A stretch of 64,000 nucleotides of DNA. Source: Desulfobacterales bacterium. GTDB taxonomy: Bacteria; Desulfobacterota; Desulfobacteria; Desulfobacterales; Desulfosalsimonadaceae. This document shows positions 1 to 64,000 of the stretch, one piece after another (positions within the stretch are counted from its first letter, which is position 1; the number at the start of each line of letters is the position of its first letter). The DNA lies in contig JAXHNP010000003.1 of the NCBI GenBank assembly GCA_034520365.1, positions 682,001 to 746,000 on the forward strand, in the 5' to 3' direction. The notes under the pieces are model-generated. The model had not been told where the DNA came from. It worked only from the letters and a program-made list of their open reading frames with translations, and made no database searches. Made by a program: the position numbers and the translations under genes.

Positions 1-2
1 TT

Positions 3-89
3 TTTGCCGTAAGCGGCGGGCTGGCGATTCTGGGCGGCGTTTTGATGCTGTATAACCTGAAGCACCGGACCAGCTCGGCGCAGGCTTGA
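3..89 (+). CDS. C-terminal end of a membrane protein (partial)
   Basis: The reading frame is open from the window edge to a TGA at 87-89 and gives 28 residues. A glycine- and leucine-rich stretch (GGLAILGGVLMLYNL) looks like the last transmembrane helix, followed by a short basic and polar tail. The rest of the gene is outside the window, so the family cannot be named. It lies on the same strand as the flavoprotein gene that follows, about 108 bases downstream. Confidence 0.5.
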   Translation, partial: FAVSGGLAILGGVLMLYNLKHRTSSAQA

Positions 90-98
90 AAGTTGGCG

Positions 99-130
99 AG
101 TAAGATTAAGAGTAAGATTAAGAGTAAGGC
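99..130. repeat. Short 12-bp tandem repeat
   Basis: AGTAAGATTAAG occurs at 99-110 and again at 111-122, followed by a partial third copy (AGTAAGGCG). It sits in the gap between the partial membrane-protein gene and the flavoprotein gene. No function can be read from it. Confidence 0.6.
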
Positions 131-196
131 GATAAAGACGGTAAAAACAGTTATGAACAGCTTTCAACAAAACTATTTGGCAAGCAAAGAAAATAA

Positions 197-1453
197 ATGA
201 AGATGGAAATTATGGATACACGTCCCCGGGTCATCATCATCGGCGCCAGTTTTGCCGGTCTTAAAGCGGCACTTCAACTGAGCGAAGAATACGCGGTCAC
301 AGTAATCGATAAAAGGCCCTGGTTTGAATTTCTCCCGAACATTCATGAAATTATTTCAGGCATTAAAACACCCGCTATGCTGCGGTTTTCAAACCAGGCC
401 ATCGTGAGACAGGCCGGCCATGGATATCTGTATGACACTGTCACAGAGATCCTGCCGGAAAAAAGCCGGATCCGCACCCGGCGGGGGAACGAACTGGCTT
501 ATGATTTTTGCATCATTGCCGCGGGCAGCGCCATCAACACCTATGGGGTTCCGGGCGCAGATCGCTATGCGATGCCCTTTAAACAGGTTTCCCACTGCCG
601 TGCGATCAGCCGGCAACTTAACCGGCTTGCCCGAACCCGGAAAGAATTCTTCATAAACATTGTGGGCGGCGGTCTGGAAGGGGTTGAGACCTTGGGGGAA
701 ATCCTTCGCGGCTACAGAAGGCATCCGGGACTTCGGGTCCGCATCATTGAGCGGCAGGAAAAGCTCTTATACGATGCGCCGGCGGATGTTGCATCCGTCA
801 TCAAAAAGCACTGCCGGCCCTATGCGGTTGAATTTTTAACCGGCGAATCCGTTAAAGAGGTATCGGCGGACGCTGTTACGCTCTCAAGCGGCAGTCAGCT
901 CGAATCCGATGCCACGCTATGGACCGCAGGAATCAAACCCTGCCCGTTTTTAACCGCATCCAACCTAACCGAACAATCCGATCAATGGGTGCCGGCCAAT
1001 GAGTGTCTTCAGCATCCGGTCTATAACAATGTATTTGCGGCAGGGGATGCCGCGGAGCTGCCTCAGCCATTATCCAAACAGGCCTATCATGCCATTGATA
1101 TGGGGGCCACGGCGGGAAAAAACGTCATTCGGCAAAGCATAGGCCACCCCCTGACACCTTTTACGCCAAGCGCCAAACCGATGCTCGTTGCCTTCGGCGA
1201 TTTGGACACATTTCTCATAGCCGGCAAAATCGTGATGGCCGGTGCGGTGCTTGGGGCCTTGAAGGAAGCGGTGTTCCAGATGGTGATGACCGAATTTGAT
1301 CAAGCCGTTTTTTGGAAAAAAGCCCTTCATCTATCCACCCGGGCAAGGATCTCGGGGATGAAGATCGTATGGCCGTTCTTATGGTCGCCGTCGGCCATGC
1401 TCCGGCTGGGAAAAATTCGACCCCTGCGTCAACGGATGCCGGCAAACCAATAA
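197..1453 (+). CDS. NAD(P)/FAD-dependent oxidoreductase, type II NADH dehydrogenase-like
   Basis: A 418-residue flavoprotein of the two-dinucleotide-binding-domain superfamily. The FAD motif is near the N-terminus (GASFAGLKA, residues 16-24). The NAD(P) motif is near residues 155-166 (VGGGLEGVE). The late FAD-contact motif is VFAAGDAAE, near residue 281. This order is that of NDH-2-type dehydrogenases, which oxidise NADH at the membrane surface and reduce quinone or a similar acceptor. There is no clear C-terminal transmembrane helix; the tail is basic and amphipathic, as in peripheral NDH-2 enzymes. Several close Met codons exist (residues 1, 3, 6) and no strong ribosome site distinguishes them, so the start is uncertain by a few codons. 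Substrate and acceptor are inferred from the family only. Confidence 0.8.
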   Translation: MKMEIMDTRPRVIIIGASFAGLKAALQLSEEYAVTVIDKRPWFEFLPNIHEIISGIKTPAMLRFSNQAIVRQAGHGYLYDTVTEILPEKSRIRTRRGNELAYDFCIIAAGSAINTYGVPGADRYAMPFKQVSHCRAISRQLNRLARTRKEFFINIVGGGLEGVETLGEILRGYRRHPGLRVRIIERQEKLLYDAPADVASVIKKHCRPYAVEFLTGESVKEVSADAVTLSSGSQLESDATLWTAGIKPCPFLTASNLTEQSDQWVPANECLQHPVYNNVFAAGDAAELPQPLSKQAYHAIDMGATAGKNVIRQSIGHPLTPFTPSAKPMLVAFGDLDTFLIAGKIVMAGAVLGALKEAVFQMVMTEFDQAVFWKKALHLSTRARISGMKIVWPFLWSPSAMLRLGKIRPLRQRMPANQ

Positions 1454-1470
1454 CATGCTGGGACATATAA

Positions 1471-1484
1471 ACCTAAATTGAGCG
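1471..1484. repeat. Half copy of the ACCTAAATTGAGCG palindromic repeat
   Basis: The 14 bases ACCTAAATTGAGCG here are identical to each arm of the perfect palindrome at 22911-22954, and the next bases (TTTTTTAAGTTTG) resemble its loop. It lies just after the flavoprotein stop. The second arm is missing, so this is a decayed copy. Confidence 0.55.
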
Positions 1485-1546
1485 TTTTTTAAGTTTGCCG
1501 CAGATACATAGAATACGAAGCACTGTGAGCCTTGAGCTGTGCCGCA

Positions 1547-1633
1547 CCCCCACTTTGAAAAAGGGGGGATTGGGGGGATTTGTATTGGGCCATGATGACA
1601 AATCCCCCTAAATCCCCCTTTGCCAAAGCGGGA
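1547..1633. repeat. Long imperfect palindrome rich in GGGGGATT/AATCCCCC
   Basis: The left arm (about 1547-1583) carries CTTTGAAAAAGGGGGG followed by GATTGGGGGGATTTG. The right arm (1600-1633) carries CAAATCCCCC, TAAATCCCCC and TTTGCC, its near reverse complement. Around 16 bases form the loop. It is a hairpin-forming intergenic repeat of the REP/MITE kind. No gene overlaps it. It is one of several repeats packed into the 617-base gap between 1454 and 2070, which holds no convincing gene. Confidence 0.7.
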
Positions 1634-1777
1634 CTTAAAGGAAATTGCCCTTTTTTATAAGCCTTTTTCAAAGCCAAAAGCGCTGAGTCTTTTAAACTGT
1701 GAACTATGAACCGTGAACTGCTTAAAGCATAAAGCTTTGATTTCATTTACCTTACACCTTATACCCGATACCTTAAA

Positions 1778-1843
1778 CCGTTAAGTTCCTTAGAAGTAAT
1801 CCCCCCGGGCTGCCGCCCGGGACCGAGCCTATAAGTAACTTTA
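1778..1843. repeat. Dispersed repeat with CCCGGGC/GCCCGGG hairpin
   Basis: The segment begins CCGTTAAGTTCCTTAGAAG (1778-1797 region), continues through a perfect GC hairpin (CCCGGGC, loop TGCC, GCCCGGG; 1804-1821) and ends GACCGAGCCTATAAGTAAC. A close relative lies at 48961-49010, and the CCGTTAAGTTCCTTAGAAG part recurs at 49177-49198 and, diverged, at 2003-2023. It is an intergenic hairpin repeat of unknown origin. Confidence 0.6.
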
Positions 1844-1861
1844 AAGGCACTAAGGCACGAT

Positions 1862-1956
1862 AAATTTGTTCTATCTATTTTTCAGGCGGGCACGGTGGCC
1901 CGCCCTACGAATGGGGAAAAACCCGATCCATCGTAGGGTCGGCCACCGTGCCGACC
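1862..1956. repeat. Truncated copy A of the AATTTGTTCT-ended mobile repeat
   Basis: It starts with the terminal sequence AAATTTGTTCTATCTATTTT and continues through the GGCGGGCACGGTGGCCCGCC hairpin arm and the GGGTCGGCCACCGTGCCGACC arm. It matches the reverse complement of the full copy at 51674-51821, except that the centre is replaced by an unrelated 23-base stretch and the far end (the GAACAACCCC hairpin and second terminal repeat) is absent. Confidence 0.7.
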
Positions 1957-2070
1957 ATAACTTCTTGATTTTATTGACCTTACACCTTAAACCCGATACC
2001 TTAAACCGTGAAGTTACTTAGAAGGTGCGCACGCAGACCCTGGCTGAGGCCCAATACAACAAAACAGTAT

Positions 2071-3291
2071 CTATTTGGGCAATAAAATAAAAAGCTTTCC
2101 CGGATGCTTCAGTCTGCCGGCGGCGGTTTCGGCGTAATGGCCGCCGCCCCAGAAAATATCCACCCGGCCGATGCCACGGATGGCGTCACCGGTATCCTGG
2201 TTTAGGACAAACCGGGAGAAGGGCTGCCATTTTTTCACCTTGCCGGATTGATCGAGCACCGGCTTTTCCGTCTGAATAAACGCCAACGTTCCGCGGGGAT
2301 AAACGCTCTGATCCATGGCAATGGAGCGGCCGGGGGTCAGTTCAACATCAAGGCATCCGGCGGGCCCGCCGGGCGCTTCTTTGAAAAACACATACCGCGG
2401 GTTGTGGGCAAATATGGCCGCCTGTTTTTCCGGATGGTTCTCCAGATAACGGCGAAGGGACTGCATGGTCAGGTTTTTGCGGGCGATTTTTCCCTTATGG
2501 ATCAGATATCGGCCGATGCTTTTATAGGGATGGCCGTTTGATGCGGTATAATGGACATTAATGCGCTCTCCAGACGGCAGCCGGACGATGCCGGAGCCCT
2601 GAACATGGAGAAAAAACAGATCCACCGGATCATCCACCCATACAATCGGCGCGGCGGTTTTTTTCAGGACTGGTCTGCTTTCAATGGTTTGGCGGGTATA
2701 ATAGGGGACCACCCCGCCATCGGCACACCGGCCGACCACCGGGGTTTGGGGGCAGGTCTTGCAAAAATCAGACGGTTTAAAGGTGACCAGATCGGAGGGC
2801 CGGGGATACACGGGGTATCGGTATTTATCGGTTTTATCTCTGCTGCCGTTTAAAACCGGGATGTAGTATCCGGTATACAGCATGCCGCCGGGCTTGTTGT
2901 TTCGGGTCACCGCATAAACATGGAAATGCCGGGTGATCCATTTGTTTAAGGCTGTCTGGGCGGGGGTTTCCGCCAAAAATGCCAGAAATCCGGACAGCCC
3001 CGCTTTCAGCTCACCGCTCCGGTACGTCTGACCCGCAAATTCGAATTCACGGGAATCCGGAAGCTTTTCATAATACGCAAGGCTTGACTGGATGGCGGGA
3101 GATAGCCGGGCCAGGTCCAAATCATCTGAAAATCGGGGGAGTTTATCCCGGGAAAGCTTCTGGATGTCGGCTTGCCCCGCAGTCGCCTGGGAGACCGCCG
3201 GCAAAACCGGCAAAACGGCGGATAAAAGAAAAAAGATCGACACAAAAACCCAAATCCTGGGGTATCCGATTTTGCGTTTCTTCCTATTCAT
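2071..3291 (-). CDS. mltA: Membrane-bound lytic murein transglycosylase A
   Basis: This enzyme cleaves the glycan strands of peptidoglycan, forming 1,6-anhydromuramic ends, in the periplasm. The middle region has the MltA signature (YTGYYIPVLNGSR, then FLHVQGSGIVRLPSG). The C-terminal 3D-type domain carries the expected acidic residues in QDTGDAIRG and GRVDIFWGGG, where the Asp of VDIFWG is the likely catalytic acid. I chose the ATG at 3291, giving 406 residues. It overlaps the stop of the upstream rmuC gene (ATGAATAG) and places a hydrophobic leader (WVFVSIFFLLSAVLPVLPA) next to a basic N-terminus; the frame stays open upstream to 3363. No lipobox cysteine is visible, so unlike the E. coli lipoprotein it is probably secreted or anchored by its N-terminal helix. 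Confidence 0.9.
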   Translation of the reverse strand: MNRKKRKIGYPRIWVFVSIFFLLSAVLPVLPAVSQATAGQADIQKLSRDKLPRFSDDLDLARLSPAIQSSLAYYEKLPDSREFEFAGQTYRSGELKAGLSGFLAFLAETPAQTALNKWITRHFHVYAVTRNNKPGGMLYTGYYIPVLNGSRDKTDKYRYPVYPRPSDLVTFKPSDFCKTCPQTPVVGRCADGGVVPYYTRQTIESRPVLKKTAAPIVWVDDPVDLFFLHVQGSGIVRLPSGERINVHYTASNGHPYKSIGRYLIHKGKIARKNLTMQSLRRYLENHPEKQAAIFAHNPRYVFFKEAPGGPAGCLDVELTPGRSIAMDQSVYPRGTLAFIQTEKPVLDQSGKVKKWQPFSRFVLNQDTGDAIRGIGRVDIFWGGGHYAETAAGRLKHPGKLFILLPK

Positions 3292-4729
3292 CGTCTTCCT
3301 CGGCATCGACATGCCTGGGTTTGTCATCAACCGGCGAAAGCTCGGGAAGCGGCTTGCCGTCATTCAAGCTCACGCCCATCTCCTGGAGCCGTCGGGCGGC
3401 GGGCATGACCCGCTTTTCCATGGAGCCGACGGTTTGGTTGAATGTACCCACGCTCCGGTCCAGGTCCCTGCCCAGCTTGTTCATATGGTTTAGCATTGAA
3501 TGAAACCGGTTATACAGTTCATTGCCGAGCTCGCTTACCGCCCGGGCATTCTCCGCCGCGGTCTCCTGCTTCCATCCGTAGGCCACGGCCTTTAAAAGCG
3601 AAATCAGCGTGGTCGGGGTGGCGAGAATTACCCCCTTTTCCGCGGCATCCTCGATAAGGTTCGGCATCTTTGTCAGCGCGGCGCTGAAAAAATTCTCGCC
3701 CGGCATAAAAAGTACGACAAACTCAGGCGTTGGGGCAAACTGTGTCCAATAGCTTTTCTGGGAAAGCTTCTGCACATGGGTTTGAACATGGCGGGCGTGC
3801 CGGGCAAGCATTTCCTCGCTCTCCTCGCGGGATTCCACTTCAAGGGCATCCAGGTAGGCGGTGATCGGGACCTTTGAATCCACGACCACCCGCCGGTCGC
3901 CGGGCAGCTGAATCACCATGTCCGGCCGAAGCCCTCCGCCGCCGGTCTGGCTGGACACCTGTTCAAAAAAATCGCACCGGTTCTGCATGCCCGAGATTTC
4001 AACCACCCGCCGCAGGGTGATCTCCCCCCAGCGGCCGCGCACATGGGGCATACGCAGCGCATTGACGAGTTTTCCGGTCTCCCGCTGGAGTTCGCTCTGG
4101 GTCTGGACAAGAGAAACTACCTGCTGGGACAGCTCGCCATAGGCTTTCTCCCGCACCCGTTCCATGGACCGGACCTCTTGATCGTATTTTTCGAGTTTAT
4201 CGGCAATCGGCTGAACCACTTCATTGACCGCTTTTTCCCGGGTTTTTAATTCCTGCTTCGCGGATTCCAGATACCCGGAAAACTTGGTACCGGCCAATTC
4301 CAGGAATGACTGGTTGTTCTCTGAAAGGGCGCGGGCGGCCATCGCCTCAAAGGAATCCGCCATCCGGGATTTGACCTCTTCGATCATTGCCGATTTTTCC
4401 GAAGCCGCCGCCCGCTCTTTTTCAAGGATCGTCTCAAGTTCGGCGATGCGCCGCTGATATTGGGCCGCCGCCTGTTGAAGGTCCCGGATTTCGTCTTCGC
4501 GGCTGGAAAGGGTGTTTTTTAGTCCGCCAATTTCTTCCAGACGGGCGTTGGCAGACGCCAGGGCATTGGAGGCATCCAGAAATTTTTCATGCTGGGCCTC
4601 AAGCGCCTGCCGGGCGGCGCGCAGCCGGCGGGACAGGATCCCATGCGTAATCAGCCAGGCCGTCAAGCCGCCGGCCAAAAACCCGCCCAGCGCATAAAGC
4701 GCCAGTTCAATCCACGGGGCTATCTGCAT
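3284..4729 (-). CDS. rmuC: RmuC family protein
   Basis: A 481-residue protein with an N-terminal membrane helix (residues about 7-29, ALYALGGFLAGGLTAWLI), a long coiled coil to about residue 190, and the conserved RmuC domain from about 200 to 430 (GRWGEITLRRVVEISGM, VVVDSKVPITAYLDAL, EFVVLFMPGENFF). RmuC proteins limit DNA rearrangements between inverted repeats and carry a PD-(D/E)XK-like nuclease fold; the exact biochemistry is poorly known. The acidic C-terminus overlaps the mltA start by 8 bases, so the two genes are probably co-transcribed. Confidence 0.88.
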   Translation of the reverse strand: MQIAPWIELALYALGGFLAGGLTAWLITHGILSRRLRAARQALEAQHEKFLDASNALASANARLEEIGGLKNTLSSREDEIRDLQQAAAQYQRRIAELETILEKERAAASEKSAMIEEVKSRMADSFEAMAARALSENNQSFLELAGTKFSGYLESAKQELKTREKAVNEVVQPIADKLEKYDQEVRSMERVREKAYGELSQQVVSLVQTQSELQRETGKLVNALRMPHVRGRWGEITLRRVVEISGMQNRCDFFEQVSSQTGGGGLRPDMVIQLPGDRRVVVDSKVPITAYLDALEVESREESEEMLARHARHVQTHVQKLSQKSYWTQFAPTPEFVVLFMPGENFFSAALTKMPNLIEDAAEKGVILATPTTLISLLKAVAYGWKQETAAENARAVSELGNELYNRFHSMLNHMNKLGRDLDRSVGTFNQTVGSMEKRVMPAARRLQEMGVSLNDGKPLPELSPVDDKPRHVDAEEDDE

Positions 4730-4822
4730 AAACCCTTTTTCAAAATCATTGCTCGATTCATATGTATCCCTGCCCGCAGTTCGGCTTATGACGATTCCAT
4801 TAACTTAAGAGCGAAATTCGGC

Positions 4823-4915
4823 TCGATTGCCATTTCGAGCGCCAGCGAGAAATCTTATTATTATATGGTTTTTCAAGATTTCTCGTCACTCGCGTTCCTC
4901 GAAATGACAGCATCG
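4823..4915. repeat. Imperfect inverted repeat (CATTTCGAG...CTCGAAATG type)
   Basis: The left arm includes TGCCATTTCGAGCGCCAGCG and AGAAATCTT; the right arm includes AAGATTTCTCG and TTCCTCGAAATGACA. The arms pair over roughly 30 bases with mismatches around a short AT-rich loop. It occupies most of the 213-base gap between rmuC and moaC, where no gene or clear terminator is visible. Confidence 0.65.
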
Positions 4916-4942
4916 AAAGGCTAAAATTAATGACATCGACTC

Positions 4943-5428
4943 TTATGAACTTTCAGGCCGGATGTAGGTGCCGCTTTTTCCGCCGGATTTTTCCATGAGC
5001 CGAATCCCGGATATGGTCATTTCCCGGTCGATGGCTTTGCACATATCATAGATGGTCAGGGCCGCCACGGACACGGCGGTCATGGCCTCCATTTCAACGC
5101 CGGTCTGCGCAAACACCCGGGCTGTGGCCTGAATGCGGATCGAATGGCTCTCATCCTCAGGAATAAAATCCACGCTGATCTGCTGAATGTCCAGGGGATG
5201 GCAGAGCGGGATCAGATCCGGGGTTTTCTTGCCGGCCATGATGCCGGCAATCCGGGCGGTTTCCAGGACATTGCCCTTATAAATCGTCCGGCCCATAATC
5301 CGCTCAAAGGTCTCCGGCCGCATATAGACCCGGCCCTCAGCCACGGCCGTCCGGCGGCTGGCGGTTTTTTCGCCCACATCCACCATCCGGGCCCGGCCCT
5401 GTTCATCAAGATGTGTAAATTGCGCCAT
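4943..5428 (-). CDS. moaC: Cyclic pyranopterin monophosphate synthase MoaC
   Basis: MoaC acts after MoaA in molybdenum cofactor synthesis, rearranging the GTP-derived 3',8-cyclo intermediate to cyclic pyranopterin monophosphate. The 161-residue length is normal. Family motifs are clear: ASRRTAVAEG near the N-terminus, LIPLCHPLDI in the middle, and VEMEAMTAVSVAALTIYDMCKA near the C-terminus, containing the conserved glutamates, Asp and Lys of the active site. It lies in a minus-strand cluster with a MoaE-like gene and mobA, all serving molybdopterin enzymes such as formate dehydrogenases. Confidence 0.96.
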   Translation of the reverse strand: MAQFTHLDEQGRARMVDVGEKTASRRTAVAEGRVYMRPETFERIMGRTIYKGNVLETARIAGIMAGKKTPDLIPLCHPLDIQQISVDFIPEDESHSIRIQATARVFAQTGVEMEAMTAVSVAALTIYDMCKAIDREMTISGIRLMEKSGGKSGTYIRPESS

Positions 5429-5452
5429 TATCCGACTCCCTATACCTTACAC

Positions 5453-5812
5453 CTAAACATAATCTTCCGTCTTATCCGTGACCGTCTTCTTGACCGCGGT
5501 CAACGTCCGCTCCAGCACCGGGATTACATTATCCCGGATGTCGCCGGCCACCACCAGACGCATGATCTCATCGCCAACGGAAAGCGGCACGTTTTCCACA
5601 ATTTCCACCCGGATATCCAGGATGCCGGGGGAGCGCTTTTCCTTTTCAATAATCTGCTCCAGCTTTTCATGGTCCACCGCCACGGTTAATCCGGATACCG
5701 CGCGGCCGTCTCTGGAGGTGCCCCTCACGATGCCGGTATGCGAAAGGATCATACCGATCCGGTCCGCATCCGGCCGCATCCTTATTTCATCAATGATTGC
5801 CTGTATATCCAT
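5453..5812 (-). CDS. MoaE-like protein (molybdopterin synthase large subunit family)
   Basis: A 119-residue protein located between moaC and mobA. The order of elements resembles MoaE: HTGIVRGTSRDG at the start of the domain, a VDHEKLEQIIEKEK helix, then VGDEIMRLVVAGDIRDNVIPVLERTLTAVKK. MoaE transfers sulfur to cyclic pyranopterin monophosphate. It is shorter than standard MoaE (about 150) and lacks some usual motifs, so sequence and context support the family while full activity is inferred. I chose the ATG at 5812, preceded by an AAGGCGGG ribosome site. The frame extends to 5902, but that extension is read from a palindrome and CGTACT repeats and is probably not coding. Confidence 0.7.
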   Translation of the reverse strand: MDIQAIIDEIRMRPDADRIGMILSHTGIVRGTSRDGRAVSGLTVAVDHEKLEQIIEKEKRSPGILDIRVEIVENVPLSVGDEIMRLVVAGDIRDNVIPVLERTLTAVKKTVTDKTEDYV

Positions 5813-5853
5813 TCTCTGCCCGCCTTCTTTTCCAATGATCACGTTCGTTCTCA

Positions 5854-5922
5854 GTCCCGCGTAAGCGGGACGGTTCTCGTACTCGTACTCGAAAACATTC
5901 AATACCGATTACGATTACGAAT
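5854..5922. repeat. Palindrome and short tandem tracts upstream of the moaE-like gene
   Basis: A perfect GTCCCGC-GTAA-GCGGGAC hairpin (5854-5871) is followed by TCTCGTACTCGTACTCG and then CGATTACGATTACGAAT. Simple 6-base tandem tracts of this kind also flank the four-helix-bundle gene at 30.8-31.3 kb, so this may be a relic of a similar unit. That link is inference. Confidence 0.5.
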
Positions 5923-5972
5923 CAAAAGTTACTTTCTGCAAAAACACCGCACCGGCTGAATAATTCGCTTCT

Positions 5973-6593
5973 CTATGGCGAATCCACCGGGCCGTACCAT
6001 GATTGCGCTTTTTCCAAATCATCCGGTGTATTAATATTAAAAAAGGATTGAAGCGCCGGATCCGCCTGCCGGAGCGCCGCTTCCGGGACTTTCTTAACCC
6101 GAAAGGATTTAAAAATTCTCTGGATTTTAAGCTTTTCAGTTTGAATGTGCCGCTCCATTACCGGCAGGCAGGTCTTTGCATACACCGCGCACATGGGCTC
6201 CAGGCCGGTCCGGGTTTCCGGAATCACCACCCCGGCGTTGGACTCGATTTGTTGAAGGACCGTACGGACCAGACTTTCCCTTAAAAACGGAATATCACAG
6301 GCCGCCACAAACACAAAGGGGTTGCGGGCATAAAAAAGGCCGGCATGCACGCCGGTAAGCGAGCTTCTCACCGAATACACGTCTGTGACAATAGTGGCAT
6401 CGAATTCCAGATAATGCGTCGGCTCATTGGTCACAATAAGAATTTCGTCAAAAATCGGCCGGAAGATATTAAAAATATGATCAATCACCCGCTGGCCGGC
6501 GATTTCCAGAAATGCCTTGTTTTTACCCGAAAACCGTTTGCTTAGGCCGCCGGCGAGGATCACCCCGCTGCACGCGGTATCTGAATCTGCCAT
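5973..6593 (-). CDS. mobA: Molybdenum cofactor guanylyltransferase MobA
   Basis: MobA attaches GMP from GTP to molybdopterin to form the MGD cofactor used by DMSO-reductase-family enzymes. The 206-residue protein has the nucleotidyltransferase N-terminus (GVILAGGLSKRFSGKNKAFL, residues about 10-29) with the LAGG loop and basic KxxxF elements, and the later VFVAACDIPFLR motif containing the metal-binding Asp. It is upstream of the moaE-like and moaC genes on the same strand, about 160 bases from the moaE-like start. Confidence 0.93.
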   Translation of the reverse strand: MADSDTACSGVILAGGLSKRFSGKNKAFLEIAGQRVIDHIFNIFRPIFDEILIVTNEPTHYLEFDATIVTDVYSVRSSLTGVHAGLFYARNPFVFVAACDIPFLRESLVRTVLQQIESNAGVVIPETRTGLEPMCAVYAKTCLPVMERHIQTEKLKIQRIFKSFRVKKVPEAALRQADPALQSFFNINTPDDLEKAQSWYGPVDSP

Positions 6594-6679
6594 AAACTGC
6601 TTGCGCCATCCGCTAAGTCCGTTTCAGTCAATTGAGTCGCTCTTTCCTCTATATGAAAAAACGCAGGCAAAATCAAGTC

Positions 6680-6808
6680 GGTCGGCACGGTGGCCGACCC
6701 TACAATATGTGATCATTATCGCGTAGAGTAGGGTCGGCCACCGTGCCGACCTTACACGCGAACAACCCCATGGTTATGAGGTTGTTCGCCAGAACAAATT
6801 CACCGTGG
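6680..6808. repeat. Truncated copy B of the AATTTGTTCT-ended mobile repeat
   Basis: It contains GGTCGGCACGGTGGCCGACC (6680-6699), a divergent centre, then GGGTCGGCCACCGTGCCGACC, the GCGAACAACCCCATGG hairpin and the terminal AGAACAAATTCACCGTGGG. One terminal repeat is missing. It sits in the 300-base gap between divergent mobA and pyrR, where nothing else was recognised besides the pyrR start region. Confidence 0.7.
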
Positions 6809-6920
6809 GTATCGAACCCGGCTAATTTATCAGAATCCGGACACTTTTGATAAATCTTGATCTTGCTTCTTTTGCTGTTGTATTCTATGCCTTAATTTAA
6901 ACTTTATGCGGGATAGAGCC

Positions 6921-7463
6921 ATGAGTGAGAACCAAATACTACTGGATGCGGCCGATATGGACCGGATCGTAACCCGCATCACCTACGAGATTATTGAAAA
7001 TCGTAGTGATATCGGCGATCTGGCCCTTGTGGGGATCCATACGCGGGGCGTGTTCCTGGCCCGGCGTATCCAGGCCAAGCTCCGGGCGATTGAATCCGTC
7101 ACCGTAAATGCCGGGGATATGGATATCAATCTGTACCGGGATGACTGGACCCGCATCAGCCAGCAGCCGATTGTGCGAAAGACCGACATATCCTTTTCCG
7201 TTGATGAGAAACCAATTATTTTAGTGGATGATGTCCTGTTTACCGGCCGCACCATTCGGGCGGCCATGGATGCGCTCATGGATTTCGGCCGGCCCGGCCG
7301 CATCGAACTGGCGGTATTAATCGACCGCGGGCACCGGGAACTCCCCATACAGGCCAATTATATCGGCAAATACATCAAAACCCGGCCGGATGAAGCCGTA
7401 AATGTGCGGCTTTCCGAATGCGACGGCATGGATCGGGTGGATCTGATTTCAAATGGGGCATAA
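6921..7463 (+). CDS. pyrR: Bifunctional pyr operon regulator / uracil phosphoribosyltransferase PyrR
   Basis: A phosphoribosyltransferase of the PyrR family, 180 residues from the ATG at 6921; an in-frame ATG at 6906 is also possible, but GGGATA lies before 6921. The PRPP loop is ILVDDVLFTGRTIRAAMDAL. Further family marks are GIHTRGVFLA, VDINLYRDD-like GDMDINLYRDD and LIDRGHRELPI. PyrR can convert uracil and PRPP to UMP; in Gram-positives it also binds pyr mRNA. RNA-binding cannot be judged here, and no pyr genes are in the window. Its 3' end overlaps the next gene by 11 bases. Confidence 0.9.
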   Translation: MSENQILLDAADMDRIVTRITYEIIENRSDIGDLALVGIHTRGVFLARRIQAKLRAIESVTVNAGDMDINLYRDDWTRISQQPIVRKTDISFSVDEKPIILVDDVLFTGRTIRAAMDALMDFGRPGRIELAVLIDRGHRELPIQANYIGKYIKTRPDEAVNVRLSECDGMDRVDLISNGA

Positions 7464-7977
7464 AGAACACAAAAAGGGGGCGCCCGGGCACCTGCGGGTG
7501 GGCATCCTCACAGTCTCCACCACCCGCGGTCTGGCCGATGACAAAAGTGGACACTGGATGAACCGGCATGCCAAACGGGAAGGCCACACTGTGGTGCTGC
7601 ATGAGGTGCTTGCGGACAATCGGTTTGACATCGCCAGAAAAGTGGCGGATATCGCCGCCCGTCAAACGGTGGATCTCTTAATTATCAACGGCGGCACCGG
7701 ACTCAGCCCCTCGGATGTGACCATAGAGGCTGTAAAGCCCATGTTCGGCAAAGAACTGACGGCTTTTTCCCCGGCATTCACCCAGCTCAGCTTTGAAGCC
7801 ATCGATTCGGCGGCCATTGTCTCCCGTGCCACCGCCGGGATCATCCAAAAAACGGCCGTATTCTGCCTGCCGGGCAGCATCAACGCCTGCAAGCTGGCCT
7901 GCAAGGCGCTTATTTTCCCGGAAGCCGGCCATATTGCAGCGCATATTCGCGCCGACGAATTATTAGGCGCATATTAA
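7453..7977 (+). CDS. Molybdopterin adenylyltransferase family protein (MogA/MoaB)
   Basis: A 174-residue MoaB/Mog-fold protein. The nucleotide and substrate loop motif is LIINGGTGLSPSDVTIEAVKPMF (about residues 75-97), and the C-terminal CLPGSINACKLACK is typical. These proteins adenylate molybdopterin before molybdenum insertion. The start overlaps the end of pyrR, so it is translated from the same message. Its presence beside moaC, moaE-like and mobA, although on the other strand, completes a small Mo-cofactor locus. MogA versus MoaB cannot be decided by eye. Confidence 0.88.
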   Translation: MGHKEHKKGAPGHLRVGILTVSTTRGLADDKSGHWMNRHAKREGHTVVLHEVLADNRFDIARKVADIAARQTVDLLIINGGTGLSPSDVTIEAVKPMFGKELTAFSPAFTQLSFEAIDSAAIVSRATAGIIQKTAVFCLPGSINACKLACKALIFPEAGHIAAHIRADELLGAY

Positions 7978-8025
7978 CGGGATTATAAACTCCCGCAAAA
8001 TGTTCTTAAAAGGAGCCATCGATTC

Positions 8026-8421
8026 ATGTTTGGCATCGGCATGCCGGAATTACTGGTCATTCTAGCCATTGCCCTGGTTGTCATCGGCCCGAAAAAACTC
8101 CCGGACATGGCCAAATCCCTTGGCCGGGCATTTAACGAGTTTAAAAAGGCCACCCAGGAAATCAAGGATTCTTTGGATATCGACGAAGAGATCAATGAAT
8201 TCAAAAAACCCTTAAACGATATGCGCAGTAACTTCAGCTCCCCCTGGTACGACCACGAGAAGACCGCTTCCGAGTCCGAAAACGCGGCCGACAGTGCCCC
8301 GCCGCCGCCCGGCTCCGACGATGACGCGGCGAACACGGAAAAAGGCTCGCCCCGATCGGAGAAAGATCCGGAAACCGCATCAAAAGATAAAAAAGGAACG
8401 GACGCCGGCACTGATGCATGA
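8026..8421 (+). CDS. tatB: Sec-independent translocase protein TatB/TatA
   Basis: A 131-residue single-span protein. The N-terminus [26 protein letters not shown] is the short Tat helix and Gly-Pro hinge, followed by an amphipathic helix ([20 protein letters not shown]) and a long acidic, proline-rich tail. A good ribosome site (AAGGAG) precedes the ATG. The MPEL sequence with a Glu near the helix start and the pairing with tatC favour TatB, but a TatA/B dual role is possible. It forms the twin-arginine export complex for folded, cofactor-containing proteins, fitting the molybdenum-cofactor genes next door. Confidence 0.93.
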
Positions 8422-9166
8422 AGACGATAAGCTCCCGTTTACTTCTCATCTGGAAGAACTCCGCAGCCGGCTGATCCGTTGCGCTATTGCCATTGCGGTC
8501 GGATTCGCCATCGCCTATCTGTTCAAGGAAAAACTGTTTGAAATCCTGACCCGGCCGCTGATTCGCGTCATGGAACAGGGGGATACCCTGATCTTTACCG
8601 GGATCCCGGAGGCGTTTTTCACCTATTTGAAAGTCTCGCTGCTTGCCGGCATTCTGCTGGCCATGCCGGTGATCATGTATGAATTCTGGATGTTCATCGC
8701 GCCCGGTCTGTATAAGAATGAACGGCGCCTGATGCTGCCCATTGTCCTGATATCATCGATTTTTTTTGTCGGCGGCGCCCTTTTCGGCTATTTCATCGTA
8801 TTTCCCTATGGATTCAAGTTCCTGCTGGGATTTGCCACGGAAACCCTGCGACCGCTGCCTTCGATGAAAGAGTATTTGAGTTTTTCCGCCAAACTGCTTC
8901 TCGCCTTTGGCTTTGTATTCGAGCTCCCGCTGGTGATTACCTTTATGGCCAGACTCGGACTGGTTAGCGTGCCCTTTCTGAAAAGAAACCGCAAATACGC
9001 CCTGCTGCTTTTTTTCGTGGGCTCCGCCCTGCTTACGCCGCCGGATGTGGTCACCCAGATCATGATGTCGGTTCCCCTGATGATTCTCTACGAAATCAGC
9101 ATCATCGGCGCCCGGGTTTTCGGCCGAAAACCGCTTGAGCCGGAGGATGCGGAGGCGGACGCCTGA
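8414..9166 (+). CDS. tatC: Twin-arginine translocase subunit TatC
   Basis: A six-helix membrane receptor for twin-arginine signal peptides, 250 residues. The N-terminus [16 protein letters not shown] is the TatC hallmark, with the conserved Glu. The other hallmarks are [17 protein letters not shown]-like [35 protein letters not shown] and [23 protein letters not shown]. The ATG at 8414 overlaps the tatB stop by 8 bases, so translation is coupled. The frame is open upstream, but that part is antisense-like to the tatB tail and not family-like. Confidence 0.96.
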
Positions 9167-9194
9167 AACCTGACAGCTTTATCCCGAGGTTTCC

Positions 9195-10643
9195 TTGATC
9201 AAACGGATTGAACTGATCAACTTCATGTCCCATCCCCATACGGTGATTGAACCGGCAGACGGGCTGACCGTGCTGACCGGGGAGAACAATACCGGAAAAT
9301 CCGCGGTCATTGCCGCCCTCCAGATACTTGCCCGGAATACGGCCGGAGATTTTATGATGCGCCACGGCGAGCGGGAATGCCGCATCATTGTGGAAACCCA
9401 TGAGGGAGATATTGTCCAATGGCAGCGAAAAAACAAAACCGTCAGCTACATGTTAAACGGCCGGGAAATCCACCGGCTGCGAAACGCCGTGCCGGAGGAT
9501 CTTCACGACCTGCTTAAAATGCCGCTGGTGGATGTGGAGGGGGGCGCATTTGACGTGCATTTCGGCGAGCAGAAAAAACCGATTTTTCTTCTGGATGACT
9601 CCCCGGCCCGGCGGGCGACTTTTTTCGCCTCTGCCTCGGATACCATCAAGCTAATTGAAATGCAGAACGTACACCGGCAGAAAGTCCGGGATGCAAAGCT
9701 GCAGGAAAAACGGCTGGAAGCGGACAAGGCCCGGCTGGATCAGCGGCTGGAGGCTCTCGCGCCTCTGGAGATGCTGGATAAAAAAATAAACGATATAGAA
9801 ACGGTTTATACGGACATTCAGGCCGGTAGCGAAAAATTAAAAAAACTTGAGACCACCCTGGGCCGGATGCGGCATACAATGGAAAAAACCGCCTATTGGG
9901 CGGATACAGCCAAAGCCGGCGCCGCCCTATCCCCGCCGCCCCAACTGATGCCCACGGATTTTCTGGCCCGGCTTATCCGGCAGATCAACGTCTTTAACAG
10001 CCTTACGCAGAAAACAATCGCGGAGACAGGCACCCTTGCCGACCTGCCGGCCCCGCCGGCGCTTTCCGATACAAAGCACCTGGCGGCAATGATTGAACGC
10101 ATCCAAGAGGCGGAAATCCGGCGGCGGTATTGCCAAAAACAGGCCGAGGCCCTTACCCCCGTCAACGCGCCGCCGGAAATGAAACCCACGGAGCCGCTCA
10201 AGGCGCTTGTAACGCGCATGCAGGCGCTTAACCGCCGTATCCGTTCTACCCGGACGGGTCTGAATTTGCTTGGCCAATGCCCGGCACCGCCGGATATGCA
10301 GTCTCCGGATGGATTAAAACGCCTGATTGATCGCCTGCATGTACTTGAAACCGAAGTGTTGCGAAAAAAGCAACAGGCAGATCGGCTTTCCAGGCTTTCC
10401 GCCCCGCCGCAGCCGGCAGAGACCCAGAAACTCGAAAACCTGATTGAGCAGATCAAAAAAAGCCGAAATCACATGGACCGGCTGGCCCGGGAAATGCAGG
10501 GGCTTGATAAAGAGTTATCCAAAACCGATGCGGTGCTTCGCCGCCGCATCCAGACGGCCGGCATCTGCCCCACCTGCGGCCAGCCCATTGACCCGGATCA
10601 TTTTATGGAAACCGCCCTGGGTATCGGTGGAAGCGGCGTATGA
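9195..10643 (+). CDS. Rad50/SbcC-like ATPase, N-terminal half ending at a zinc-hook-like CxxC
   Basis: The first of four tightly packed genes. Residues 1-150 are an SMC/Rad50-type ATPase lobe: IKRIELINFMSHPHTVIEP, then a Walker A (GENNTGKS, residues 29-36). There is no signature motif or Walker B in this protein. Residues 150-245 are coiled coil. Residues 247-441 consist of five consecutive 39-residue repeats, each opening with a Pro-rich APP-like step followed by a helix. Residues 458-461 are CPTC, followed by GQPI, like the Rad50 zinc hook at the coil apex. The protein stops 21 residues later, where Rad50 would turn back into its return coil. The matching signature and Walker B are in the fourth gene (11914-12588). 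I infer a split Rad50/SbcC. Its stop overlaps the next start by 4 bases. Confidence 0.85.
   Translation: MIKRIELINFMSHPHTVIEPADGLTVLTGENNTGKSAVIAALQILARNTAGDFMMRHGERECRIIVETHEGDIVQWQRKNKTVSYMLNGREIHRLRNAVPEDLHDLLKMPLVDVEGGAFDVHFGEQKKPIFLLDDSPARRATFFASASDTIKLIEMQNVHRQKVRDAKLQEKRLEADKARLDQRLEALAPLEMLDKKINDIETVYTDIQAGSEKLKKLETTLGRMRHTMEKTAYWADTAKAGAALSPPPQLMPTDFLARLIRQINVFNSLTQKTIAETGTLADLPAPPALSDTKHLAAMIERIQEAEIRRRYCQKQAEALTPVNAPPEMKPTEPLKALVTRMQALNRRIRSTRTGLNLLGQCPAPPDMQSPDGLKRLIDRLHVLETEVLRKKQQADRLSRLSAPPQPAETQKLENLIEQIKKSRNHMDRLAREMQGLDKELSKTDAVLRRRIQTAGICPTCGQPIDPDHFMETALGIGGSGV
9933..10517 (+). repeat. Five in-frame 117-bp units encoding 39-residue coil repeats
   Basis: Units begin at 9933, 10050, 10167, 10284 and 10401. 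Each encodes a turn (PPPQL, APPAL, APPEM, APPDM, APPQP) followed after a few residues by a helix with the pattern L..LI..I at unit positions 11-18 (LARLIRQI, LAAMIERI, LKALVTRM, LKRLIDRL, LENLIEQI). All are exactly 39 residues long with no gaps. The DNA is diverged, so this is an old protein-level duplication. Confidence 0.85.
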
Positions 10644-11629
10644 ACAGAGAATACGACAACCTATCTTATAAGGGCCTTCTGATGATCGGGGACCCCCATT
10701 TGGAAGCCCGCATCCCCGGATTCCGAAAGGATAACTACCCGCATGTCATCCTGGAGAAACTCCGCTGGAGTCTGGCCTATGCCCGCTCCGAATCCCTGCT
10801 GCCGATGATTCTGGGCGATCTCTTTCACCTGCCCCGCAGCAACCCGAACTGGCTGCTGGTTGAAGTGATGCAGCAATTTGATATGGAAATCCTGGGCATC
10901 TATGGAAACCATGATGTGCATGAAAACACCCTGACAGATGATGACAGCATCCGGGTGATTGAGCAGGCCGGCAAAATTCGCCTCTTAAACGAATCGGCCG
11001 TCTATCCGATCCAAATAAACGGCCGGCCGGTGATTATCGGGGGCACGTCCTGGGGCCGCCGCCTGCCTGAAAAATACGATCCGGACACGCAAGCCGATTC
11101 CAAGCCCCTTGTCATCTGGCTGGCCCATCATGATGTCATGGTCCCGGGCTATGAAGACCAGGGCCGCATCCGGCCCAAAGAAATCCCCGGCATTGATCTG
11201 GTCATTAACGGACACATCCACCGGTGCCTGGGGGAAATCCAAAAGGGGCAAACCTCCTGGCTCACCCCGGGCAATATCAGCCGCCGGGCCCGAAGCGATG
11301 CCGCCAGACATCATCGCCCGGCGGTTCTGCGTCTGGATATCTGCCAGACTGGATGGACCTGTCAATATATTGAGATTCCGCATCAGCCCTTTGACCAGGT
11401 GTTTTACGAAGCCTTGGCAGATACCGCCGCGGATGATGACACCGGCTCCGCCTTTGTCTCCGGCCTGGCCGAACTTCAGGCCCGCCGGACCCAGACCGGC
11501 GAGGGCCTGATGCTGTTTTTGGAAAAAAACATGGACCAGTTCGAAGCCGACGTGGTCAATGAGATCAAGCAACTCGCATACGAGGCGACCCGAAATGACG
11601 GATCCGAAAGCGGACAAACAGACAATTGA
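10640..11629 (+). CDS. Mre11/SbcD-like metallophosphoesterase
   Basis: A 329-residue calcineurin-like phosphoesterase with the five metal-binding motifs in order: GDPHLE (17-22), LGDLFHLP (58-65), GNHDVHE (89-95), LAHHDV (161-166) and GHIHR (191-195). In Mre11/SbcD these bind two Mn ions for DNA end cleavage. The first motif is GDPH rather than the common GDTH. Residues after about 240 could bind the partner coil, as the Mre11 C-terminal helices do. It sits between the two halves of the Rad50-like ATPase and overlaps both neighbours (4 bases upstream, 35 downstream), so co-translation as one complex is likely. Nuclease activity is inferred. Confidence 0.87.
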   Translation: MNREYDNLSYKGLLMIGDPHLEARIPGFRKDNYPHVILEKLRWSLAYARSESLLPMILGDLFHLPRSNPNWLLVEVMQQFDMEILGIYGNHDVHENTLTDDDSIRVIEQAGKIRLLNESAVYPIQINGRPVIIGGTSWGRRLPEKYDPDTQADSKPLVIWLAHHDVMVPGYEDQGRIRPKEIPGIDLVINGHIHRCLGEIQKGQTSWLTPGNISRRARSDAARHHRPAVLRLDICQTGWTCQYIEIPHQPFDQVFYEALADTAADDDTGSAFVSGLAELQARRTQTGEGLMLFLEKNMDQFEADVVNEIKQLAYEATRNDGSESGQTDN

Positions 11630-11921
11630 GGAGCTAAAAACGCGCTATGAGAGCCTGAACAAACGAAAAATTCAGGCTGAGGCCAACCTGGAAAACGCGC
11701 AGAATCAGCTCGAGGAATTAAAGGCCCAGGCCCGCTCGGAGTTCGGCACAGACGATATTGAGGCGCTCAAAAAGATGCTGGCCGACATGCAGGCTGAAAA
11801 TGAACAGAAACGCGCCGCCTACCAGGAAAGCCTGGACCGCATTGAAAAGGATCTGGCGGCGGTGGCGGAAAAATACAAGGGTCTCGAGGATTCGGATTCG
11901 GAGGCCCCAAAAGATGGCTGA
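11595..11921 (+). CDS. Small coiled-coil protein of the split Rad50-like operon
   Basis: A 108-residue, highly charged protein that is almost entirely predicted coiled coil (TIEELKTRYESLNKRKIQAEANLENAQNQ and onwards) with an acidic tail (EDSDSEAPKDG). No catalytic motif is visible. The ATG at 11595 lies inside the 3' end of the nuclease gene, and the 3' end overlaps the start of the next gene by 8 bases. I infer that it supplies part of the return coil missing from the split Rad50-like ATPase, or clamps the coils. I do not recognise it as a named family. Confidence 0.75.
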   Translation: MTDPKADKQTIEELKTRYESLNKRKIQAEANLENAQNQLEELKAQARSEFGTDDIEALKKMLADMQAENEQKRAAYQESLDRIEKDLAAVAEKYKGLEDSDSEAPKDG

Positions 11922-12588
11922 AACCGAAAAGATCCCCTCGCCCGCCGACCTGCGCCAGAGATTTACCCGGCTCGCCGCCTGGCAGGAGCAGACCCGGAAA
12001 GCGGCCGACCGGACGGAAAATCGCCTGGCCGGCATCCGCCGGTATTTGGCGCTTAGCGACAAGGTCGCCGCGGCCCTGGAAACCTTAAATCAGCAGCTTT
12101 TCCGGGAACTCCTGGATCTCATTGAAACCAAACTCACCATCGCGCTGCAGGAAGTCCTGGAGCAGCCCATCGAGCTGAAGGCTGACGTGGACTGGAAGCG
12201 CAATGCCGCCAGTGTGGAATTCTGGGTCGAGCGGGACGGCCATCGGGAAGACATTCTCAAAGGCCAGGGCGGCTCGGTGGCCAACATCCTGTCAGTGGGG
12301 CTTCGCATGTTCGCCCTGACGACCCTGGATGAGGCCGCGCATCGGCGTTTTCTGATATTGGACGAACAGGACTGCTGGCTGCATCCGGATCTGGTGCCCC
12401 GGCTGGTTAAAATCGTCCATGAAGCGGGGAAGGCCCTGGGGTTTCAGGTGCTGATGGTCTCGCACCATGATCCGAAATCATTTGAACAATACGCGGATCG
12501 AATCTATCGCCTGATTCCGAAGGGTGAGCACGGGGTGTCTGCTGAATTGGTCGGCGACCGGCCTTTTGAAACTGATGCCACGGATTAG
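11914..12588 (+). CDS. Rad50/SbcC-like ATPase, C-terminal half (signature, Walker B, H-loop)
   Basis: A 224-residue protein with no Walker A. Residues 1-90 are helical. The ABC-type signature is KGQGGSVANILSVGL (116-130), Walker B is RFLILDEQD (145-153) with the catalytic Glu, and the H-loop is MVSHHD (181-186). The context EDILKGQGGSVANILSVGLRMFAL followed by WLHPDL is like the C-terminal lobe of Rad50/SMC and RecF-like ATPases. With the gene at 9195 supplying Walker A, the two would make one composite ATPase head. Together with the nuclease and the small coil protein this gives a four-subunit Mre11-Rad50-like machine. The ATG at 11914 is chosen because it overlaps the previous stop (ATGGCTGA). 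Confidence 0.83.
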   Translation: MAETEKIPSPADLRQRFTRLAAWQEQTRKAADRTENRLAGIRRYLALSDKVAAALETLNQQLFRELLDLIETKLTIALQEVLEQPIELKADVDWKRNAASVEFWVERDGHREDILKGQGGSVANILSVGLRMFALTTLDEAAHRRFLILDEQDCWLHPDLVPRLVKIVHEAGKALGFQVLMVSHHDPKSFEQYADRIYRLIPKGEHGVSAELVGDRPFETDATD

Positions 12589-12731
12589 TCGTTGTATTTC
12601 AAACGTTTTTTGATCATTTCCAGCCGGACTTCCCCGCCCTATATGCCACTTTGTAGTATTTTTCATGCCAATGCCAGGACAAGCTCATGATTTCCGGCAC
12701 TTGAATTTTTCAATCAAGATTAGTTTTTTTG

Positions 12732-12761
12732 TTGACATCCATAATAAACGGCATTTATTCT
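12732..12761 (+). promoter_or_regulatory. Predicted sigma-70-type promoter of the cold-shock gene
   Basis: TTGACA (12732-12737) and TATTCT (12756-12761) are separated by 18 bases. The -10 lies about 156 bases upstream of the cold-shock start codon, leaving a long leader as in cspA-type genes. A direct repeat (AATAAACGGCATTTATT, AATAAACGGTTATTTAT) covers the promoter. Nothing else was recognised in the 329-base gap from 12589 to 12917. Confidence 0.5.
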
Positions 12762-12917
12762 AATAAACGGTTATTTATTTATTTTTTACAGGCAATTTCG
12801 GGAAGGGCAATTCGGGGTGTGTTTTCTATCGATCTTTCGCGTTGGCGAAACTTTTGGACAACCGCCGAAGCATGACCTGACGAGTTGTACAAAAAATTAT
12901 GAAAGGAGGTGCTAACC

Positions 12918-13115
12918 GTGGAAGGTCGAGTAAAATGGTTCAACGACAAAAAAGGCTTTGGGTTCATTGAGACAGACGAACAGGGCGATGTATTTGTTCA
13001 CTATTCCAACATCCAGGAAGACGGCTTCCGGAGCCTGAAGGAACTGGAACGCGTAGCCTTTGAGGTGGAAGATACCGCCAAAGGGCCCCAGGCCGTAAAC
13101 GTCAAACGGTTATAA
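12918..13115 (+). CDS. Cold-shock domain protein
   Basis: A 65-residue single cold-shock domain that binds single-stranded RNA and DNA. RNP1 is KGFGFI and RNP2 is VFVHY; the N-terminus [16 protein letters not shown] is canonical. The start is the GTG at 12918, because AAAGGAGGT (12902-12910) is correctly spaced before it and the resulting length is the family norm; the frame itself continues to an earlier GTG at 12909 inside the ribosome site. A strong terminator follows, so it is monocistronic. Confidence 0.95.
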
Positions 13116-13155
13116 ACCCGATTTATTTACAAAAATAAAAATAATTGGCCAGCTG

Positions 13156-13184
13156 AGGCAGGATGTATGCATCCTGCCTTTTTT
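13156..13184 (+). terminator. Intrinsic terminator after the cold-shock gene
   Basis: Stem AGGCAGGATG with loop TATG and complement CATCCTGCCT, followed directly by a T run (TTTTTT). It lies 41 bases after the cold-shock stop codon and 17 bases before the comB-like start. Confidence 0.9.
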
Positions 13185-13200
13185 ATGGACCGTCTTCTTT

Positions 13201-13896
13201 ATGCAGATTCATATCCGCCACTATGCCGCCGGTGCGGCGGAAGCCGCCGATTTTGCCGTGATCATCGACGTTTTTCGGGCATTTTCCATGGCCTGCTATG
13301 CATTCTCGCACGGGGCGGCTAAAATTATCGCCGTGCGGGAAGTGGAAACCGCCCGTCAGTGGAAGCAGTCGATTCCCGACTGCATTCTTGTGGGGGAGCG
13401 CCATGCCAAAAAACTCCCCGGCTTTGATTTCGGCAACTCCCCGTCCGAAATTCAGGATGCGGACCTTTCCGACCGGATCATTGTCCATACCACCCACTCG
13501 GGCACCCGGGCGCTCACAGCCGCCGCACATGCCGACCCGGTGATCACCGGAAGTTTTGTTAACTGCGGCGCAATTATCCAGTATATCCAGCAGACCGCTC
13601 CCAGCGAGGTCTCCCTGGTCTGCTCAGGCTTTGAAGGCAGAGAGCCCGCCCTGGAGGATACGCTGTGCGCCGAATTTATTCGGGATGCCCTTTGCGGGCA
13701 GACAAAAAAATCATTTGAAGATATCCGGAAAGAATTAAAAACCGCCGACACCGCCCGCCGGTTTTTTGACCCGGAAGACACATCCTCGCCGGCCACGGAC
13801 TTTGACCTCTGCCTGGCCTTTGATCGCTTCCCGTTTGTCATCCGGCGCACAAAAACAGCTTCGGACTGGTGCGAACTCGAACGGGAGAATTTATAA
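13201..13896 (+). CDS. 2-phosphosulfolactate phosphatase family protein (ComB-like)
   Basis: A 231-residue protein matching ComB: VIIDVFRAFSMACYAFSHGA near the N-terminus, VGERHAKKLPGFDFGNSPSEI, TTHSGTRAL, and LVCSGFEGREPALEDTLCAEFI. In methanogens ComB removes phosphate from phosphosulfolactate on the way to coenzyme M. In bacteria the family's role is less clear (sulfolactate metabolism or spore-type sulfonates). No comA or comC neighbour is present, so the substrate is open. It converges with hisHF, their ends overlapping by 6 bases. Confidence 0.85.
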   Translation: MQIHIRHYAAGAAEAADFAVIIDVFRAFSMACYAFSHGAAKIIAVREVETARQWKQSIPDCILVGERHAKKLPGFDFGNSPSEIQDADLSDRIIVHTTHSGTRALTAAAHADPVITGSFVNCGAIIQYIQQTAPSEVSLVCSGFEGREPALEDTLCAEFIRDALCGQTKKSFEDIRKELKTADTARRFFDPEDTSSPATDFDLCLAFDRFPFVIRRTKTASDWCELERENL

Positions 13897-15462
13897 GCGG
13901 ATTTCGACCTTCTCTGCCAGATATTTTTTCACTGCGGATATGGGCACCTCCCGGCGGTGAAAAATGCCGGCGGCAAGCGCGGCTTCAGCGGCTGTTCGGG
14001 TAAATACCTCCAGGAAATGGGCCTCGCTGCCGGCCCCGCTGGAGGCGATCACCGGTATGGAGACGGCATCGGCCACCGCATTGATCAGTTCGATATCAAA
14101 GCCCGCACCTGTGCCGTCCCGATCAATGGAATTTACAAGAATCTCACCGGCCCCCAGTTCCTCGCAGGCTTTGGCCAGGGTCACCGCATCCACGGGCCGG
14201 CCTTCCCGCCCGCCCCTGACCGTACACTGAAACCAGCAGAAACGCTCGCCGTTTGGGCCGGGCAGCCCGGTTTCAATCACATGATAAGGCTCATTTGCCG
14301 GGCGATCCACGTAAACCCGCCGCGGATCAATGGAAATAACCACCGCCTGGTTGCCGTAGATGGCAGAAATCTCTTCAATGGCGCTTTTTCCGGTCTTTTC
14401 GCCGCTGGCCAGATAATTTTCAACAATTGAAACCGCATCACTGCCAATGGAAATCTTATCCGCGCCTGAGCGGAAATACGCGGCCGCCACCTCAAGGGCG
14501 GTATAGGTCTGCCCGGACTGATCCGTGTAATCCCGGATTCCGCCGCCGATGGTCAAAGGCACGAATACATGCCGGGAGGTCTGCTTCAAAACTTCCAGCA
14601 TGGGCAGATCCTTTAAGGGGAAATCCCGGAACCCGGTAATGTTTAAAAAAGTGATTTCATCCGCATCCGCCTCATAATAGCGGCGGGCCAGATCCACCGG
14701 CTTGCCGAGATTGCGGACTTCGCCCTTTTCCCGCACATCATAGCGATCCCCCTTGGTCACCACCAGATCGCCGGCGTCATTGGTCCGAACATCCAGACAG
14801 GCGACAATCCGCTTGGCCAGCCGCGTCTCTGTTTGCTGCCGGATTGCGGCCGGCCGGCCGGCGCCCGGGCGGATAAAATTCTGAAACACCGCCAAACCGG
14901 CATCTCCGCTTTTTTCCGGGTGAAACTGGGTGGCCACAAGGTTTCCGGTTTTGATACTGCTGACAAAGGCTTTCCCATAGGTGGTATAGGTCAGTGCCAC
15001 TGCCGGATCATCCGGCACCACGTGATAGGAATGCACAAAATAGAATTTCTCCGCGCCATTTAAATGGTTGAATATGGCCGTGTCCTGCCGGATCACGACC
15101 CCGTTCCACCCCATGTGGGGCACGGATAAATCCGTATCAAAGCGTTTGACGGTGCCGCCAATCACACCCAGGCCGGGGGTATCCGGCGCCTCCTCGCTTT
15201 TTTCAAAAAGCGCCTGAAGCCCCAGACAGATACCCAGAAAGGGGCGGTCCTGCTTGATATAGGTCGTTAAGGCATCCACGTAATCCTTTTCCCGCAGCAC
15301 TTGCATCATGCTGCCGAAATTGCCCACCCCCGGAAACACCAGTTTTTCCGCTCTGTCAATATCTTCCGGTCCGGCCGCGACATGGACGGTTTCGCCCAGT
15401 TTTTCAATGGCGTTGACCACACTTCGCACATTGCCGGCCCCGTAATCGAGCAAAGTAATCAT
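13891..15462 (-). CDS. hisHF: Fused imidazole glycerol phosphate synthase HisH-HisF
   Basis: A 523-residue protein joining both IGP synthase subunits, which make imidazole glycerol phosphate and AICAR from PRFAR and glutamine in histidine synthesis. Residues 1-200 are the class I glutaminase (FLGICLGLQALF with the nucleophile Cys; QFHPEKSGDAG with His and Glu). Residues about 215-523 are the HisF barrel. The barrel has the eukaryotic-type inserts and motifs GDRYDVREKGEVRNLGKPVD, FLNITGFRDFPLKDLPMLEV, VVISIDPRRVYV and VIASSGAGSEAHFLEVF. The layout is that of yeast HIS7 and plant plastid enzymes rather than separate bacterial hisH and hisF. There are no other his genes beside it. Confidence 0.95.
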   Translation of the reverse strand: MITLLDYGAGNVRSVVNAIEKLGETVHVAAGPEDIDRAEKLVFPGVGNFGSMMQVLREKDYVDALTTYIKQDRPFLGICLGLQALFEKSEEAPDTPGLGVIGGTVKRFDTDLSVPHMGWNGVVIRQDTAIFNHLNGAEKFYFVHSYHVVPDDPAVALTYTTYGKAFVSSIKTGNLVATQFHPEKSGDAGLAVFQNFIRPGAGRPAAIRQQTETRLAKRIVACLDVRTNDAGDLVVTKGDRYDVREKGEVRNLGKPVDLARRYYEADADEITFLNITGFRDFPLKDLPMLEVLKQTSRHVFVPLTIGGGIRDYTDQSGQTYTALEVAAAYFRSGADKISIGSDAVSIVENYLASGEKTGKSAIEEISAIYGNQAVVISIDPRRVYVDRPANEPYHVIETGLPGPNGERFCWFQCTVRGGREGRPVDAVTLAKACEELGAGEILVNSIDRDGTGAGFDIELINAVADAVSIPVIASSGAGSEAHFLEVFTRTAAEAALAAGIFHRREVPISAVKKYLAEKVEIRL

Positions 15463-15590
15463 AAAATTTCCTAAAAATTTTTATATTCCAAAGCTTAAAA
15501 GCCGAGCCGCGCTTTTTTCTTCTAAAAGCATTCAGCACCCATGCAGTTAGCATAAATTTGGCCGGAAGAACAGCAATACCTCGGCCTGCC

Positions 15591-15737
15591 CACGGTGAAT
15601 TTGTTCTGGCGAACAACCCCATAACCATGGGGTTGCTCGCATGTGAGGTCGGCACGGTGGCCGACCCTACAAAATGTCGGCATTGTCGCGTAGGACGGGC
15701 CACCGTGCCCGCCTGAAAAATAGATAGAACAAATTTG
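15591..15737. repeat. Copy C of the AATTTGTTCT-ended mobile repeat (near full length)
   Basis: It begins CACGGTGAATTTGTTCT, contains the GCGAACAACCCC/GGGGTTGCTCGC hairpin, GAGGTCGGCACGGTGGCCGACC, the centre CTACAAAATGTCGGCATTGT, and GACGGGCCACCGTGCCCGCC, and ends TAGATAGAACAAATTT. It is about 90 percent identical by eye to the copy at 51674-51821 and in the same orientation. The outside flanks are only weakly similar, so any target duplication has decayed. It fills the middle of the 408-base hisHF-cytochrome gap. Confidence 0.85.
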
Positions 15738-15870
15738 CCCGCGCGGAGCCGACCTTTTTATTGACAACACTCAAAGGCGTTGATACAAAAAAATGTCCGG
15801 GTTGTATGAAACTTTTAGTCGGATAATCGGCATATTTTATATTACAGGGTGAAACAAGAAGGAGGAAGGT

Positions 15871-16329
15871 ATGAACAAACGGCTTAAACAAATTTTAACA
15901 ATTCTGACCCTTTCCGGCATCGGGATGCTGTTTCTGGTTGCCGGGATCAACGCCGCAGAAGAAGGTTCCGTTCCTGATGTGATGACGATGAAAAATGAAA
16001 AGGCGTTCCCGCAGCATCGGATGGGCATCGTCGAGTTTGACCACAAAACCCACGCGGAGGACTACGGGATCGGATGCGGCGACTGCCACCATGATGAAAA
16101 CGGCGAACCCCTGACTGATTTAAAGGCCGGTGATGCGGTGCAAAGCTGCTATGAATGCCACGACAAAGACGGCAGACCCCGCCGGGACCCCTCAATGTCG
16201 CCCGAAGAGTGGGAAAAAGAGCAGCTCAATTATTACTATGGGGCGATCCATGAAAACTGCATGGGATGCCACAAAGAGATGGGCGGCCCGAAAACCTGTA
16301 CAGAGTGCCATCCCCGGCCGGAGCGGTAA
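15871..16329 (+). CDS. Periplasmic tetrahaem cytochrome c (class III family)
   Basis: A 152-residue secreted cytochrome. The N-terminal signal peptide (KRLKQILTILTLSGIGMLFLVAG, cut near INAAEE) is followed by four CxxCH haem sites: CGDCH, CYECH, CMGCH and CTECH. Extra His residues (FDHKTHAEDY, HDENG, AIHENC) can serve as distal axial ligands, as in cytochromes c3/c7. Such proteins carry electrons between periplasmic hydrogenases or formate dehydrogenases and membrane complexes in sulfate reducers. A strong ribosome site (AGGAGGAAGGT) precedes the ATG. A terminator follows, so it is its own transcription unit. Confidence 0.93.
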   Translation: MNKRLKQILTILTLSGIGMLFLVAGINAAEEGSVPDVMTMKNEKAFPQHRMGIVEFDHKTHAEDYGIGCGDCHHDENGEPLTDLKAGDAVQSCYECHDKDGRPRRDPSMSPEEWEKEQLNYYYGAIHENCMGCHKEMGGPKTCTECHPRPER

Positions 16330-16371
16330 ACCTCCCGCGCCACAGACGCAAACAAAATATTAAGATATAGC

Positions 16372-16407
16372 AAAAAACCGGGCCTGAATCGCGGCCCGGT
16401 TTTTTTG
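16372..16407. terminator. Bidirectional intrinsic terminator between the cytochrome and dsrN
   Basis: CCGGGCC (16378-16384) pairs with GGCCCGG (16393-16399). The hairpin has an A run on its left and a T run on its right, so it can stop transcripts from both the plus-strand cytochrome gene and the minus-strand dsr operon. Confidence 0.88.
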
Positions 16408-16440
16408 TATCAGTCTTCTATGGAAGCCTAAAGGCTTCCG

Positions 16441-17841
16441 CTACATTGTCTTCAACGCGGCCCGGACCATGGCCTCCGCCCACTGGGGCACCCCCAGCGC
16501 ATGCACATGGGTATATGTGGCCAGCACATTACGATAGCATACCCCGTCGCGCTTATTTATGATTCCCCGCCCTTTTTGCATACTGAAAACCATATCCTGA
16601 TCCGAACCTCTCCACTCCAGCACCTGCGAATAATGGAATTCATGGCCCCGCAATTTCATGTCCACCGGATAAAAAGAGTTCTCGCTATCCACGGTAACCA
16701 TTGTATAGCCGTGCCCCTGCGGCTTTTTGGAAAAGCCAAAGACAATCGGCAGCACACCGGCCATGGGATATGACCTGTCCAGTACAAGGCGTTCCCCCAG
16801 ATACATAAGGCCGCCGCATTCCGCATAAACGGGAAGGCCCTCGTCTGCCGCGGATTTAAGCGACTTTCTAAACGACAGATTGTCCGCCAGCTGCGGGGCG
16901 TGGGTTTCGGGAAAGCCGCCCCCGATATACAACGCATCAATATCGGGCAACCGGGTGTCCGCCAGCGGACTGATATAAATGATATCCGCGCCGGCCGATA
17001 CCAATGCCTCCAGGTTATCCGGATAATAAAACTGAAACGCAGAATCCTTGATCACGCCGATTCGGGGGCGCTTCGGACCGTTCGCAATCGGCGTGCAATC
17101 CGCCGCCCCGGTGCAGGTCACAGGAACCGCGGCCGCGTCTTCAGCCACCCGCATCAGTTCATCCAGATCCACATACCGGAGGACGGTTTCCGCGGCAACC
17201 TGAATTGAATGGTTTACCAGGGTATGCTCCGGGGTGGGAATCAGCCCCATATGCCGTTCCGGAAAATCCTGCTGACCAAGCTTGGGAATAGCGCCCAGCA
17301 CCTTGACCCCGCAATGCTGTTCGATACTGGTCCGCAGTATCCGTTCATGCCGGCTGCCGGCCACCCGGTTTAGAATAACCCCCTGAATATTAACTGCCGG
17401 ATCAAAATGGAGGCAACCTAGCACCATAGCCGCCATGGTGCGGGTGGCTTTGGTGCAGTCCAGACATAGAATCACAGGGGTTTGCAAAAGTTTGGCAAGG
17501 GATGCGGTACTGGTGGTGCCGTCAACATCCAGTCCGTCAAAAAGCCCGCGGTTTCCTTCAATCACCGCTATATCAAAATCTGTGGCCGGGGCATGGGCGA
17601 GGAAGGACCGGCATACGCAAGCCGGGTCTGCAAGGAAGTGATCCAGATTATAGCAATGCCGGTTGGCTGCCGTTGCCAGCCAACCGGCATCAATATAATC
17701 AGGACCTTTCTTAAAGGGCGCAACAGCTTTTTGTTGCCGGGTCAGCGCAGCAATAATCCCTATAGAAACAACGGTTTTCCCTGAGCCCCCCCGCAAGGCT
17801 GCGATCATCAGGCGAGGGATATCAATAGGGCTGTTGTTCAT
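16441..17841 (-). CDS. dsrN: DsrN, siroheme/cobyrinate amidase of the CbiA/CobB family
   Basis: A 466-residue glutamine-dependent amidotransferase. The ATP-binding N-terminal domain has RLMIAALRGGSGKT (P-loop-like) and KGPDYIDAGWL. The C-terminal triad glutaminase has YAECGGLMYLG with the nucleophile Cys. In the order dsrABDN of sulfate reducers, DsrN is thought to amidate sirohaem to siroamide for dissimilatory sulfite reductase; CbiA itself makes cobyrinic acid a,c-diamide. It is 44 bases downstream of dsrD on the same strand, which favours the DsrN role, but cobalamin synthesis cannot be excluded because cobS and a CobD-like gene are elsewhere in the window. Confidence 0.93.
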   Translation of the reverse strand: MNNSPIDIPRLMIAALRGGSGKTVVSIGIIAALTRQQKAVAPFKKGPDYIDAGWLATAANRHCYNLDHFLADPACVCRSFLAHAPATDFDIAVIEGNRGLFDGLDVDGTTSTASLAKLLQTPVILCLDCTKATRTMAAMVLGCLHFDPAVNIQGVILNRVAGSRHERILRTSIEQHCGVKVLGAIPKLGQQDFPERHMGLIPTPEHTLVNHSIQVAAETVLRYVDLDELMRVAEDAAAVPVTCTGAADCTPIANGPKRPRIGVIKDSAFQFYYPDNLEALVSAGADIIYISPLADTRLPDIDALYIGGGFPETHAPQLADNLSFRKSLKSAADEGLPVYAECGGLMYLGERLVLDRSYPMAGVLPIVFGFSKKPQGHGYTMVTVDSENSFYPVDMKLRGHEFHYSQVLEWRGSDQDMVFSMQKGRGIINKRDGVCYRNVLATYTHVHALGVPQWAEAMVRAALKTM

Positions 17842-17884
17842 TAGAATGTGCTTCTAACCCGCTGTAATAAATTAAGCGGAAGAA

Positions 17885-18130
17885 CTAACCTTCGTGCTCG
17901 GCACCCGCCTGCTTGCCGGTACCTTTCAAGCCGTACATGGTGGTGCTGCCGCTCGACCAGTATTCGAGAATGCCTTCCTGAATCATTTGGGTCACGATCT
18001 TTTTGGCTTCCCGGGGCTTGGCATCCAGGATTTTGCTCAAGTCGTTGAAATAAAATTTTGACTTGGTTTTCTGCTTTTTCTCCAGCGCCTCAACAATCTT
18101 CTTTTTAGACTCTTCATAATCGAGTGCCAT
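17885..18130 (-). CDS. dsrD: Dissimilatory sulfite reductase-associated protein DsrD
   Basis: An 81-residue winged-helix protein (YEESKKKIVEALEKK, FYFNDLSKILDAKPREAKKIVTQMIQEGILEYWSSGSTTMYGL). DsrD is found with reductive-type DsrAB and has been reported to act as an allosteric activator of the sulfite reductase. Its presence indicates sulfate or sulfite reduction rather than sulfur oxidation. It lies between dsrB and dsrN with short gaps. Confidence 0.96.
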   Translation of the reverse strand: MALDYEESKKKIVEALEKKQKTKSKFYFNDLSKILDAKPREAKKIVTQMIQEGILEYWSSGSTTMYGLKGTGKQAGAEHEG

Positions 18131-18195
18131 AAAGATATTCCTCTTTTGATTGGACGCGGAGGCGGAATTCTCCGCCTCCGCAAGTATTAAACATA

Positions 18196-19344
18196 CTAGA
18201 ACTTAAAGTTCGTGGTCTGGCGCCATGTATAATATGCCGGATCGCGGAAATCGTCAATCAGATGATGCGTAAATTCAAGGTCGCATTTCTCAAAGAACCG
18301 TTCCCAGCCGATCCGCTCCGCCCATTCACCGAGACGCTCGTATTTGCGTGCGTCTTTGGCATAGGCTTCGATGATCTTTTTAATCGTATCGGTCATGGTC
18401 GGCCAGCGCGGCATTTCATTGGGAATAAATGCCACCGCCACCTTGGAGAACTTGGGCGCGCTGATCCGGTTGGAGACCTTGCCGCCAACCATCAAAACAA
18501 TGCCGTCACCTTCCTTGTCCTGCAGCGGTAGCGCCGGGCACATGGTGTAGCAGTTGCCGCAGAACATGCAGCGCTTCTGGTTAACTTCCACACTGTTAAC
18601 GGTCGTGCCGTCTTCCAGCTCCACCTTTTTCGGCTTAATGGCCGCGGTCGGGCAGGCGGCAATGGCCAGCGGAAGCTCGCACATCTTGTCCAGGTACGCA
18701 TGATCAACCATCGGCGGTTTCCGGTGATACCCAAGAATGGCGATATCCGAGCAATGCACGGCCCCGCACATGTTCAGACAGCAGGCCATGGAAATCCGCA
18801 GGTGGGCCGGCAGCCGCATATTCTTAAAATCGTCGAAAACCTCGTCCAGGGTGGCCTTAACGGTTCCGGACGCATCGGTTGCCGGTGTATGGCAGTGAAT
18901 CCAGCCCTGGGTATGAATGATATTGGTGATGCCGGCGCCGGTGCCGCCCACCGGGAACTTGTAGCTCCCGCCCTCGAACTTGCGGCTTTCCAGATCATCG
19001 ATCAGCGGCTGGACCTTATCCTTGCTGTCCACCATGAACTCAACATTGTTCCGGGTCGTCCAGCGCACATAGCCGTCGCAGTGCTTATCCGCGATTTCGC
19101 AGATTTCACGGATCAGCGAAACGCTCATGAGACGGGCGCCGCCAGCTCTTACGGTATAGACCTCGTCGCCGGTCTCGGACACATGAACCAGCACACCCGG
19201 CTGCAGAATTTCGTGATACAGCCATTTGCCTTTATTATTTTTAATGACCGGCGGATAAAACTCCTCGTAATTCCGCGGCCCGATATCCGTAACCCGATCT
19301 TCCATCGGTTTTTCAGGATTATATCCTGACGATACAAAAGCCAT
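18196..19344 (-). CDS. dsrB: Dissimilatory sulfite reductase subunit beta
   Basis: A 382-residue subunit of the cytoplasmic DsrAB heterotetramer, which reduces sulfite with electrons passed to DsrC. Cysteines for the sirohaem-[4Fe-4S] site are C151 and the cluster C188-C189-C193 in [14 protein letters not shown]. The inserted ferredoxin domain carries CPTAAI (C231) and [12 protein letters not shown] (C259, C262, C265, C269). Length and order are typical of Desulfobacterota. It starts 14 bases after the dsrA stop. Confidence 0.98.
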
Positions 19345-19358
19345 TCGTGCACCCCCTC

Positions 19359-20678
19359 TTATCGTTTATGATGTTTTCTGAATTCCTCAATGTCCCGGTC
19401 CCAGCCGCCTTCAACCTCTTCTTCTTTCCAGAAGATATACGGATTGTGGCGCGGTTCCTGCACATGCTGGGGAACTGGATCAATACCGGTGGCCTCCAGC
19501 AGCTTCTGGAAGCTCTGCCGCTTCATCAGCTCGCCAAGACGCTCGCGGTTCTTGCCTTCTTCCATCCACCAGTCCCAAATGCTCTCGATGACTTCTTTGA
19601 TCTTTTCATAATCATTGTCTTTGTTGACTTCGATAAACGGGACCAAAAGAGAGCCCATCTGAGCACCGTCCAAAATCGGCGCCTTGGCGCCGGCCAGAAT
19701 AGAGCAGCCCGTTTCCTTGCCGGGCCGCAGGGCGCGTGGCATGACATTGATGCAGTGCATGCAGCGGGTGCATTCCTTATTATTGATCTCGAGCTTGCCG
19801 TTTTCATATTTCATGCATTCTGTGGGGCAAAGGTCAATGACCTCTTTCTGAATGTCGAACGGGCCCCAGTCACGGCCGGCATGGGCGCCGCCGTTGGGTT
19901 TCAATTCACCATTGACATAGGCCTGAACCGCTTCCTGGTCAATGCGGATCTCATCTTTCCAAGTCCCGACAAAGGAGAGGTCCGCCCGGGCGATGGAGGC
20001 CACGCAGCAGTTGGGGCAGCCGTCAAATTTGAACTTAAACTTGTACGGAAACGCCGGTCGATGCAGCTCATCCTGATACTCTTGGGTCAAGTAATTGCAA
20101 AGATGCTGAGTGTCATAGCAGGCCCATTCGCATCGCGCCGCACCAATGCAATCCGACGGGGTCCGGAGGTTGGAGCCGGAGCCGCCCAGGTCCTGGTTCA
20201 GGTTGTGGGTCAGTTCGTAGAAGATTTCCTCGAGCTGAGGGGTAGTGGTGCCGAGGAAAATGATGTCCCCGGTGGAGCCGTGCATGTTGGTGAGCCCGCT
20301 GCCCCGGAATTCCCAGAGGTCGCAGAGCTGCTTGAGATACTCGGTTGAATAGAAGTGCCCGGAGGGTTGGTTGACCCGCAGGGTATGGAAATGGGCCACG
20401 CCCGGAAATTTTTCCGGCTGGTCGCAGTAGCGGCCGATAACGCCGCCGCCGTAGCCGAAAACACCCACGATGCCGCCGTGCTTCCAATGGGTTGTCCCAT
20501 CCTTATAGGACAGCTCCAGAACGCCCAGCAGGTCTTCAATATTATCCTGGGCTACCTGATACTCAATGTTTCCCTCATTTTTTGCCCTTGCTTCGGCTTC
20601 CTGCTTCATGTCTGACACAAAGCTCGGCCACGGTCCGCTTTCCAGCTGATCCAGCAAGGGGGTTTCGTGTTTTGCCAT
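19359..20678 (-). CDS. dsrA: Dissimilatory sulfite reductase subunit alpha
   Basis: A 439-residue subunit. The sirohaem-linked [4Fe-4S] motif is C-x5-C (CIGAARC, 177-183) and C-x3-C (CPNCC, 221-225). The ferredoxin domain has CPTECM (C284) and [12 protein letters not shown] (C303, C306, C309). The first gene of the dsrABDN operon; the ATG follows an AAGGGAGGTAAACA ribosome site. The 262-base gap upstream, to the TPR gene, is AT-rich and should hold the operon promoter, but no clear consensus could be fixed by eye. Confidence 0.98.
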
Positions 20679-20940
20679 TGTTTACCTCCCTTTTTTGAGA
20701 ATTACATCACCCTATTTATCTTGTTCCTTGGTCGAATTATCTAACAACCCCTGCCAATGTTTAAATATATTTTAAACCCGTAAAGGTATAACAATTTAAT
20801 AAAAGGTTATTTTATAAAATTTCGCGCCCTGCATGTCAATAAAAAAGCATTTAAAGGCCGGAAAATTACGCCGGCCATTCGGGCACCGCCATTTGCTCCG
20901 CGAAATCATATAACCACTCGATTTAAAATGAATATGCTAA

Positions 20941-21564
20941 CTATTTTCGATGTGCTTCAATCTCCTGCAGAATCTCCGGCGCCACCTCATAGCCCAGGTC
21001 CCGGGCCTTATCGCAGTGGGCCACGGCATTTTCGGGCTCGCCCTTTTCCAGATAGGCGATTGCCAGATTATTATGGGCCAGCGCGAAATTGGGGTCAATT
21101 TCCAGGGCCTTTGAATTGGCCTCGATACAGTCATCGATCATGCCTTTCATCAGGTAGGCATTGGCCAGGGTGGCAAAGCCCTGGATAAAATACGGATTAA
21201 ATTTCACGGCCTTTTTCAAAAACTCGATGGCCTTGTCAAAATCCCCCATCTGCATGTACGCGAATCCGATATTTCCGTAGCCTTCAGCAAACCGAGGCCG
21301 CGCAGTAATCGCCCGCTGATTGTATGCCAGGCAGCCTTCCAGGTCCCCCCGCTGAAGGCAGATACCGCCCAGCTGCACATAGGCTTCCGCCAGCGCGGGG
21401 CTGCATTCGACGGCGCGCTTAAACTCCTGCTCCGCCTCATCAAAATTGCGAAGGCTCAACAATGCGCACGCCAGATTATATCGGGTATTGCCGCATTCCG
21501 GATTTGACATCAGGGCAAAACGCTGCTCCTGAATGTATTGATCAATTGTTTTTTCTTCCGGCAT
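20941..21564 (-). CDS. Tetratricopeptide repeat protein
   Basis: A 207-residue soluble protein made of about five TPR units (for example NTRYNLACALLSLRNFDEAEQEFKRAVECSP, AEGYGNIGFAYMQMGDFDKAIEFLKKAVKFNP, ALAHNNLAIAYLEKGEPENAVAHCDKARDLG). TPRs are protein-binding scaffolds. No signal peptide or catalytic domain is present. It is upstream of dsrA on the same strand and divergent from the dapA-like gene. A role near sulfite reductase is possible but only by position. Confidence 0.88.
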   Translation of the reverse strand: MPEEKTIDQYIQEQRFALMSNPECGNTRYNLACALLSLRNFDEAEQEFKRAVECSPALAEAYVQLGGICLQRGDLEGCLAYNQRAITARPRFAEGYGNIGFAYMQMGDFDKAIEFLKKAVKFNPYFIQGFATLANAYLMKGMIDDCIEANSKALEIDPNFALAHNNLAIAYLEKGEPENAVAHCDKARDLGYEVAPEILQEIEAHRK

Positions 21565-21715
21565 AGGTCACATCCTCAAAAATTGTATTAATTTGAACAA
21601 CTTAGCGTTGTTTTTAGCAGACATATAAATTTGCAGAATAAAAACAGGCCGGGGTATTGTCAAGCAAAATCCGATGGAATCAATCCTTAACGAAAACGGC
21701 ATCTGATATTTTTGA

Positions 21716-21745
21716 TTGACAGGATATCCATAAATTTTTAAAAAA
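21716..21745 (+). promoter_or_regulatory. Possible promoter of the dapA-like gene
   Basis: TTGACA (21716-21721) is followed after 17 bases by TAAAAA, a weak -10. It precedes the strong ribosome site AGGAGGAATT and the ATG at 21790. The surrounding DNA is AT-rich. The -10 match is poor, so confidence is low. Confidence 0.35.
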
Positions 21746-21789
21746 TCATAAAATTACATGAAATCCGGTTATCTTACGCAGGAGGAATT

Positions 21790-22832
21790 ATGCAAGCAGG
21801 ATGTTTTACTGCCTTAATCACCCCGTTTACCGGCGCTGCGGTCAACTATGACGGACTCGACCAGCTCGTTCGCTTCCAGATCGCCAGCGGCATCAACGGC
21901 ATTCTGGCTGTCGGTACCACCGGAGAAAGCCCGACCTTGTCCTGGGATGAACATATTACGGTCATCGACACCATTGCCGAAAAGACCAGAAACAAATGCG
22001 CCTGCATCGCGGGCACCGGCAGCAACAATACCGACGAGACGCTTTCGGCCACGGATCACGCGGTCAAAGCCGGGGTCGATGCGGTACTGCTGGTGGACCC
22101 ATACTATAATGGGCCGAGTTCGGTTGAAATCCGGCGGGAATATGTTGAACCGGTGGCCGCCCGGTTTCCGGATACCCAGGTGATACCGTACGTGATTCCC
22201 GGCCGCACCGGCGCCCAGCTGATGCCCCAGGATCTGGCCATTGCCGCCCAAAACTATCCCAATGTAAAATCCGTTAAGGAGGCCACCGGCAGCCTGGACA
22301 ACATGCGGCTGACCCGCAAATGCTGCGGTCCGGACTTTATCATCCTCTCCGGCGATGACGGGATCACCTTTGATATGATGACCGATCCGGACATCAAAGG
22401 CGCCGGGGTGATATCGGTGATGTCAAACATTGCCCCCAAGGCGGTAACCGAAATGGTCGCGCTTTTGAACCAGGGCAAAACAGCGGAGGCGGAAAAGCTT
22501 AGAAACGCTCTGGATCCGTTTTACAACCTGGTATCTGTAAAAACCACCGAAAAAACGCCTTACGGCGACGTTGTCTGTAAAGCGCGAAACCCCCTGCCCG
22601 TAAAAACCCTGATGCAGATTCTGGGTATGCCGGCCGGCCCCTGCCGCAGACCGCTGGGCAGACTGACTCAAACCGGTATTGAGCAGGTGCTTGAGGCTGC
22701 GCGCACCGTTCAGGCCGAATCGCCTGAGATCCTCCAGCCGGCAGCCGAGTTTTTTAATATCGACATCGATGAACGGTTGAATACCGACAAATACTGGAAA
22801 GATCTCTATTACAGCGAATACCTAGCCGCCCC
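21790..22832 (+). CDS. DapA-family dihydrodipicolinate synthase, stop codon missing
   Basis: A (beta/alpha)8 aldolase of the DapA family with all active-site residues: GTTGE (T43-T44 region), Tyr134 in PYVIPGRTG with the conserved Arg, and Schiff-base Lys163 in VKSVKEATG. DapA condenses pyruvate with aspartate semialdehyde in lysine synthesis. The homologous part ends near residue 345 (about 22830). There is no stop codon in this frame there. The frame runs through the terminator at 22851-22889 and on to 23760, antisense to the YkgJ gene. A TAG sits one base out of frame at 22823. The end given here is therefore an estimate. Explanations: lost stop, frameshift, assembly error, or a true non-stop message. 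Confidence 0.72.
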
Positions 22833-22850
22833 CTTTTTGCCGAAAATAAA

Positions 22851-22889
22851 AAAACCGGCGGATAGATTGCCTATCCGCCGGTTTTTATT
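22851..22889 (+). terminator. Intrinsic terminator inside the open dapA frame
   Basis: AAACCGGCGGATAG (22852-22865) pairs perfectly with CTATCCGCCGGTTT (22871-22884) around a 5-base loop and runs into TTTTTATTT. It is preceded by an A run, so it could also work from the other strand. The dapA-like reading frame has no stop before it. Confidence 0.92.
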
Positions 22890-22910
22890 TGCCGCTGATA
22901 AATGTGTTAT

Positions 22911-22954
22911 ACCTAAATTGAGCGATTTTCAAATTTGGAACGCTCAATTTAGGT
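22911..22954. repeat. Perfect 14-bp palindromic repeat at the ykgJ 3' end
   Basis: ACCTAAATTGAGCG (22911-22924) and CGCTCAATTTAGGT (22941-22954) are exact reverse complements around a 16-base AT-rich loop. The right arm reaches the stop codon of the minus-strand YkgJ gene. A single arm recurs at 1471-1484, so it is a dispersed intergenic repeat. Confidence 0.8.
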
Positions 22955-23769
22955 TATACGTTCTGCTGGACATTCATCTTCTGCCGCCGATTTTCTGCCG
23001 CGGCCTCATCCATCTGAAAATCGCCCTCTTTGAACAGGAGCCACTTCAGCCACCGAAACCCGAACTGCAGGAGTTCAATCTCGTCCTCCCGGATTTTTTC
23101 CACGGTTTCCTTGTCAATGCTGTAGAGATCCAGAAAGGTGCTTTCAAACACAAAGCGCCGAAACCGATCTATATCATAGGAGGCCGTGAAAAACATATTC
23201 TTGGTCTTCTCCGTCAAGCGGATATTGGAAGGGATGGAACGCTTGCGCACAATCAGATCCGTCCATTCGGCATTGATCCGGTCATAGACATCCACGCCCT
23301 GATCCTTCCGCCACTCCGCAACCGTCCATTCAATGTCCTCTTCAAATCCCCGGCAATGCGGTTCATTGATGAAAAAGTAAAACCCCTGGGCAGCCTGCTC
23401 CTTATGACTCAAAGAGCCCACGCCCAGCGGATAATACCGGCAGGTAGTGGGCCGGTCCGCATACACCAGGCACCCGTCATCGCGGACAAACGGACAGGAA
23501 CTTTCCGCATCATCCAGCATTTTCAGGGTTACCACCGGCAGATCGGTTTTTTCCAGCAGCTGGGGGGTCGTATAGACGGCAAGGAATTCATCCGAAGGGA
23601 TCTGCATCCGGTTTTTCAGCCGAAGAATATCATAGGGGGTCAGCGTGATATTAATCCCCCGGCAGCAGGTGGTAAAACAGGACAAGTCCTTGTGGCAGGC
23701 AAATTTGAATTTACTGTTATCCGTCAGCTGTACCGGCGGAATATTGGCGTTATCTTTTAATACATCCAT
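22954..23769 (-). CDS. YkgJ family cysteine cluster protein
   Basis: A 271-residue protein with the YkgJ Cys pattern: FACHKDLSCFTTCCRGINI near residue 30 (C-x5-C-x3-CC) and CPFVRDDGCLVYADRPTTCRYYPLG near residues 90-115. These cysteines are proposed to bind iron or zinc; the function is unknown. The C-terminal half is specific to a larger deltaproteobacterial type with long helical sequence. AAGGAGAG precedes the ATG. It is the last gene of an operon with an SDR and a second YkgJ paralogue. Confidence 0.87.
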   Translation of the reverse strand: MDVLKDNANIPPVQLTDNSKFKFACHKDLSCFTTCCRGINITLTPYDILRLKNRMQIPSDEFLAVYTTPQLLEKTDLPVVTLKMLDDAESSCPFVRDDGCLVYADRPTTCRYYPLGVGSLSHKEQAAQGFYFFINEPHCRGFEEDIEWTVAEWRKDQGVDVYDRINAEWTDLIVRKRSIPSNIRLTEKTKNMFFTASYDIDRFRRFVFESTFLDLYSIDKETVEKIREDEIELLQFGFRWLKWLLFKEGDFQMDEAAAENRRQKMNVQQNV

Positions 23770-23799
23770 TGAATCTCTCCTTATTAAAAATATATATAG

Positions 23800-24615
23800 C
23801 TACTCAACCCCTTCCGGCATTGGCGCGATCTTTTCTCCGCCCAGCACATAGCCCCCGTCAAGCCGGAGCACACTGCCGGTCATGTAGGGGGCGGCGGTCA
23901 GGATAAACCGCACAGCCTTCAGCACATCATCGATTTTACCGGTGCGCCCCAAGAGCGTATGCCGAACCAGGGCCTTTTTCTGATCATCGGTCAAAAGCCC
24001 CCAGCCCCGGGTCTTTTCCGCATGCCGGGTTTCAAACAGCCCGAGCATGATCTCGTTGACCCGCACGTTCGGGGCCCCCAGCCGGGCCCAGGTTTCGGTT
24101 AAAAGCGAAATGCCCCGGTTCGCCGCGGCATAGCCCTCATTGAACACATAGCTGGCCGGCCCGCTTCGGCCCACCATGGCGGCAATGGAGGAAAAATTAA
24201 CCACACAGGCCGCTTCCGCAGCTTTTAAATGCGGCCAAGCCGCCTCAAACACCCATTGCTTGGCCCGAAGGGTGGTTTCCATTTCAAGATCCCACTGCTC
24301 CTCTGTATACGCCCCGTGCACCACCGGCCAGCCGCCCCGCTCGATATTATTGATCAGAATATCCAGGCCGCCGAAGCGGTCGATGACCGCCTGTACCGCC
24401 CGGCTGACTGCCTGTGTATCCCGGAGGTTCGCCTCAAGCAGGAGATGGTCCTGACCGGTTTCAGACAAATCCGATTTCAGCTGCGGCAGTGCTTCCTGCC
24501 AGTCATAATACGTGGCAGCGATGTTAACCCCCTGCCGGGCCAGATCCAGGGCGATTGCCTTTCCGATCCCCTTGATGCTGCCCAGAACCAGCGCGGTCTT
24601 GCCCTCCAGAGTCAT
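23800..24615 (-). CDS. Short-chain dehydrogenase/reductase with altered catalytic Lys
   Basis: A 271-residue SDR. The N-terminal NAD(P) motif is GSIKGIG (residues 12-18), followed by the INNIERGG region in the NNAG position. The catalytic segment reads NFSSIAAMVGRSGPASY, then GYAAANRGISLLTETWA. The normal Y-x3-K is replaced: aligning the downstream helix puts Asn where the Lys should be, with extra residues before it. The C-terminus GSVLRLDGGYVLGG is typical. It may be inactive as an oxidoreductase or use a shifted mechanism. Its ATG overlaps the stop of the upstream YkgJ gene (ATGA). Confidence 0.85.
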   Translation of the reverse strand: MTLEGKTALVLGSIKGIGKAIALDLARQGVNIAATYYDWQEALPQLKSDLSETGQDHLLLEANLRDTQAVSRAVQAVIDRFGGLDILINNIERGGWPVVHGAYTEEQWDLEMETTLRAKQWVFEAAWPHLKAAEAACVVNFSSIAAMVGRSGPASYVFNEGYAAANRGISLLTETWARLGAPNVRVNEIMLGLFETRHAEKTRGWGLLTDDQKKALVRHTLLGRTGKIDDVLKAVRFILTAAPYMTGSVLRLDGGYVLGGEKIAPMPEGVE

Positions 24616-25385
24616 TGCCCCCGCCCCGCGGATAACTGGCCGGTGTCGCCGTAATACCGGATCTTATCAGCCACGAGCTGCATGGAAAACCGCAGCAGAT
24701 CCTCATCAGAAACCTTTTCCGGATCCGGCCGGATGGCATCCGAGCCGCTGAGATCCACCCGATCTTCGCTCAGAAACTTACGGAACCGGTCCAGATCGTA
24801 GAGGGCCAGGTCAAAAAGATCCGTCAGGGGCTTTGACAGCTGCCCCCCGGTCAAATGGTTTTTCAAGGCAATGATCTCCATCATGGCATCGTTCATCTCA
24901 TTATAGGGGCAAAGCCCCTGATGCGTAATCCACTCGCGCACCGTTTGCCGGCGGCCGTTTTCAAATCCGTGGCAATGCGGTTCCTTAAGCAGCATATACC
25001 GTACCGTGCGCTCACCCGTCTCCCGGGAACTTGACAAAAGCCGGACCAGCGGGTAAATCCGGCAGGAGGACGGCCGGTTATCGTAGACCCTGCAGCCCTC
25101 ATCGGCAACAAAGGGACAGATCCGCACCACCGGATCTGCCGGCTTTAAGGTGACAACCGGCAGACCGGTCTGCGGCCCGACATGCCGGCTGGTATAATGC
25201 GCCAGAAAATCGGTTGAGGACATTGCAAAATGATGCTTTAACCGCAGAATATCGTAGGGCATCAAAAACTGATTCAGATCCCGGCAGCAGGCGTTAAAAC
25301 AGGAGACACCGGGATGACAGGAAAAAACAAACCAGTCGTCCGATGCGAGTTCAGTTAATTCGTCGCGGGGCATTCCATAGCTCAC
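24612..25385 (-). CDS. YkgJ family cysteine cluster protein (second copy)
   Basis: A 257-residue paralogue of the product at 22954-23769, with the same Cys layout (FSCHPGVSCFNACCRDLNQFLMPYDILRLK; CPFVADEGCRVYDNRPSSCRIYPLV; EPHCHGFENG). Shared sequence runs the whole length, so this is an old tandem duplication separated by the SDR gene. It is first in the operon YkgJ-SDR-YkgJ. Function unknown; metal binding inferred. Confidence 0.86.
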   Translation of the reverse strand: MSYGMPRDELTELASDDWFVFSCHPGVSCFNACCRDLNQFLMPYDILRLKHHFAMSSTDFLAHYTSRHVGPQTGLPVVTLKPADPVVRICPFVADEGCRVYDNRPSSCRIYPLVRLLSSSRETGERTVRYMLLKEPHCHGFENGRRQTVREWITHQGLCPYNEMNDAMMEIIALKNHLTGGQLSKPLTDLFDLALYDLDRFRKFLSEDRVDLSGSDAIRPDPEKVSDEDLLRFSMQLVADKIRYYGDTGQLSAGRGQ

Positions 25386-25522
25386 TCGATAGCATTTTTA
25401 CTTGCATAATGAATTGGATATGTTAAAATAAACTTTTATCTTAATAGCTATAAATTAAATTGTAAACGCTAAAAATACAAGCAAACAGAGACGCGTAAAC
25501 CCGAAAAACAGGAGGTGTCGGC

Positions 25523-26047
25523 ATAGCTAAAAAAAAACAGGGCGGCGATACAGCCAGAACAAACCAGGATATTAAAGAAAAAGAAGTGCGGGTCATTGAT
25601 CCGGATGGCAATCAGCTGGGGGTTATTCCGATACAATCCGCACTGACGTCGGCGCAAGAATTTGGCCTTGATCTTGTGGAAGTCTCCCCCAACGCAAGCC
25701 CGCCGGTATGCAAGATCATGGATTATGGCCGCTTTAAGTACCAGCAGGATAAAAGACAGCAAGAGGCCAGAAAAAAGCAAACCCGGATTCAGGTCAAAGA
25801 AATCAAGGTCCGCCCCAAAACCGACTCCCACGACATAGAGGTCAAGCTGGGGCATATCCTGAAATTTATTGAAAAAAAGAATAAAGTTAAGGTAACGGTC
25901 GTTTTTCGGGGGCGGGAAATTACCCTAACGGAGCGGGGAAAAGAGGTGCTGGAGCAAATTGCCGAAAATGCCGAGGCGTTTGCAACCATCGAACAGCCGC
26001 CCAAACAGGAAGGGCGCACCATGACCATGGTTCTGGGCCCGAAATAA
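25523..26047 (+). CDS. infC: Translation initiation factor IF-3 with an ATA start
   Basis: IF-3 keeps the 30S subunit free and checks the start codon. The product matches the family (RVIDPDGNQLGV, VEVSPNASPPVCKIMDYGRFKYQ, HDIEVKLGHILKFIEKKNKVKVTVVFRGREIT, EGRTMTMVLGPK). No ATG, GTG or TTG gives a full N-terminus. An ATA at 25523 follows a strong AGGAGGTG at 25510-25517 and opens AKKKQGGDTARTNQDIKEKEVRVI, the usual IF-3 beginning, giving 174 residues. A rare start codon is the known device by which IF-3 represses its own synthesis. A GTG at 25586 would cut off the conserved start. Confidence 0.93.
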   Translation: MAKKKQGGDTARTNQDIKEKEVRVIDPDGNQLGVIPIQSALTSAQEFGLDLVEVSPNASPPVCKIMDYGRFKYQQDKRQQEARKKQTRIQVKEIKVRPKTDSHDIEVKLGHILKFIEKKNKVKVTVVFRGREITLTERGKEVLEQIAENAEAFATIEQPPKQEGRTMTMVLGPK

Positions 26048-26149
26048 CGATTTCGCCTTTTTTTTATACAGCCCTGCCTGAAGGCTTGACTTTCAGGTGC
26101 CGTCGCGGTATGCAGTCTGATCCGCGATTTTATCCTAAACGGACTGAAG

Positions 26150-26218
26150 ACCGGTAAATGCCTTTCAGCCCTCTTTTTTTGTGGCGGGGAAGGCATTTTT
26201 GTTTGACCCGGGTCAAAC
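26150..26218 (+). promoter_or_regulatory. Hairpins in the rpmI-rplT leader, possible L20-type attenuator
   Basis: In the 224-base infC-rpmI gap, AAATGCCTT (26156-26164) pairs with AAGGCATTT (26190-26198) followed by TTTGTTT, a terminator-like structure. Immediately after is the perfect 18-base palindrome GTTTGACCCGGGTCAAAC (26201-26218). The rpmI-rplT messages of many bacteria are controlled by an L20-binding leader here. The match is by position and structure only. Confidence 0.5.
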
Positions 26219-26271
26219 GGTTTTCGGAAGCAGCCATTAGAGAGCGACGCTATAAATAAAGGAGAGTGCAT

Positions 26272-26469
26272 ATGCCGAAAATAAAAACCAATCGGGCGGC
26301 AGCCAAGCGGTTTAAACGCACCGCGACCGGCAAATACAGGTTCAACAAATCCCATGCGAGTCATATTCTGACCAAAAAGAGCCGCAAGCGGAAACGGGAA
26401 CTGCGAAAAGCCCAGATCATTGACGGAGCCGACATGAAGGAAGTCAGACGACTGCTCCCCTATGGGTAA
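26272..26469 (+). CDS. rpmI: Ribosomal protein bL35
   Basis: A 65-residue basic protein of the large ribosomal subunit ([45 protein letters not shown]). The ATG at 26272 follows AAAGGAGAG; the family start MPKIKT confirms it over an upstream GTG. It lies between infC and rplT, the usual order. Confidence 0.98.
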
Positions 26470-26491
26470 AAATTTTTAAAGGAGACCAACC

Positions 26492-26839
26492 ATGCGAGTA
26501 AAAAGAGGATTCAAAGCCAGACGCCGCAGAAAAAAAGTGCTGAAACTGGCAAAAGGATACCAGGGCGGTCGGAGCAAGCTATACCGCACTGCAGCGGATG
26601 CCGTAGACAAAGCCCTGATGTATTCCTATCGGGATCGCAAGGTGCGCAAACGCGATTTCAGGCGGCTCTGGATTGCCCGCATTAACGCGGCCGCACGGAT
26701 GAACAATATCTCTTACAGCAAGCTGATCAGCGGACTGAAACAAGCCAATATCGAACTTGACCGAAAGGTTCTGGCCGATCTGGCAGTGGCGGATCCGAAC
26801 GGATTTTCCCAGATCGTTGCGAAAGCGGCAGGAAATTAA
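26492..26839 (+). CDS. rplT: Ribosomal protein bL20
   Basis: A 115-residue 23S rRNA-binding assembly protein. [34 protein letters not shown] and the [33 protein letters not shown] segment are canonical. AAAGGAGACC precedes the ATG. In other bacteria bL20 also represses this operon through the leader RNA. Confidence 0.98.
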
Positions 26840-26913
26840 TTTCAAGCGCCAAACCGGCCGATCATCCAATGGCTGAGGGATAAAGGCTGTCGAATAAAAG
26901 CTGTAGGCCAAAC

Positions 26914-27924
26914 TTGGACAAACACCTCGAAGACATACAAAACACGGCCCTATCGGAACTGGAAAACGCTGCCACGGCCGATGAGATAAACACCCTGGCG
27001 GTGCGCTATCTGGGCAGAAAAGGGCTTGTGACCCAATACCTGCGCAATATCTCCCAGCTCCCGGCAGAAGAGCGGCCGTCAGCCGGGAAAAACGCCAACC
27101 AGGTCAAAAAAACCCTGGAAGCCGCGGTTGAGTCAGCCAAAGCGCGGGTGGAAAGCGCCGGTGCGGCGACTGAAGCTGAAGGCATTGATGTGACGCTGCC
27201 GGGCAGGCCCGCCCCCCGGGGCACCCTGCATCCGATAACCCGGATCAGCCGCCGGATATGTGACGTATTCGTGCGGATGGGCTTTGATATTGCCGAAGGA
27301 CCGGAAGTGGAAAGCGATTATTACAACTTCGAGGCCCTAAACATCCCCAAATACCATCCGGCCCGGGACATGCAGGACACCTTCTATGTGTCGGACAATA
27401 TCGTCCTCAGAACCCACACCTCACCGATCCAGGTCCGGATCATGGAGCGTCACGCGCCGCCGATCCGGATTGTGGCGCCGGGAAAAGTCTACCGCTGCGA
27501 TTCGGATTTGACCCATACGCCGATGTTTCATCAGGTCGAGGGGCTTCTGGTGGATGAAACCGTCTCATTCGGAGACCTCAAGGGGGTATTGACCGAATTT
27601 GTCCACCAGGTATTTGACACCGAAACCAGTCTCCGGTTCCGGCCCAGTTTTTTTCCGTTTACCGAACCCAGTGCGGAGGTAGATATCCTTTGCGTCATGT
27701 GCCGGGGGAAGGGCTGCAAGGTCTGCTCGAATACGGGCTGGCTCGAAGTTTTGGGCTGCGGCATGGTCCATCCCGCGGTCTTTGAGAATGTGGGCTATGA
27801 TACCACCAAATACGCTGGCTTTGCCTTCGGCATGGGGGTCGAACGGATTGCCATGCTCAAATACGGCATCAATGACATCCGGCTGTTTTTTGAAAGCGAC
27901 GCGCGATTCCTAAGGCAATTCTGA
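26914..27924 (+). CDS. pheS: Phenylalanyl-tRNA synthetase alpha subunit
   Basis: Class II synthetase catalytic subunit, 336 residues. The N-terminal coiled coil runs to about residue 85. Motif 2 region [20 protein letters not shown], the [17 protein letters not shown] stretch and motif 3 [18 protein letters not shown] are clear. The start is a TTG at 26914, the only initiator giving the usual length. The tandem order after rplT, with pheT 1 base downstream, matches the classical infC-rpmI-rplT-pheS-pheT operon. Confidence 0.97.
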
Positions 27925-27925
27925 T

Positions 27926-30340
27926 ATGAAAATCAGTCTCAACTGGTTGAACACCTATATCCCGATTGATATCGCCGCCACGGATCTGGCAGACCGTCTT
28001 ACCATGACCGGACTTGAGGTGGAGGCGGTCTGCGACCGGTTTGAATACCTTGATCAGATCGTGGTCGGCCGTGTAACTGAAATTCAGCCCCACCCCAACG
28101 CGGACAAACTTAAAGTCTGCCGGGTCGATACCGGGGGAGCGACCGTCTCCCTGGTCTGCGGCGCACCGAATGTGGCCGTAAACGGCAAATACCCCTGCGC
28201 CCTGCCCGGCGCCCGCCTCCCCGGCGGACTGACCGTTGAGAAAACGCGAATCCGGGATGCGGACTCGGAAGGTATGCTTTGCAGCGCAGGCGAGCTTGAG
28301 CTTGGCACGGACTTTTCAGGTCTTATGACGCTTGACAATGGCGCGGCAGAGGGAACCCCCATCCGCCAGGCGCTTGATCTCTCGGATTATGTTTTTGAAA
28401 TCGGGCTAACCCCCAACCGGCCGGATTGTTTAAGCTTTATCGGCATTGCCCGGGAGGCGGCAGCGCTGACCGGAAAAGCCCTCACCCTGCCGGCGGTTGA
28501 ACCAGCCCGGAATCCCGGCCGGATATCTGAGTTGACCGCTGTCAAACTGGTGAATCCGGATCTTTGCCCCCGATATGCCGCCGGCCTGGTCACAGACATC
28601 ACCGTCGGGCCCTCGCCGTTCTGGCTTCAGGACCGGCTGCGCGCCATCGGCTTAAAACCCATCAACAATATCGTGGATATCACCAATTTTGTGATGCTGG
28701 AAACCGGCCAGCCCCTGCATGGATTCGACTTCGACCGCCTGGCCGGCCACCGCATCGTGGTGCAGACCGCCAGGGCCGGGGAGGTATTTACCACCCTGGA
28801 CGGCAAACAGCACGAATTAACCGATGACACGCTCATGATCTGCGATGCGGAAAAGCCGGTGGCTGTAGCCGGCGTGATGGGCGGAGAAAACTCTGAAATA
28901 TCGGAAGAAACCACCCGGGTATTGATTGAAAGCGCCTATTTTGACCCGGTCTCCATCCGGAAAACCGCCAAACGCCTGGGCGCAAATACGGACGCCTCGC
29001 ATCGGTTTGAACGCGGGGTGGACCCGGAAGGCACCCTTTACGCCCTTGAGCGGGCCGCGGCCCTGATGGCGGAAGTCGGCGGCGGAAACCGAATCAGCGG
29101 TATTATCGATGAATACCCGAGGCCCCATGAATCCCGGCCCATTACATTGAATACGGAAAAGACCAACCGCCACCTGGGCACCTCCCTTACCCAGGCGGAC
29201 ATGCAGGGCTTTCTGGAATCTGTCGGGTTTTCGGCAAGCGCCGCAGACGAAGAAAATTTAACTGCTGTGGCCCCGTCCTTCCGGGTGGATGTCAGCCGGC
29301 CGGAAGACCTGATGGAGGAAGTCGCCCGGCTCTGGGGGTATAACAATATTGTCACCACCTTCCCCAAAACCTCCACCAAAAGCCGGCTCCCGGAGCGGGC
29401 CCTGTGGCTTAAGGAAACCATCAAGGATCATATGACCGGCTTCGGGTTCAGGGAGGCGATCAATTACAGTTTCACCGCCAGAGCCTCCTGCGACCGGCTG
29501 GCCCTGCCCGATAACGACCGCCGCCGCCGGATGCTTGCCATCTTAAACCCCCTGTCCGAAGAGCAGGCGGTGATGCGCACCTCGCTCATTCCGGGAATGC
29601 TGGAGGCCATGGGTAAAAATATCGCCTATCAGGTCCGCGACCTGAAGCTGTTTGAACTGGGCAAAATCTATTTAAGCAACGGCCAGGATGAGCTGCCGGA
29701 TGAGCTGGAAACCCTGAGCGCTTTATGCACCGGTCGGCGCGCTCCGGCGACCTGGCAGGTAAAGCCTGAGCCCTGTGATTTCTTTGATTTAAAAGGGGTG
29801 GTGGAATCTCTCCTGGCGGGCCTTTATCTTGAAAACAGCCGCTTTCTGCCCCTGCCGGCAAACGAATGCACCTATCTGCGCCCCGGCTACAGCGCCCGCA
29901 TCCGCATCAATGACACGGATGTCGGCCTGATCGGCGAGGTCCACCCAACCGTGCTTAAGGCCTATGATCTGAAGCAGACCGCATTTATTTTTGAAATCAA
30001 TCTGGAACGTATGCTGCCCCTGATTCCGGAGGTGACCGCATTCTCCCCGCTTCCCAAATTTCCGGCCGCCGCCCGGGATATCACCTTAATTGTTGACAAT
30101 TCAATTTTGGCAGGGGATATAGTGAATGATATTTATGCATTAGACGAACCCCTGCTGGAGAGTGTACATACTTTTGATCTTTACAGCGGGGACCCGATTC
30201 CTAAGGGTAAAAAAAGTATTTCCATCCGGCTCACCTACCGCTCAGATATTGAGACGCTGGCGGATCAAACGGTAAACCGGATTCATGAATATATCACGGA
30301 GCATTTGATCGATACATTTAATGCCAGCCTCCCGGCCTAA
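27926..30340 (+). CDS. pheT: Phenylalanyl-tRNA synthetase beta subunit
   Basis: An 804-residue structural and editing subunit. The domains are, in order: an EMAP-like OB fold near residues 40-150 (VVGRVTEIQPHPNADKLKVC), the B3/B4 editing region (NPDLCPRYAAGLV, NNIVDITNFVMLETGQPLHGFD), B5 (RPITLNTEKTNRHLGT), the catalytic-like core (PFPEEQ-type NPLSEEQAVMRTSLIPG) and a C-terminal anticodon-binding FDX-ACB domain (KFPAAARDITLIVDN). The length is normal. Its 3' end slightly overlaps the long frame of the next gene. Confidence 0.97.
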   Translation: MKISLNWLNTYIPIDIAATDLADRLTMTGLEVEAVCDRFEYLDQIVVGRVTEIQPHPNADKLKVCRVDTGGATVSLVCGAPNVAVNGKYPCALPGARLPGGLTVEKTRIRDADSEGMLCSAGELELGTDFSGLMTLDNGAAEGTPIRQALDLSDYVFEIGLTPNRPDCLSFIGIAREAAALTGKALTLPAVEPARNPGRISELTAVKLVNPDLCPRYAAGLVTDITVGPSPFWLQDRLRAIGLKPINNIVDITNFVMLETGQPLHGFDFDRLAGHRIVVQTARAGEVFTTLDGKQHELTDDTLMICDAEKPVAVAGVMGGENSEISEETTRVLIESAYFDPVSIRKTAKRLGANTDASHRFERGVDPEGTLYALERAAALMAEVGGGNRISGIIDEYPRPHESRPITLNTEKTNRHLGTSLTQADMQGFLESVGFSASAADEENLTAVAPSFRVDVSRPEDLMEEVARLWGYNNIVTTFPKTSTKSRLPERALWLKETIKDHMTGFGFREAINYSFTARASCDRLALPDNDRRRRMLAILNPLSEEQAVMRTSLIPGMLEAMGKNIAYQVRDLKLFELGKIYLSNGQDELPDELETLSALCTGRRAPATWQVKPEPCDFFDLKGVVESLLAGLYLENSRFLPLPANECTYLRPGYSARIRINDTDVGLIGEVHPTVLKAYDLKQTAFIFEINLERMLPLIPEVTAFSPLPKFPAAARDITLIVDNSILAGDIVNDIYALDEPLLESVHTFDLYSGDPIPKGKKSISIRLTYRSDIETLADQTVNRIHEYITEHLIDTFNASLPA

Positions 30341-30356
30341 TCAGAGGGTCGCGCCC

Positions 30357-30707
30357 ATGGCAGACATATCACCGCCGCAGCGGGACATTCCGGATAAGCT
30401 ATACTTCCGGATCGGCGAAGTCACCGCCATTACCGATCTGGCCGCCTATGTCCTGCGATTCTGGGAATCCGAATTCCCGGACATCAAGCCGAAGCGCACC
30501 GAATCCGGCCAGCGCCTTTACCGCAAATCCGATATTGAAACCCTCCTTTTAATCAAACACCTCCTGTATGACAAAAAGTTTACCATTCAGGGCGCCAGGC
30601 AGTACCTGCGCGACCGCCACCGCGAGAGCAAAAAATCGCCGGCCAATGAAAAAATACGGGAAATTCAGGCCGAACTCCGGGAAATCAAAAGCCTTTTGAC
30701 CGATTAA
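30357..30707 (+). CDS. MerR family transcriptional regulator
   Basis: A 116-residue protein with a MerR winged-helix motif (LYFRIGEVTAITDLAAYVLRFWESEFPDIKPKRTESGQRLYRKSDIETLLLIKHLL) and a short C-terminal coiled coil. This small HTH type commonly follows pheT (or ihfA) in deltaproteobacteria. No effector domain is present, so it may be structural or regulatory. I chose the ATG at 30357 after GAGGGTCG; an earlier ATG at 30321 lies inside pheT. Confidence 0.87.
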   Translation: MADISPPQRDIPDKLYFRIGEVTAITDLAAYVLRFWESEFPDIKPKRTESGQRLYRKSDIETLLLIKHLLYDKKFTIQGARQYLRDRHRESKKSPANEKIREIQAELREIKSLLTD

Positions 30708-30724
30708 CCGGCTCCCGTCACTCC

Positions 30725-31332
30725 CCGCTTTCGCCCCGTCAGGGCTAATTTGTTCTGTATCCAAATCGAAATCGCTATCGGGATCGAAAAAAATATGACC
30801 CTTGGACGTGAAAAACTGGACGTCTATCGCCTTTCAATAGGCTACGTTGCATGGGTTTACGAGAAGGCCGACAGCCTGAATGGAGTCCATCGGCCCGCCC
30901 GGGATCAATGGCTTCGGGCCAGCCAGTCGATACCGCTCAATATCGCCGAAGGTAATGGCAAGACCGCGGAAGCCGACCGAAGGCGTTATTTCGAAATCGC
31001 TCGTGGCTCCGCGCTTGAGTGCGCGGCGATTCAAGATGTGCTGGTTGTCGGCAAGGCGCTGGACAAGATGGAAAGCCGGAACCGCAAGGATGAACTCGAC
31101 CGTATGGCCGCGATGCTCAGCCGTCTCGGCGGAAGAGGATACCAAGTTCGAGAGGATCAGGAAGTCTACAGTGTCGATTTCGATTTCGATAGCGATTTCG
31201 ATTTCGATTTCGATTCCGATTTCGATCCCGATTTCGATTCCGATAGCGAAGAAAACAAACCCCAACCTTAGCGTTAACAGGACCGGGGGTATGGATTTTG
31301 CGGTTAGAACAAATTAGCCGCTTTCGCCCCGT
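30725..31332. mobile_element. Four-helix-bundle mobile unit with inverted ends and 15-bp target duplication
   Basis: Identical 15-base direct repeats CCGCTTTCGCCCCGT lie at 30725-30739 and 31318-31332. Just inside them are inverted ends GCTAATTTGTTCT (30744-30756) and AGAACAAATTAGC (31307-31319; its last two bases overlap the duplication). Between them is one gene for a four-helix-bundle protein, bounded by GATTTC/GAAATC hexamer tracts that are reverse complements of each other (30761-30785 and 31173-31252). The end sequence AATTTGTTCT is shared with the small repeats at 1862, 6808, 15591 and 51674. I infer an insertion into the merR-tRNA spacer. No transposase is present. Confidence 0.78.
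30795..31271 (+). CDS. Four-helix bundle protein (23S rRNA intervening-sequence protein family)
   Basis: A 158-residue protein. The core LGREKLDVYRLSIGYVAWVYEKA, ASQSIPLNIAEGNGK, RRRYFEIARGSALECAAIQDVL and LSRLGGRGY is the S23/IVP family found in 23S rRNA intervening sequences and, as a relative, the Avd protein of diversity-generating retroelements. RNA or nucleic-acid binding is suspected; the biochemical role is unknown. The C-terminal tail is a (Asp-Phe/Ser)n repeat encoded by the terminal GATTTC tract of the unit, so the tail is element-derived. The ATG at 30795 starts the family-like part; the frame runs further up through the left tract. Confidence 0.85.
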   Translation: MTLGREKLDVYRLSIGYVAWVYEKADSLNGVHRPARDQWLRASQSIPLNIAEGNGKTAEADRRRYFEIARGSALECAAIQDVLVVGKALDKMESRNRKDELDRMAAMLSRLGGRGYQVREDQEVYSVDFDFDSDFDFDFDSDFDPDFDSDSEENKPQP

Positions 31333-31387
31333 TTACAGGTCTTGACAGGGGCTGCCTATCGTATTATTTTTAACAAAAATTTTCAGC

Positions 31388-31416
31388 TTGACAATCGACG
31401 GCTTTTGAAGTATTTA
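31388..31416 (+). promoter_or_regulatory. Predicted promoter of tRNA-Gly
   Basis: TTGACA (31388-31393), a 17-base spacer and TATTTA (31411-31416). The expected start is about 7 bases on, just ahead of the tRNA 5' end at 31432. The -10 match is only partial. Confidence 0.45.
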
Positions 31417-31431
31417 GGTAGGGTTAAGAAT

Positions 31432-31507
31432 GCGGGCATAGCTCAGTTGGTAGAGTACAAGCTTCCCAAGCTTGGTGTCGCGAGTTCGAATCTCGTTGCC
31501 CGCTCCA
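31432..31507 (+). tRNA. tRNA-Gly (anticodon CCC)
   Basis: A complete cloverleaf: acceptor GCGGGCA/TGCCCGC, D arm GCTC-AGTTGGTA-GAGT, anticodon stem CAAGC/GCTTG with loop TTCCCAA (anticodon CCC, reads GGG), T arm GCGAG-TTCGAAT-CTCGT, and an encoded CCA after the discriminator T. It lies between the mobile unit and rimP. Confidence 0.95.
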
Positions 31508-31555
31508 TTGATGTATTTACCCGCAAGGGTTTATATAAAAAATGAGCGGCCTTGA

Positions 31556-31583
31556 TAAAACGGGCATTTTGCCCGTTTTTTAT
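31556..31583 (+). terminator. Intrinsic terminator after tRNA-Gly
   Basis: AAAACGGGC, loop ATTTT, GCCCGTTTT followed by more T residues. It lies about 50 bases after the tRNA and before the rimP start, separating the two units or allowing partial read-through. Confidence 0.8.
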
Positions 31584-31601
31584 TTGCTCAAAGCTGTGTT
31601 T

Positions 31602-32129
31602 ATGGGAAAGAAAAAAACGGCAGCCAAATCACCGCTTCATGAAACGCCGACGGGCGGAGCGGGGTTGGACAATGAGCGGGAAATCGTCTTCCGGGTGTGG
31701 GAGCTGGCGGAGCCGTTGTGCGCCGCTGAAGGGGTTGAGCTGATCCATATTGAATACCAGCGGGAGTCCGGGGGACGCATCCTCCGGGTCTACATTGAAA
31801 AGCCCGGCGGCGTGAGCCTGGATGACTGCTCGGCGGTCAGCCAGCAGTTAAGCGATATCCTGGATATCAAACTGGAAACCGAGGCGGCCTACACCCTGGA
31901 GGTTTCATCGCCGGGACCGGAGCGGCCGGTGTCGCGGACCACGGACTTTGACCGGTTTCAGGGATATACCGCAAAGATTCGGGTATCCCCCCCGATTAAT
32001 GGCCAAAAAAATTTTACCGGCGTGCTGGCCGGCTATGCGGATGACACGGTCTGGCTGACCATCGGCACGGAAACTATAGGTATTGCGCGTTCACAAATCA
32101 TCAAGGCACGGCTTGTGAATTACATATAA
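31602..32129 (+). CDS. rimP: Ribosome maturation factor RimP
   Basis: A 175-residue 30S assembly factor. VWELAEPLCAAEGVELIHIEYQRESGGRILRVYIEKPGGVSLDDCSAVSQQLSDILD and LEVSSPGPERPV are family hallmarks. The ATG at 31602 is preferred because the region before it is the tRNA terminator, although the frame is open to 31542. It opens the rimP-nusA-infB-DUF503-rbfA-nrnA-truB-rpsO-pnp block. Confidence 0.95.
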   Translation: MGKKKTAAKSPLHETPTGGAGLDNEREIVFRVWELAEPLCAAEGVELIHIEYQRESGGRILRVYIEKPGGVSLDDCSAVSQQLSDILDIKLETEAAYTLEVSSPGPERPVSRTTDFDRFQGYTAKIRVSPPINGQKNFTGVLAGYADDTVWLTIGTETIGIARSQIIKARLVNYI

Positions 32130-32142
32130 CGGAGATAGCAAC

Positions 32143-33417
32143 ATGCTTATCACAGACATGAAACGCGTTATAGAACAAGTTAGCCGGGACAAGGGCATTG
32201 AGTTCAATGTGCTGGTTAAAACCCTGGAGGAAGCCCTGCGCTCTGCCGCCAAAAAGAAATTTGGCAACAAAATTGATATTGAAATCCAGTATAACGAAGA
32301 AACCGGCGAACTCGAGGTTTTCCAGTTCAAAGAAGTCGTGGACGATGTCACGGATCCGGACTTTCAGATCGAAGTGGAAGAAGCCCGCGAACTGGACCCG
32401 GAATGTGAAATCGGCGATGATCTGGGCACCAAAATGGATACCACGACCTTTGGCCGGATTGCCGCGCAATCCGCCAAGCAGGTGATTATCCAGAAACTGA
32501 AAATGGCGGAACGTAACGCTGTTTTCAACAGTTTTATCGACCGGGAAGGCGAAAACATCAACGGCATTGTCCAGCGTGTTTCCAGAAACGAAATCATAAT
32601 CAACCTGGGGCAGGCCGAAGCCGTGCTGCCCAAACGCGAGCAGATCCCCGGCGAGGCCTACCGGCGGGGCGACCGTATCCGGGCCTATATCCTGAAGGTT
32701 CACGAAGAAAGCCGGGGGCCGCAGATTGTGCTGTCCAGAACGCATCCCGGGTTTTTGATCAACCTGTTTAAAACCGAGGTCCCGGAAATCAGCGAAGGGA
32801 TCGTCAATATTCTATCCGCCGCCCGGGATGCCGGAAGCCGGGGCAAGATTGCGGTAAGCACCAATGACCCGGACATCGATCCGGTGGGCGCCTGCGTCGG
32901 CATCAAGGGAAACCGGGTGCAAAGCGTGGTGCAGGAACTCAAAGGCGAAAAAATCGACATCATTCCATGGCATATGGATATGGCCAAATTTGTCTGCAAC
33001 GCGCTGGCACCGGCTGATATCTCCCGGGTGATTATCGACGAGACCAATCACTCCATGGAGGTGGTTGTACCGGATGAAGCCCTTTCCATCGCCATCGGGC
33101 GGCAGGGGCAGAACGTTCGGCTTGCCTCCAAGCTGACCGGCTGGCAGCTTGATGTGAAAAGCGAAACCCGGTATGATGAATCCATGCAGGCGGGCTATGA
33201 ATCCCTGCTGAATCTGCCTGAAATGACGGAGGCGCTGGCGGACAGGATGGTTGAAAACGGATTTTTCTCGGTGGAAGACGTGGCCAAGGCGACTGTGGAG
33301 GAAATTGCCGAAGCCGGCCAGATTCCCGATGAAACCGCCCAGGAGTTGATTAACGCCGCTGAAGCGGCCATTGCCGCCCCGTCTGAGCCTGAAGGGCCGG
33401 CGGATGCGACGGATTGA
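32143..33417 (+). CDS. nusA: Transcription termination/antitermination factor NusA
   Basis: A 424-residue RNA polymerase elongation factor. The N-terminal domain (residues 1-125), S1 domain (GIVQRVSRNEIIINLGQAEAVLPKREQIPGE), KH1/KH2 (GACVGIKGNRVQSVVQELKGEKIDIIPW; AIGRQGQNVRLASKLTGWQLDV) and a short C-terminal helix-hairpin-helix-like tail (LADRMVENGFFSVEDVAKATVEEIAE) are present. It lacks the double acidic repeats of enterobacterial NusA, as usual for this group. Confidence 0.97.
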   Translation: MLITDMKRVIEQVSRDKGIEFNVLVKTLEEALRSAAKKKFGNKIDIEIQYNEETGELEVFQFKEVVDDVTDPDFQIEVEEARELDPECEIGDDLGTKMDTTTFGRIAAQSAKQVIIQKLKMAERNAVFNSFIDREGENINGIVQRVSRNEIIINLGQAEAVLPKREQIPGEAYRRGDRIRAYILKVHEESRGPQIVLSRTHPGFLINLFKTEVPEISEGIVNILSAARDAGSRGKIAVSTNDPDIDPVGACVGIKGNRVQSVVQELKGEKIDIIPWHMDMAKFVCNALAPADISRVIIDETNHSMEVVVPDEALSIAIGRQGQNVRLASKLTGWQLDVKSETRYDESMQAGYESLLNLPEMTEALADRMVENGFFSVEDVAKATVEEIAEAGQIPDETAQELINAAEAAIAAPSEPEGPADATD

Positions 33418-33557
33418 TCCCGAAAAAGCGATGAAGGGGGCGCGGTAGCGTCGGACGCCTTATTTTTCACGGACCAATTTCCAGATGGAGATATCAATTT
33501 GAGCAAAACAGAACTTTAAAACAAGCTCTGAAGGAAGCATAGAAACTAGGGGGATGG

Positions 33558-36350
33558 ATGGCAAAACTAAGAGTTTATGAACTCGCCAGAGAACTTAACA
33601 TGACCAACAAAGCGCTGCTGGCCAAACTGCAGGACATGGATGTGGAGGTCAAAAACCACATGTCCACTGTTGCCGATGAAACTATATCTAAAGTAAAATC
33701 AGAGCTTTATGGTGAAGCCAAAAAAGACACGGCTTACGAGGCCAAGCGGGTTAAACCGAATGTAATCCGTAGGCGGCGAAAGCGTGCGTCAGAAGCTGAA
33801 CCGGAACCCGAGCAGCCGGCAGAAGCAGAAACACAAGCCCCGGCAGAAGCAGAAAAAGCAGCATCCCCCGAAGCGCCTGAGACAGAAACCGTTTCTCCTG
33901 AAGCGGAAACCAAGGAAAGCCCTGAACCGGAAGAAGCGGCGGAAACGACTGAAAAGACCGAAGCACCGGCAGCCGAGGAAAAAACTGAAGCCGCGCCGGA
34001 GAAAGCCGAGGAACCCGCTGAAACGGTCGAATCAGAGGCCCGCCCGGCGGAAGCGGACACAACGGCCGAAGCTGAAGAAGGCGCTGAAAAAGCGGAAACA
34101 ACCGAGGCCGCCAAAGAGGCGGCCGCACCCGAACCGGAAACGCCGGAAACGCCTGAAGAAAAGAAAAAACCGGCCAAGGCCAAGACCAAAAAGAAGCGCA
34201 AAAAAGAGACGCCGGCCCGGATCATTCAGATGCCGGAAACACCGGCTGAGCCGGAACCCGAGCCCACTCCGGCCGAAGCTGAGCCGCCGGCGGAAGCCGT
34301 TGAAGCCCCGCCCAAGGCGCCGAAGGAGAAAGTAAAGGAAGCCAAAAAACCGGCTGAACCGGCCGAACCGGAAGAAGAGGGCAAGAAGAAGGGCAAGCGC
34401 AAAAAGCCGGCGGAGGGCGAAAAAGGTCGGGAAGCGGGTAAAGCCAAAACCGCCTTGCGGCGCAAAGAAGTGGTTGAAGGCGATGCGCTCTATGACAAGA
34501 GCTTTGGCCGCGGCAAAAAGAGCCGCAAAAAAGGCAAGCAGGCGGCCCCCAGACCGGCTGCCGAGCAGAAGCCCCAAATCACCACCCCAAAGGCGATCAA
34601 AAGGCGGATCAAAGTGGACGACACCATTGTGATTGCGGATCTGGCAAAACGCATGGGCATTAAGGCCAATGAACTGATAAAGACCCTGATGGGCATGGGC
34701 ATGATGGTGACCGTCAACCAGACCATCGATTTCGAAACCGCCAACCTGGTTGCCGCGGAGTTTAATTTTGAGGTAGAGCGGGCCTCATTTGAAGAAGACG
34801 CCATCCTCAAGACCGAAACCGATGAGCCGTCCCAGATGGCGCCGCGGCCGCCGGTGGTTACCATTATGGGCCATGTGGATCACGGCAAGACCTCCCTTCT
34901 CGATGTCATCCGGCGCACCAAGGTCACCGAAGGCGAGGCCGGCGGCATTACCCAGCATATCGGCGCCTACCATGTGGAGCTGGACAGCGGGGAGATCGTA
35001 TTCCTCGACACACCGGGCCATGAGGCCTTTACCTCCATGCGGGCGCGCGGCGCCCAGGTAACCGACCTGGTGGTCCTGGTTGTGGCAGCCGATGACGGCG
35101 TGATGCCCCAGACCATCGAGGCCATCGATCACTCAAGGGCGGCCGGCGTGCCGCTTATCGTGGCGGTCAACAAAATTGACAAAAACAACGCGGAGCCGGA
35201 CCGGATCAAACGGGAAATCGCTGAAAAAGGCCTGGTGCCGGAAGACTGGGGCGGGGATACCATGTTCGTGCCTGTATCCGCCAAAGAGCAGATCGGCATT
35301 GACGACCTGCTCGAAATGATCCTTCTGCAAGCTGAAGTACTTGAATTAAAGGCAAATCATAATAAGCTGGCCAAAGGGCATGTGATTGAATCCAAGATGG
35401 ACACCGGCAGGGGGCCCGTGGCCACCCTGCTTGTGCAGGAAGGCACCCTTAAAACCGGTGATTCAGTGGTCTGCGGGATGTATTACGGTAAAATCCGGGC
35501 CATGTACAATGACCGCGGTCAGCAGGTTCAGTCGGCCAGTCCGTCCTATCCGGTAGAAATTGTGGGCCTTTCCGGCGTGCCCATGGCCGGTGATGAATTT
35601 GTCACCCTTACGGCAGAAAAAGACGCCAAACAGGTCAGCGAACACCGTCTGCATAAGCAGCGGTCAAAGAATCTGGCCCGTTCGAGCCGGATGAGCCTGG
35701 ACAAGCTTTACGAAAAAATGATGGAAGGCGAGGTCAAGGACTTAAACCTGATCATCAAGGCCGACGTCCAGGGCTCCATTGAGGCGCTGAAAGACTCCCT
35801 GACCAAGCTTTCCACTGAGGAAGTCAAAATCAGCGTGGTCCATTCGGCCGCCGGCCCCATTCATGAATCCGATGTTTCCCTGGCCGCTGTCTCAAACGCC
35901 ATTATCATAGGGTTTAATGTCCGGCCCAGCGCCAAGGTGGTCAAGATGGCCGAAGAGGAGAACGTGGATATCCGATACTATGATGTTATCTACAATACCA
36001 TCAAGGACATTAAGGATGCCATGGTGGGCCTCATGGAATCCAAGTTTGAAGAAAAAGTCCTCGGCCGTGCCGAAGTCCGGGATGTCTTTCATGTTCCGAG
36101 CGTGGGGACAATTGCCGGCTGCTATGTCACGGACGGCAAAATCCGGCGGGGCATGAATGTCCGCCTGATTCGGGACGGCATTGTCACGTTTGACGGCAAA
36201 ATCGGCACACTGCGGCGGTTTAAAGATGACGTCAAGGAAGTGGCGCAAAATTACGAATGCGGCCTCCGGATCGAAAATTACAATGACATCAAAGTCGGCG
36301 ATGTATTGGAGAACTATTACTTTGAGGAGATCAAGCCCGAAATGGCTTGA
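33558..36350 (+). CDS. infB: Translation initiation factor IF-2
   Basis: A 930-residue GTPase that brings fMet-tRNA to the 30S subunit. Residues 1-50 are an IF2-N domain ([28 protein letters not shown]). Residues about 75-350 are a very long Glu/Ala/Pro/Lys-rich linker. A second IF2-N follows ([32 protein letters not shown]). The G domain has [20 protein letters not shown] and NKID, and domains II-IV follow. The 140-base gap before it holds no recognisable gene. The low-complexity linker generates several false antisense frames. Confidence 0.98.
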
Positions 36351-36366
36351 GCCGGGTCTTTAACCA

Positions 36367-36654
36367 ATGGTCATCGGCGTTGGCGTCATCACCCTGAGAC
36401 TTCACGACTGCCGCTCGCTCAAGGCCAAGCGGGGCATTATTAAATCCGTGATTCACCGGCTTCAGAACGGATTTAATGCCTCGATCGCTGAAGTAAGCCT
36501 AAACGACTCGCTCACCGAGGCACAAATCGGCTTTGCCATGGTCGGCAACGACCGGCGCATGATCAACTCGAAAATGGACAAACTCATCGATTTTACCGAA
36601 AAACTGTATCTGGCCGAGTTGATCGAAACAAAAATCGAAATAATGAATATCTAA
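36367..36654 (+). CDS. DUF503 family protein (YlxP-like)
   Basis: A 95-residue protein (VIGVGVITLRLHDCRSLKAKRGIIKSVIHRLQNGFNASIAEV, then KMDKLIDFTEKLYLAELIETKIEIMNI). DUF503/YlxP proteins are usually found between infB and rbfA and are thought to help ribosome assembly; the mechanism is not established. Gene order here is the same. Confidence 0.92.
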   Translation: MVIGVGVITLRLHDCRSLKAKRGIIKSVIHRLQNGFNASIAEVSLNDSLTEAQIGFAMVGNDRRMINSKMDKLIDFTEKLYLAELIETKIEIMNI

Positions 36655-36716
36655 CGGTTTCGCCCCAGCAAAACAGGCGTTGCCATAAAATATGAAGTTA
36701 GGCGAGTGTCGCCCGT

Positions 36717-37100
36717 ATGAAACCTTTTAGCCGAGCAGACCGTGTCAGCGGATTGATCCAGGAGGCGGTTTCCAATCTGCTGCAAAAATCAATCAAAGAC
36801 CCGCGTTTGGAAGCGGTGACCATTACCGGGGTGGATGTGACCCGGGATTTAAAACTGGCCCGCATCTATTTTGTCACATCTTCCGCAGAATCGACCAGTC
36901 GGGAGGAAGCTGCCGCGGGGTTTAAAAAAGCTCATGGATTTATCAAATATACTCTTGCACAAGAACTGAATCTAAGGTATATGCCTGAGTTTCAGTTTTT
37001 TTACGATGAATCCATTGAATATGGATTTCATATGGATAGAGTTATTGAACGATTAAAAAATGAGCATTCAACAGATAATCAATCAACTGATAAAAAGTGA
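36717..37100 (+). CDS. rbfA: Ribosome-binding factor A
   Basis: A 127-residue KH-like 30S maturation factor: RVSGLIQEAVSNLLQKSIKDPRLEAVTITGVDVTRDLKLARIYFVTS and KYTLAQELNLRYMPEFQFFYDESIEYG are typical. It overlaps the next gene by 41 bases, so translation is probably coupled. Confidence 0.96.
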   Translation: MKPFSRADRVSGLIQEAVSNLLQKSIKDPRLEAVTITGVDVTRDLKLARIYFVTSSAESTSREEAAAGFKKAHGFIKYTLAQELNLRYMPEFQFFYDESIEYGFHMDRVIERLKNEHSTDNQSTDKK

Positions 37101-38034
37101 AAAGATTCTGCTCGCATCTCATATTCATCCGGATGGTGATGCCATTGGATCGCTGCTCAGTCTGGGGCTGGCCCTGGAAGGCATCTCCATGGATGTGGTT
37201 TTATACAATGAAAGTCCGATTCCGGCGGTATATCAGTTTCTGCCGTCCATTCACCGCATCAAAAAGAATCCCGGCGACATAGCCGAATACGATACGGCCG
37301 TTATCCTGGACTGCTCCGACTTGGGCCGGATCGGCGATGCGGCCCCTGAGGTGAGCGAAATTCCGGTGCTGATCAATATTGATCATCACCTCACCAATAC
37401 CCGGTTCGGCAATTTCCAATATATTGATCCCCGGGCCTCTTCCACTGCGGAAATGGTTTACCGGCTGATCCGGCAGCTGGGGATCCCGATTAATAGAGGC
37501 ATTGCGTACGCCATATACACCGGCATTATGGCAGACACCGGCTCATTCCGGTTTTCCAATACAACGCCGGCAGCGTTTGAGATTTCCCACGAAATGGTCA
37601 CCTGCGGGGCGAATCCCTGCAAAGTCGCCCATCATGTATACGAAACCATTTCGCTGAACCGGATCAAACTGCTGAACATGCTCTTTGATACCATCGAACT
37701 CTCGGCAAACGGCAAGCTGTCGGTTATGACCCTGACCCAGAAAATGCTGGATGCGGCGGGCACGAATATCGAAGACGTAAACGGCCTGATCAATTATGCC
37801 AAACGGATTGAGAACGTTCGCCTGGCGGCAATGATCTTTGAGCGTAAAAACGGAACAGACAAGAACCGGGGGCGGCGATTCCATGTCAGCCTCCGCTCGG
37901 ACGGCACCGTGGATGCCGCGGCCATTGCTTCGGCTTTCGGGGGCGGCGGCCACCAGAATGCGGCCGGATTTGATATCCGCGCCTCACTTTCTGAGTTGAA
38001 AACAACTATTTTTGATCTATCGGATCATCTGTAA
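37060..38034 (+). CDS. nrnA: DHH-family nanoRNase / pAp phosphatase
   Basis: A 324-residue NrnA-like phosphoesterase that degrades very short RNAs and 3'-phosphoadenosine 5'-phosphate. DHH motifs: SHIHPDGDAIGS (residues about 21-32), AVILDCSDLGRIG and NIDHHLTN (the DHH). The DHHA1 substrate domain ends in FGGGGHQNAAGF. In a sulfate reducer, which activates sulfate as APS rather than PAPS, the RNA role is the more likely one. It overlaps rbfA by 41 bases. Confidence 0.94.
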   Translation: MSIQQIINQLIKSEKILLASHIHPDGDAIGSLLSLGLALEGISMDVVLYNESPIPAVYQFLPSIHRIKKNPGDIAEYDTAVILDCSDLGRIGDAAPEVSEIPVLINIDHHLTNTRFGNFQYIDPRASSTAEMVYRLIRQLGIPINRGIAYAIYTGIMADTGSFRFSNTTPAAFEISHEMVTCGANPCKVAHHVYETISLNRIKLLNMLFDTIELSANGKLSVMTLTQKMLDAAGTNIEDVNGLINYAKRIENVRLAAMIFERKNGTDKNRGRRFHVSLRSDGTVDAAAIASAFGGGGHQNAAGFDIRASLSELKTTIFDLSDHL

Positions 38035-38069
38035 TTGAATCCCGGCTGAGATCGGAACCTTTATTGACT

Positions 38070-38978
38070 ATGACGGGAAAACGGCCCACCGGGATTCTAA
38101 TTGTCGATAAACCGCCGGATATAACATCTGCCGGCGTTGTTAACCGCATTAAACGGTTTCCGGAAGTCAAAAAAATCGGTCATACCGGAACACTTGACCC
38201 TTTCGCCACCGGGGTGATGGTGTGCCCGGTCCATGAGGCAACCCGGCTGTCCCGATTTTTTCTTCACGGCCGGAAAACCTATGCTGCGGTCATGTTTCTG
38301 GGGATCGAAACCGACACCCAGGATGCCACCGGAACGGTCATCAAATCGCATGAACTGCCGGAGCTGGACAACCGGATGATTCATGCCGCCGTGGGCCGAT
38401 ACCAGGGCGAAATCAGTCAGATTCCGCCGTCCTATTCCGCCTTGAAACACAGGGGCAAACCCTTGTATGAATACGCCAGAAACGGGGCGCCGGTTCAAAA
38501 ACCGGCCCGGACGGTGACAATAGAGCAAATTTCGATTGAAAGTATAAATTTACCTGAAATCCGCTTTACGGTACGCTGCTCATCCGGGACATACATCCGG
38601 ACCCTGTGCGCGGATATCGGTACCGCCCTGGGATGCGGCGCCCACCTCAAACAGTTGCGGCGCACTGAGAGCAGCGGGTTTCGGATCGATGAGGCCGAAC
38701 CGCTGGCAGAGCTGGAGGCGCTGGCCGCCCGGGGCCGGCTTTCGGACAAAATTGTCCCCATGGCCCGGGCCCTTCGCGGCATGCGGGCCCATACAGCGGA
38801 TAAAGCTTTGACGGAACGAATTAAATATGGAAAAATAATCTATCAGCATGATGTTGACGGCATTCCGGAAAGCGATTACATAAAGATTATAGATGCGCAG
38901 GAGAATCTGCTGGCGGTTATTTCCCCCAACCCGAACGGGGATCGCTTTGATTATTGCTGCGTGTTTCATCATGCCTGA
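38070..38978 (+). CDS. truB: tRNA pseudouridine-55 synthase TruB
   Basis: A 302-residue enzyme converting U55 of tRNAs to pseudouridine. GILIVDKPPDITSAGVVNRIKR, the catalytic HTGTLDPFATGVMVCPV with the nucleophile Asp, and RCSSGTYIRTLCADIGTALGCGAHL are present, plus a C-terminal PUA-like region. The start is taken as the ATG at 38070; an in-frame TTG at 38064 is possible. Confidence 0.96.
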   Translation: MTGKRPTGILIVDKPPDITSAGVVNRIKRFPEVKKIGHTGTLDPFATGVMVCPVHEATRLSRFFLHGRKTYAAVMFLGIETDTQDATGTVIKSHELPELDNRMIHAAVGRYQGEISQIPPSYSALKHRGKPLYEYARNGAPVQKPARTVTIEQISIESINLPEIRFTVRCSSGTYIRTLCADIGTALGCGAHLKQLRRTESSGFRIDEAEPLAELEALAARGRLSDKIVPMARALRGMRAHTADKALTERIKYGKIIYQHDVDGIPESDYIKIIDAQENLLAVISPNPNGDRFDYCCVFHHA

Positions 38979-39014
38979 GGCGTAAAACAAATTTTTTCAA
39001 GGAGGCATAAAGTA

Positions 39015-39281
39015 ATGACCCCAGCAATTAAAAAACATGACACGATTGAAAAGTTCAAGCAGCATGAGAGTGACACCGGTTCTCCGGAGGTCCAGATTGC
39101 CCTGCTGACCGATCGGATCAGCCATTTAACCGAACACTTAAAGACCCATAAAAAAGACCATCATTCACGAAGAGGGTTGCTCCTGATGGTCGGTAAACGT
39201 CGACGTCTGTTAAACTATGTGAAGAACAAGGATGTGCAGCGCTATCGAGGTATTATCAAGGAGCTCGGGCTCAGACGATAA
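39015..39281 (+). CDS. rpsO: Ribosomal protein uS15
   Basis: An 88-residue primary 16S rRNA-binding protein: [65 protein letters not shown] precedes the ATG. The rpsO-pnp pairing is conserved across bacteria. Confidence 0.98.
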
Positions 39282-39371
39282 ATCAATTCGACAACTCCCG
39301 CGTAAAAACCCCTTCCCCTGCGCCGCCGGGGAATGTACCGGTGGCGTATTATCTATTCTCAGGAGATAACT

Positions 39372-41519
39372 ATGGAAATATCATTTAAAACCCAAATCGG
39401 GGCGGAAACCCTAAGCATCCAGACCGGAAAAGTGGCCAAGCAGGCATGCGGCTCGGTCTGGGTCCAGTATGGCGAGACCATCGTCCTGGTCACCGTGGTC
39501 TCCGCCGACGAAGAACGGCCGGATATGGATTTTCTCCCTCTGACCGTTGAATACCAGGAAAAAATATACGCCGCCGGCCGGATTCCGGGCAACTACTTCC
39601 GCCGCGAGATCGGGCGGCCCAGTGAAAAAGAGACCCTGACATCGCGGCTTACGGACCGCCCCTTACGCCCCTTGTTTCCCAAGGATTACTGCCATGAAAC
39701 CCAGATCATCGCCACGGTCCTTTCCATGGACAAAGTCAATGATCCGGACATTCTGGCATTAAACGGGGCCTCAGCCGCCCTGGAGATATCAGACGTGCCC
39801 TTTGACGGCCCCATCGCCATGGTCCGCGTCGGCCGCATTGACGGTGAATTGATCGTCAACCCGTCCATTGAGCAGTGTAAAGTCTCGGACATCAACGTGA
39901 TCGTGGCCGGCTCCAAGACCGGCGTGATTATGGTTGAGGGCGGCGGCGATGAGGTCAGCGAAGCGGAAATGATCGAGGCCATCTATTTCGGCCATGAAAA
40001 GCTCCAGCCGATTATCGAACTTCAGGAAAAATTAAAGGAAAGCGTGGGCGTGGAAAAACGCGTCTGCGAAATTAAAGCGCCGGACACCGAGCTGACGGAG
40101 AAGGTCAGGGCCGAGGCCGGCGATAAAATGGCCGAGGCGCTTACCATTACCGGAAAAATGGACCGGAAAAAGGCTCTTTCAGAGGTCAAGGCGCAAATTC
40201 TTGAAAGCCTGGGCGAAGCCTATGAGGACCGGAAAAAAGAGGTCTCCCGCATATTAAACGAGCTGGAGCACGACATCTGCCGGGACATGATGCTGAACCA
40301 GGGCCGGCGGATCGACAACCGGCGGTTTGATGAGATCCGGCCGATCGCCTGTGAGGCGGGGATTCTGCCCCGGGTGCACGGCAGCGGGCTCTTCACCCGC
40401 GGCGAGACCCAGGTACTCGCCGCCATGACGCTTGGCTCCGGCCAGGATGAGCAGCGGATAGAAACTTTATCCGGAGATGAAACCCAGCCCTTCATGCTTC
40501 ATTACAATTTCCCCCCCTACTGTGTGGGCGAGGTCAAGCGGCCGGGCGGGCCCAGCCGTCGGGATATCGGCCATGGGGCGCTTGCCAAGCGGGCCATTGA
40601 AAAGGTACTGCCGCCCAAGGAGGATTTTGAATACACAATTCGGATCGTCTCCGAAGTGCTCGAATCCAACGGGTCATCCTCCATGGGAACCGTTTGTTCA
40701 GCCTCCATGGCGCTCATGGACGGCGGTGTACCCATCAAATCCCCGGTATCCGGTGTTGCCATGGGACTTGTCGCCGAGGGCGACAATATCGTGGTGCTCT
40801 CGGACATTCTGGGCGATGAGGACCACCTCGGGGATATGGATTTCAAGGTCGCGGGCACAAGCGATGGAATTACCGCGGTACAGATGGATATCAAAATCAG
40901 CGAACTCTCCCGGAATATCCTTGAAAATGCCCTGGAGCAGGCCCGGGCCGGCCGGCTGCATATTCTGGACAAAATGCGCGAGACCATCAACGCCCCGCGA
41001 AAAGAGCTCTCCCCCTACGCGCCGATCGTCTACAGCGTCCAGATCAGCCCGGAACGGATCGGGGAGATCATCGGACCGGGCGGCAAAATGATCCGCTCCA
41101 TCCAGAGCGAAACCGATACCCATATAGAAATCGACGATTCGGGCATTGTCAAAATTTCCGCCCTGAAAAAGGATGATGCGGACAAGGCCATGGAAATCGT
41201 CAAAGGCATCGGCATGGATCCGGTGGTCGGCCAAACCTATGAAGGATCAGTGGTCAAAATCACCGATTTCGGCGCCTTTGTCCAGATAAAGCCCAAAACC
41301 GAAGGCCTGGTGCATATCTCTGAGATCGCCCCGTACCGGATCAAAAAGGTGACCGATGAAATCCAGCAGGGGGATACCATTAAGGTCAAGGTGATCGACA
41401 TCACGCCCGAAGGACGGATCAAGCTGAGCCGAAAGGCGCTGATGACATCGGACAACAAATCCGGCTCAGATGATAAAACTGAATCAGATGATAAAAAGAA
41501 ACGCTCCAAACCCGAGTAA
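39372..41519 (+). CDS. pnp: Polyribonucleotide nucleotidyltransferase
   Basis: PNPase, the phosphorolytic 3'-5' exoribonuclease, 715 residues from the ATG at 39372 (AGGAGA before it; the frame extends to 39333). There are two RNase PH domains ([57 protein letters not shown]), then a KH domain ([21 protein letters not shown]) and an S1 domain ([34 protein letters not shown]). The tail is a short Lys/Asp/Ser-rich repeat. Confidence 0.98.
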
Positions 41520-41536
41520 GTAAAAAGGTATCCGCG

Positions 41537-41995
41537 ATGCCGCCTGCAATAGAGATTCCATGCCAACGGGTCCGGCCGGATGAAGATGCGGACATTCCGC
41601 TGCCCCGGTACATGACCCCGCATTCCGCCGGCATGGATATCTGTGCGGCGGTATCTGAGCCTTTGATTCTATCGCCCGGCGACATTGCGCTGATCCCCAC
41701 GGGTTTTGCCATCGCCCTGCCGAACGGCCATGAAGCCCAGATCCGCCCGAGAAGCGGCCTGGCCGTGAAGCACGGCATCGGCCTCATCAATTCCCCCGGC
41801 ACCATTGATGCGGATTACCGGGGGGAGGTTAAAATCGCACTCATCAACCACGGCAGATCCGATTTTACCATTAATCGGGGCGATCGCATCGCCCAGATGG
41901 TGATCCACCAGGTATGCCAGGCCCGCATCGCCCCGGTGACCGAACTCGACGCCTCGGCCCGGAATGCCGGCGGATTCGGCCATACAGGGGTCTAA
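41537..41995 (+). CDS. dut: dUTP diphosphatase
   Basis: A 152-residue trimeric dUTPase that hydrolyses dUTP to dUMP. The five motifs are present: [10 protein letters not shown] (1), [11 protein letters not shown] (2), [13 protein letters not shown] with the catalytic Asp (3), [10 protein letters not shown] (4) and [11 protein letters not shown] (5). The MBL-hydrolase gene begins directly at the next base after its stop. Confidence 0.96.
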
Positions 41996-42814
41996 ATGGC
42001 CAACCCCGCTAACGGCGATTCCGCCGCCCCTGATCCAACGTCCAACCGCGTTTCCATCTGCATGCTGGCTTCCGGCAGCAGGGGAAACGCCATCTATATC
42101 TCATCCGGACAAACCACGCTGTTAATTGACGCCGGGTTTTCCGGCGTGGAGATTGAACGCCGGTTCAGGGCCCGGGGCCTTGCCCCCGATCAGGTGGATG
42201 CGATTATCGTCTCCCATGAGCACAATGATCACTTACACGGCGTGGGCGTGCTCGCCAGAAGATACGGCCTGCCGGTGTATATGTCCGCCGAAACCCAGGG
42301 CCAAGCCGCTCCCCGGCTGGGCTGCATCCAAACCATTGAAAATTTTGCCTGCGGTACGGATTTTAAGATTAATGATATCGCCATCCACCCCTTTTCCACA
42401 TCCCATGACGCCTGTGATCCGGCCGGGTTCACGCTTCAAATAAACGGGCATAAAATCGGCGTTGCCACGGATCTTGGCATTGCCACGCATATGGTTAGGC
42501 ATCACCTGAACGGCTGCGCCTGCCTGGTGCTTGAGGCCAATCACGACCCCCGCATGCTGGAGGACGGCCCCTACCCCTGGCCCATCAAGCAGCGGATCAA
42601 AAGCCGGACCGGGCATCTGTCCAATGAGGATTCAAAGACGCTTTTAATGGATGTGATGCATGAAAACCTGAGCCATGTCATTCTCGCCCATATCAGTGAA
42701 ACCAATAACACGCCGGAAAAGGCGCTTGGCGTAGTGGCGGAAAGGCTTAACGGAGACGCTCCGAAATTCACGGTGGCGCTGCAGCAGGCGCCGTCGCCGC
42801 TTATTTATTTATAA
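41996..42814 (+). CDS. MBL-fold metallohydrolase (YycJ/WalJ-like)
   Basis: A 272-residue metallo-beta-lactamase-fold protein. The metal motif is VSHEHNDHLHGVG (HxHxDH). Other marks are LASGSRGNAIYISSGQTTLLIDAGFS, HDACDPAGFTLQINGHKIGVATDLG and RTGHLSNEDS. This subtype resembles YycJ-type exonuclease-like hydrolases. It starts immediately after the dut stop, so the two are co-transcribed. The substrate is unknown. Confidence 0.9.
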   Translation: MANPANGDSAAPDPTSNRVSICMLASGSRGNAIYISSGQTTLLIDAGFSGVEIERRFRARGLAPDQVDAIIVSHEHNDHLHGVGVLARRYGLPVYMSAETQGQAAPRLGCIQTIENFACGTDFKINDIAIHPFSTSHDACDPAGFTLQINGHKIGVATDLGIATHMVRHHLNGCACLVLEANHDPRMLEDGPYPWPIKQRIKSRTGHLSNEDSKTLLMDVMHENLSHVILAHISETNNTPEKALGVVAERLNGDAPKFTVALQQAPSPLIYL

Positions 42815-42817
42815 TCT

Positions 42818-42891
42818 CGCAAAGCCTGCTAAGGACGCAAAGCTTTTATCAAAGCCCCCTTTGCGTCTCTGCGTCTCTGCGGGCGAAAAAT
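42818..42891. repeat. Imperfect inverted repeat of GCAAAG/CTTTGC units
   Basis: The left part has CGCAAAGCCTGCTAAGGACG then CAAAG; the right part has CCCTTTGCGTCTCTGCGTCT then CTGCGGGCG. The arms form an imperfect hairpin. It lies in the 106-base gap before the yjbQ gene and matches a common style of dispersed repeat in this phylum. Confidence 0.5.
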
Positions 42892-42920
42892 TGTAACCAA
42901 GAATACAAGGGAGGGAGCCT

Positions 42921-43355
42921 ATGCTCTCGCTTTTTACCGGCCAGATCCGGGTGGAACTTAAAACAGGAATTGACATTGTCGATATCAGCGATAAAATCAC
43001 TCGCCTTATCCGGGAGTCCGGGATTGACACCGGCAGCGTAAATGCCACGGTGATCGGCTCCACCGGCTCAATCACCACAATTGAGCATGAGCCCGGCGTG
43101 GTGGAGGATCTCAGGCAGGCCATTAACCGGATGGCCCCGCCGGATATCGTCTACGAACATGAAAAAGCCTGGCACGACGGAAACGGCCACAGCCATGTGC
43201 AGGCGGCGATCCTCGGCCCCTCCATTGTGCTGCCCGTAAGAGGGGGCAGCCTGAACCTGGGCACCTGGCAGCAGGTGGTGGTGATCAATCATGATAACCG
43301 GGCCAGAGAGCGCCGGGTTGACATTTCGATAATCGGAGAAAAAACAGAAGCATGA
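42921..43355 (+). CDS. YjbQ family protein (UPF0047)
   Basis: A 144-residue protein: GIDIVDISDKITRLIRESGIDTGSVNATVIGSTGSITTIEHEPGVVEDLRQAINRMAP, then YEHEKAWHDGNGHSHVQAAILGPSIVLPVRGGSLNLGTWQQVVVINHDNR. The family is annotated as secondary thiamine-phosphate synthase, based on complementation; its true role is uncertain. The conserved HDGNGHSH segment suggests metal or phosphate binding. GGGAGGGAGCC precedes the ATG. Confidence 0.9.
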   Translation: MLSLFTGQIRVELKTGIDIVDISDKITRLIRESGIDTGSVNATVIGSTGSITTIEHEPGVVEDLRQAINRMAPPDIVYEHEKAWHDGNGHSHVQAAILGPSIVLPVRGGSLNLGTWQQVVVINHDNRARERRVDISIIGEKTEA

Positions 43356-43410
43356 CCGGTTTGAAAAAAAATTCCACGGGATTAAAATCTGACGGGCGGG
43401 ATAAAAACTG

Positions 43411-44172
43411 ATGGAATACCTGCGTGCGGCCATCCAGTTTATTACCCTCCTGCCGGCGGGCAGAACGCCCGCCTATTACCCAAGGGAGATGATCGCCTTT
43501 TTCCCGGCCGTGGGCCTGCTCCTTGGCCTGATCCTCGCGGTATTCGATGCCATCGCCCTCAAGCTATGGCCCGGCACGTTTGTGCCCGCGGTACTCGATA
43601 TTGTTTTATTGATTTTTCTGACCGGCGCCCTGCATGTTGACGGACTGGCTGACAGCGCGGACGGACTTTTCGGCCACCGGGACAGGGAAAGCATTCTTGC
43701 CATCATGAAGGACAGCCGGATCGGCGTGATGGGCATGACCGCCGTGATCTGCGCCCTGGCCATTAAATTCGCCGGCATCTCGGCCTTGCCGGCACACGCC
43801 CCCTATTCGCGGTTTCTGATCCTGCTGGTGGTCCCGGGGTTTTCCCGGGCCGCCATGATATTTGCCATCCACCGGCTACCCTATGGGCGGCCGGGGGGCG
43901 GCACCGGATTTGATCTGTTTGAAAAGCCCATACACCTTACGGATTACTGGGGGCTGGGGCTTTGCCTGCTGCTCAGCCTTTTTATCGGCTGGCGGGGCAT
44001 TTTCCTGATTTTCGTTTTTTTTGCTTTGGTCTTCGGCATACTCTACTACTACCGCCGCCGCATGGGATGCGTCACCGGTGATATGCTGGGGGCCATGACC
44101 GAAGCGACCGAATCGCTTCTTTTTCTTGCCGCCACTCTCGGCGGCACCGGCTTGGCGACGGGGCTGTCATGA
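43411..44172 (+). CDS. cobS: Adenosylcobinamide-GDP ribazoletransferase CobS
   Basis: A 253-residue integral membrane enzyme that joins adenosylcobinamide-GDP and alpha-ribazole in the last stage of cobalamin synthesis. LQFITLLPAGR-like IQFITLLPAGR, ALHVDGLADSADGLFGHRDRESILAIMKDSRIGVMG and FSRAAMIFAIHRLPYGRPGG are family motifs; five or six hydrophobic segments follow. It overlaps the aminotransferase gene by 4 bases. Confidence 0.95.
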   Translation: MEYLRAAIQFITLLPAGRTPAYYPREMIAFFPAVGLLLGLILAVFDAIALKLWPGTFVPAVLDIVLLIFLTGALHVDGLADSADGLFGHRDRESILAIMKDSRIGVMGMTAVICALAIKFAGISALPAHAPYSRFLILLVVPGFSRAAMIFAIHRLPYGRPGGGTGFDLFEKPIHLTDYWGLGLCLLLSLFIGWRGIFLIFVFFALVFGILYYYRRRMGCVTGDMLGAMTEATESLLFLAATLGGTGLATGLS

Positions 44173-45245
44173 TTATCGGCCACGGGGGAAACATCCATCT
44201 TCTGGCCCGGCAACTGGGATGCCGGCCCGAAGACATCATTGACATGAGCAGCAACATGAATCCGCTCGGCCCGCCCCCCGGCCTGATGGAACACTTAAGC
44301 GCCCAGCTGGACAGCATTTTCGTCCTGCCGGAGGCGGATGCGGACCGGATGAAAACCGCAGCCGCGGATTGGCACCAGGTGCGCCCCGCCCAGGTGCTTG
44401 GCGGAAACGGCACCACGCAGTTCATCTATAACCTGCCCCGGGCCTTAAAGACTAAAAAGGCCCTGATTGTGGCGCCCACCTATGCGGACTATGCGGATGC
44501 CTGCCGGATGGAGGCCGTGGCCTGGGACTATCTTTTCACCCGGGCAGAAGATGACTTCATGCCGGATATCAGCACCCTGGATGAAACGGCATCCGCCTAT
44601 GACACGGTTTTTATCTGCAATCCGAACAACCCCACCGGCCGGCTGATGCCCGCCGGCGAACTGAAATGGATCTGCCGGAAACACCCGGAAACCCGGTTTA
44701 TCATTGATGAATCCTACCTGCCCTTTGTTTTAAACGGCGATAAGGAAAGTCTTGTCGGTATGGATCTGGAAAATGTCATGATCCTTTCTTCCATGTCCAA
44801 AATCTTCCGGATACCGGGACTGCGGGTGGGCTTTCTCATCGGCGCGGAAACGGTGATCCAGAAACTTTCCGCCTATGCCATGCCCTGGAGTGTCAACAGC
44901 CTGGCCCAGGAGGCCATCTGTTACCTGCTTACCCAACCCGACAGGGTGCGGCGCTTTATCGAATCTGCCCGGGATTTTGTCGCTCAAGAAAAGAAACGCT
45001 TTATGACGGCTTTTAAAGATGTGCCGGGGATTCGGTTCTATCCCTCAGAAACCGGATTTTTTCTTGGTGAACTAGAAAATATGACGGCTGAGACGGTTTG
45101 CACGGAAATGGCCCGGCATCGCTTTCTTATCCGGGACTGCAGCAATTTCCGCGGCCTTTCAGACAGATTCATCCGCATTTCCCTGAAAACCGCCGCGGAA
45201 AATGAAAAGGCCGCTCAGATGCTTGAGCAAATTATCAGGGATTAG
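44169..45245 (+). CDS. Threonine-phosphate decarboxylase-like aminotransferase (CobD/HisC family)
   Basis: A 358-residue PLP enzyme of fold type I. HGGNIHLLARQLGCRPEDIIDMSSNMNPLGPPP at the N-terminus is the CobD signature. FICNPNNPTGRL, FIIDESYLPF and SSMSKIFRIPGLRVGFLIG (with the PLP-binding Lys) are the catalytic segments. CobD makes aminopropanol phosphate for the cobalamin nucleotide loop, fitting its 4-base overlap with cobS. A HisC-like specificity is less likely. Confidence 0.92.
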   Translation: MIIGHGGNIHLLARQLGCRPEDIIDMSSNMNPLGPPPGLMEHLSAQLDSIFVLPEADADRMKTAAADWHQVRPAQVLGGNGTTQFIYNLPRALKTKKALIVAPTYADYADACRMEAVAWDYLFTRAEDDFMPDISTLDETASAYDTVFICNPNNPTGRLMPAGELKWICRKHPETRFIIDESYLPFVLNGDKESLVGMDLENVMILSSMSKIFRIPGLRVGFLIGAETVIQKLSAYAMPWSVNSLAQEAICYLLTQPDRVRRFIESARDFVAQEKKRFMTAFKDVPGIRFYPSETGFFLGELENMTAETVCTEMARHRFLIRDCSNFRGLSDRFIRISLKTAAENEKAAQMLEQIIRD

Positions 45246-45255
45246 ATATCTCTAT

Positions 45256-46299
45256 ATGAAAAACGCCCAGCTCTGCACAAATATTATCAACGGGGATGAA
45301 ACCGTTACCTATTACCGCTCCCTGCATGCGGTAACCACCGAAGACGGAATGAACCTGGTGATGACCCGCAAATCCCCGGTGAATCAGGATCCGGTGGCGC
45401 CGGTCATGCTGGTGCATGGGCTGGGTCAGAATCGCTACACATGGACGCTCTCCCGCCGAAGTTTTGAGAACTATCTGATTGCTAATGGATTCGAAACCTT
45501 TAACATTGAGCTCCGCGGCCATGGGCTAAGCCGGGCCAACGGCAGTGATTATCCGCTCGAGTTTGAAAACTACCTGTTCTACGACATGCCGGCCTTTTTC
45601 AAATCCATCAGCCACATAACCGGGGGTAAAAAACTCTTCTACATCGGCCACAGCCTGGGCGGCTCCATCGCCTACTGCATTGGCTCCCGATTCAATGATC
45701 AACTGGCCGGCATTATTTCCATCGGCGGCCCCTATTCCATGGCCCGGGGCAACCGGCTGCTGCAAACAATTGCCCATACCGGCGTGACCCTGGGTAAATT
45801 CTATCCCTTCAGAAAACTTCAGCCGGAAGTCTTCTACATCGACTATATCGGGGTGCTTGCCTCAATGGGCCTGGGGCTCTTAGACCATAAATGGTACCGG
45901 CTGCCGCTCCAGATCTGGCATCCGGGCAGCATTGAGCGCGATATCCTTCATGAACGGGTCACCAAGGGGTTTGACCGCACCAGCTTTAATGTGATTAAAT
46001 TCTTTTTCAAATGGGGGGCCCGGAAAAAATTTATCAGCAGTGACGGCCGAATCGATTTTGAAGAAAACATTTCGCAGCTCACCGCGCCCATTCTTTTCGT
46101 GAACGGCGACCGGGACTGTGGAGTCCCTGAGGATGCGGTCATAGCGGCCTATGAAAAAGCCGCTGCCGAGGACAAAACCTTCAAAATATTCGGCGAGGAA
46201 AAGCCCGGCCTGCACTGGGGACATATCGACCTGATTATCGGCAGACATGCGCCGGCCATCACCTGGCCCTACATGCTCAATTGGATGAAAGCCGTCTAA
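45256..46299 (+). CDS. Alpha/beta hydrolase
   Basis: A 347-residue hydrolase: oxyanion region VMLVHGLGQNRYTW, the nucleophile elbow GHSLGGS, an acid in FVNGDRDCGVPED, and a late His in LHWGHIDLI. The central insertion (YIDYIGVLASMGLGLLDHKWYRLPLQIW) is a lid domain, as in lipase- or polyhydroxyalkanoate-synthase-like hydrolases. It starts just after the aminotransferase (ATG at 45256; the frame extends into that gene). The stop codon is immediately followed by the next gene's ATG. The substrate is unknown. Confidence 0.85.
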   Translation: MKNAQLCTNIINGDETVTYYRSLHAVTTEDGMNLVMTRKSPVNQDPVAPVMLVHGLGQNRYTWTLSRRSFENYLIANGFETFNIELRGHGLSRANGSDYPLEFENYLFYDMPAFFKSISHITGGKKLFYIGHSLGGSIAYCIGSRFNDQLAGIISIGGPYSMARGNRLLQTIAHTGVTLGKFYPFRKLQPEVFYIDYIGVLASMGLGLLDHKWYRLPLQIWHPGSIERDILHERVTKGFDRTSFNVIKFFFKWGARKKFISSDGRIDFEENISQLTAPILFVNGDRDCGVPEDAVIAAYEKAAAEDKTFKIFGEEKPGLHWGHIDLIIGRHAPAITWPYMLNWMKAV

Positions 46300-48909
46300 A
46301 TGGCCTATCAAACCCATGTCAGCACCGGCTGGCGCAGCCTGGACAAAATTATCGACCACCTGCGCAGAGGCGATAACGTTGTCTGGCAGGTGGATGAAAT
46401 CGACGATTACAAACGCCTGGTCACGCCTTTTGTCAACAGCGCGTCCGAAAGGGGGGACCGGGTCGTCTATATGCGGTTTGCCCGCCACGCACCGCTTCTT
46501 GAAGAAGGGGAGAACATATCCGTATACCACCTGCCGCTTGAGAGCGGATTTGAATCGTTTTCCGCAGACGTCCACAGCATCATTACCCGCGAGGGACGCG
46601 ATGTCTGTTATGTTTTTGACTCCCTGTCCGAACTGCTGCATGTATGGGCAACGGATCTGATGATCGGCGATTTCTTTTTCATTACCTGCCCCTATCTGTT
46701 TGAACTAAACACCATTGCCTACTTTGCCATCCGCCGCCACCGGCATTCCTTCAAGGCCATCGCCCGGATCCGGGAAATCACCCAGGTGCTTATCGATGTC
46801 TATAAATACGAGGGACAGATGTGCATCCATCCGGTCAAGGTCAAGCACCGCTATTCCCCGACCATGTTTTTCCCCCACATCATGGAAGAAGACCATCTGG
46901 TGCCGGTCATCAACAGCGTTGAGGCTACCCGGCTGTTCTCGGATCTTTCAAGAAGTAATGAGGCCTCCGCCCGCCGGCATCTGGATTATTGGGACCGCCT
47001 GTTCATAGAGGCCAGGGAACTGGTGGCATCCGGGGCAGGAGCAGAGGAAAAAACCGATATGGTGGATCAGCTGAGCCGCCTCATGCTCTCCCGCAATAAA
47101 CAGATACTTTCCCTGATCAGGCAGTTTATGTGCCTGGAGGATCTTCTTCAAATTAAGGAGCGCCTTATCGGCACGGGCTTTATCGGCGGCAAATCGGTGG
47201 GCATGCTGCTTTCCCGCAAGATCCTGATGCAGGATGCGGCCCTTGACTGGCAGGCAGTCCTTGAACCCCATGATTCTTTCTATATCGGCTCGGATGTTTT
47301 CTATTCCTATATTGTCCAAAACGGCTGGTGGAAGCTGTTTATGGCGCATAAAACCAGCGAGGGCTATTTTGCCAAAGCGGCTGAACTGAAAAACAAAATG
47401 CTTGGCGGAATTTTTGCCGAAGAGATCACTGAAAAGTTTCAGCTGCTGCTCGAGTATTTCGGCCAGTCCCCGATCATTGTGCGCTCCAGCAGCCTGCTGG
47501 AAGATGCCTACGGCAATGCATTTGCCGGTAAATATGACAGCTTTTTCTGCGTCAATCAGGGGCCGCCGGAAAAACGATACGAGGAATTCATAAATGCGGT
47601 GCGGCAGGTCTACGCCAGCACCATGAGCCGGGACGCCCTGGCCTACAGGCGTCAAAGGGGCCTTGAGGAAAGCGATGAACAAATGGCGCTTCTGGTTCAG
47701 CGGGTGTCCGGGAGCTATCACAAGCACTACTTCTTCCCTGAGCTGGCCGGCGTGGGGCTATCCCGCAACCCGTTTATCTGGCAGAAGGGGATGGACGCAA
47801 AGGCGGGCATGGTCCGCCTCGTACTGGGGATGGGAACGCGGGCGGTCAACCGGGTGGAAAACGATTATCCGCGGATTATTGCCATGGACAACCCCCTGAC
47901 CAAACCCCTGGCCGGCATCATGGATATCCGGAAATTTTCCCAGCACCGGGTGGATTTACTGAACCTTGAGGAAAATCAATTCGAAACCCTCCACCTCAAA
48001 GAGCTGATCGAAAACAATCTGATCGCCCACATGGATCTGGTGGGCGTTCGGGATTCGGCGGCCGCCGAGCAGATGCGGCAGATGGGACGGCCCGGCAAAG
48101 AGTACTGGATATTAACCTTTGATCCCTTTCTTGAAAAAACCCCCTTCATCCGCCTGATGGGCGACATTCTGGCAAAGCTTGAATCGGCCTATCAAAATCC
48201 GGTGGAGACGGAATTTACGCTTAACTTTGGCAAGGCCGGGGAGCTTCGCATCAATCTGCTGCAATGCCGGCCATTTCAGACAATCGGAAATTTTGATAAA
48301 GCCGCAATGCCCGAAAAAATCGGCGACGAGCAGACGGTTATCCGGATTGAAGGCAATTTTATGGGGGGCAATCTTGTACAGCCGATTTCTAAACTCATTT
48401 TCGTCTCTCCGCAGGCATATGCCGAGCTCGCGCCGCCGGAGAAATTCGCCGTGGCAAGGCTGGTGGGCAAGCTGAACCGGTTTCTGAAAACAAGGGATAA
48501 GACCCCGACGCTGCTCATGGGCCCGGGCCGGTGGGGCACCCAAAGCCCGGAAATGGGGATACCGGTAAAATTCTCGGAAATCAACAATATCGCGGTGATT
48601 GCCGAAATCAGCCATCAGATGGGCAACATGATACCGGATTTATCCTTTGGCACCCATTTTTTCCATGATTTAATCGAAACCGGTATCTTCTATATGGCGA
48701 TCTATCCGGAAAGTGCCGGCGTGGTGTTTAAAACGGATTGGCTGCAATCCCTGCCGAACGAACTCGAGGGCATGCTTCCGGCAGCGCGCCACCTGCGTGA
48801 TGTTGTCAAAATCGCGGATATCAGCGAATACGGGCTTATGCTGGCCTCGGATATCTCGGCCCAGCAGGTGATCTGCTACCTGTCAAACCCACCCGGCGGG
48901 ACCGGTTGA
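46300..48909 (+). CDS. Degenerate KaiC/RecA-like domain fused to a PEP-synthase-type ATP-grasp domain
   Basis: An 869-residue protein. Residues 1-230 follow the KaiC pattern (STGWRSLDKIIDHLRRGDNVVWQV, CYVFDSLSELLHVW) but have no Walker A; the P-loop position reads QVDEIDDYKRL. Residues about 290-640 match the pyruvate phosphate dikinase N-terminal ATP-grasp domain (GTGFIGGKSVGMLLSRKIL, IIVRSSSLLEDAYGNAFAGKYDSFF, MALLVQRVSGSY). No phospho-His swivelling domain or PEP/pyruvate barrel follows; the C-terminal 200 residues are unassigned (LLMGPGRWGTQSPEMGIPVKF). Known relatives are named only PEP/pyruvate-binding domain protein. The function is unknown; a phosphotransfer or sensory role is inference. 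Confidence 0.8.
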   Translation: MAYQTHVSTGWRSLDKIIDHLRRGDNVVWQVDEIDDYKRLVTPFVNSASERGDRVVYMRFARHAPLLEEGENISVYHLPLESGFESFSADVHSIITREGRDVCYVFDSLSELLHVWATDLMIGDFFFITCPYLFELNTIAYFAIRRHRHSFKAIARIREITQVLIDVYKYEGQMCIHPVKVKHRYSPTMFFPHIMEEDHLVPVINSVEATRLFSDLSRSNEASARRHLDYWDRLFIEARELVASGAGAEEKTDMVDQLSRLMLSRNKQILSLIRQFMCLEDLLQIKERLIGTGFIGGKSVGMLLSRKILMQDAALDWQAVLEPHDSFYIGSDVFYSYIVQNGWWKLFMAHKTSEGYFAKAAELKNKMLGGIFAEEITEKFQLLLEYFGQSPIIVRSSSLLEDAYGNAFAGKYDSFFCVNQGPPEKRYEEFINAVRQVYASTMSRDALAYRRQRGLEESDEQMALLVQRVSGSYHKHYFFPELAGVGLSRNPFIWQKGMDAKAGMVRLVLGMGTRAVNRVENDYPRIIAMDNPLTKPLAGIMDIRKFSQHRVDLLNLEENQFETLHLKELIENNLIAHMDLVGVRDSAAAEQMRQMGRPGKEYWILTFDPFLEKTPFIRLMGDILAKLESAYQNPVETEFTLNFGKAGELRINLLQCRPFQTIGNFDKAAMPEKIGDEQTVIRIEGNFMGGNLVQPISKLIFVSPQAYAELAPPEKFAVARLVGKLNRFLKTRDKTPTLLMGPGRWGTQSPEMGIPVKFSEINNIAVIAEISHQMGNMIPDLSFGTHFFHDLIETGIFYMAIYPESAGVVFKTDWLQSLPNELEGMLPAARHLRDVVKIADISEYGLMLASDISAQQVICYLSNPPGGTG

Positions 48910-48960
48910 CGGCTTCGCAAAAAATCAGTTTATACTATTGTTTGGTTTTTTGAATGTATT

Positions 48961-49137
48961 CCCCCCGGGCCGTGCGCCCGGGACCGACCATAAAAGTAAC
49001 TTTTGCTGCCGGGTATAAGCACTGAGGGAAAATACGAATAATAGGTTTCAGATGTCAGGTTTCAGGTTTCAGGAAATATTACACGAGCGAGCCAAAATTT
49101 TTGCAAGCCTGAACACTGAACACTGAAACCTGAAACC
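48961..49137. repeat. Two hairpin repeats in the 302-base gap before gdhA
   Basis: First, CCCCCGGGCCGTGCGCCCGGG plus GACCGACCATAAAAGTAAC (48961-49005) is a relative of the repeat at 1778-1843. Second, GGTTTCAGGTTTCAG (49058-49072) and CTGAAACCTGAAACC (49123-49137) are a perfect 15-base inverted repeat around 50 bases. Then comes CCGTTAAGTTCCTTAGAAG (49178-49197). They lie between the convergent ends of the large ATP-grasp gene and gdhA; no gene or T-tailed terminator was seen. Confidence 0.65.
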
Positions 49138-49211
49138 TTTAATTTTACACCTAATACCTAACACCCAAAACCTAAAACCCGTTAAGTTCCTTAGAAGCCC
49201 AACATGTTCGA

Positions 49212-50567
<1,356 letters not shown>

Positions 50568-50697
50568 TCATGCGCCTCCTTGATAGTTAACAAATTATTT
50601 GAAAAAAAGAATAAAACAATCCTGTAAAGCAATAGCTGTTTCACCGGAAAATAAACTTAGAAGGTCCTTGCCGGCAGGCCGGCAATGAAGACAGCGG

Positions 50698-51276
50698 CTA
50701 ATCTCTTACGATATAGATCCGCCCTTGCCGGATGGCTGCGGATGGCGCCTTTTCCTGGTTCATTCTGAAGTAGTGCACATCATAAGAATTGATACCGTCA
50801 TAACCGGAAAACTCCTCCAGCAGCTCGGGCAGGCTGTCAAAACCGCTGCCGAAAAGCGGGAGCTTGGAAAAATAGGGCCGTTCGCTGCGAAAATCGGTGA
50901 GGACCGCAAAATGAAGGGGAAATAAGGTATCGCCGAAAACCAGAAGATATTTTTCATCAGACTGGGTGATATTGTAGTCCCATGGCACATCTTCGGTATT
51001 TACGGGCGTAAAATGTTCTTTCAGGATCGCGGCAGCCTCCTGGGCGTCCACATCCTGGAAAGACATCAGGTCCGGACAGTCAAAATAGCCTAACGTGTAG
51101 AGGGCAATGCTGAAGCTGCTGATCTGTTCATAAACCGGATCCTCTCTGTCGCACATCATCATGATCTCTTTGATTCTTTCACATATCTGAAGCCCTTCAT
51201 CGCTCATGTCAGCGCTGCTTGCCAACAGATCCCGGACGGTGAAGCCGGAAATATCATTTATTTGATCCCTAAACAT
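50698..51276 (-). CDS. Protein of unknown function
   Basis: A 192-residue acidic, soluble protein with a strong ribosome site (AGGAGG) 9 bases before the ATG. There is no signal peptide and no known motif. Recognisable stretches are LSAFSIALYTLGYFDCPDLMSFQDVD-like SSFSIALYTLGYFDCPDLM and EKYLLVFGDTLFPLHFAVLTDFRSERPYF. It stands alone between gdhA and the NtrC-type regulator. Codon use is like its neighbours. I do not recognise the family. Confidence 0.7.
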   Translation of the reverse strand: MFRDQINDISGFTVRDLLASSADMSDEGLQICERIKEIMMMCDREDPVYEQISSFSIALYTLGYFDCPDLMSFQDVDAQEAAAILKEHFTPVNTEDVPWDYNITQSDEKYLLVFGDTLFPLHFAVLTDFRSERPYFSKLPLFGSGFDSLPELLEEFSGYDGINSYDVHYFRMNQEKAPSAAIRQGRIYIVRD

Positions 51277-51673
51277 GAGACAACCTCCTATTCTTAAGAG
51301 AATTTAAAAGGCCGGTCCATACATGGCCTTCAATTGGCGGCAGCATCGAAAACAGCCTGCCGGTATCTGGCCAGCTTTTACTGCAGGGAATATGCCGGAC
51401 CGGGCCACAGCCCAAATTTTTTTATAAGCTATTAAAATAAATAGAAAATTTTTTACTCTGCGGAAATGGGGGAGCTTGGCCGAAACCGGGGGTATGGTGG
51501 GAATGAAGTCAGCCGCAAACCTTCAGGCGAAACACAATCAACCGGGAAATGCCCTGTTTCGGGGAATAAGGGGGAATCCGGAAGGATGTTTAAAATTTGA
51601 ACAGCTATGCCCGGTTTTGCGCACAGCCGCTCAGTCATCCGTGCCGGAATCGGTTTTCAGGTCCGGGGCGGCG

Positions 51674-51813
51674 GTGAATTTGTTCTGGCGAACAACCCCA
51701 TAGCCATGGGGTTGTTCGCATGTAAGGTCGGCACGGTGGCCGACCCTACAAAATGGCGGCATTGTCGCGTAGGGCGGGCCACCGTGCCCGCCTGAAAAAT
51801 AGATAGAACAAAT

Positions 51814-51821
<8 letters not shown>
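51674..51821. mobile_element. Full-length copy D of the AATTTGTTCT-ended repeat (MITE-like) with 14-bp target duplication
   Basis: The ends are GTGAATTTGTTCT (left) and AGAACAAATTTACCGTG (right), imperfect inverted repeats. Inside are the GCGAACAACCCC/GGGGTTGTTCGC hairpin and the GTCGGCACGGTGGCCGAC and GGCGGGCCACCGTGCCCGCC arms. It is flanked by the exact 14-base direct repeat GGTCCGGGGCGGCG at 51660-51673 and 51822-51835. It encodes nothing. It lies in the 3' end of the NtrC-type regulator and provides that gene's present stop codon. The rest of the 537-base gap (51277-51659) holds no convincing gene. Confidence 0.9.
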
Positions 51822-53295
<1,474 letters not shown>

Positions 53296-55261
53296 ATAAC
53301 GGTTGATGGCTGGTTAAAGGCAAATAGACAGAGAAGGTCGTGCCGTATTGGAGACGGCTTTTGACCCGGATGACGCCGCCATGATTTTCAATCGTATTGA
53401 ACACAAGCGGCAGGCCCAGGCCGGTACCGGCGGCCTTGGTCGTAAAAAACGGCTCAAACAGATTATCGATTTGCTCTTCTGAAATGCCGTGGCCGGTATC
53501 CCGGATATCAACTCTCACGCAGGGCGCTGTGCCGTCACTCAGGGTAAAGTTATCCTTTGCCCCCGTGATGGATAGACGCCCGCCGGACTCCATCGCCTCC
53601 AGCGCATTGACAAAAAGGTTGACCAGGGCTTCAGCCAAAAGCTTTCTATCCCCATGGATCGGCGGCAGCGCCTCTTCCATTTGGATATCAAGGCTGCATT
53701 CCTGGCGCTTAATCATGGGGCGCACCATGATCAGCACATCTTCCACCAGCGCGGCCAGCGAAATTTCCGAGAAAACAAGGTCCTGGGGTTTGGTAAAGTC
53801 AAGAAACCGGTTGATGGTGGCCTCAATCCGGCTGATCTGCTTCATGGCAATCTGAAAATCTTCCGCATCCTCCGGCGATATGTCAATCTCCGCCTCAATT
53901 GACTCCATGAACAGCTTAAGGGAGGTGAGCGGGGTTCTTATCTCATGGGCGACAGCCGCCCCCATCCGCCCGATGGCCGCAAATTTTTCCGAGCGCTCGG
54001 CAATCAGCTTGGTTTTTTTCAGGATCAGATCGGTTTCCTTGAGTTCTGCATCCTTCAAATCCACCTTCTGCTCCAGATGATTCTGACGTTTCTGCAGCTT
54101 TGCGGACATATCCTGAAATGACCGGTAGAGCATGCCGATTTCATCCCGCCGATTAATCGGCAACCTCGCCCTGTCAAATTTCGCCTCTCCGATAATTCCC
54201 GCATACTTGCTCAGATTATGAATCGGGCGGATGATATGGTAGGAAATCATCCAGGTCAGCATCAGAGCACAGCCGATAAACAGCAAAAGCGTTAAAAACA
54301 CAATGCGTTTAAGGGTTGCCGCGCTCTGAAAAGCTTCCTCCCGGTCCTGCTCCACCACGATATACCAGTCTGTCCCGGCCACCTTCATGGATGTGCCCAG
54401 CACCTCAATGCCCCGGTAATCCAGGTACGGCTTACCCGGATCCCGCTTTTCAAAAATATTTCTAAAGCTCTCTGACTGCGAGATATTTTCCGTTAAAATC
54501 CGCTGCGGCTCCTTGTGCACCAGGAACCGCCCGTCCTTATCCACCAGATAGCATTCGCCGGTATCGCCCAGGGAGACATTCAGAATGTGGACGATAATCT
54601 TGCTGGTGCCCACGCTGCCATAAACAGTGCCGGCAAGCGCCCCGGACCGACCGGAGACCGGCGCGGCAATAAAGAACATGGATTCATTGGCATCCGGCGC
54701 ATGCGTGATGCTCGACATATGAAGCCGGTCCCTAATAATATACGGATTTTTCCCCTCTGCAAACCCGGCTTCCACCTGTCCGCTGGTGCTGCAGACCATC
54801 TCCCCGCCTGCGGAAACCACTGAAAGATCTTTATAAACCCCGTATTTATTCCGAATGAGTTCCAGATACGGCCGGATGGCTTTTGGATCCATTGACCGGA
54901 CCAGGGATGTTCCGGCGATAACCTTCATATCCGCCTTGCGCTCATCTAACCAGCGCTCAAGGAGGGCCACTTTATCCACCGCCACATTCTCCAGCTGCCG
55001 CGCGACCATGCTGACAATCAGGCTTTCCGTGGTCTGAAGCGAAAACCATCCGATAATCGTAAGCGGCAAAAGCGCAAGCACCAGAAAAATCAACAGCACC
55101 TTGGCCCTCAGATTGAAAGCCCGCTTACCGCCCGTTAAGCTGCTATGGTGGGGTTGTTGTTCCTTCAATAAAGAAATCCTTTAGTTATTCGCACGCCTCA
55201 TTCGGAATCAATCAGTTAAATGGTATTAAAAGACAACCCCACCTTTCATTAAAAAAATGGA

Positions 55262-55621
55262 TCAAAGACTAATCACCGCGGCATCACAGGCCAGATGAAT
55301 CAATTCACTGGCTTTGGCCATTCTGGCGCCTTCAATCAAGTCTTCTTCCGCCACCCGGCGCGCATTGGCGCAGGGGGTGCAAACCAGAATCGGCACTTCA
55401 TGCGCCTGCAGGTAGGCAATCAGATCATCTGCCACATCCCCCGTGGCCGCCCGCAAATGCAGGGCAAGCCCCTCTTTGGCAATGTATACGGCCTCATCAA
55501 GCAAAAACAATGTAACATTCTTGCCCTCCTTGTGGGCCACGGTGGCCAGGTGGACCGCCCGTGTGGCCCGATTGGGGTTATTCGTCCCGCATGCCAGGGT
55601 AATTACCACATTTTCTGTCAT
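55262..55621 (-). CDS. DsrE/DsrF-like family protein
   Basis: A 119-residue DsrE-fold protein (VVITLACGTNNPNRATRAVHLATVAHKEGKNVTLFLLDEAV, PILVCTPCANARRV). DsrE-like proteins take part in sulfur transfer; the Cys-x2-Cys in CTPCANAR sits where the active Cys of relatives lies. AAAGGAGCTAG precedes the ATG. It is divergent from the small Fe-S-like frame at 55721 and separate from the dsr operon. Confidence 0.88.
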   Translation of the reverse strand: MTENVVITLACGTNNPNRATRAVHLATVAHKEGKNVTLFLLDEAVYIAKEGLALHLRAATGDVADDLIAYLQAHEVPILVCTPCANARRVAEEDLIEGARMAKASELIHLACDAAVISL

Positions 55622-55720
55622 ATCTAGCTCCTTTGTCCAATCGTTGGCTTATGTTATAAGTAAATAAAAAATGTCAGCCCGCTTGACATAAGTCAAAGAA
55701 TTTTCTGTAAAGTATCTGGC

Positions 55721-55903
55721 ATGCCCGGCGTTCATATGGAGGTCACCGATGAGTGCGCGGGCTGCGGCACCTGCAAAAAGGGCGTCTGTTTTACGGTGGG
55801 TAACCTAACGCCTGTGGCCCGGTGCGAGCAGTTTGCCATAGAAACAAAGGCCAAAGAGATTACCTGTTTTCAGGCGGCAATTGTCAGATTTGATCGTAGC
55901 TAA
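55721..55903 (+). CDS. Short ferredoxin-like fragment, possibly a decayed gene
   Basis: A 60-residue frame with Cys-rich VTDECAGCGTCKKGVC, like one half of a 4Fe-4S ferredoxin, followed by two further Cys (ARCEQF, ITCFQA) that do not complete a second cluster motif. There is no strong ribosome site. It may be the remains of a ferredoxin or a small Fe-S protein. It begins the AT-rich, gene-poor stretch to 57.2 kb. Confidence 0.4.
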   Translation: MPGVHMEVTDECAGCGTCKKGVCFTVGNLTPVARCEQFAIETKAKEITCFQAAIVRFDRS

Positions 55904-56181
55904 TTCACATTAATACTCATTAACCTTGGTTCGGAGTTTGATCCAGTTATCCATTCAAAATCAAAAATACAGGATGTAGGAGGCTTCTATGAAAGGATCC
56001 TGCCAAATTTTTGATTTTACGCAACACAGTACTTCTTTTTATTATGCTTACTCGTGGCTGGAAATTTTGAGGCAAGATAGTATCGATATTCACTCGTTCC
56101 AGAAAATTACCGCGATACTGAAACTTCTATGTTTCTCAATGAATATTATCTGCCTTGCATTTTGTAAAAAAGTTTCTTAAA

Positions 56182-56197
56182 ATCTTACCTGTAAGAT
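56182..56197. promoter_or_regulatory. Palindromic operator-like site before the AbrB-type antitoxin
   Basis: ATCTTAC-CT-GTAAGAT is a perfect 7-base inverted repeat in AT-rich DNA, 25 bases before the antitoxin ATG. AbrB/MazE-type antitoxins repress their own promoters through such sites. Apart from this, the 318-base stretch 55904-56221 shows only weak AT-rich frames. Confidence 0.5.
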
Positions 56198-56221
56198 AAA
56201 AATTTTAATGGAGATTTCATT

Positions 56222-56485
56222 ATGGCTAACGTATCAACAACAAAAATGTCGTCCAAAGGTCAGGTAGTTATACCTGAAAACATCCGGAAGCAGCTTAATT
56301 TGAAAGAAGGTGCTCAATTCGTTGTGCTTGGCGAAAAGGATGTTGTTATTTTGAAAAATATAACCCCACCGGCAATTGATGAATTTGATGATTTAATTGC
56401 TACAGCCAGAAAAAAAGCCAGGAAAGCCGGAATAAAAAAATCGGACATCAAGGATGCCATATTAAAAGTTCGAGGCAAAAAGTGA
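56222..56485 (+). CDS. AbrB/SpoVT-type DNA-binding antitoxin
   Basis: An 87-residue protein with the AbrB swapped-hairpin domain (TTKMSSKGQVVIPENIRKQLNLKEGAQFVVLGEKDVVILKNI) and a C-terminal helical toxin-binding tail (DDLIATARKKARKAGIKKSDIKDAI). This is the pattern of VapB/AbrB antitoxins of PIN toxins. Its stop overlaps the GTG of a PIN-like frame (GTGA), the usual arrangement for a pair. Confidence 0.88.
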   Translation: MANVSTTKMSSKGQVVIPENIRKQLNLKEGAQFVVLGEKDVVILKNITPPAIDEFDDLIATARKKARKAGIKKSDIKDAILKVRGKK

Positions 56486-56640
56486 AAATTGTCCTCGATA
56501 CAAATGTATTTATATCAGGGATTTTTTTCCATGGACCACCTGCCAAAATCGGAGCTGGGAAAATTTTCAACATATTTATAAAGGATTGGCTGATTCCTGG
56601 ACTATCTTTGATACATCCGGGAAAATACCGGTCATTATAG
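56482..56640 (+). pseudogene. Truncated PIN-domain toxin
   Basis: The GTG overlaps the antitoxin stop by 4 bases. The first 22 residues (MKIVLDTNVFISGIFFHGPPAKI region) are the start of a PIN nuclease, with the first catalytic Asp in LDTN. After residue 23 the sequence is unrelated and a stop comes at residue 53; the family is normally about 130-140 residues. The remaining acidic residues are absent, so the toxin is dead while the antitoxin frame is intact. Confidence 0.75.
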
Positions 56641-56659
56641 AAGAATCAGGAAATAATTA

Positions 56660-56854
56660 ATGAAGAAATATAGCAAATACTCAATTCTGGGACTAAAAGC
56701 GATTCAACGTGCGGCAGCAAAAGTAGCTGAGGACGCAAGAAAAAATAATTATAAAATACCTGTTTGGCAAAATGGCAAAATTGAATTTGAAGTTCCTGAA
56801 ATCGTCACGAACCACACTGGTCCTAATGATGATGCCAAAGCCGAGAGAATTTGA
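56660..56854 (+). CDS. Small basic protein of unknown function next to the broken toxin pair
   Basis: A 64-residue frame (MKKYSKYSILGLKAIQRAAAKVAEDARKNNYKIPVWQNGKIEFEVPE) with a GGAAATA-type weak ribosome site. The segment NNYKIPVWQNGKIEFEVPE reads like a genuine folded protein rather than random sequence. Small proteins of this style often sit in toxin-antitoxin loci. No function can be assigned. Confidence 0.5.
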   Translation: MKKYSKYSILGLKAIQRAAAKVAEDARKNNYKIPVWQNGKIEFEVPEIVTNHTGPNDDAKAERI

Positions 56855-56859
56855 GATAT

Positions 56860-57075
56860 TCAAACAGAAAAGACGTTAATCCGGGGCTCTGACCCTATGA
56901 AGGCCACCTCAACATATAGTGCTTCCCCTTTTAACCGGATAGCTGCCTCTTTCTTTTTATTTGTATCGTTACAATAAAAACGTAAACTGGATTTCTCAGC
57001 AACCCCTGCTTCGCAAAGAATACCTTTCATATTCTTATCTTTCATGATATTTAAGAACATGCAGATTGTAAACAT
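56860..57075 (-). CDS. Doubtful small ORF in the 367-base gap
   Basis: A 71-residue frame whose C-terminal part (KKKEAAIRLKGEALYVEVAFIG) looks protein-like. AGGAG touches the ATG directly, too close for a normal ribosome site. It may be a remnant. Otherwise the stretch 56855-57221 shows only AT-rich sequence without clear signals. Confidence 0.25.
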   Translation of the reverse strand: MFTICMFLNIMKDKNMKGILCEAGVAEKSSLRFYCNDTNKKKEAAIRLKGEALYVEVAFIGSEPRINVFSV

Positions 57076-57221
57076 CTCCTGAGGACAAGGGGGCTTCTGT
57101 TCACGTCAAATACTTTCTTTTATCTCATAATTCCTGCAATTTAATATATCTGAATAACTTGAAGTCTGTCTTGTAAAGGATCCATGAATTATCCTTAAAA
57201 TCTAAGATAGAACAACAAATT

Positions 57222-59483
57222 ATGAATACCTTCTATAAATATCGGTCAAAGCCCTGCCGTGTGATCGTAAGGGTGTTTTTCATGCTGATCACGATAGTTG
57301 TCCTTGGGACTGTAGGGACTAACACCAGTGCGGACGAAATTAACCCATTGTCAAAACCGTCCGTTCGCGCAGGCTCCGAAATCGATTATCCGCCTTTTTG
57401 CACTGTCGATAGAGATGGCCGCGCAACCGGCTTTTCAGTCGAACTGCTCCGTGCTGCGCTCGGTGCCATGGGACGTGATGTCTCTTTCCGCACCGGACCC
57501 TGGACACAGGTCCGGAACTGGCTTGAAAAGGGCGAGATTGACGCCCTCCCCTTAGTGGGTCGAACGCCGGAACGGGAATCTGTTTATGACTTTACGTTTC
57601 CCTATATGTCCATTCATGGTGCCATCGTGGTTCGGGCGGGTACAACCGATATCCGGGATTTAGGCGATCTTAGAGGGCGGCAGGTTGCTGTCATGCAAGG
57701 CGATAATGCCGAGGAGTTTCTGCGACGGGAAGACCGCGGGTTTGAAATTCATACGACACTCACATTTGATGAGGCGTTGCATGATCTTTCCGAGGGCCGC
57801 TTTGACGCCGTCGTTATTCAGCGGCTTGTCGCGCTTCGGCTCATACAGGAAAAAGACCTTACGAATTTAGTCGTCGTGAACCAGCCCATCGAAGGATTCC
57901 GCCAGGATTTCTGCTTTGCGGTCCGGGAAGGCGACCGGGAGACGCTGGCGCTGTTAAACGAAGGTCTCGCCCTGGTCATGGCTGACGGGACTTATAGTCA
58001 TCTCCACGCAAAATGGTTCGCCGCTCTGGAACTGCCGACGCATCGACGTATCATCATCGGGGGAGATCAGAACTATCCACCTTATGAATATCTTGATGAG
58101 GATGGACGCCCTGCCGGGTACAATGTGGATCTCACACGAGCCATTGCCCGGGCGGTGGACCTCGACATCAAGATTCGCCTTGGCCCCTGGTCGGAAATTC
58201 GGGATGCATTGGCGCGGGGCGAAATTGATGCATTGCAAGGCCTGTTCTACTCACCTGAACGCGATTTGACATTCGACTTTACACCACCGCATACGGTAAA
58301 TGATTGCGTCAGCGTTGTGCGCAAAGGCGAAGGCCTTTCACCGGCCACTGTTTCCGAATTGGCCGGGAAACGCATCGTGGTGCAGAAGGGCGACATTATG
58401 CACGATTTTGCGATCGAAAACGGGCTTGGCGATCAGGTTACAGTCGTCGATTCCCAGGAGGATGCCCTGCGTGAATTGTCGGAAGGAAAGCACGATTGTG
58501 CCCTTGTGGCCAGGGTGTCCGCCCTGTACTGGATCAAAAAAAATGGCTGGGACAACTTAATCGCCGGCCGGCATCCGTTTCTTTCCCCTGAATACAGTTA
58601 CGCGGTTCCACAAAATCAGAATAAGGCCCTTCTGGCGCAGCTTGGAGAAGGGCTTAAAGTGATCGATGAAAACGGCGAATACCGGCGCATCTCCGAGAAA
58701 TGGCTGGGGGTCTATGCGGATTCAACTCCCAATTTTCTCACTGTTTTCCGGTATGTCGCCATGGTCGCCGTCCCTCTGCTATTGGTCGTTTTCGGGTTTT
58801 TCTTGTGGTCGTGGTCCTTGCGAAAACAGGTGACGTTTCGGACTGCGGCGTTGCGGGAAAGTGAGAGGCAATACCGGCTTCTTGCCGACAATGTATCCGA
58901 TATTATCTGGACGATGAACCTGAAACAACGGTTCACCTATGTCAGCCCCTCTGTTGAGAAATTGCTGGGATACACGCCCGAGGAAGCGGTGCAGGTGCCT
59001 TTAAAAAATACGTTGACGCCTGAATCATACGCGAAGGTAGCTCAGGTGATAACAAAAGCCATGGCCAGAGACGGAGAAGTCAGGGGCGCAACGGATGTCA
59101 CGCTATCCCTTGAGCTTGAGCATATTCGAAAAGACGGCGGTACACTCTGGGTTGAAATAACGACTTCTTTTATTCGGGATGAAGACGGTTTGATCTCCGG
59201 GTTTATCGGCATCACCCGCGACATCACCGCCCGCAAGCAGGCCGAGGAACAACGGGATAAGCTGATTTCGGATCTTGAAAAAGCCCTCGGCGAGGTCAAA
59301 ACATTAAGCAAGTTATTGCCCATTTGCTCCCATTGCAAAAATATCCGTGATGACAAGGGGGATTGGAGTAAAATCGAATCATATATTCATAAACATTCTG
59401 ATACGCAATTCAGCCATGGCATCTGCCCTGAATGTGCGAAAAAGTATTATCCGGATATGAACCTGTATGGAGATGCCGAGTAA
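57222..59483 (+). CDS. Membrane sensor with two solute-binding domains, PAS domain and C-terminal CxxC module
   Basis: A 753-residue protein. A signal/anchor segment (VFFMLITIVVLGTVGTN) is followed by two tandem family-3 solute-binding domains (about 45-270, SEIDYPPFCTVDRDGRATGFSVELL; about 275-500, GDQNYPPYEYLDEDGRPAGYNVDLT). A transmembrane helix (YVAMVAVPLLLVVFGFFLW, about 508-526) leads to a PAS/PAC domain (RLLADNVSDIIWTMN to GFIGITRDITARKQAEEQ), a short coil, and a 60-residue end module with CSHC and CPEC (LLPICSHCKNIRDDKGDW, HGICPECAKKYYP). There is no kinase or cyclase domain. It looks like a periplasmic ligand sensor. The same end module is on the response regulator at 62720. Confidence 0.88.
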   Translation: MNTFYKYRSKPCRVIVRVFFMLITIVVLGTVGTNTSADEINPLSKPSVRAGSEIDYPPFCTVDRDGRATGFSVELLRAALGAMGRDVSFRTGPWTQVRNWLEKGEIDALPLVGRTPERESVYDFTFPYMSIHGAIVVRAGTTDIRDLGDLRGRQVAVMQGDNAEEFLRREDRGFEIHTTLTFDEALHDLSEGRFDAVVIQRLVALRLIQEKDLTNLVVVNQPIEGFRQDFCFAVREGDRETLALLNEGLALVMADGTYSHLHAKWFAALELPTHRRIIIGGDQNYPPYEYLDEDGRPAGYNVDLTRAIARAVDLDIKIRLGPWSEIRDALARGEIDALQGLFYSPERDLTFDFTPPHTVNDCVSVVRKGEGLSPATVSELAGKRIVVQKGDIMHDFAIENGLGDQVTVVDSQEDALRELSEGKHDCALVARVSALYWIKKNGWDNLIAGRHPFLSPEYSYAVPQNQNKALLAQLGEGLKVIDENGEYRRISEKWLGVYADSTPNFLTVFRYVAMVAVPLLLVVFGFFLWSWSLRKQVTFRTAALRESERQYRLLADNVSDIIWTMNLKQRFTYVSPSVEKLLGYTPEEAVQVPLKNTLTPESYAKVAQVITKAMARDGEVRGATDVTLSLELEHIRKDGGTLWVEITTSFIRDEDGLISGFIGITRDITARKQAEEQRDKLISDLEKALGEVKTLSKLLPICSHCKNIRDDKGDWSKIESYIHKHSDTQFSHGICPECAKKYYPDMNLYGDAE

Positions 59484-59641
59484 CGACTTTTGAGACGTTT
59501 TCGATAAAATTGAGAAACACCTGGCCCATGACCAGAAAAGGCATATTGAGTTTTGATGCTCTGAGGGAAATCCGCTATCTCTGTGCTCCGTATTCAGCAG
59601 ATTAAGCGCCAAACCAAAAAAAAGAAACCGGAGGTAAGGGT

Positions 59642-60907
59642 ATGGATATCATGAAAAAGCTCAAAACGGAAACCACGCCAGATCACAAAAGGCTGGAATC
59701 CTACCCATACTTCAAGGCACTGGCGGAACATAAGCTTCCTTTGGAATGCTATGTAAACCAGCTCAAGGGTCTTGCCGTCATTCACGGCGTGCTGGAACGT
59801 GCACTGGCGGAAGCTGACTGCGAACAAGTGGCGGCTGTCTGGAATGAAAGCCTGAGAAAACTCCCTCTTCTGGCGGAAGACCTTGAATTTTTCAAGCCAA
59901 GGATTGAACCGGATTACATGCCGGCCATTGAAGCCGCTCTGGCCATGACGGAAAAGATCCGGATCCGGTCCATTGAAAACCCACTGACATTACTTGGTTA
60001 CCTTTATGTGTTTGAAGGGTCGACCCTCGGCAACCGCATGCACCAGCCGGATATTACCGCAACATTTCATCTGGAAGGCTTGCCCGGATCCCGTTATTAT
60101 GCCAGTTATGGAGAACAAGTGTCGGAGAAGTGGCGGCAGTTCAGAGAAACAATGGCGGCCGCGCTGCAAGATGCTGATCTTCATGATCCGATCATCGCTG
60201 CTGCCCACGAGGCTTTTTCCGGTCTTGAAAAGCTATACAGCGCCTTGTTTCCCATGGAAAAACAGAAAAAATCCTTTCATGTGACCCGAATCAACCCGGA
60301 AGCCGGAAATCATCCCATTCCGGAGGATGAACGGGAAATTACCGCCGCGTTGACAGCCAGCAACCGGGCATGGGCCATGTTTCCTTATTATCAAGCGCGG
60401 TATGGAGAACGTGGCAAACGCTTTTCCGACAGCGATACCTCCTGGCTGGTCACCCTGACCCATCTTAATCTTGAAAGCATAGAACAACAAATGAACTGGC
60501 TTGTCCGGCTGCTGGCCACCCGGGGCATGCCGTCTATTATGCTTGAAAGAACCATTCAATTACTGCACGAGGAGCTCATAAAAGAAGCTCCCGAAAACAA
60601 ACCAACCTATGATAGACTGCTCGAGGCCGCTGACATGCTTGCGGAAAAAAGGAGGCAATCTATTTCTGACAAGGAGTTTGCGATTCTTTCCCGTGAATTT
60701 GACGACATGGCGGAAATCAAGCTTGCAGAACAATATAAAAATACCGGCTCCTTAATTGTCTCGGCAGTGGCGGATGAACACAGCGGCATTGCAGGCGCAG
60801 TTGATGCTATTTGTGATTGGCTGACAGATCCGGGCCGGTTTTCAGAAGAATGGGTCGTTGCCGTCAATCAGGTCATTGAAAAAGCAAAAAAAAGGACTGT
60901 ATCGTGA
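59642..60907 (+). CDS. Haem-oxygenase-like domain fused to an unknown helical domain
   Basis: A 421-residue protein. Residues 1-210 match biliverdin-type haem oxygenases: LKTETTPDHKRLE with the likely proximal His15, and the distal helix YLYVFEGSTLGNRM (120-133). Residues about 215-421 are helical and unassigned (ALTASNRAWAMFPYYQARYGERGKRF, DTSWLVTLTHLNLESIEQQMNWLVRLLATRGMPS). GGAGGTAAG precedes the ATG. Haem oxygenases need O2, so in an anaerobe it may act as a haem or gas sensor, a scavenging enzyme, or a structural relative. Its stop overlaps the start of the cobalamin-binding gene (GTGA). Confidence 0.85.
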   Translation: MDIMKKLKTETTPDHKRLESYPYFKALAEHKLPLECYVNQLKGLAVIHGVLERALAEADCEQVAAVWNESLRKLPLLAEDLEFFKPRIEPDYMPAIEAALAMTEKIRIRSIENPLTLLGYLYVFEGSTLGNRMHQPDITATFHLEGLPGSRYYASYGEQVSEKWRQFRETMAAALQDADLHDPIIAAAHEAFSGLEKLYSALFPMEKQKKSFHVTRINPEAGNHPIPEDEREITAALTASNRAWAMFPYYQARYGERGKRFSDSDTSWLVTLTHLNLESIEQQMNWLVRLLATRGMPSIMLERTIQLLHEELIKEAPENKPTYDRLLEAADMLAEKRRQSISDKEFAILSREFDDMAEIKLAEQYKNTGSLIVSAVADEHSGIAGAVDAICDWLTDPGRFSEEWVVAVNQVIEKAKKRTVS

Positions 60908-61539
60908 TAGATGAAAAATTATATCAGGATTATTTTAACGCGCTGCTCGCCGGCCGTCGGGCTGAATGTCGCGATATTACCCAAAGGCTTTTAGACGGCG
61001 GGATTGCTGTCAAAATCCTTTATTCCGACCTGTTTCAGCGCAGTATGTATGAAATCGGTGATCTTTGGGAAAACAACCGCATCACCGTTGCCAACGAGCA
61101 TCTGGCTACATCTGTCACCGAAAGTTTGTTAAACCTTGTCTATCCTGCTGTTTTTGCCACGGACCGGATCGGGAAAAAAGCAGTGATCTCCTGCAGTGCC
61201 AATGAATTTCACCAGATCGGCGGGAAAATGGTGGCGGATTTGTTCGAGCTCAACGGCTGGGACGGTCATTTTCTGGGAGCCAACACCCCTCCTGAAGATA
61301 TGGCCCAATACATTGAGGATGTTCAGCCGGATGTGGTCGGGCTTTCTTTGAGCATCATGTCCAACATAGGGCCCCTCAAGCGCTCTATCGAAATTCTGAA
61401 AAGTAATTTTCCCGACATAAATCTGCTGGTGGGCGGACAAGCCTTCCGTTGGGGCGGCGCGAACATCATCAAAAAGTTCAAAAATACGGATTTGATTACC
61501 TCCATGGATGACCTGGAAAAAATGATCGCAAACTTCTGA
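60904..61539 (+). CDS. Stand-alone cobalamin-binding protein with CarH-type W-x9-EH motif
   Basis: A 211-residue MetH-like B12-binding protein. The helical cap (residues 1-88) contains W55-x9-E65-H66 (WENNRITVANEHLA), the motif that marks CarH-type adenosylcobalamin photoreceptors. The Rossmann part (from about 92) has the lower-ligand His103 in NEFHQIGG, in place of DxHxxG, then VVGLSLSIMSN and LLVGGQAF. There is no DNA-binding or methyltransferase domain. The GTG start overlaps the haem-oxygenase-like gene by 4 bases, so the two are translationally coupled. A light- or B12-sensing role upstream of the adjacent kinase is inference. Confidence 0.88.
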   Translation: MIDEKLYQDYFNALLAGRRAECRDITQRLLDGGIAVKILYSDLFQRSMYEIGDLWENNRITVANEHLATSVTESLLNLVYPAVFATDRIGKKAVISCSANEFHQIGGKMVADLFELNGWDGHFLGANTPPEDMAQYIEDVQPDVVGLSLSIMSNIGPLKRSIEILKSNFPDINLLVGGQAFRWGGANIIKKFKNTDLITSMDDLEKMIANF

Positions 61540-61553
61540 TATGGAGGCCTGAC

Positions 61554-62678
61554 ATGACGGCAGATGCAAAAAACCACCACAAAATCAGTGACTACATGGA
61601 AAAAACAGCGCCAATCCTGTTTTTTCTTCTGTCGAGCGAAGGGCGCATTCTGGATGCCAATCAATTTGCCAAAACCATTGCCCCAACCTCTTTACGCACT
61701 GCCAGGTTTGACGATCTGGTGTTGGATTTCAGCGGTAAATTTAGACTGAAATCGTTGACTGACGATGGCGGAAAAGAGCATTTGCTAAGCATCAATACCG
61801 CTTCCGGCATGCCCCAGAGTTTTTATTTTTCTTTCGTGCCGGCAGAAAACCATGTGCTGGTGTTCGGCCGCCTGGATACGGATCAAATTGAAAGCATGCG
61901 TAAAGAAGTGCTGAGCTTAAACCAGGAATTAAACAACCTGACCCGCCAGCTTCATCAAAAAAACGCGCAGCTGGAAAGGCTGAACCGGGAAAAAAACCAG
62001 TTTTTGGGCATGGCGGCCCATGACTTGCGAAAACCCATCGGGCTGGTCATGTCCTATTCCGAATTTCTGATTGATGAAGCAGAAACCCTGGACCCTGAAC
62101 AGATGCAGTTCCTCCGGACCATCAACGCATCTTCCACGTTCATGAAACGGCTGGTGGATGATTTTTTAGATGTCAGCGCCATTGAAGCCGGAAAGTTTGA
62201 CCTGGATCCTGCCCGGGCAAGCCTGTTTCAGGTTCTGCAGCAAAGCCTTGAACTGAATCATCTTCAGGCAATGAAAAAAGGGATCGACCTGGAAGTCCGC
62301 TGCCATGAAAATATTCCCCTGATTCTTATGGACGCGTCAAAGATCGAACAGGTTATTACCAACCTGGTCTCCAACGCCATTGAGCACACGCCCCCGGCAA
62401 CACGGGTCACCATTACCCTTTCAACTGATCCGCAATGGATCTCCTTTTCGGTTCAGGATGAAGGAAAAGGCATTCCGGCAGATGAAATGGAAAAAATTTT
62501 CAAGCCCTTTGAAAAAACCAGCATCAAAAAATCCGGGGGCGAAAAAAGCACGGGGCTTGGCATGCTCATCTCCCGTAAAATCATTGAAGCGCACAAGGGG
62601 CAAATCTGGGTGGAGAGTCCGCCGGGCCGGGGCGCGGCATTTCACTTTACCCTGCCAAAGGCCGATGTTGTGGCATAA
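61554..62678 (+). CDS. Soluble PAS-type sensor histidine kinase
   Basis: A 374-residue cytoplasmic kinase. The N-terminal 115 residues form a PAS-like domain (APILFFLLSSEGRILDANQFAKTI); a coiled coil (SLNQELNNLTRQLHQKNAQLERLNREKNQF) leads to HisKA (FLGMAAHDLRKPIGLVMSYSEFL with the phospho-His) and HATPase (VSNAIEHTPPAT, VQDEGKGIPADEMEKIFKPFEK, STGLGMLISRKI). There is no membrane span, so the input is cytoplasmic, plausibly the B12 or haem-oxygenase-like partner. TGGAGGCC precedes the ATG, 14 bases after the previous stop. Confidence 0.92.
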   Translation: MTADAKNHHKISDYMEKTAPILFFLLSSEGRILDANQFAKTIAPTSLRTARFDDLVLDFSGKFRLKSLTDDGGKEHLLSINTASGMPQSFYFSFVPAENHVLVFGRLDTDQIESMRKEVLSLNQELNNLTRQLHQKNAQLERLNREKNQFLGMAAHDLRKPIGLVMSYSEFLIDEAETLDPEQMQFLRTINASSTFMKRLVDDFLDVSAIEAGKFDLDPARASLFQVLQQSLELNHLQAMKKGIDLEVRCHENIPLILMDASKIEQVITNLVSNAIEHTPPATRVTITLSTDPQWISFSVQDEGKGIPADEMEKIFKPFEKTSIKKSGGEKSTGLGMLISRKIIEAHKGQIWVESPPGRGAAFHFTLPKADVVA

Positions 62679-62719
62679 ATTTCAACAAACGACGAAAAAA
62701 ACGTGGCGGAAAAACAAAA

Positions 62720-63379
62720 ATGGATATCAATATCATTGACCCCGACCAAATCAACCCGGAACCCACCAACCAAGACATCAAAATCCTGGTGGCAGATGAT
62801 GATCCGGAGATACTTTTTGCCACCGCCCGGGTGATCAAAAAAGCGGGGTATCAGACCTACACGGCGGATTCCGGCAAAAAAGCCATGGAAGCAGTCAAAA
62901 CCATCATCCCGGACCTGATTTTACTGGATGTGGTCATGCCGGATGCGGAAGGGCCGGATCTGTGCCGCCGGATCAAGGATGACCCGAAACTGAAAGGGAT
63001 TTACGTGCTGCTGACTTCCGGTGCCCGGGTAAAATCCGATCAACAGGCCGATGGCCTGGATTCCGGGGCGGACGGTTATATTGCCCGGCCTTTGTCCAAC
63101 CGGGAACTGCTCTCCCGGGTCAACTCCATGGTGCGGATTTTGCGCGCGGAGCGGGTCCGGGACCTCCTCATCGTTGAGTTAAAAAAAGCCCTGGCTGAAA
63201 TCAAAACCTTAAGCGGCCTGCTGCCCATCTGCTCTCACTGCAAACAGGTCAGAGATGACAAAGGCTACTGGAGCCAGATCGAATCCTATATCAGTGCGCA
63301 TTCGGATGCACACTTCAGCCACAGCATCTGCCCGGAATGTGCCAAAAAGCATTATCCGGAATTTGATCTTTATGATTGA
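62720..63379 (+). CDS. Response regulator with C-terminal CxxC...CxxC module
   Basis: A 219-residue protein. The receiver domain (residues 21-145) has ADDD (25-28), phospho-acceptor Asp70 in LLDVVMP, Thr in LTSGA and ARPL at the Lys position (Arg in place of Lys). A helix (RVRDLLIVELKKALAEIKTLS) leads to the 60-residue module LLPICSHCKQVRDDKGYW ... ICPECAKKHYP, nearly the same as the end of the sensor at 57222. There is no DNA-binding domain. It follows the kinase by 41 bases, the likely phosphodonor. The output role of the module is unknown. Confidence 0.9.
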   Translation: MDINIIDPDQINPEPTNQDIKILVADDDPEILFATARVIKKAGYQTYTADSGKKAMEAVKTIIPDLILLDVVMPDAEGPDLCRRIKDDPKLKGIYVLLTSGARVKSDQQADGLDSGADGYIARPLSNRELLSRVNSMVRILRAERVRDLLIVELKKALAEIKTLSGLLPICSHCKQVRDDKGYWSQIESYISAHSDAHFSHSICPECAKKHYPEFDLYD

Positions 63380-63538
63380 CCGTGACCTCCTTATTAAAAG
63401 GTTATATATTTCGCCGCAACCCGGTTATCTTTCATAAGTATAACATGACAAAACAATGGTGAAGCTTTCAGGACGCCTGACAATGCTGTATTTTTTGGCA
63501 AGCATTGTGCACTCTTGCCCTATACCGGGTCAATATGC

Positions 63539-64000
63539 CTATCTCGGCCCTATCGCTTTGCGCACTTTGATCGCTAATTCCTGCATCGAAAACGGTTTCT
63601 GGATGAATTGAACGCCTTCATCGATCACCCCTTTATGGGCAATCACATCAGCCGTATAGCCCGACATGTATAAAATTTTGAGTCCGGGCCGGCTCATGGC
63701 CATTTGCGAGGCCAGATCCCGCCCATTCATCTCCGGCATAATCACGTCGGTGATGAGCAAATGGATTGTTCCATTATATGTTTCGGATAGCTGCAATGCC
63801 GCGGATGGATTTCCAGCAGTCCAAACGGTGTAACCCAGCCTTTCGAGGATCTGTCTGGACATTTGGAGCACCGGTATTTCATCTTCGACGATCAGGATGG
63901 TTTCCGTTCCCGGGGGTAATTGCCGTGTGGGTGTGGATTCTTTTGCGGGCTCCAAAGCGGGTTCTTCCGCTGCATGGCGGGGCAGGTATATTTTAACAGT
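63539..64000 (-). CDS. Hybrid sensor histidine kinase, C-terminal receiver (partial)
   Basis: The frame is open to the window edge. The first residues, TVKIYLPRH, are the typical end of a HATPase domain; a linker (AAEEPALEPAKESTPTRQLPPG) leads to a receiver domain (ETILIVEDEIPVLQMSRQILERLGY, LLITDVIMPEMNGRDLA with the phospho-acceptor Asp, YMSGY, QKPFSM). The kinase core lies beyond 64000. It is convergent with the response regulator; the 159-base gap between them holds nothing recognisable. The TTG at 63955 is not a true start. Confidence 0.9.
   Translation of the reverse strand, partial: TVKIYLPRHAAEEPALEPAKESTPTRQLPPGTETILIVEDEIPVLQMSRQILERLGYTVWTAGNPSAALQLSETYNGTIHLLITDVIMPEMNGRDLASQMAMSRPGLKILYMSGYTADVIAHKGVIDEGVQFIQKPFSMQELAIKVRKAIGPR

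Follow-up and report, generated by a model that had tools for sequence, protein, structure and literature searches.

Four overlapping genes on the + strand of the window (the whole stretch of DNA analysed, 64,000 nucleotides), denoted A–B–C–D and spanning positions 9195–12588, most probably (a probability of roughly 0.8) encode a split or permuted Mre11–Rad50 DNA-end-processing complex with a conserved extra subunit, which stands in place of SbcCD/YhaON. This reading draws on motifs, the complementarity of two ATPase lobes, a natural gene fusion, conservation, gene company and mutual exclusion in two genome samples, all of which were computed. A would supply the ATP-binding P-loop lobe and a long arm, and D the lobe with the signature, Walker B and H-loop; together they would make up one Rad50-like head of composite build, and two such heads would dimerise with a pair of ATPs between them. 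B would be the nuclease of the assembled complex, acting on DNA ends in an ATP-driven manner, and C a fourth, conserved subunit with a presumed role along the arm.

Layout and conserved motifs

All four open reading frames were found at the positions first given by the sequence-only reading:

9195–10643, + strand: gene A, Rad50-like N-terminal ATPase lobe and segmented helical arm with a CPTC end (482 aa, TTG start)
9279–9302, + strand: Walker A GENNTGKS, A residues 29–36 (motif scan)
9933–10520, + strand: arm region of ~39-residue units, each opening with PP (PP at A residues 247, 287, 326, 365 and 404)
10566–10577, + strand: CPTC hook motif, A residues 458–461, 21 residues short of the A chain end
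10640–11629, + strand: gene B, Mre11/SbcD-like calcineurin phosphoesterase (329 aa, metal-binding motif residues conserved)
11595–11921, + strand: gene C, small coiled-coil-like protein (108 aa)
11914–12588, + strand: gene D, Rad50-like C-terminal ATPase lobe and N-terminal helix (224 aa)
12262–12276, + strand: ABC-signature position GQGGS, D residues 117–121 (invariant in 19/19)
12349–12366, + strand: Walker B FLILDE, D residues 146–151 (motif scan and D alignment)
12463–12465, + strand: H-loop histidine, D residue 184 (invariant in 19/19)

The overlaps between A and B, B and C, and C and D are 4, 35 and 8 bases, in agreement with the 4 to 35 bases noted before. Neighbouring genes in the window, among them tat and molybdopterin genes recognised by eye, resemble housekeeping genes.

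The sequence-only reading had described the first gene as a Rad50-like N-terminal lobe with a Walker A and a CPTC motif near its end, and both the motif scan and the comparison of 18 A proteins agree: residues G29, N31, N32, G34, K35 and S36 of the Walker A and both hook cysteines (CxxC) are invariant in 18/18. The homologues align from the same residue, which fits the TTG start. No hhhhDE box was found in A by the motif scan. The A protein of one locus (L106) contains a chance IFLLDE string past the Q-loop region, which was not counted as a Walker B. The second gene had been called an Mre11-like phosphoesterase, which held: D18, H20, D60, N90, H91, H163, H192 and H194 of the phosphoesterase motifs are invariant in all 16 B proteins. 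B matched Pfam Metallophos at 7e-6, and its C-terminal region is conserved in the B alignment. The motif scan revealed neither a Walker A nor a Walker B in B or C.

As had been claimed for the fourth gene, D has a signature region, a Walker B and an H-loop, and no Walker A was found in it by the motif scan. GQGGS, D150 and E151 of the Walker B, and the SHH of the H-loop (H184) are invariant in 19/19 D proteins. The canonical ABC signature is LSGG(E/Q), however, and in D the GG is kept while the serine is replaced by glutamine (Q118). The phage D proteins diverge further at the signature, and in one plasmid protein (L125) the site is NSGAM. Judged from these alignments, the invariance of the motif residues in A, B and D is far above chance. 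A full Walker A plus Walker B, named in the sequence-only reading as evidence against a divided ATPase, was found in neither A nor D by the motif scan.

A proposed composite head, its fused relatives and its distribution

In the predicted structures, A residues 1–133 matched residues 1002–1139 of P. furiosus Rad50 chain 9a9j_A (Z 9.6, rmsd 3.4, 117 aligned), and D residues 38–214 matched residues 1716–1882 of chain 9a9j_B (Z 12.1, rmsd 3.7, 162 aligned). Similar matches were obtained between A and 1f2u_C residues 2–146 (Z 9.4, rmsd 3.9, 114 aligned) and between D and 1f2u_B residues 738–882 (Z 10.9, rmsd 2.9, 140 aligned). Model confidence was middling (pLDDT 70 and pTM 0.31 for A, 74 and 0.48 for D), and the heads of RecF, RecN and SMC match the A fold equally well or better than Rad50. 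In our reading, the matched parts of 9a9j_A and 9a9j_B are complementary halves of a single Rad50 head. With 42.9 bits for the best NCBIfam Rad50 model, A stayed below the SbcC/Rad50 cut-offs (700 bits for that model); since A is a single lobe, 700 bits would hardly be reachable.

The strongest argument for a single ATPase made of A and D is their natural fusion on megaplasmids. The fused protein was matched in one continuous piece extending past its Walker A in 21 plasmid records from 9 genera, some of them near-copies. Eleven plasmid loci were read, and in each of them D and A lie in a single ORF that runs from the D lobe through the A lobe and the arm to a hook near the C-terminus. C was found by profile upstream of the fused gene in 9/11 loci, the remaining two, both from Alteromonas, having a 176-aa ORF at the C position. 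B lies downstream in 11/11, with a weak match in three (E 1e-7 to 1e-6). The claimed division of the ATPase at the hook is supported by this fusion and by the complementary head matches, with a B-like gene in most of the loci read. Because the fusion has D before A, a circular permutation, “Rad50 cut at the hook” is too modest a description.

The four-gene order, which the sequence-only reading had proposed to look for in other Desulfobacterota, was found there and beyond the phylum, in 35/40 cellular loci from Desulfobacterota to Planctomycetota (on one strand in 21/23 loci and in 14/17 of a further set; in four of the first 21 ordered loci the contig start cuts A). The system is thus not peculiar to Desulfobacterota; Planctomycetota have it as well, and so do phages, plasmids and MAGs from further phyla. 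A is not near B–C–D in a pair of Desulfobacterota genomes from a single genus (L107 and L116), and at another locus (L009) D is alone on its stretch. The distribution is patchy, with D in 9/36 genomes of the host family and 20/395 of a phylum sample. The tree mixes phyla, and its phage and plasmid branches are long, their exact placement being unsure. In 13 pairwise gene comparisons, dN/dS was 0.05–0.17, indicating purifying selection on all four genes.

Two other explanations of the divided ATPase were considered. A and D might belong to separate heads with other partners, the operon merely co-regulating them; they lie 8 to >100 kb apart in the six virus records checked, and one or the other is detached in a few cellular genomes. 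Against this stand the fusion in every plasmid locus read, the fact that the motifs missing from A are exactly those present in D, and vice versa, and the fit of A and D to complementary halves of a single Rad50 head, which make separate heads very improbable. Alternatively, the genes could represent a decayed or frameshifted sbcC, a single Rad50 gene broken in this lineage: canonical Rad50 has both lobes on one chain, and the pieces here overlap. However, four genes in constant order across phyla and the low dN/dS values argue against breakage, as do the nuclease gene B intervening between the ATPase pieces, the opposite lobe order in the fused relatives and the separate D genes in phages. 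The homologues are not one broken sbcC, an outcome that the sequence-only reading had set against itself; the candidate was rejected on conservation, selection and gene order, and we consider it next to impossible.

A segmented arm and the putative small subunit

The A arms are periodic. Among lags of 20–60, the best lag was 39 in all 12 arms tested, and the signal was above all 300 shuffles in nine of them; in the other three, some shuffles were as high (L016, 3/300; L022, 5/300; L018, 122/300). The near-copies L005, L015, L019, L023 and L024 were excluded from this set, and L021 was skipped (arm <90 residues). In 24/32 A proteins, the last PP is 52–55 residues from the hook. The step rule is approximate, with some arms up to one third of a unit off a whole number of units, and the plasmid D–A arms gave best lags of 34–40 with no clean 39.

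The hook position in A ranges from residue 340 to 659, while C stays at 97–110 aa and D at 211–239 aa. An arm that varies in steps of ~39 residues next to C and D of constant length is not a normal antiparallel Rad50 arm. An expected geometry unlike that of standard Rad50 was thereby borne out, the arm varying by >300 aa. The arm would lead outward only, with the hook at the chain end, where two hooks would presumably pair through zinc, and no covalent strand back to the head. To our knowledge, every known Rad50 differs from this arrangement.

C, expected to be a small coil protein, is indeed coil-like, comprising two ~40-residue stretches that flank a conserved (F/Y)GTxD turn (helices judged by eye). 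Two ORFs, in L035 and L048, escape the C profile and were called C-like by position and pattern alone; that of vB_BboS-125 is found weakly (E 0.03 over the whole record, 7e-5 within the locus). C might be no more than a short return strand, paired with the base of the arm in imitation of the normal Rad50 coil, since it is coil-like throughout and its halves nearly match an arm unit in length. We find this doubtful in view of the short C and D set against the hook position, and of the presence of C next to the fused D–A gene in most plasmid loci. With C and D constant and the arm variable, only many copies of C lining the arm could make up a full return strand. As far as its sequence and neighbours indicate, C is not simply a leftover return coil: it adjoins the fused gene and keeps to ~100 aa despite the variation of the arm.

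As commonly modelled, a Rad50 or SMC chain follows a coiled coil outward, reverses at the hook or hinge, and comes back to finish its own ATPase. In the present genes, this loop is cut at the hook, and elsewhere the ends are re-joined at the head. A third SMC/Rad50 topology, split or, on megaplasmids, permuted, with one-way arms of ~39-residue modules, a free-end hook and copies of C as the return strand, is a tentative interpretation to which we give somewhat less than an even chance. If it is true, arm length could evolve stepwise without the rebuilding of a matching partner strand. Nature thereby offers a test of whether signalling along the coil requires a closed antiparallel pair; both the permuted and the split proteins are ready constructs for studying head–hook communication, and the ~39-residue steps are an arm-length ruler.

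Relation to SbcCD, defence systems and phage genes

The complex probably replaces a missing SbcCD/YhaON-type system in its host. Co-occurrence was counted in two samples of related, in some cases incomplete, genomes, with SbcD-like matches accepted at E<1e-9 only. In the host family, D was found in 9/36 genomes, a strong SbcD-like gene in 18/36 and both in 0/36, leaving nine with neither (p 5e-4 and within-genus product 0.008; 1e-3 and 0.011, respectively, once the window's own genome is set aside). In the Planctomycete sample, D was found in 11/246 and a strong SbcD-like gene in 83/246, with an overlap of 0 (p 0.010, or 0.022 minus two genomes known beforehand as D carriers), after three D matches were dropped (G138, G173 and G242; E~1e-3, inside long ORFs). 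Weaker SbcD matches (E 1e-5 to 1e-3) in the D-bearing genomes G005, G007, G015 and G029 were presumed to be other phosphoesterases. Of 16 genomes searched, two that bear D (L017 and L020) also contain a clear SbcD (E<1e-45), so that replacement is not absolute. The question of whether D-bearing genomes also have a normal sbcCD, raised by the sequence-only reading, thus has a divided answer: in the family sample no D-bearing genome has a strong SbcD-like gene, but these two have a clear SbcD. The SbcC family search was a weak test, as only 1/14 control genomes passes the cut-off; the window's own genome gave two short N-terminal matches (E 1.6e-7 and 7.6e-4).

The patchy distribution and the phyla-mixing tree would also suit a role in defence, as in Lamassu, Gabija or Wadjet systems, instead of one in repair. 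Partial PADLOC profile matches were obtained for A to LmuB (2.7e-13) and GajA and for D to mad3 (2e-8), and structurally D matches Lamassu LmuB too (Z 7.5, rank 28). Among the PADLOC matches listed (25 of 79 for A), none covered a system component at full length; those for A, C and D were partial, and B gave none at E 0.1. A defence role is unlikely, considering the lack of a match for B, the housekeeping appearance of the neighbours, the mutual exclusion with SbcD-like genes, and the presence of the system in phages, where clamp-like genes adjoin it in three loci, two of which also have a PD-(D/E)XK gene.

The proposed split or permuted Mre11–Rad50 complex shares with Mre11–Rad50/SbcCD (Rad50, SbcC; T4 gp46/gp47) the Walker A, signature region, Walker B, H-loop and CxxC, and an Mre11-type nuclease within one operon with an ABC ATPase. 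Rad50/SbcC is one chain with an antiparallel coil and a mid-coil hook, whereas the ATPase here occupies two genes or, in the fused relatives, one permuted chain (D–A–arm–hook). The hook is at the chain end of a modular arm of ~39-residue units with no covalent return coil, subunit C is added and the signature serine is replaced. Sister genomes contain a long P-loop ORF (~1175 aa) and a ~430-aa SbcD-like gene, which we take to be a YhaN/YhaO-like pair. It likewise combines a nuclease with an SMC-like ATPase and seems to occupy the same niche, but its ATPase is a single long chain, and none of the 36 family genomes was found to have its SbcD-like gene (E<1e-9) and D together.

Rearranged MR architectures have been described as Mre11/Rad50 fusion proteins in viruses and plasmids (PMC3175470), of which those of Anaerostipes and Bacillus phage 0305phi8-36 are without one SbcC P-loop segment, a possible hidden split. 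These proteins join the nuclease to the ATPase, and the accessible parts of that paper describe no hook split or permutation. A split or permuted Rad50 was not found in the accessible parts of the literature searched (PMC3175470, PMC7824862 and PMC3710099; mostly without subscription papers and preprints). The results indicate that the split or permuted design is real, and it is apparently undescribed.

The phage versions were found by viral-contig scans with B (2 loci) and A (12 loci) and by a whole-record search. A stand-alone D gene is present in 12/17 virus records with A or B, including all eight of at least 100 kb; six of these 12 are rows of the query alignment, and some virus records are near-copies (e.g., L043 and L045). 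A viral-contig scan with the D alignment gave 46 pattern-matching stretches and no confirmed relatives, and tblastn of phages with the fused D–A protein gave no matches. PHROG 16465 (“exonuclease”, 491 aa) is the phage counterpart of A and PHROG 15167 (“ATPase”, 211 aa) that of D; they are two separate families with no stated link between them. The split system also suggests that certain bacteria and jumbo phages may owe their MR function to genes annotated only as “ATPase”, “exonuclease” or “hypothetical”. Weak A-lobe matches were also seen in Pseudomonas phages Jeremy and Dolphis, and a weak D-like match in Microcystis phage Mvi-JY20.

The four genes and the head probably formed by A and D

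The operon encodes the following products:

9195-12588, plus strand: operon A-B-C-D, four overlapping genes
A, plus strand, 482 aa: N-terminal lobe resembling that of Rad50 and bearing Walker A, followed by a long helical arm with CPTC near the end
B, plus strand, 329 aa: calcineurin-type phosphoesterase (Pfam, 7e-6)
C, plus strand, 108 aa: coil-like; a (F/Y)GTxD turn in mid-chain is conserved
D, plus strand, 224 aa: signature region, Walker B and H-loop, without a P-loop

ORFs and motifs bear out the sequence-only reading of four overlapping genes with Walker A in A only and Walker B and the H-loop in D. The CPTC hook of A occupies residues 458-461, and the chain stops 21 residues later. A matches the AAA_23/AAA_15, Rad50, ASRP and SbcC-like families of Pfam, NCBIfam and PHROG, far below the NCBIfam cut-offs, and the metal-binding motif residues of B are invariant among 16 aligned B proteins.

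Single-chain AlphaFold2 models of A and D were of middling confidence (pLDDT 70 and 74). The closest Foldseek matches of D were C-terminal segments of Rad50 from P. furiosus (9a9j_B, 3qkr_B and 1f2u_B), and the N-terminal lobe of A resembled the N-terminal portions of the heads of RecF, SMC and Rad50, the best match not being Rad50. VIA-align paired A 1-133 with 9a9j_A 1002-1139 and D 38-214 with 9a9j_B 1716-1882. On these models, the A and D lobes would make two halves of a single ATPase head. A two-chain head is physically workable, because the lobe pieces are separate short chains in the 9a9j and 1f2u entries.

A scan of a genome collection with D yielded 23 loci, from Desulfobacterales, Planctomycetota, an Armatimonadota MAG, two "proteobacterial" MAGs, another bacterium and a MAG labelled Methanoregulaceae. 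The genes A-B-C-D are consecutive on one strand in 21 of them, A being truncated by the contig start in four; L009 has D alone, with B and C on a different contig, and L013 is truncated by a contig end. The proposed search for the same order elsewhere in Desulfobacterota recovered it in 14 of 17 further loci from that phylum, two of which have an additional gene separating C and D; the other three comprise two with B-C-D without a nearby A and one truncated by a contig end. In the two with B-C-D only, L107 and L116, A is absent from the fetched stretch. Between C and D in L101 (5861-8056) and L103 (4355-6418), from one Desulfobacterota genus, lies a gene that by eye is RNase II/RNB-like. All 13 gene pairs tested had dN/dS ratios of 0.05-0.17. 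L018 and L024, a Fimbriimonadaceae and a Methanoregulaceae MAG, share 97% identity in D, which reflects either a mis-binned contig or very recent transfer.

Megaplasmid and phage relatives

The decisive relatives for reading A and D as one head are the D-A proteins of megaplasmids, matched by D in 21 records; the fused Bosea protein aligns to 21 records, to each in one unbroken piece. In the loci read, the protein is ≈550-770 aa long and comprises an N-terminal D lobe, then an A lobe, an arm and a CxxC hook near the C-terminus; D and A share one ORF in 11/11. It is a circularly permuted Rad50. A C homologue is directly upstream in 9/11 loci, and B is downstream in all 11, with a weak match in three; the order C-DA-B is a rotation of the cellular A-B-C-D. 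In the remaining two loci, both from Alteromonas, a 176-aa ORF lies upstream of D-A, where C stands elsewhere. Variant P-loops (GDVDIGKS and GDVDLGKS) occur in two of the 11 D-A proteins. A helicase gene (ATP-dependent/UvrD-like; RecQ in Alteromonas) is annotated near C-DA-B in L121, L126, L127, L118 and L128.

Viral loci located via A and B contain the same parts, and three phage clusters have insert genes between B and D:

L035, 8967-10566
L036, 1834-4254
L048, 10131-13756

The order in L036 is partial A, B, a PD-(D/E)XK gene, C, a beta-clamp-like gene and D; L035 and L048 follow a comparable arrangement that includes a C-like ORF at the expected place. The clamp-like gene is present in all three, that of L048 being so called by position, since it had no Pfam match; the PD-(D/E)XK nuclease is in two of the three, and L048 additionally has a polynucleotide kinase/phosphatase-like gene. 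The inserts look like a recombination-replication module.

Whole-record searches found D in 12 of 17 virus records (six of the 12 being rows of the query alignment), among them all eight of at least 100 kb; the five without D are fragments of 9-61 kb. Phage D has a predicted length of ≈205-221 aa, and A and D are separated by 8 to >100 kb in the six records checked. Tunturi_5, vB_BboS-125, Magritte and the uncultured LR745208 have both genes, and the split is therefore not limited to cells. In vB_BboS-125, an unannotated 326-aa Mre11-like ORF (L049, 5357-6337) follows gp36 in an annotation gap and completes the set A...C-D...B. In the passages of PMC7824862 consulted, SbcC and SbcD are described as nearly universal in jumbo phages, which have other split enzymes, and a split Rad50 of the A/D kind is not mentioned.

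The arm and C

Arm units of ≈39 residues begin with PP, spaced by 38-42 residues. In two sets of A proteins, 52-55 residues separate the last PP from the hook in 14/18 and 10/14, respectively. The best self-match lag was 39 in 12/12 arms tested, above all shuffles in nine. In the A model, the arm helices span residues 149-244, 254-281, 293-319, 333-360, 371-400 and 407-455. The hook lies anywhere between residues 340 and 659, whereas the lengths of C and D keep to 97-110 and 211-239 aa; an arm-length return strand is therefore absent as a single chain, in keeping with the earlier expectation of a geometry unlike standard Rad50. Hook positions correspond to about 1, 2, 3, 4, 5 and 9 units, and in some arms the count misses an integer by as much as a third of a unit. 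Since the counts are both odd and even, we infer that added units lengthen a rod and do not pack against one another as a folded-back pair. The halves of C, ≈40 residues each, are near the unit length, and our guess is that C lines the arm.

Relation to Mre11-Rad50, SbcCD and origin

The literature searched yielded no account of a Rad50 that is split or permuted. The system has the catalytic motifs of Mre11-Rad50, the signature serine excepted, yet lacks that family's defining chain topology, and we therefore file it as a split/permuted variant of Mre11-Rad50, new to the literature searched. By analogy, the operon would encode an ATP-controlled nuclease for DNA ends.

At E 1e-3, SbcD is matched in 13/14 control genomes and not in the window's genome; the latter also has no SbcC above the family cut-off, a weak test that just 1/14 controls passes. 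Of the 36 genomes of the home family, Desulfosalsimonadaceae, nine carry D, 18 carry a strong SbcD-like match (E<1e-9) and nine carry neither; no genome carries both (hypergeometric p 5e-4, or 1e-3 when the genome of the window is left out). For the three genera in which both kinds occur, the product of probabilities is 0.008 (0.011 without that genome). A P-loop ORF of at least 982 aa (≈1,175 when complete) adjoins the SbcD-like gene at 11 of the 13 sites read of the 18, the remaining two being truncated by contig ends. Among 246 genomes of Rhodopirellula's phylum, D is in 11 and SbcD-like genes in 83, with no overlap (p 0.010; 0.022 without two genomes known beforehand). These statistics take tree structure into account to genus level at most. 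As counter-evidence on whether a normal sbcCD accompanies the operon, a classic SbcD is also present in 2/16 D-bearing genomes that do not belong to the window's family.

In the D tree (57 rows), whose deeper branching order is uncertain owing to long branches, phage and cellular forms fall on opposite sides of one branch, and plasmid D-A forms adjoin the cellular clade. The window's D clade joins Planctomycetota and stands apart from the remaining D genes of Desulfobacterota. Support for this grouping is moderate (90/79 at its fork, 93/95 at a deeper one), and it suggests a transfer between phyla.

Elsewhere in the window, a 523-aa ORF (13891-15462, minus strand) by eye resembles a HisH-HisF fusion, which is also the arrangement of eukaryotic HIS7.
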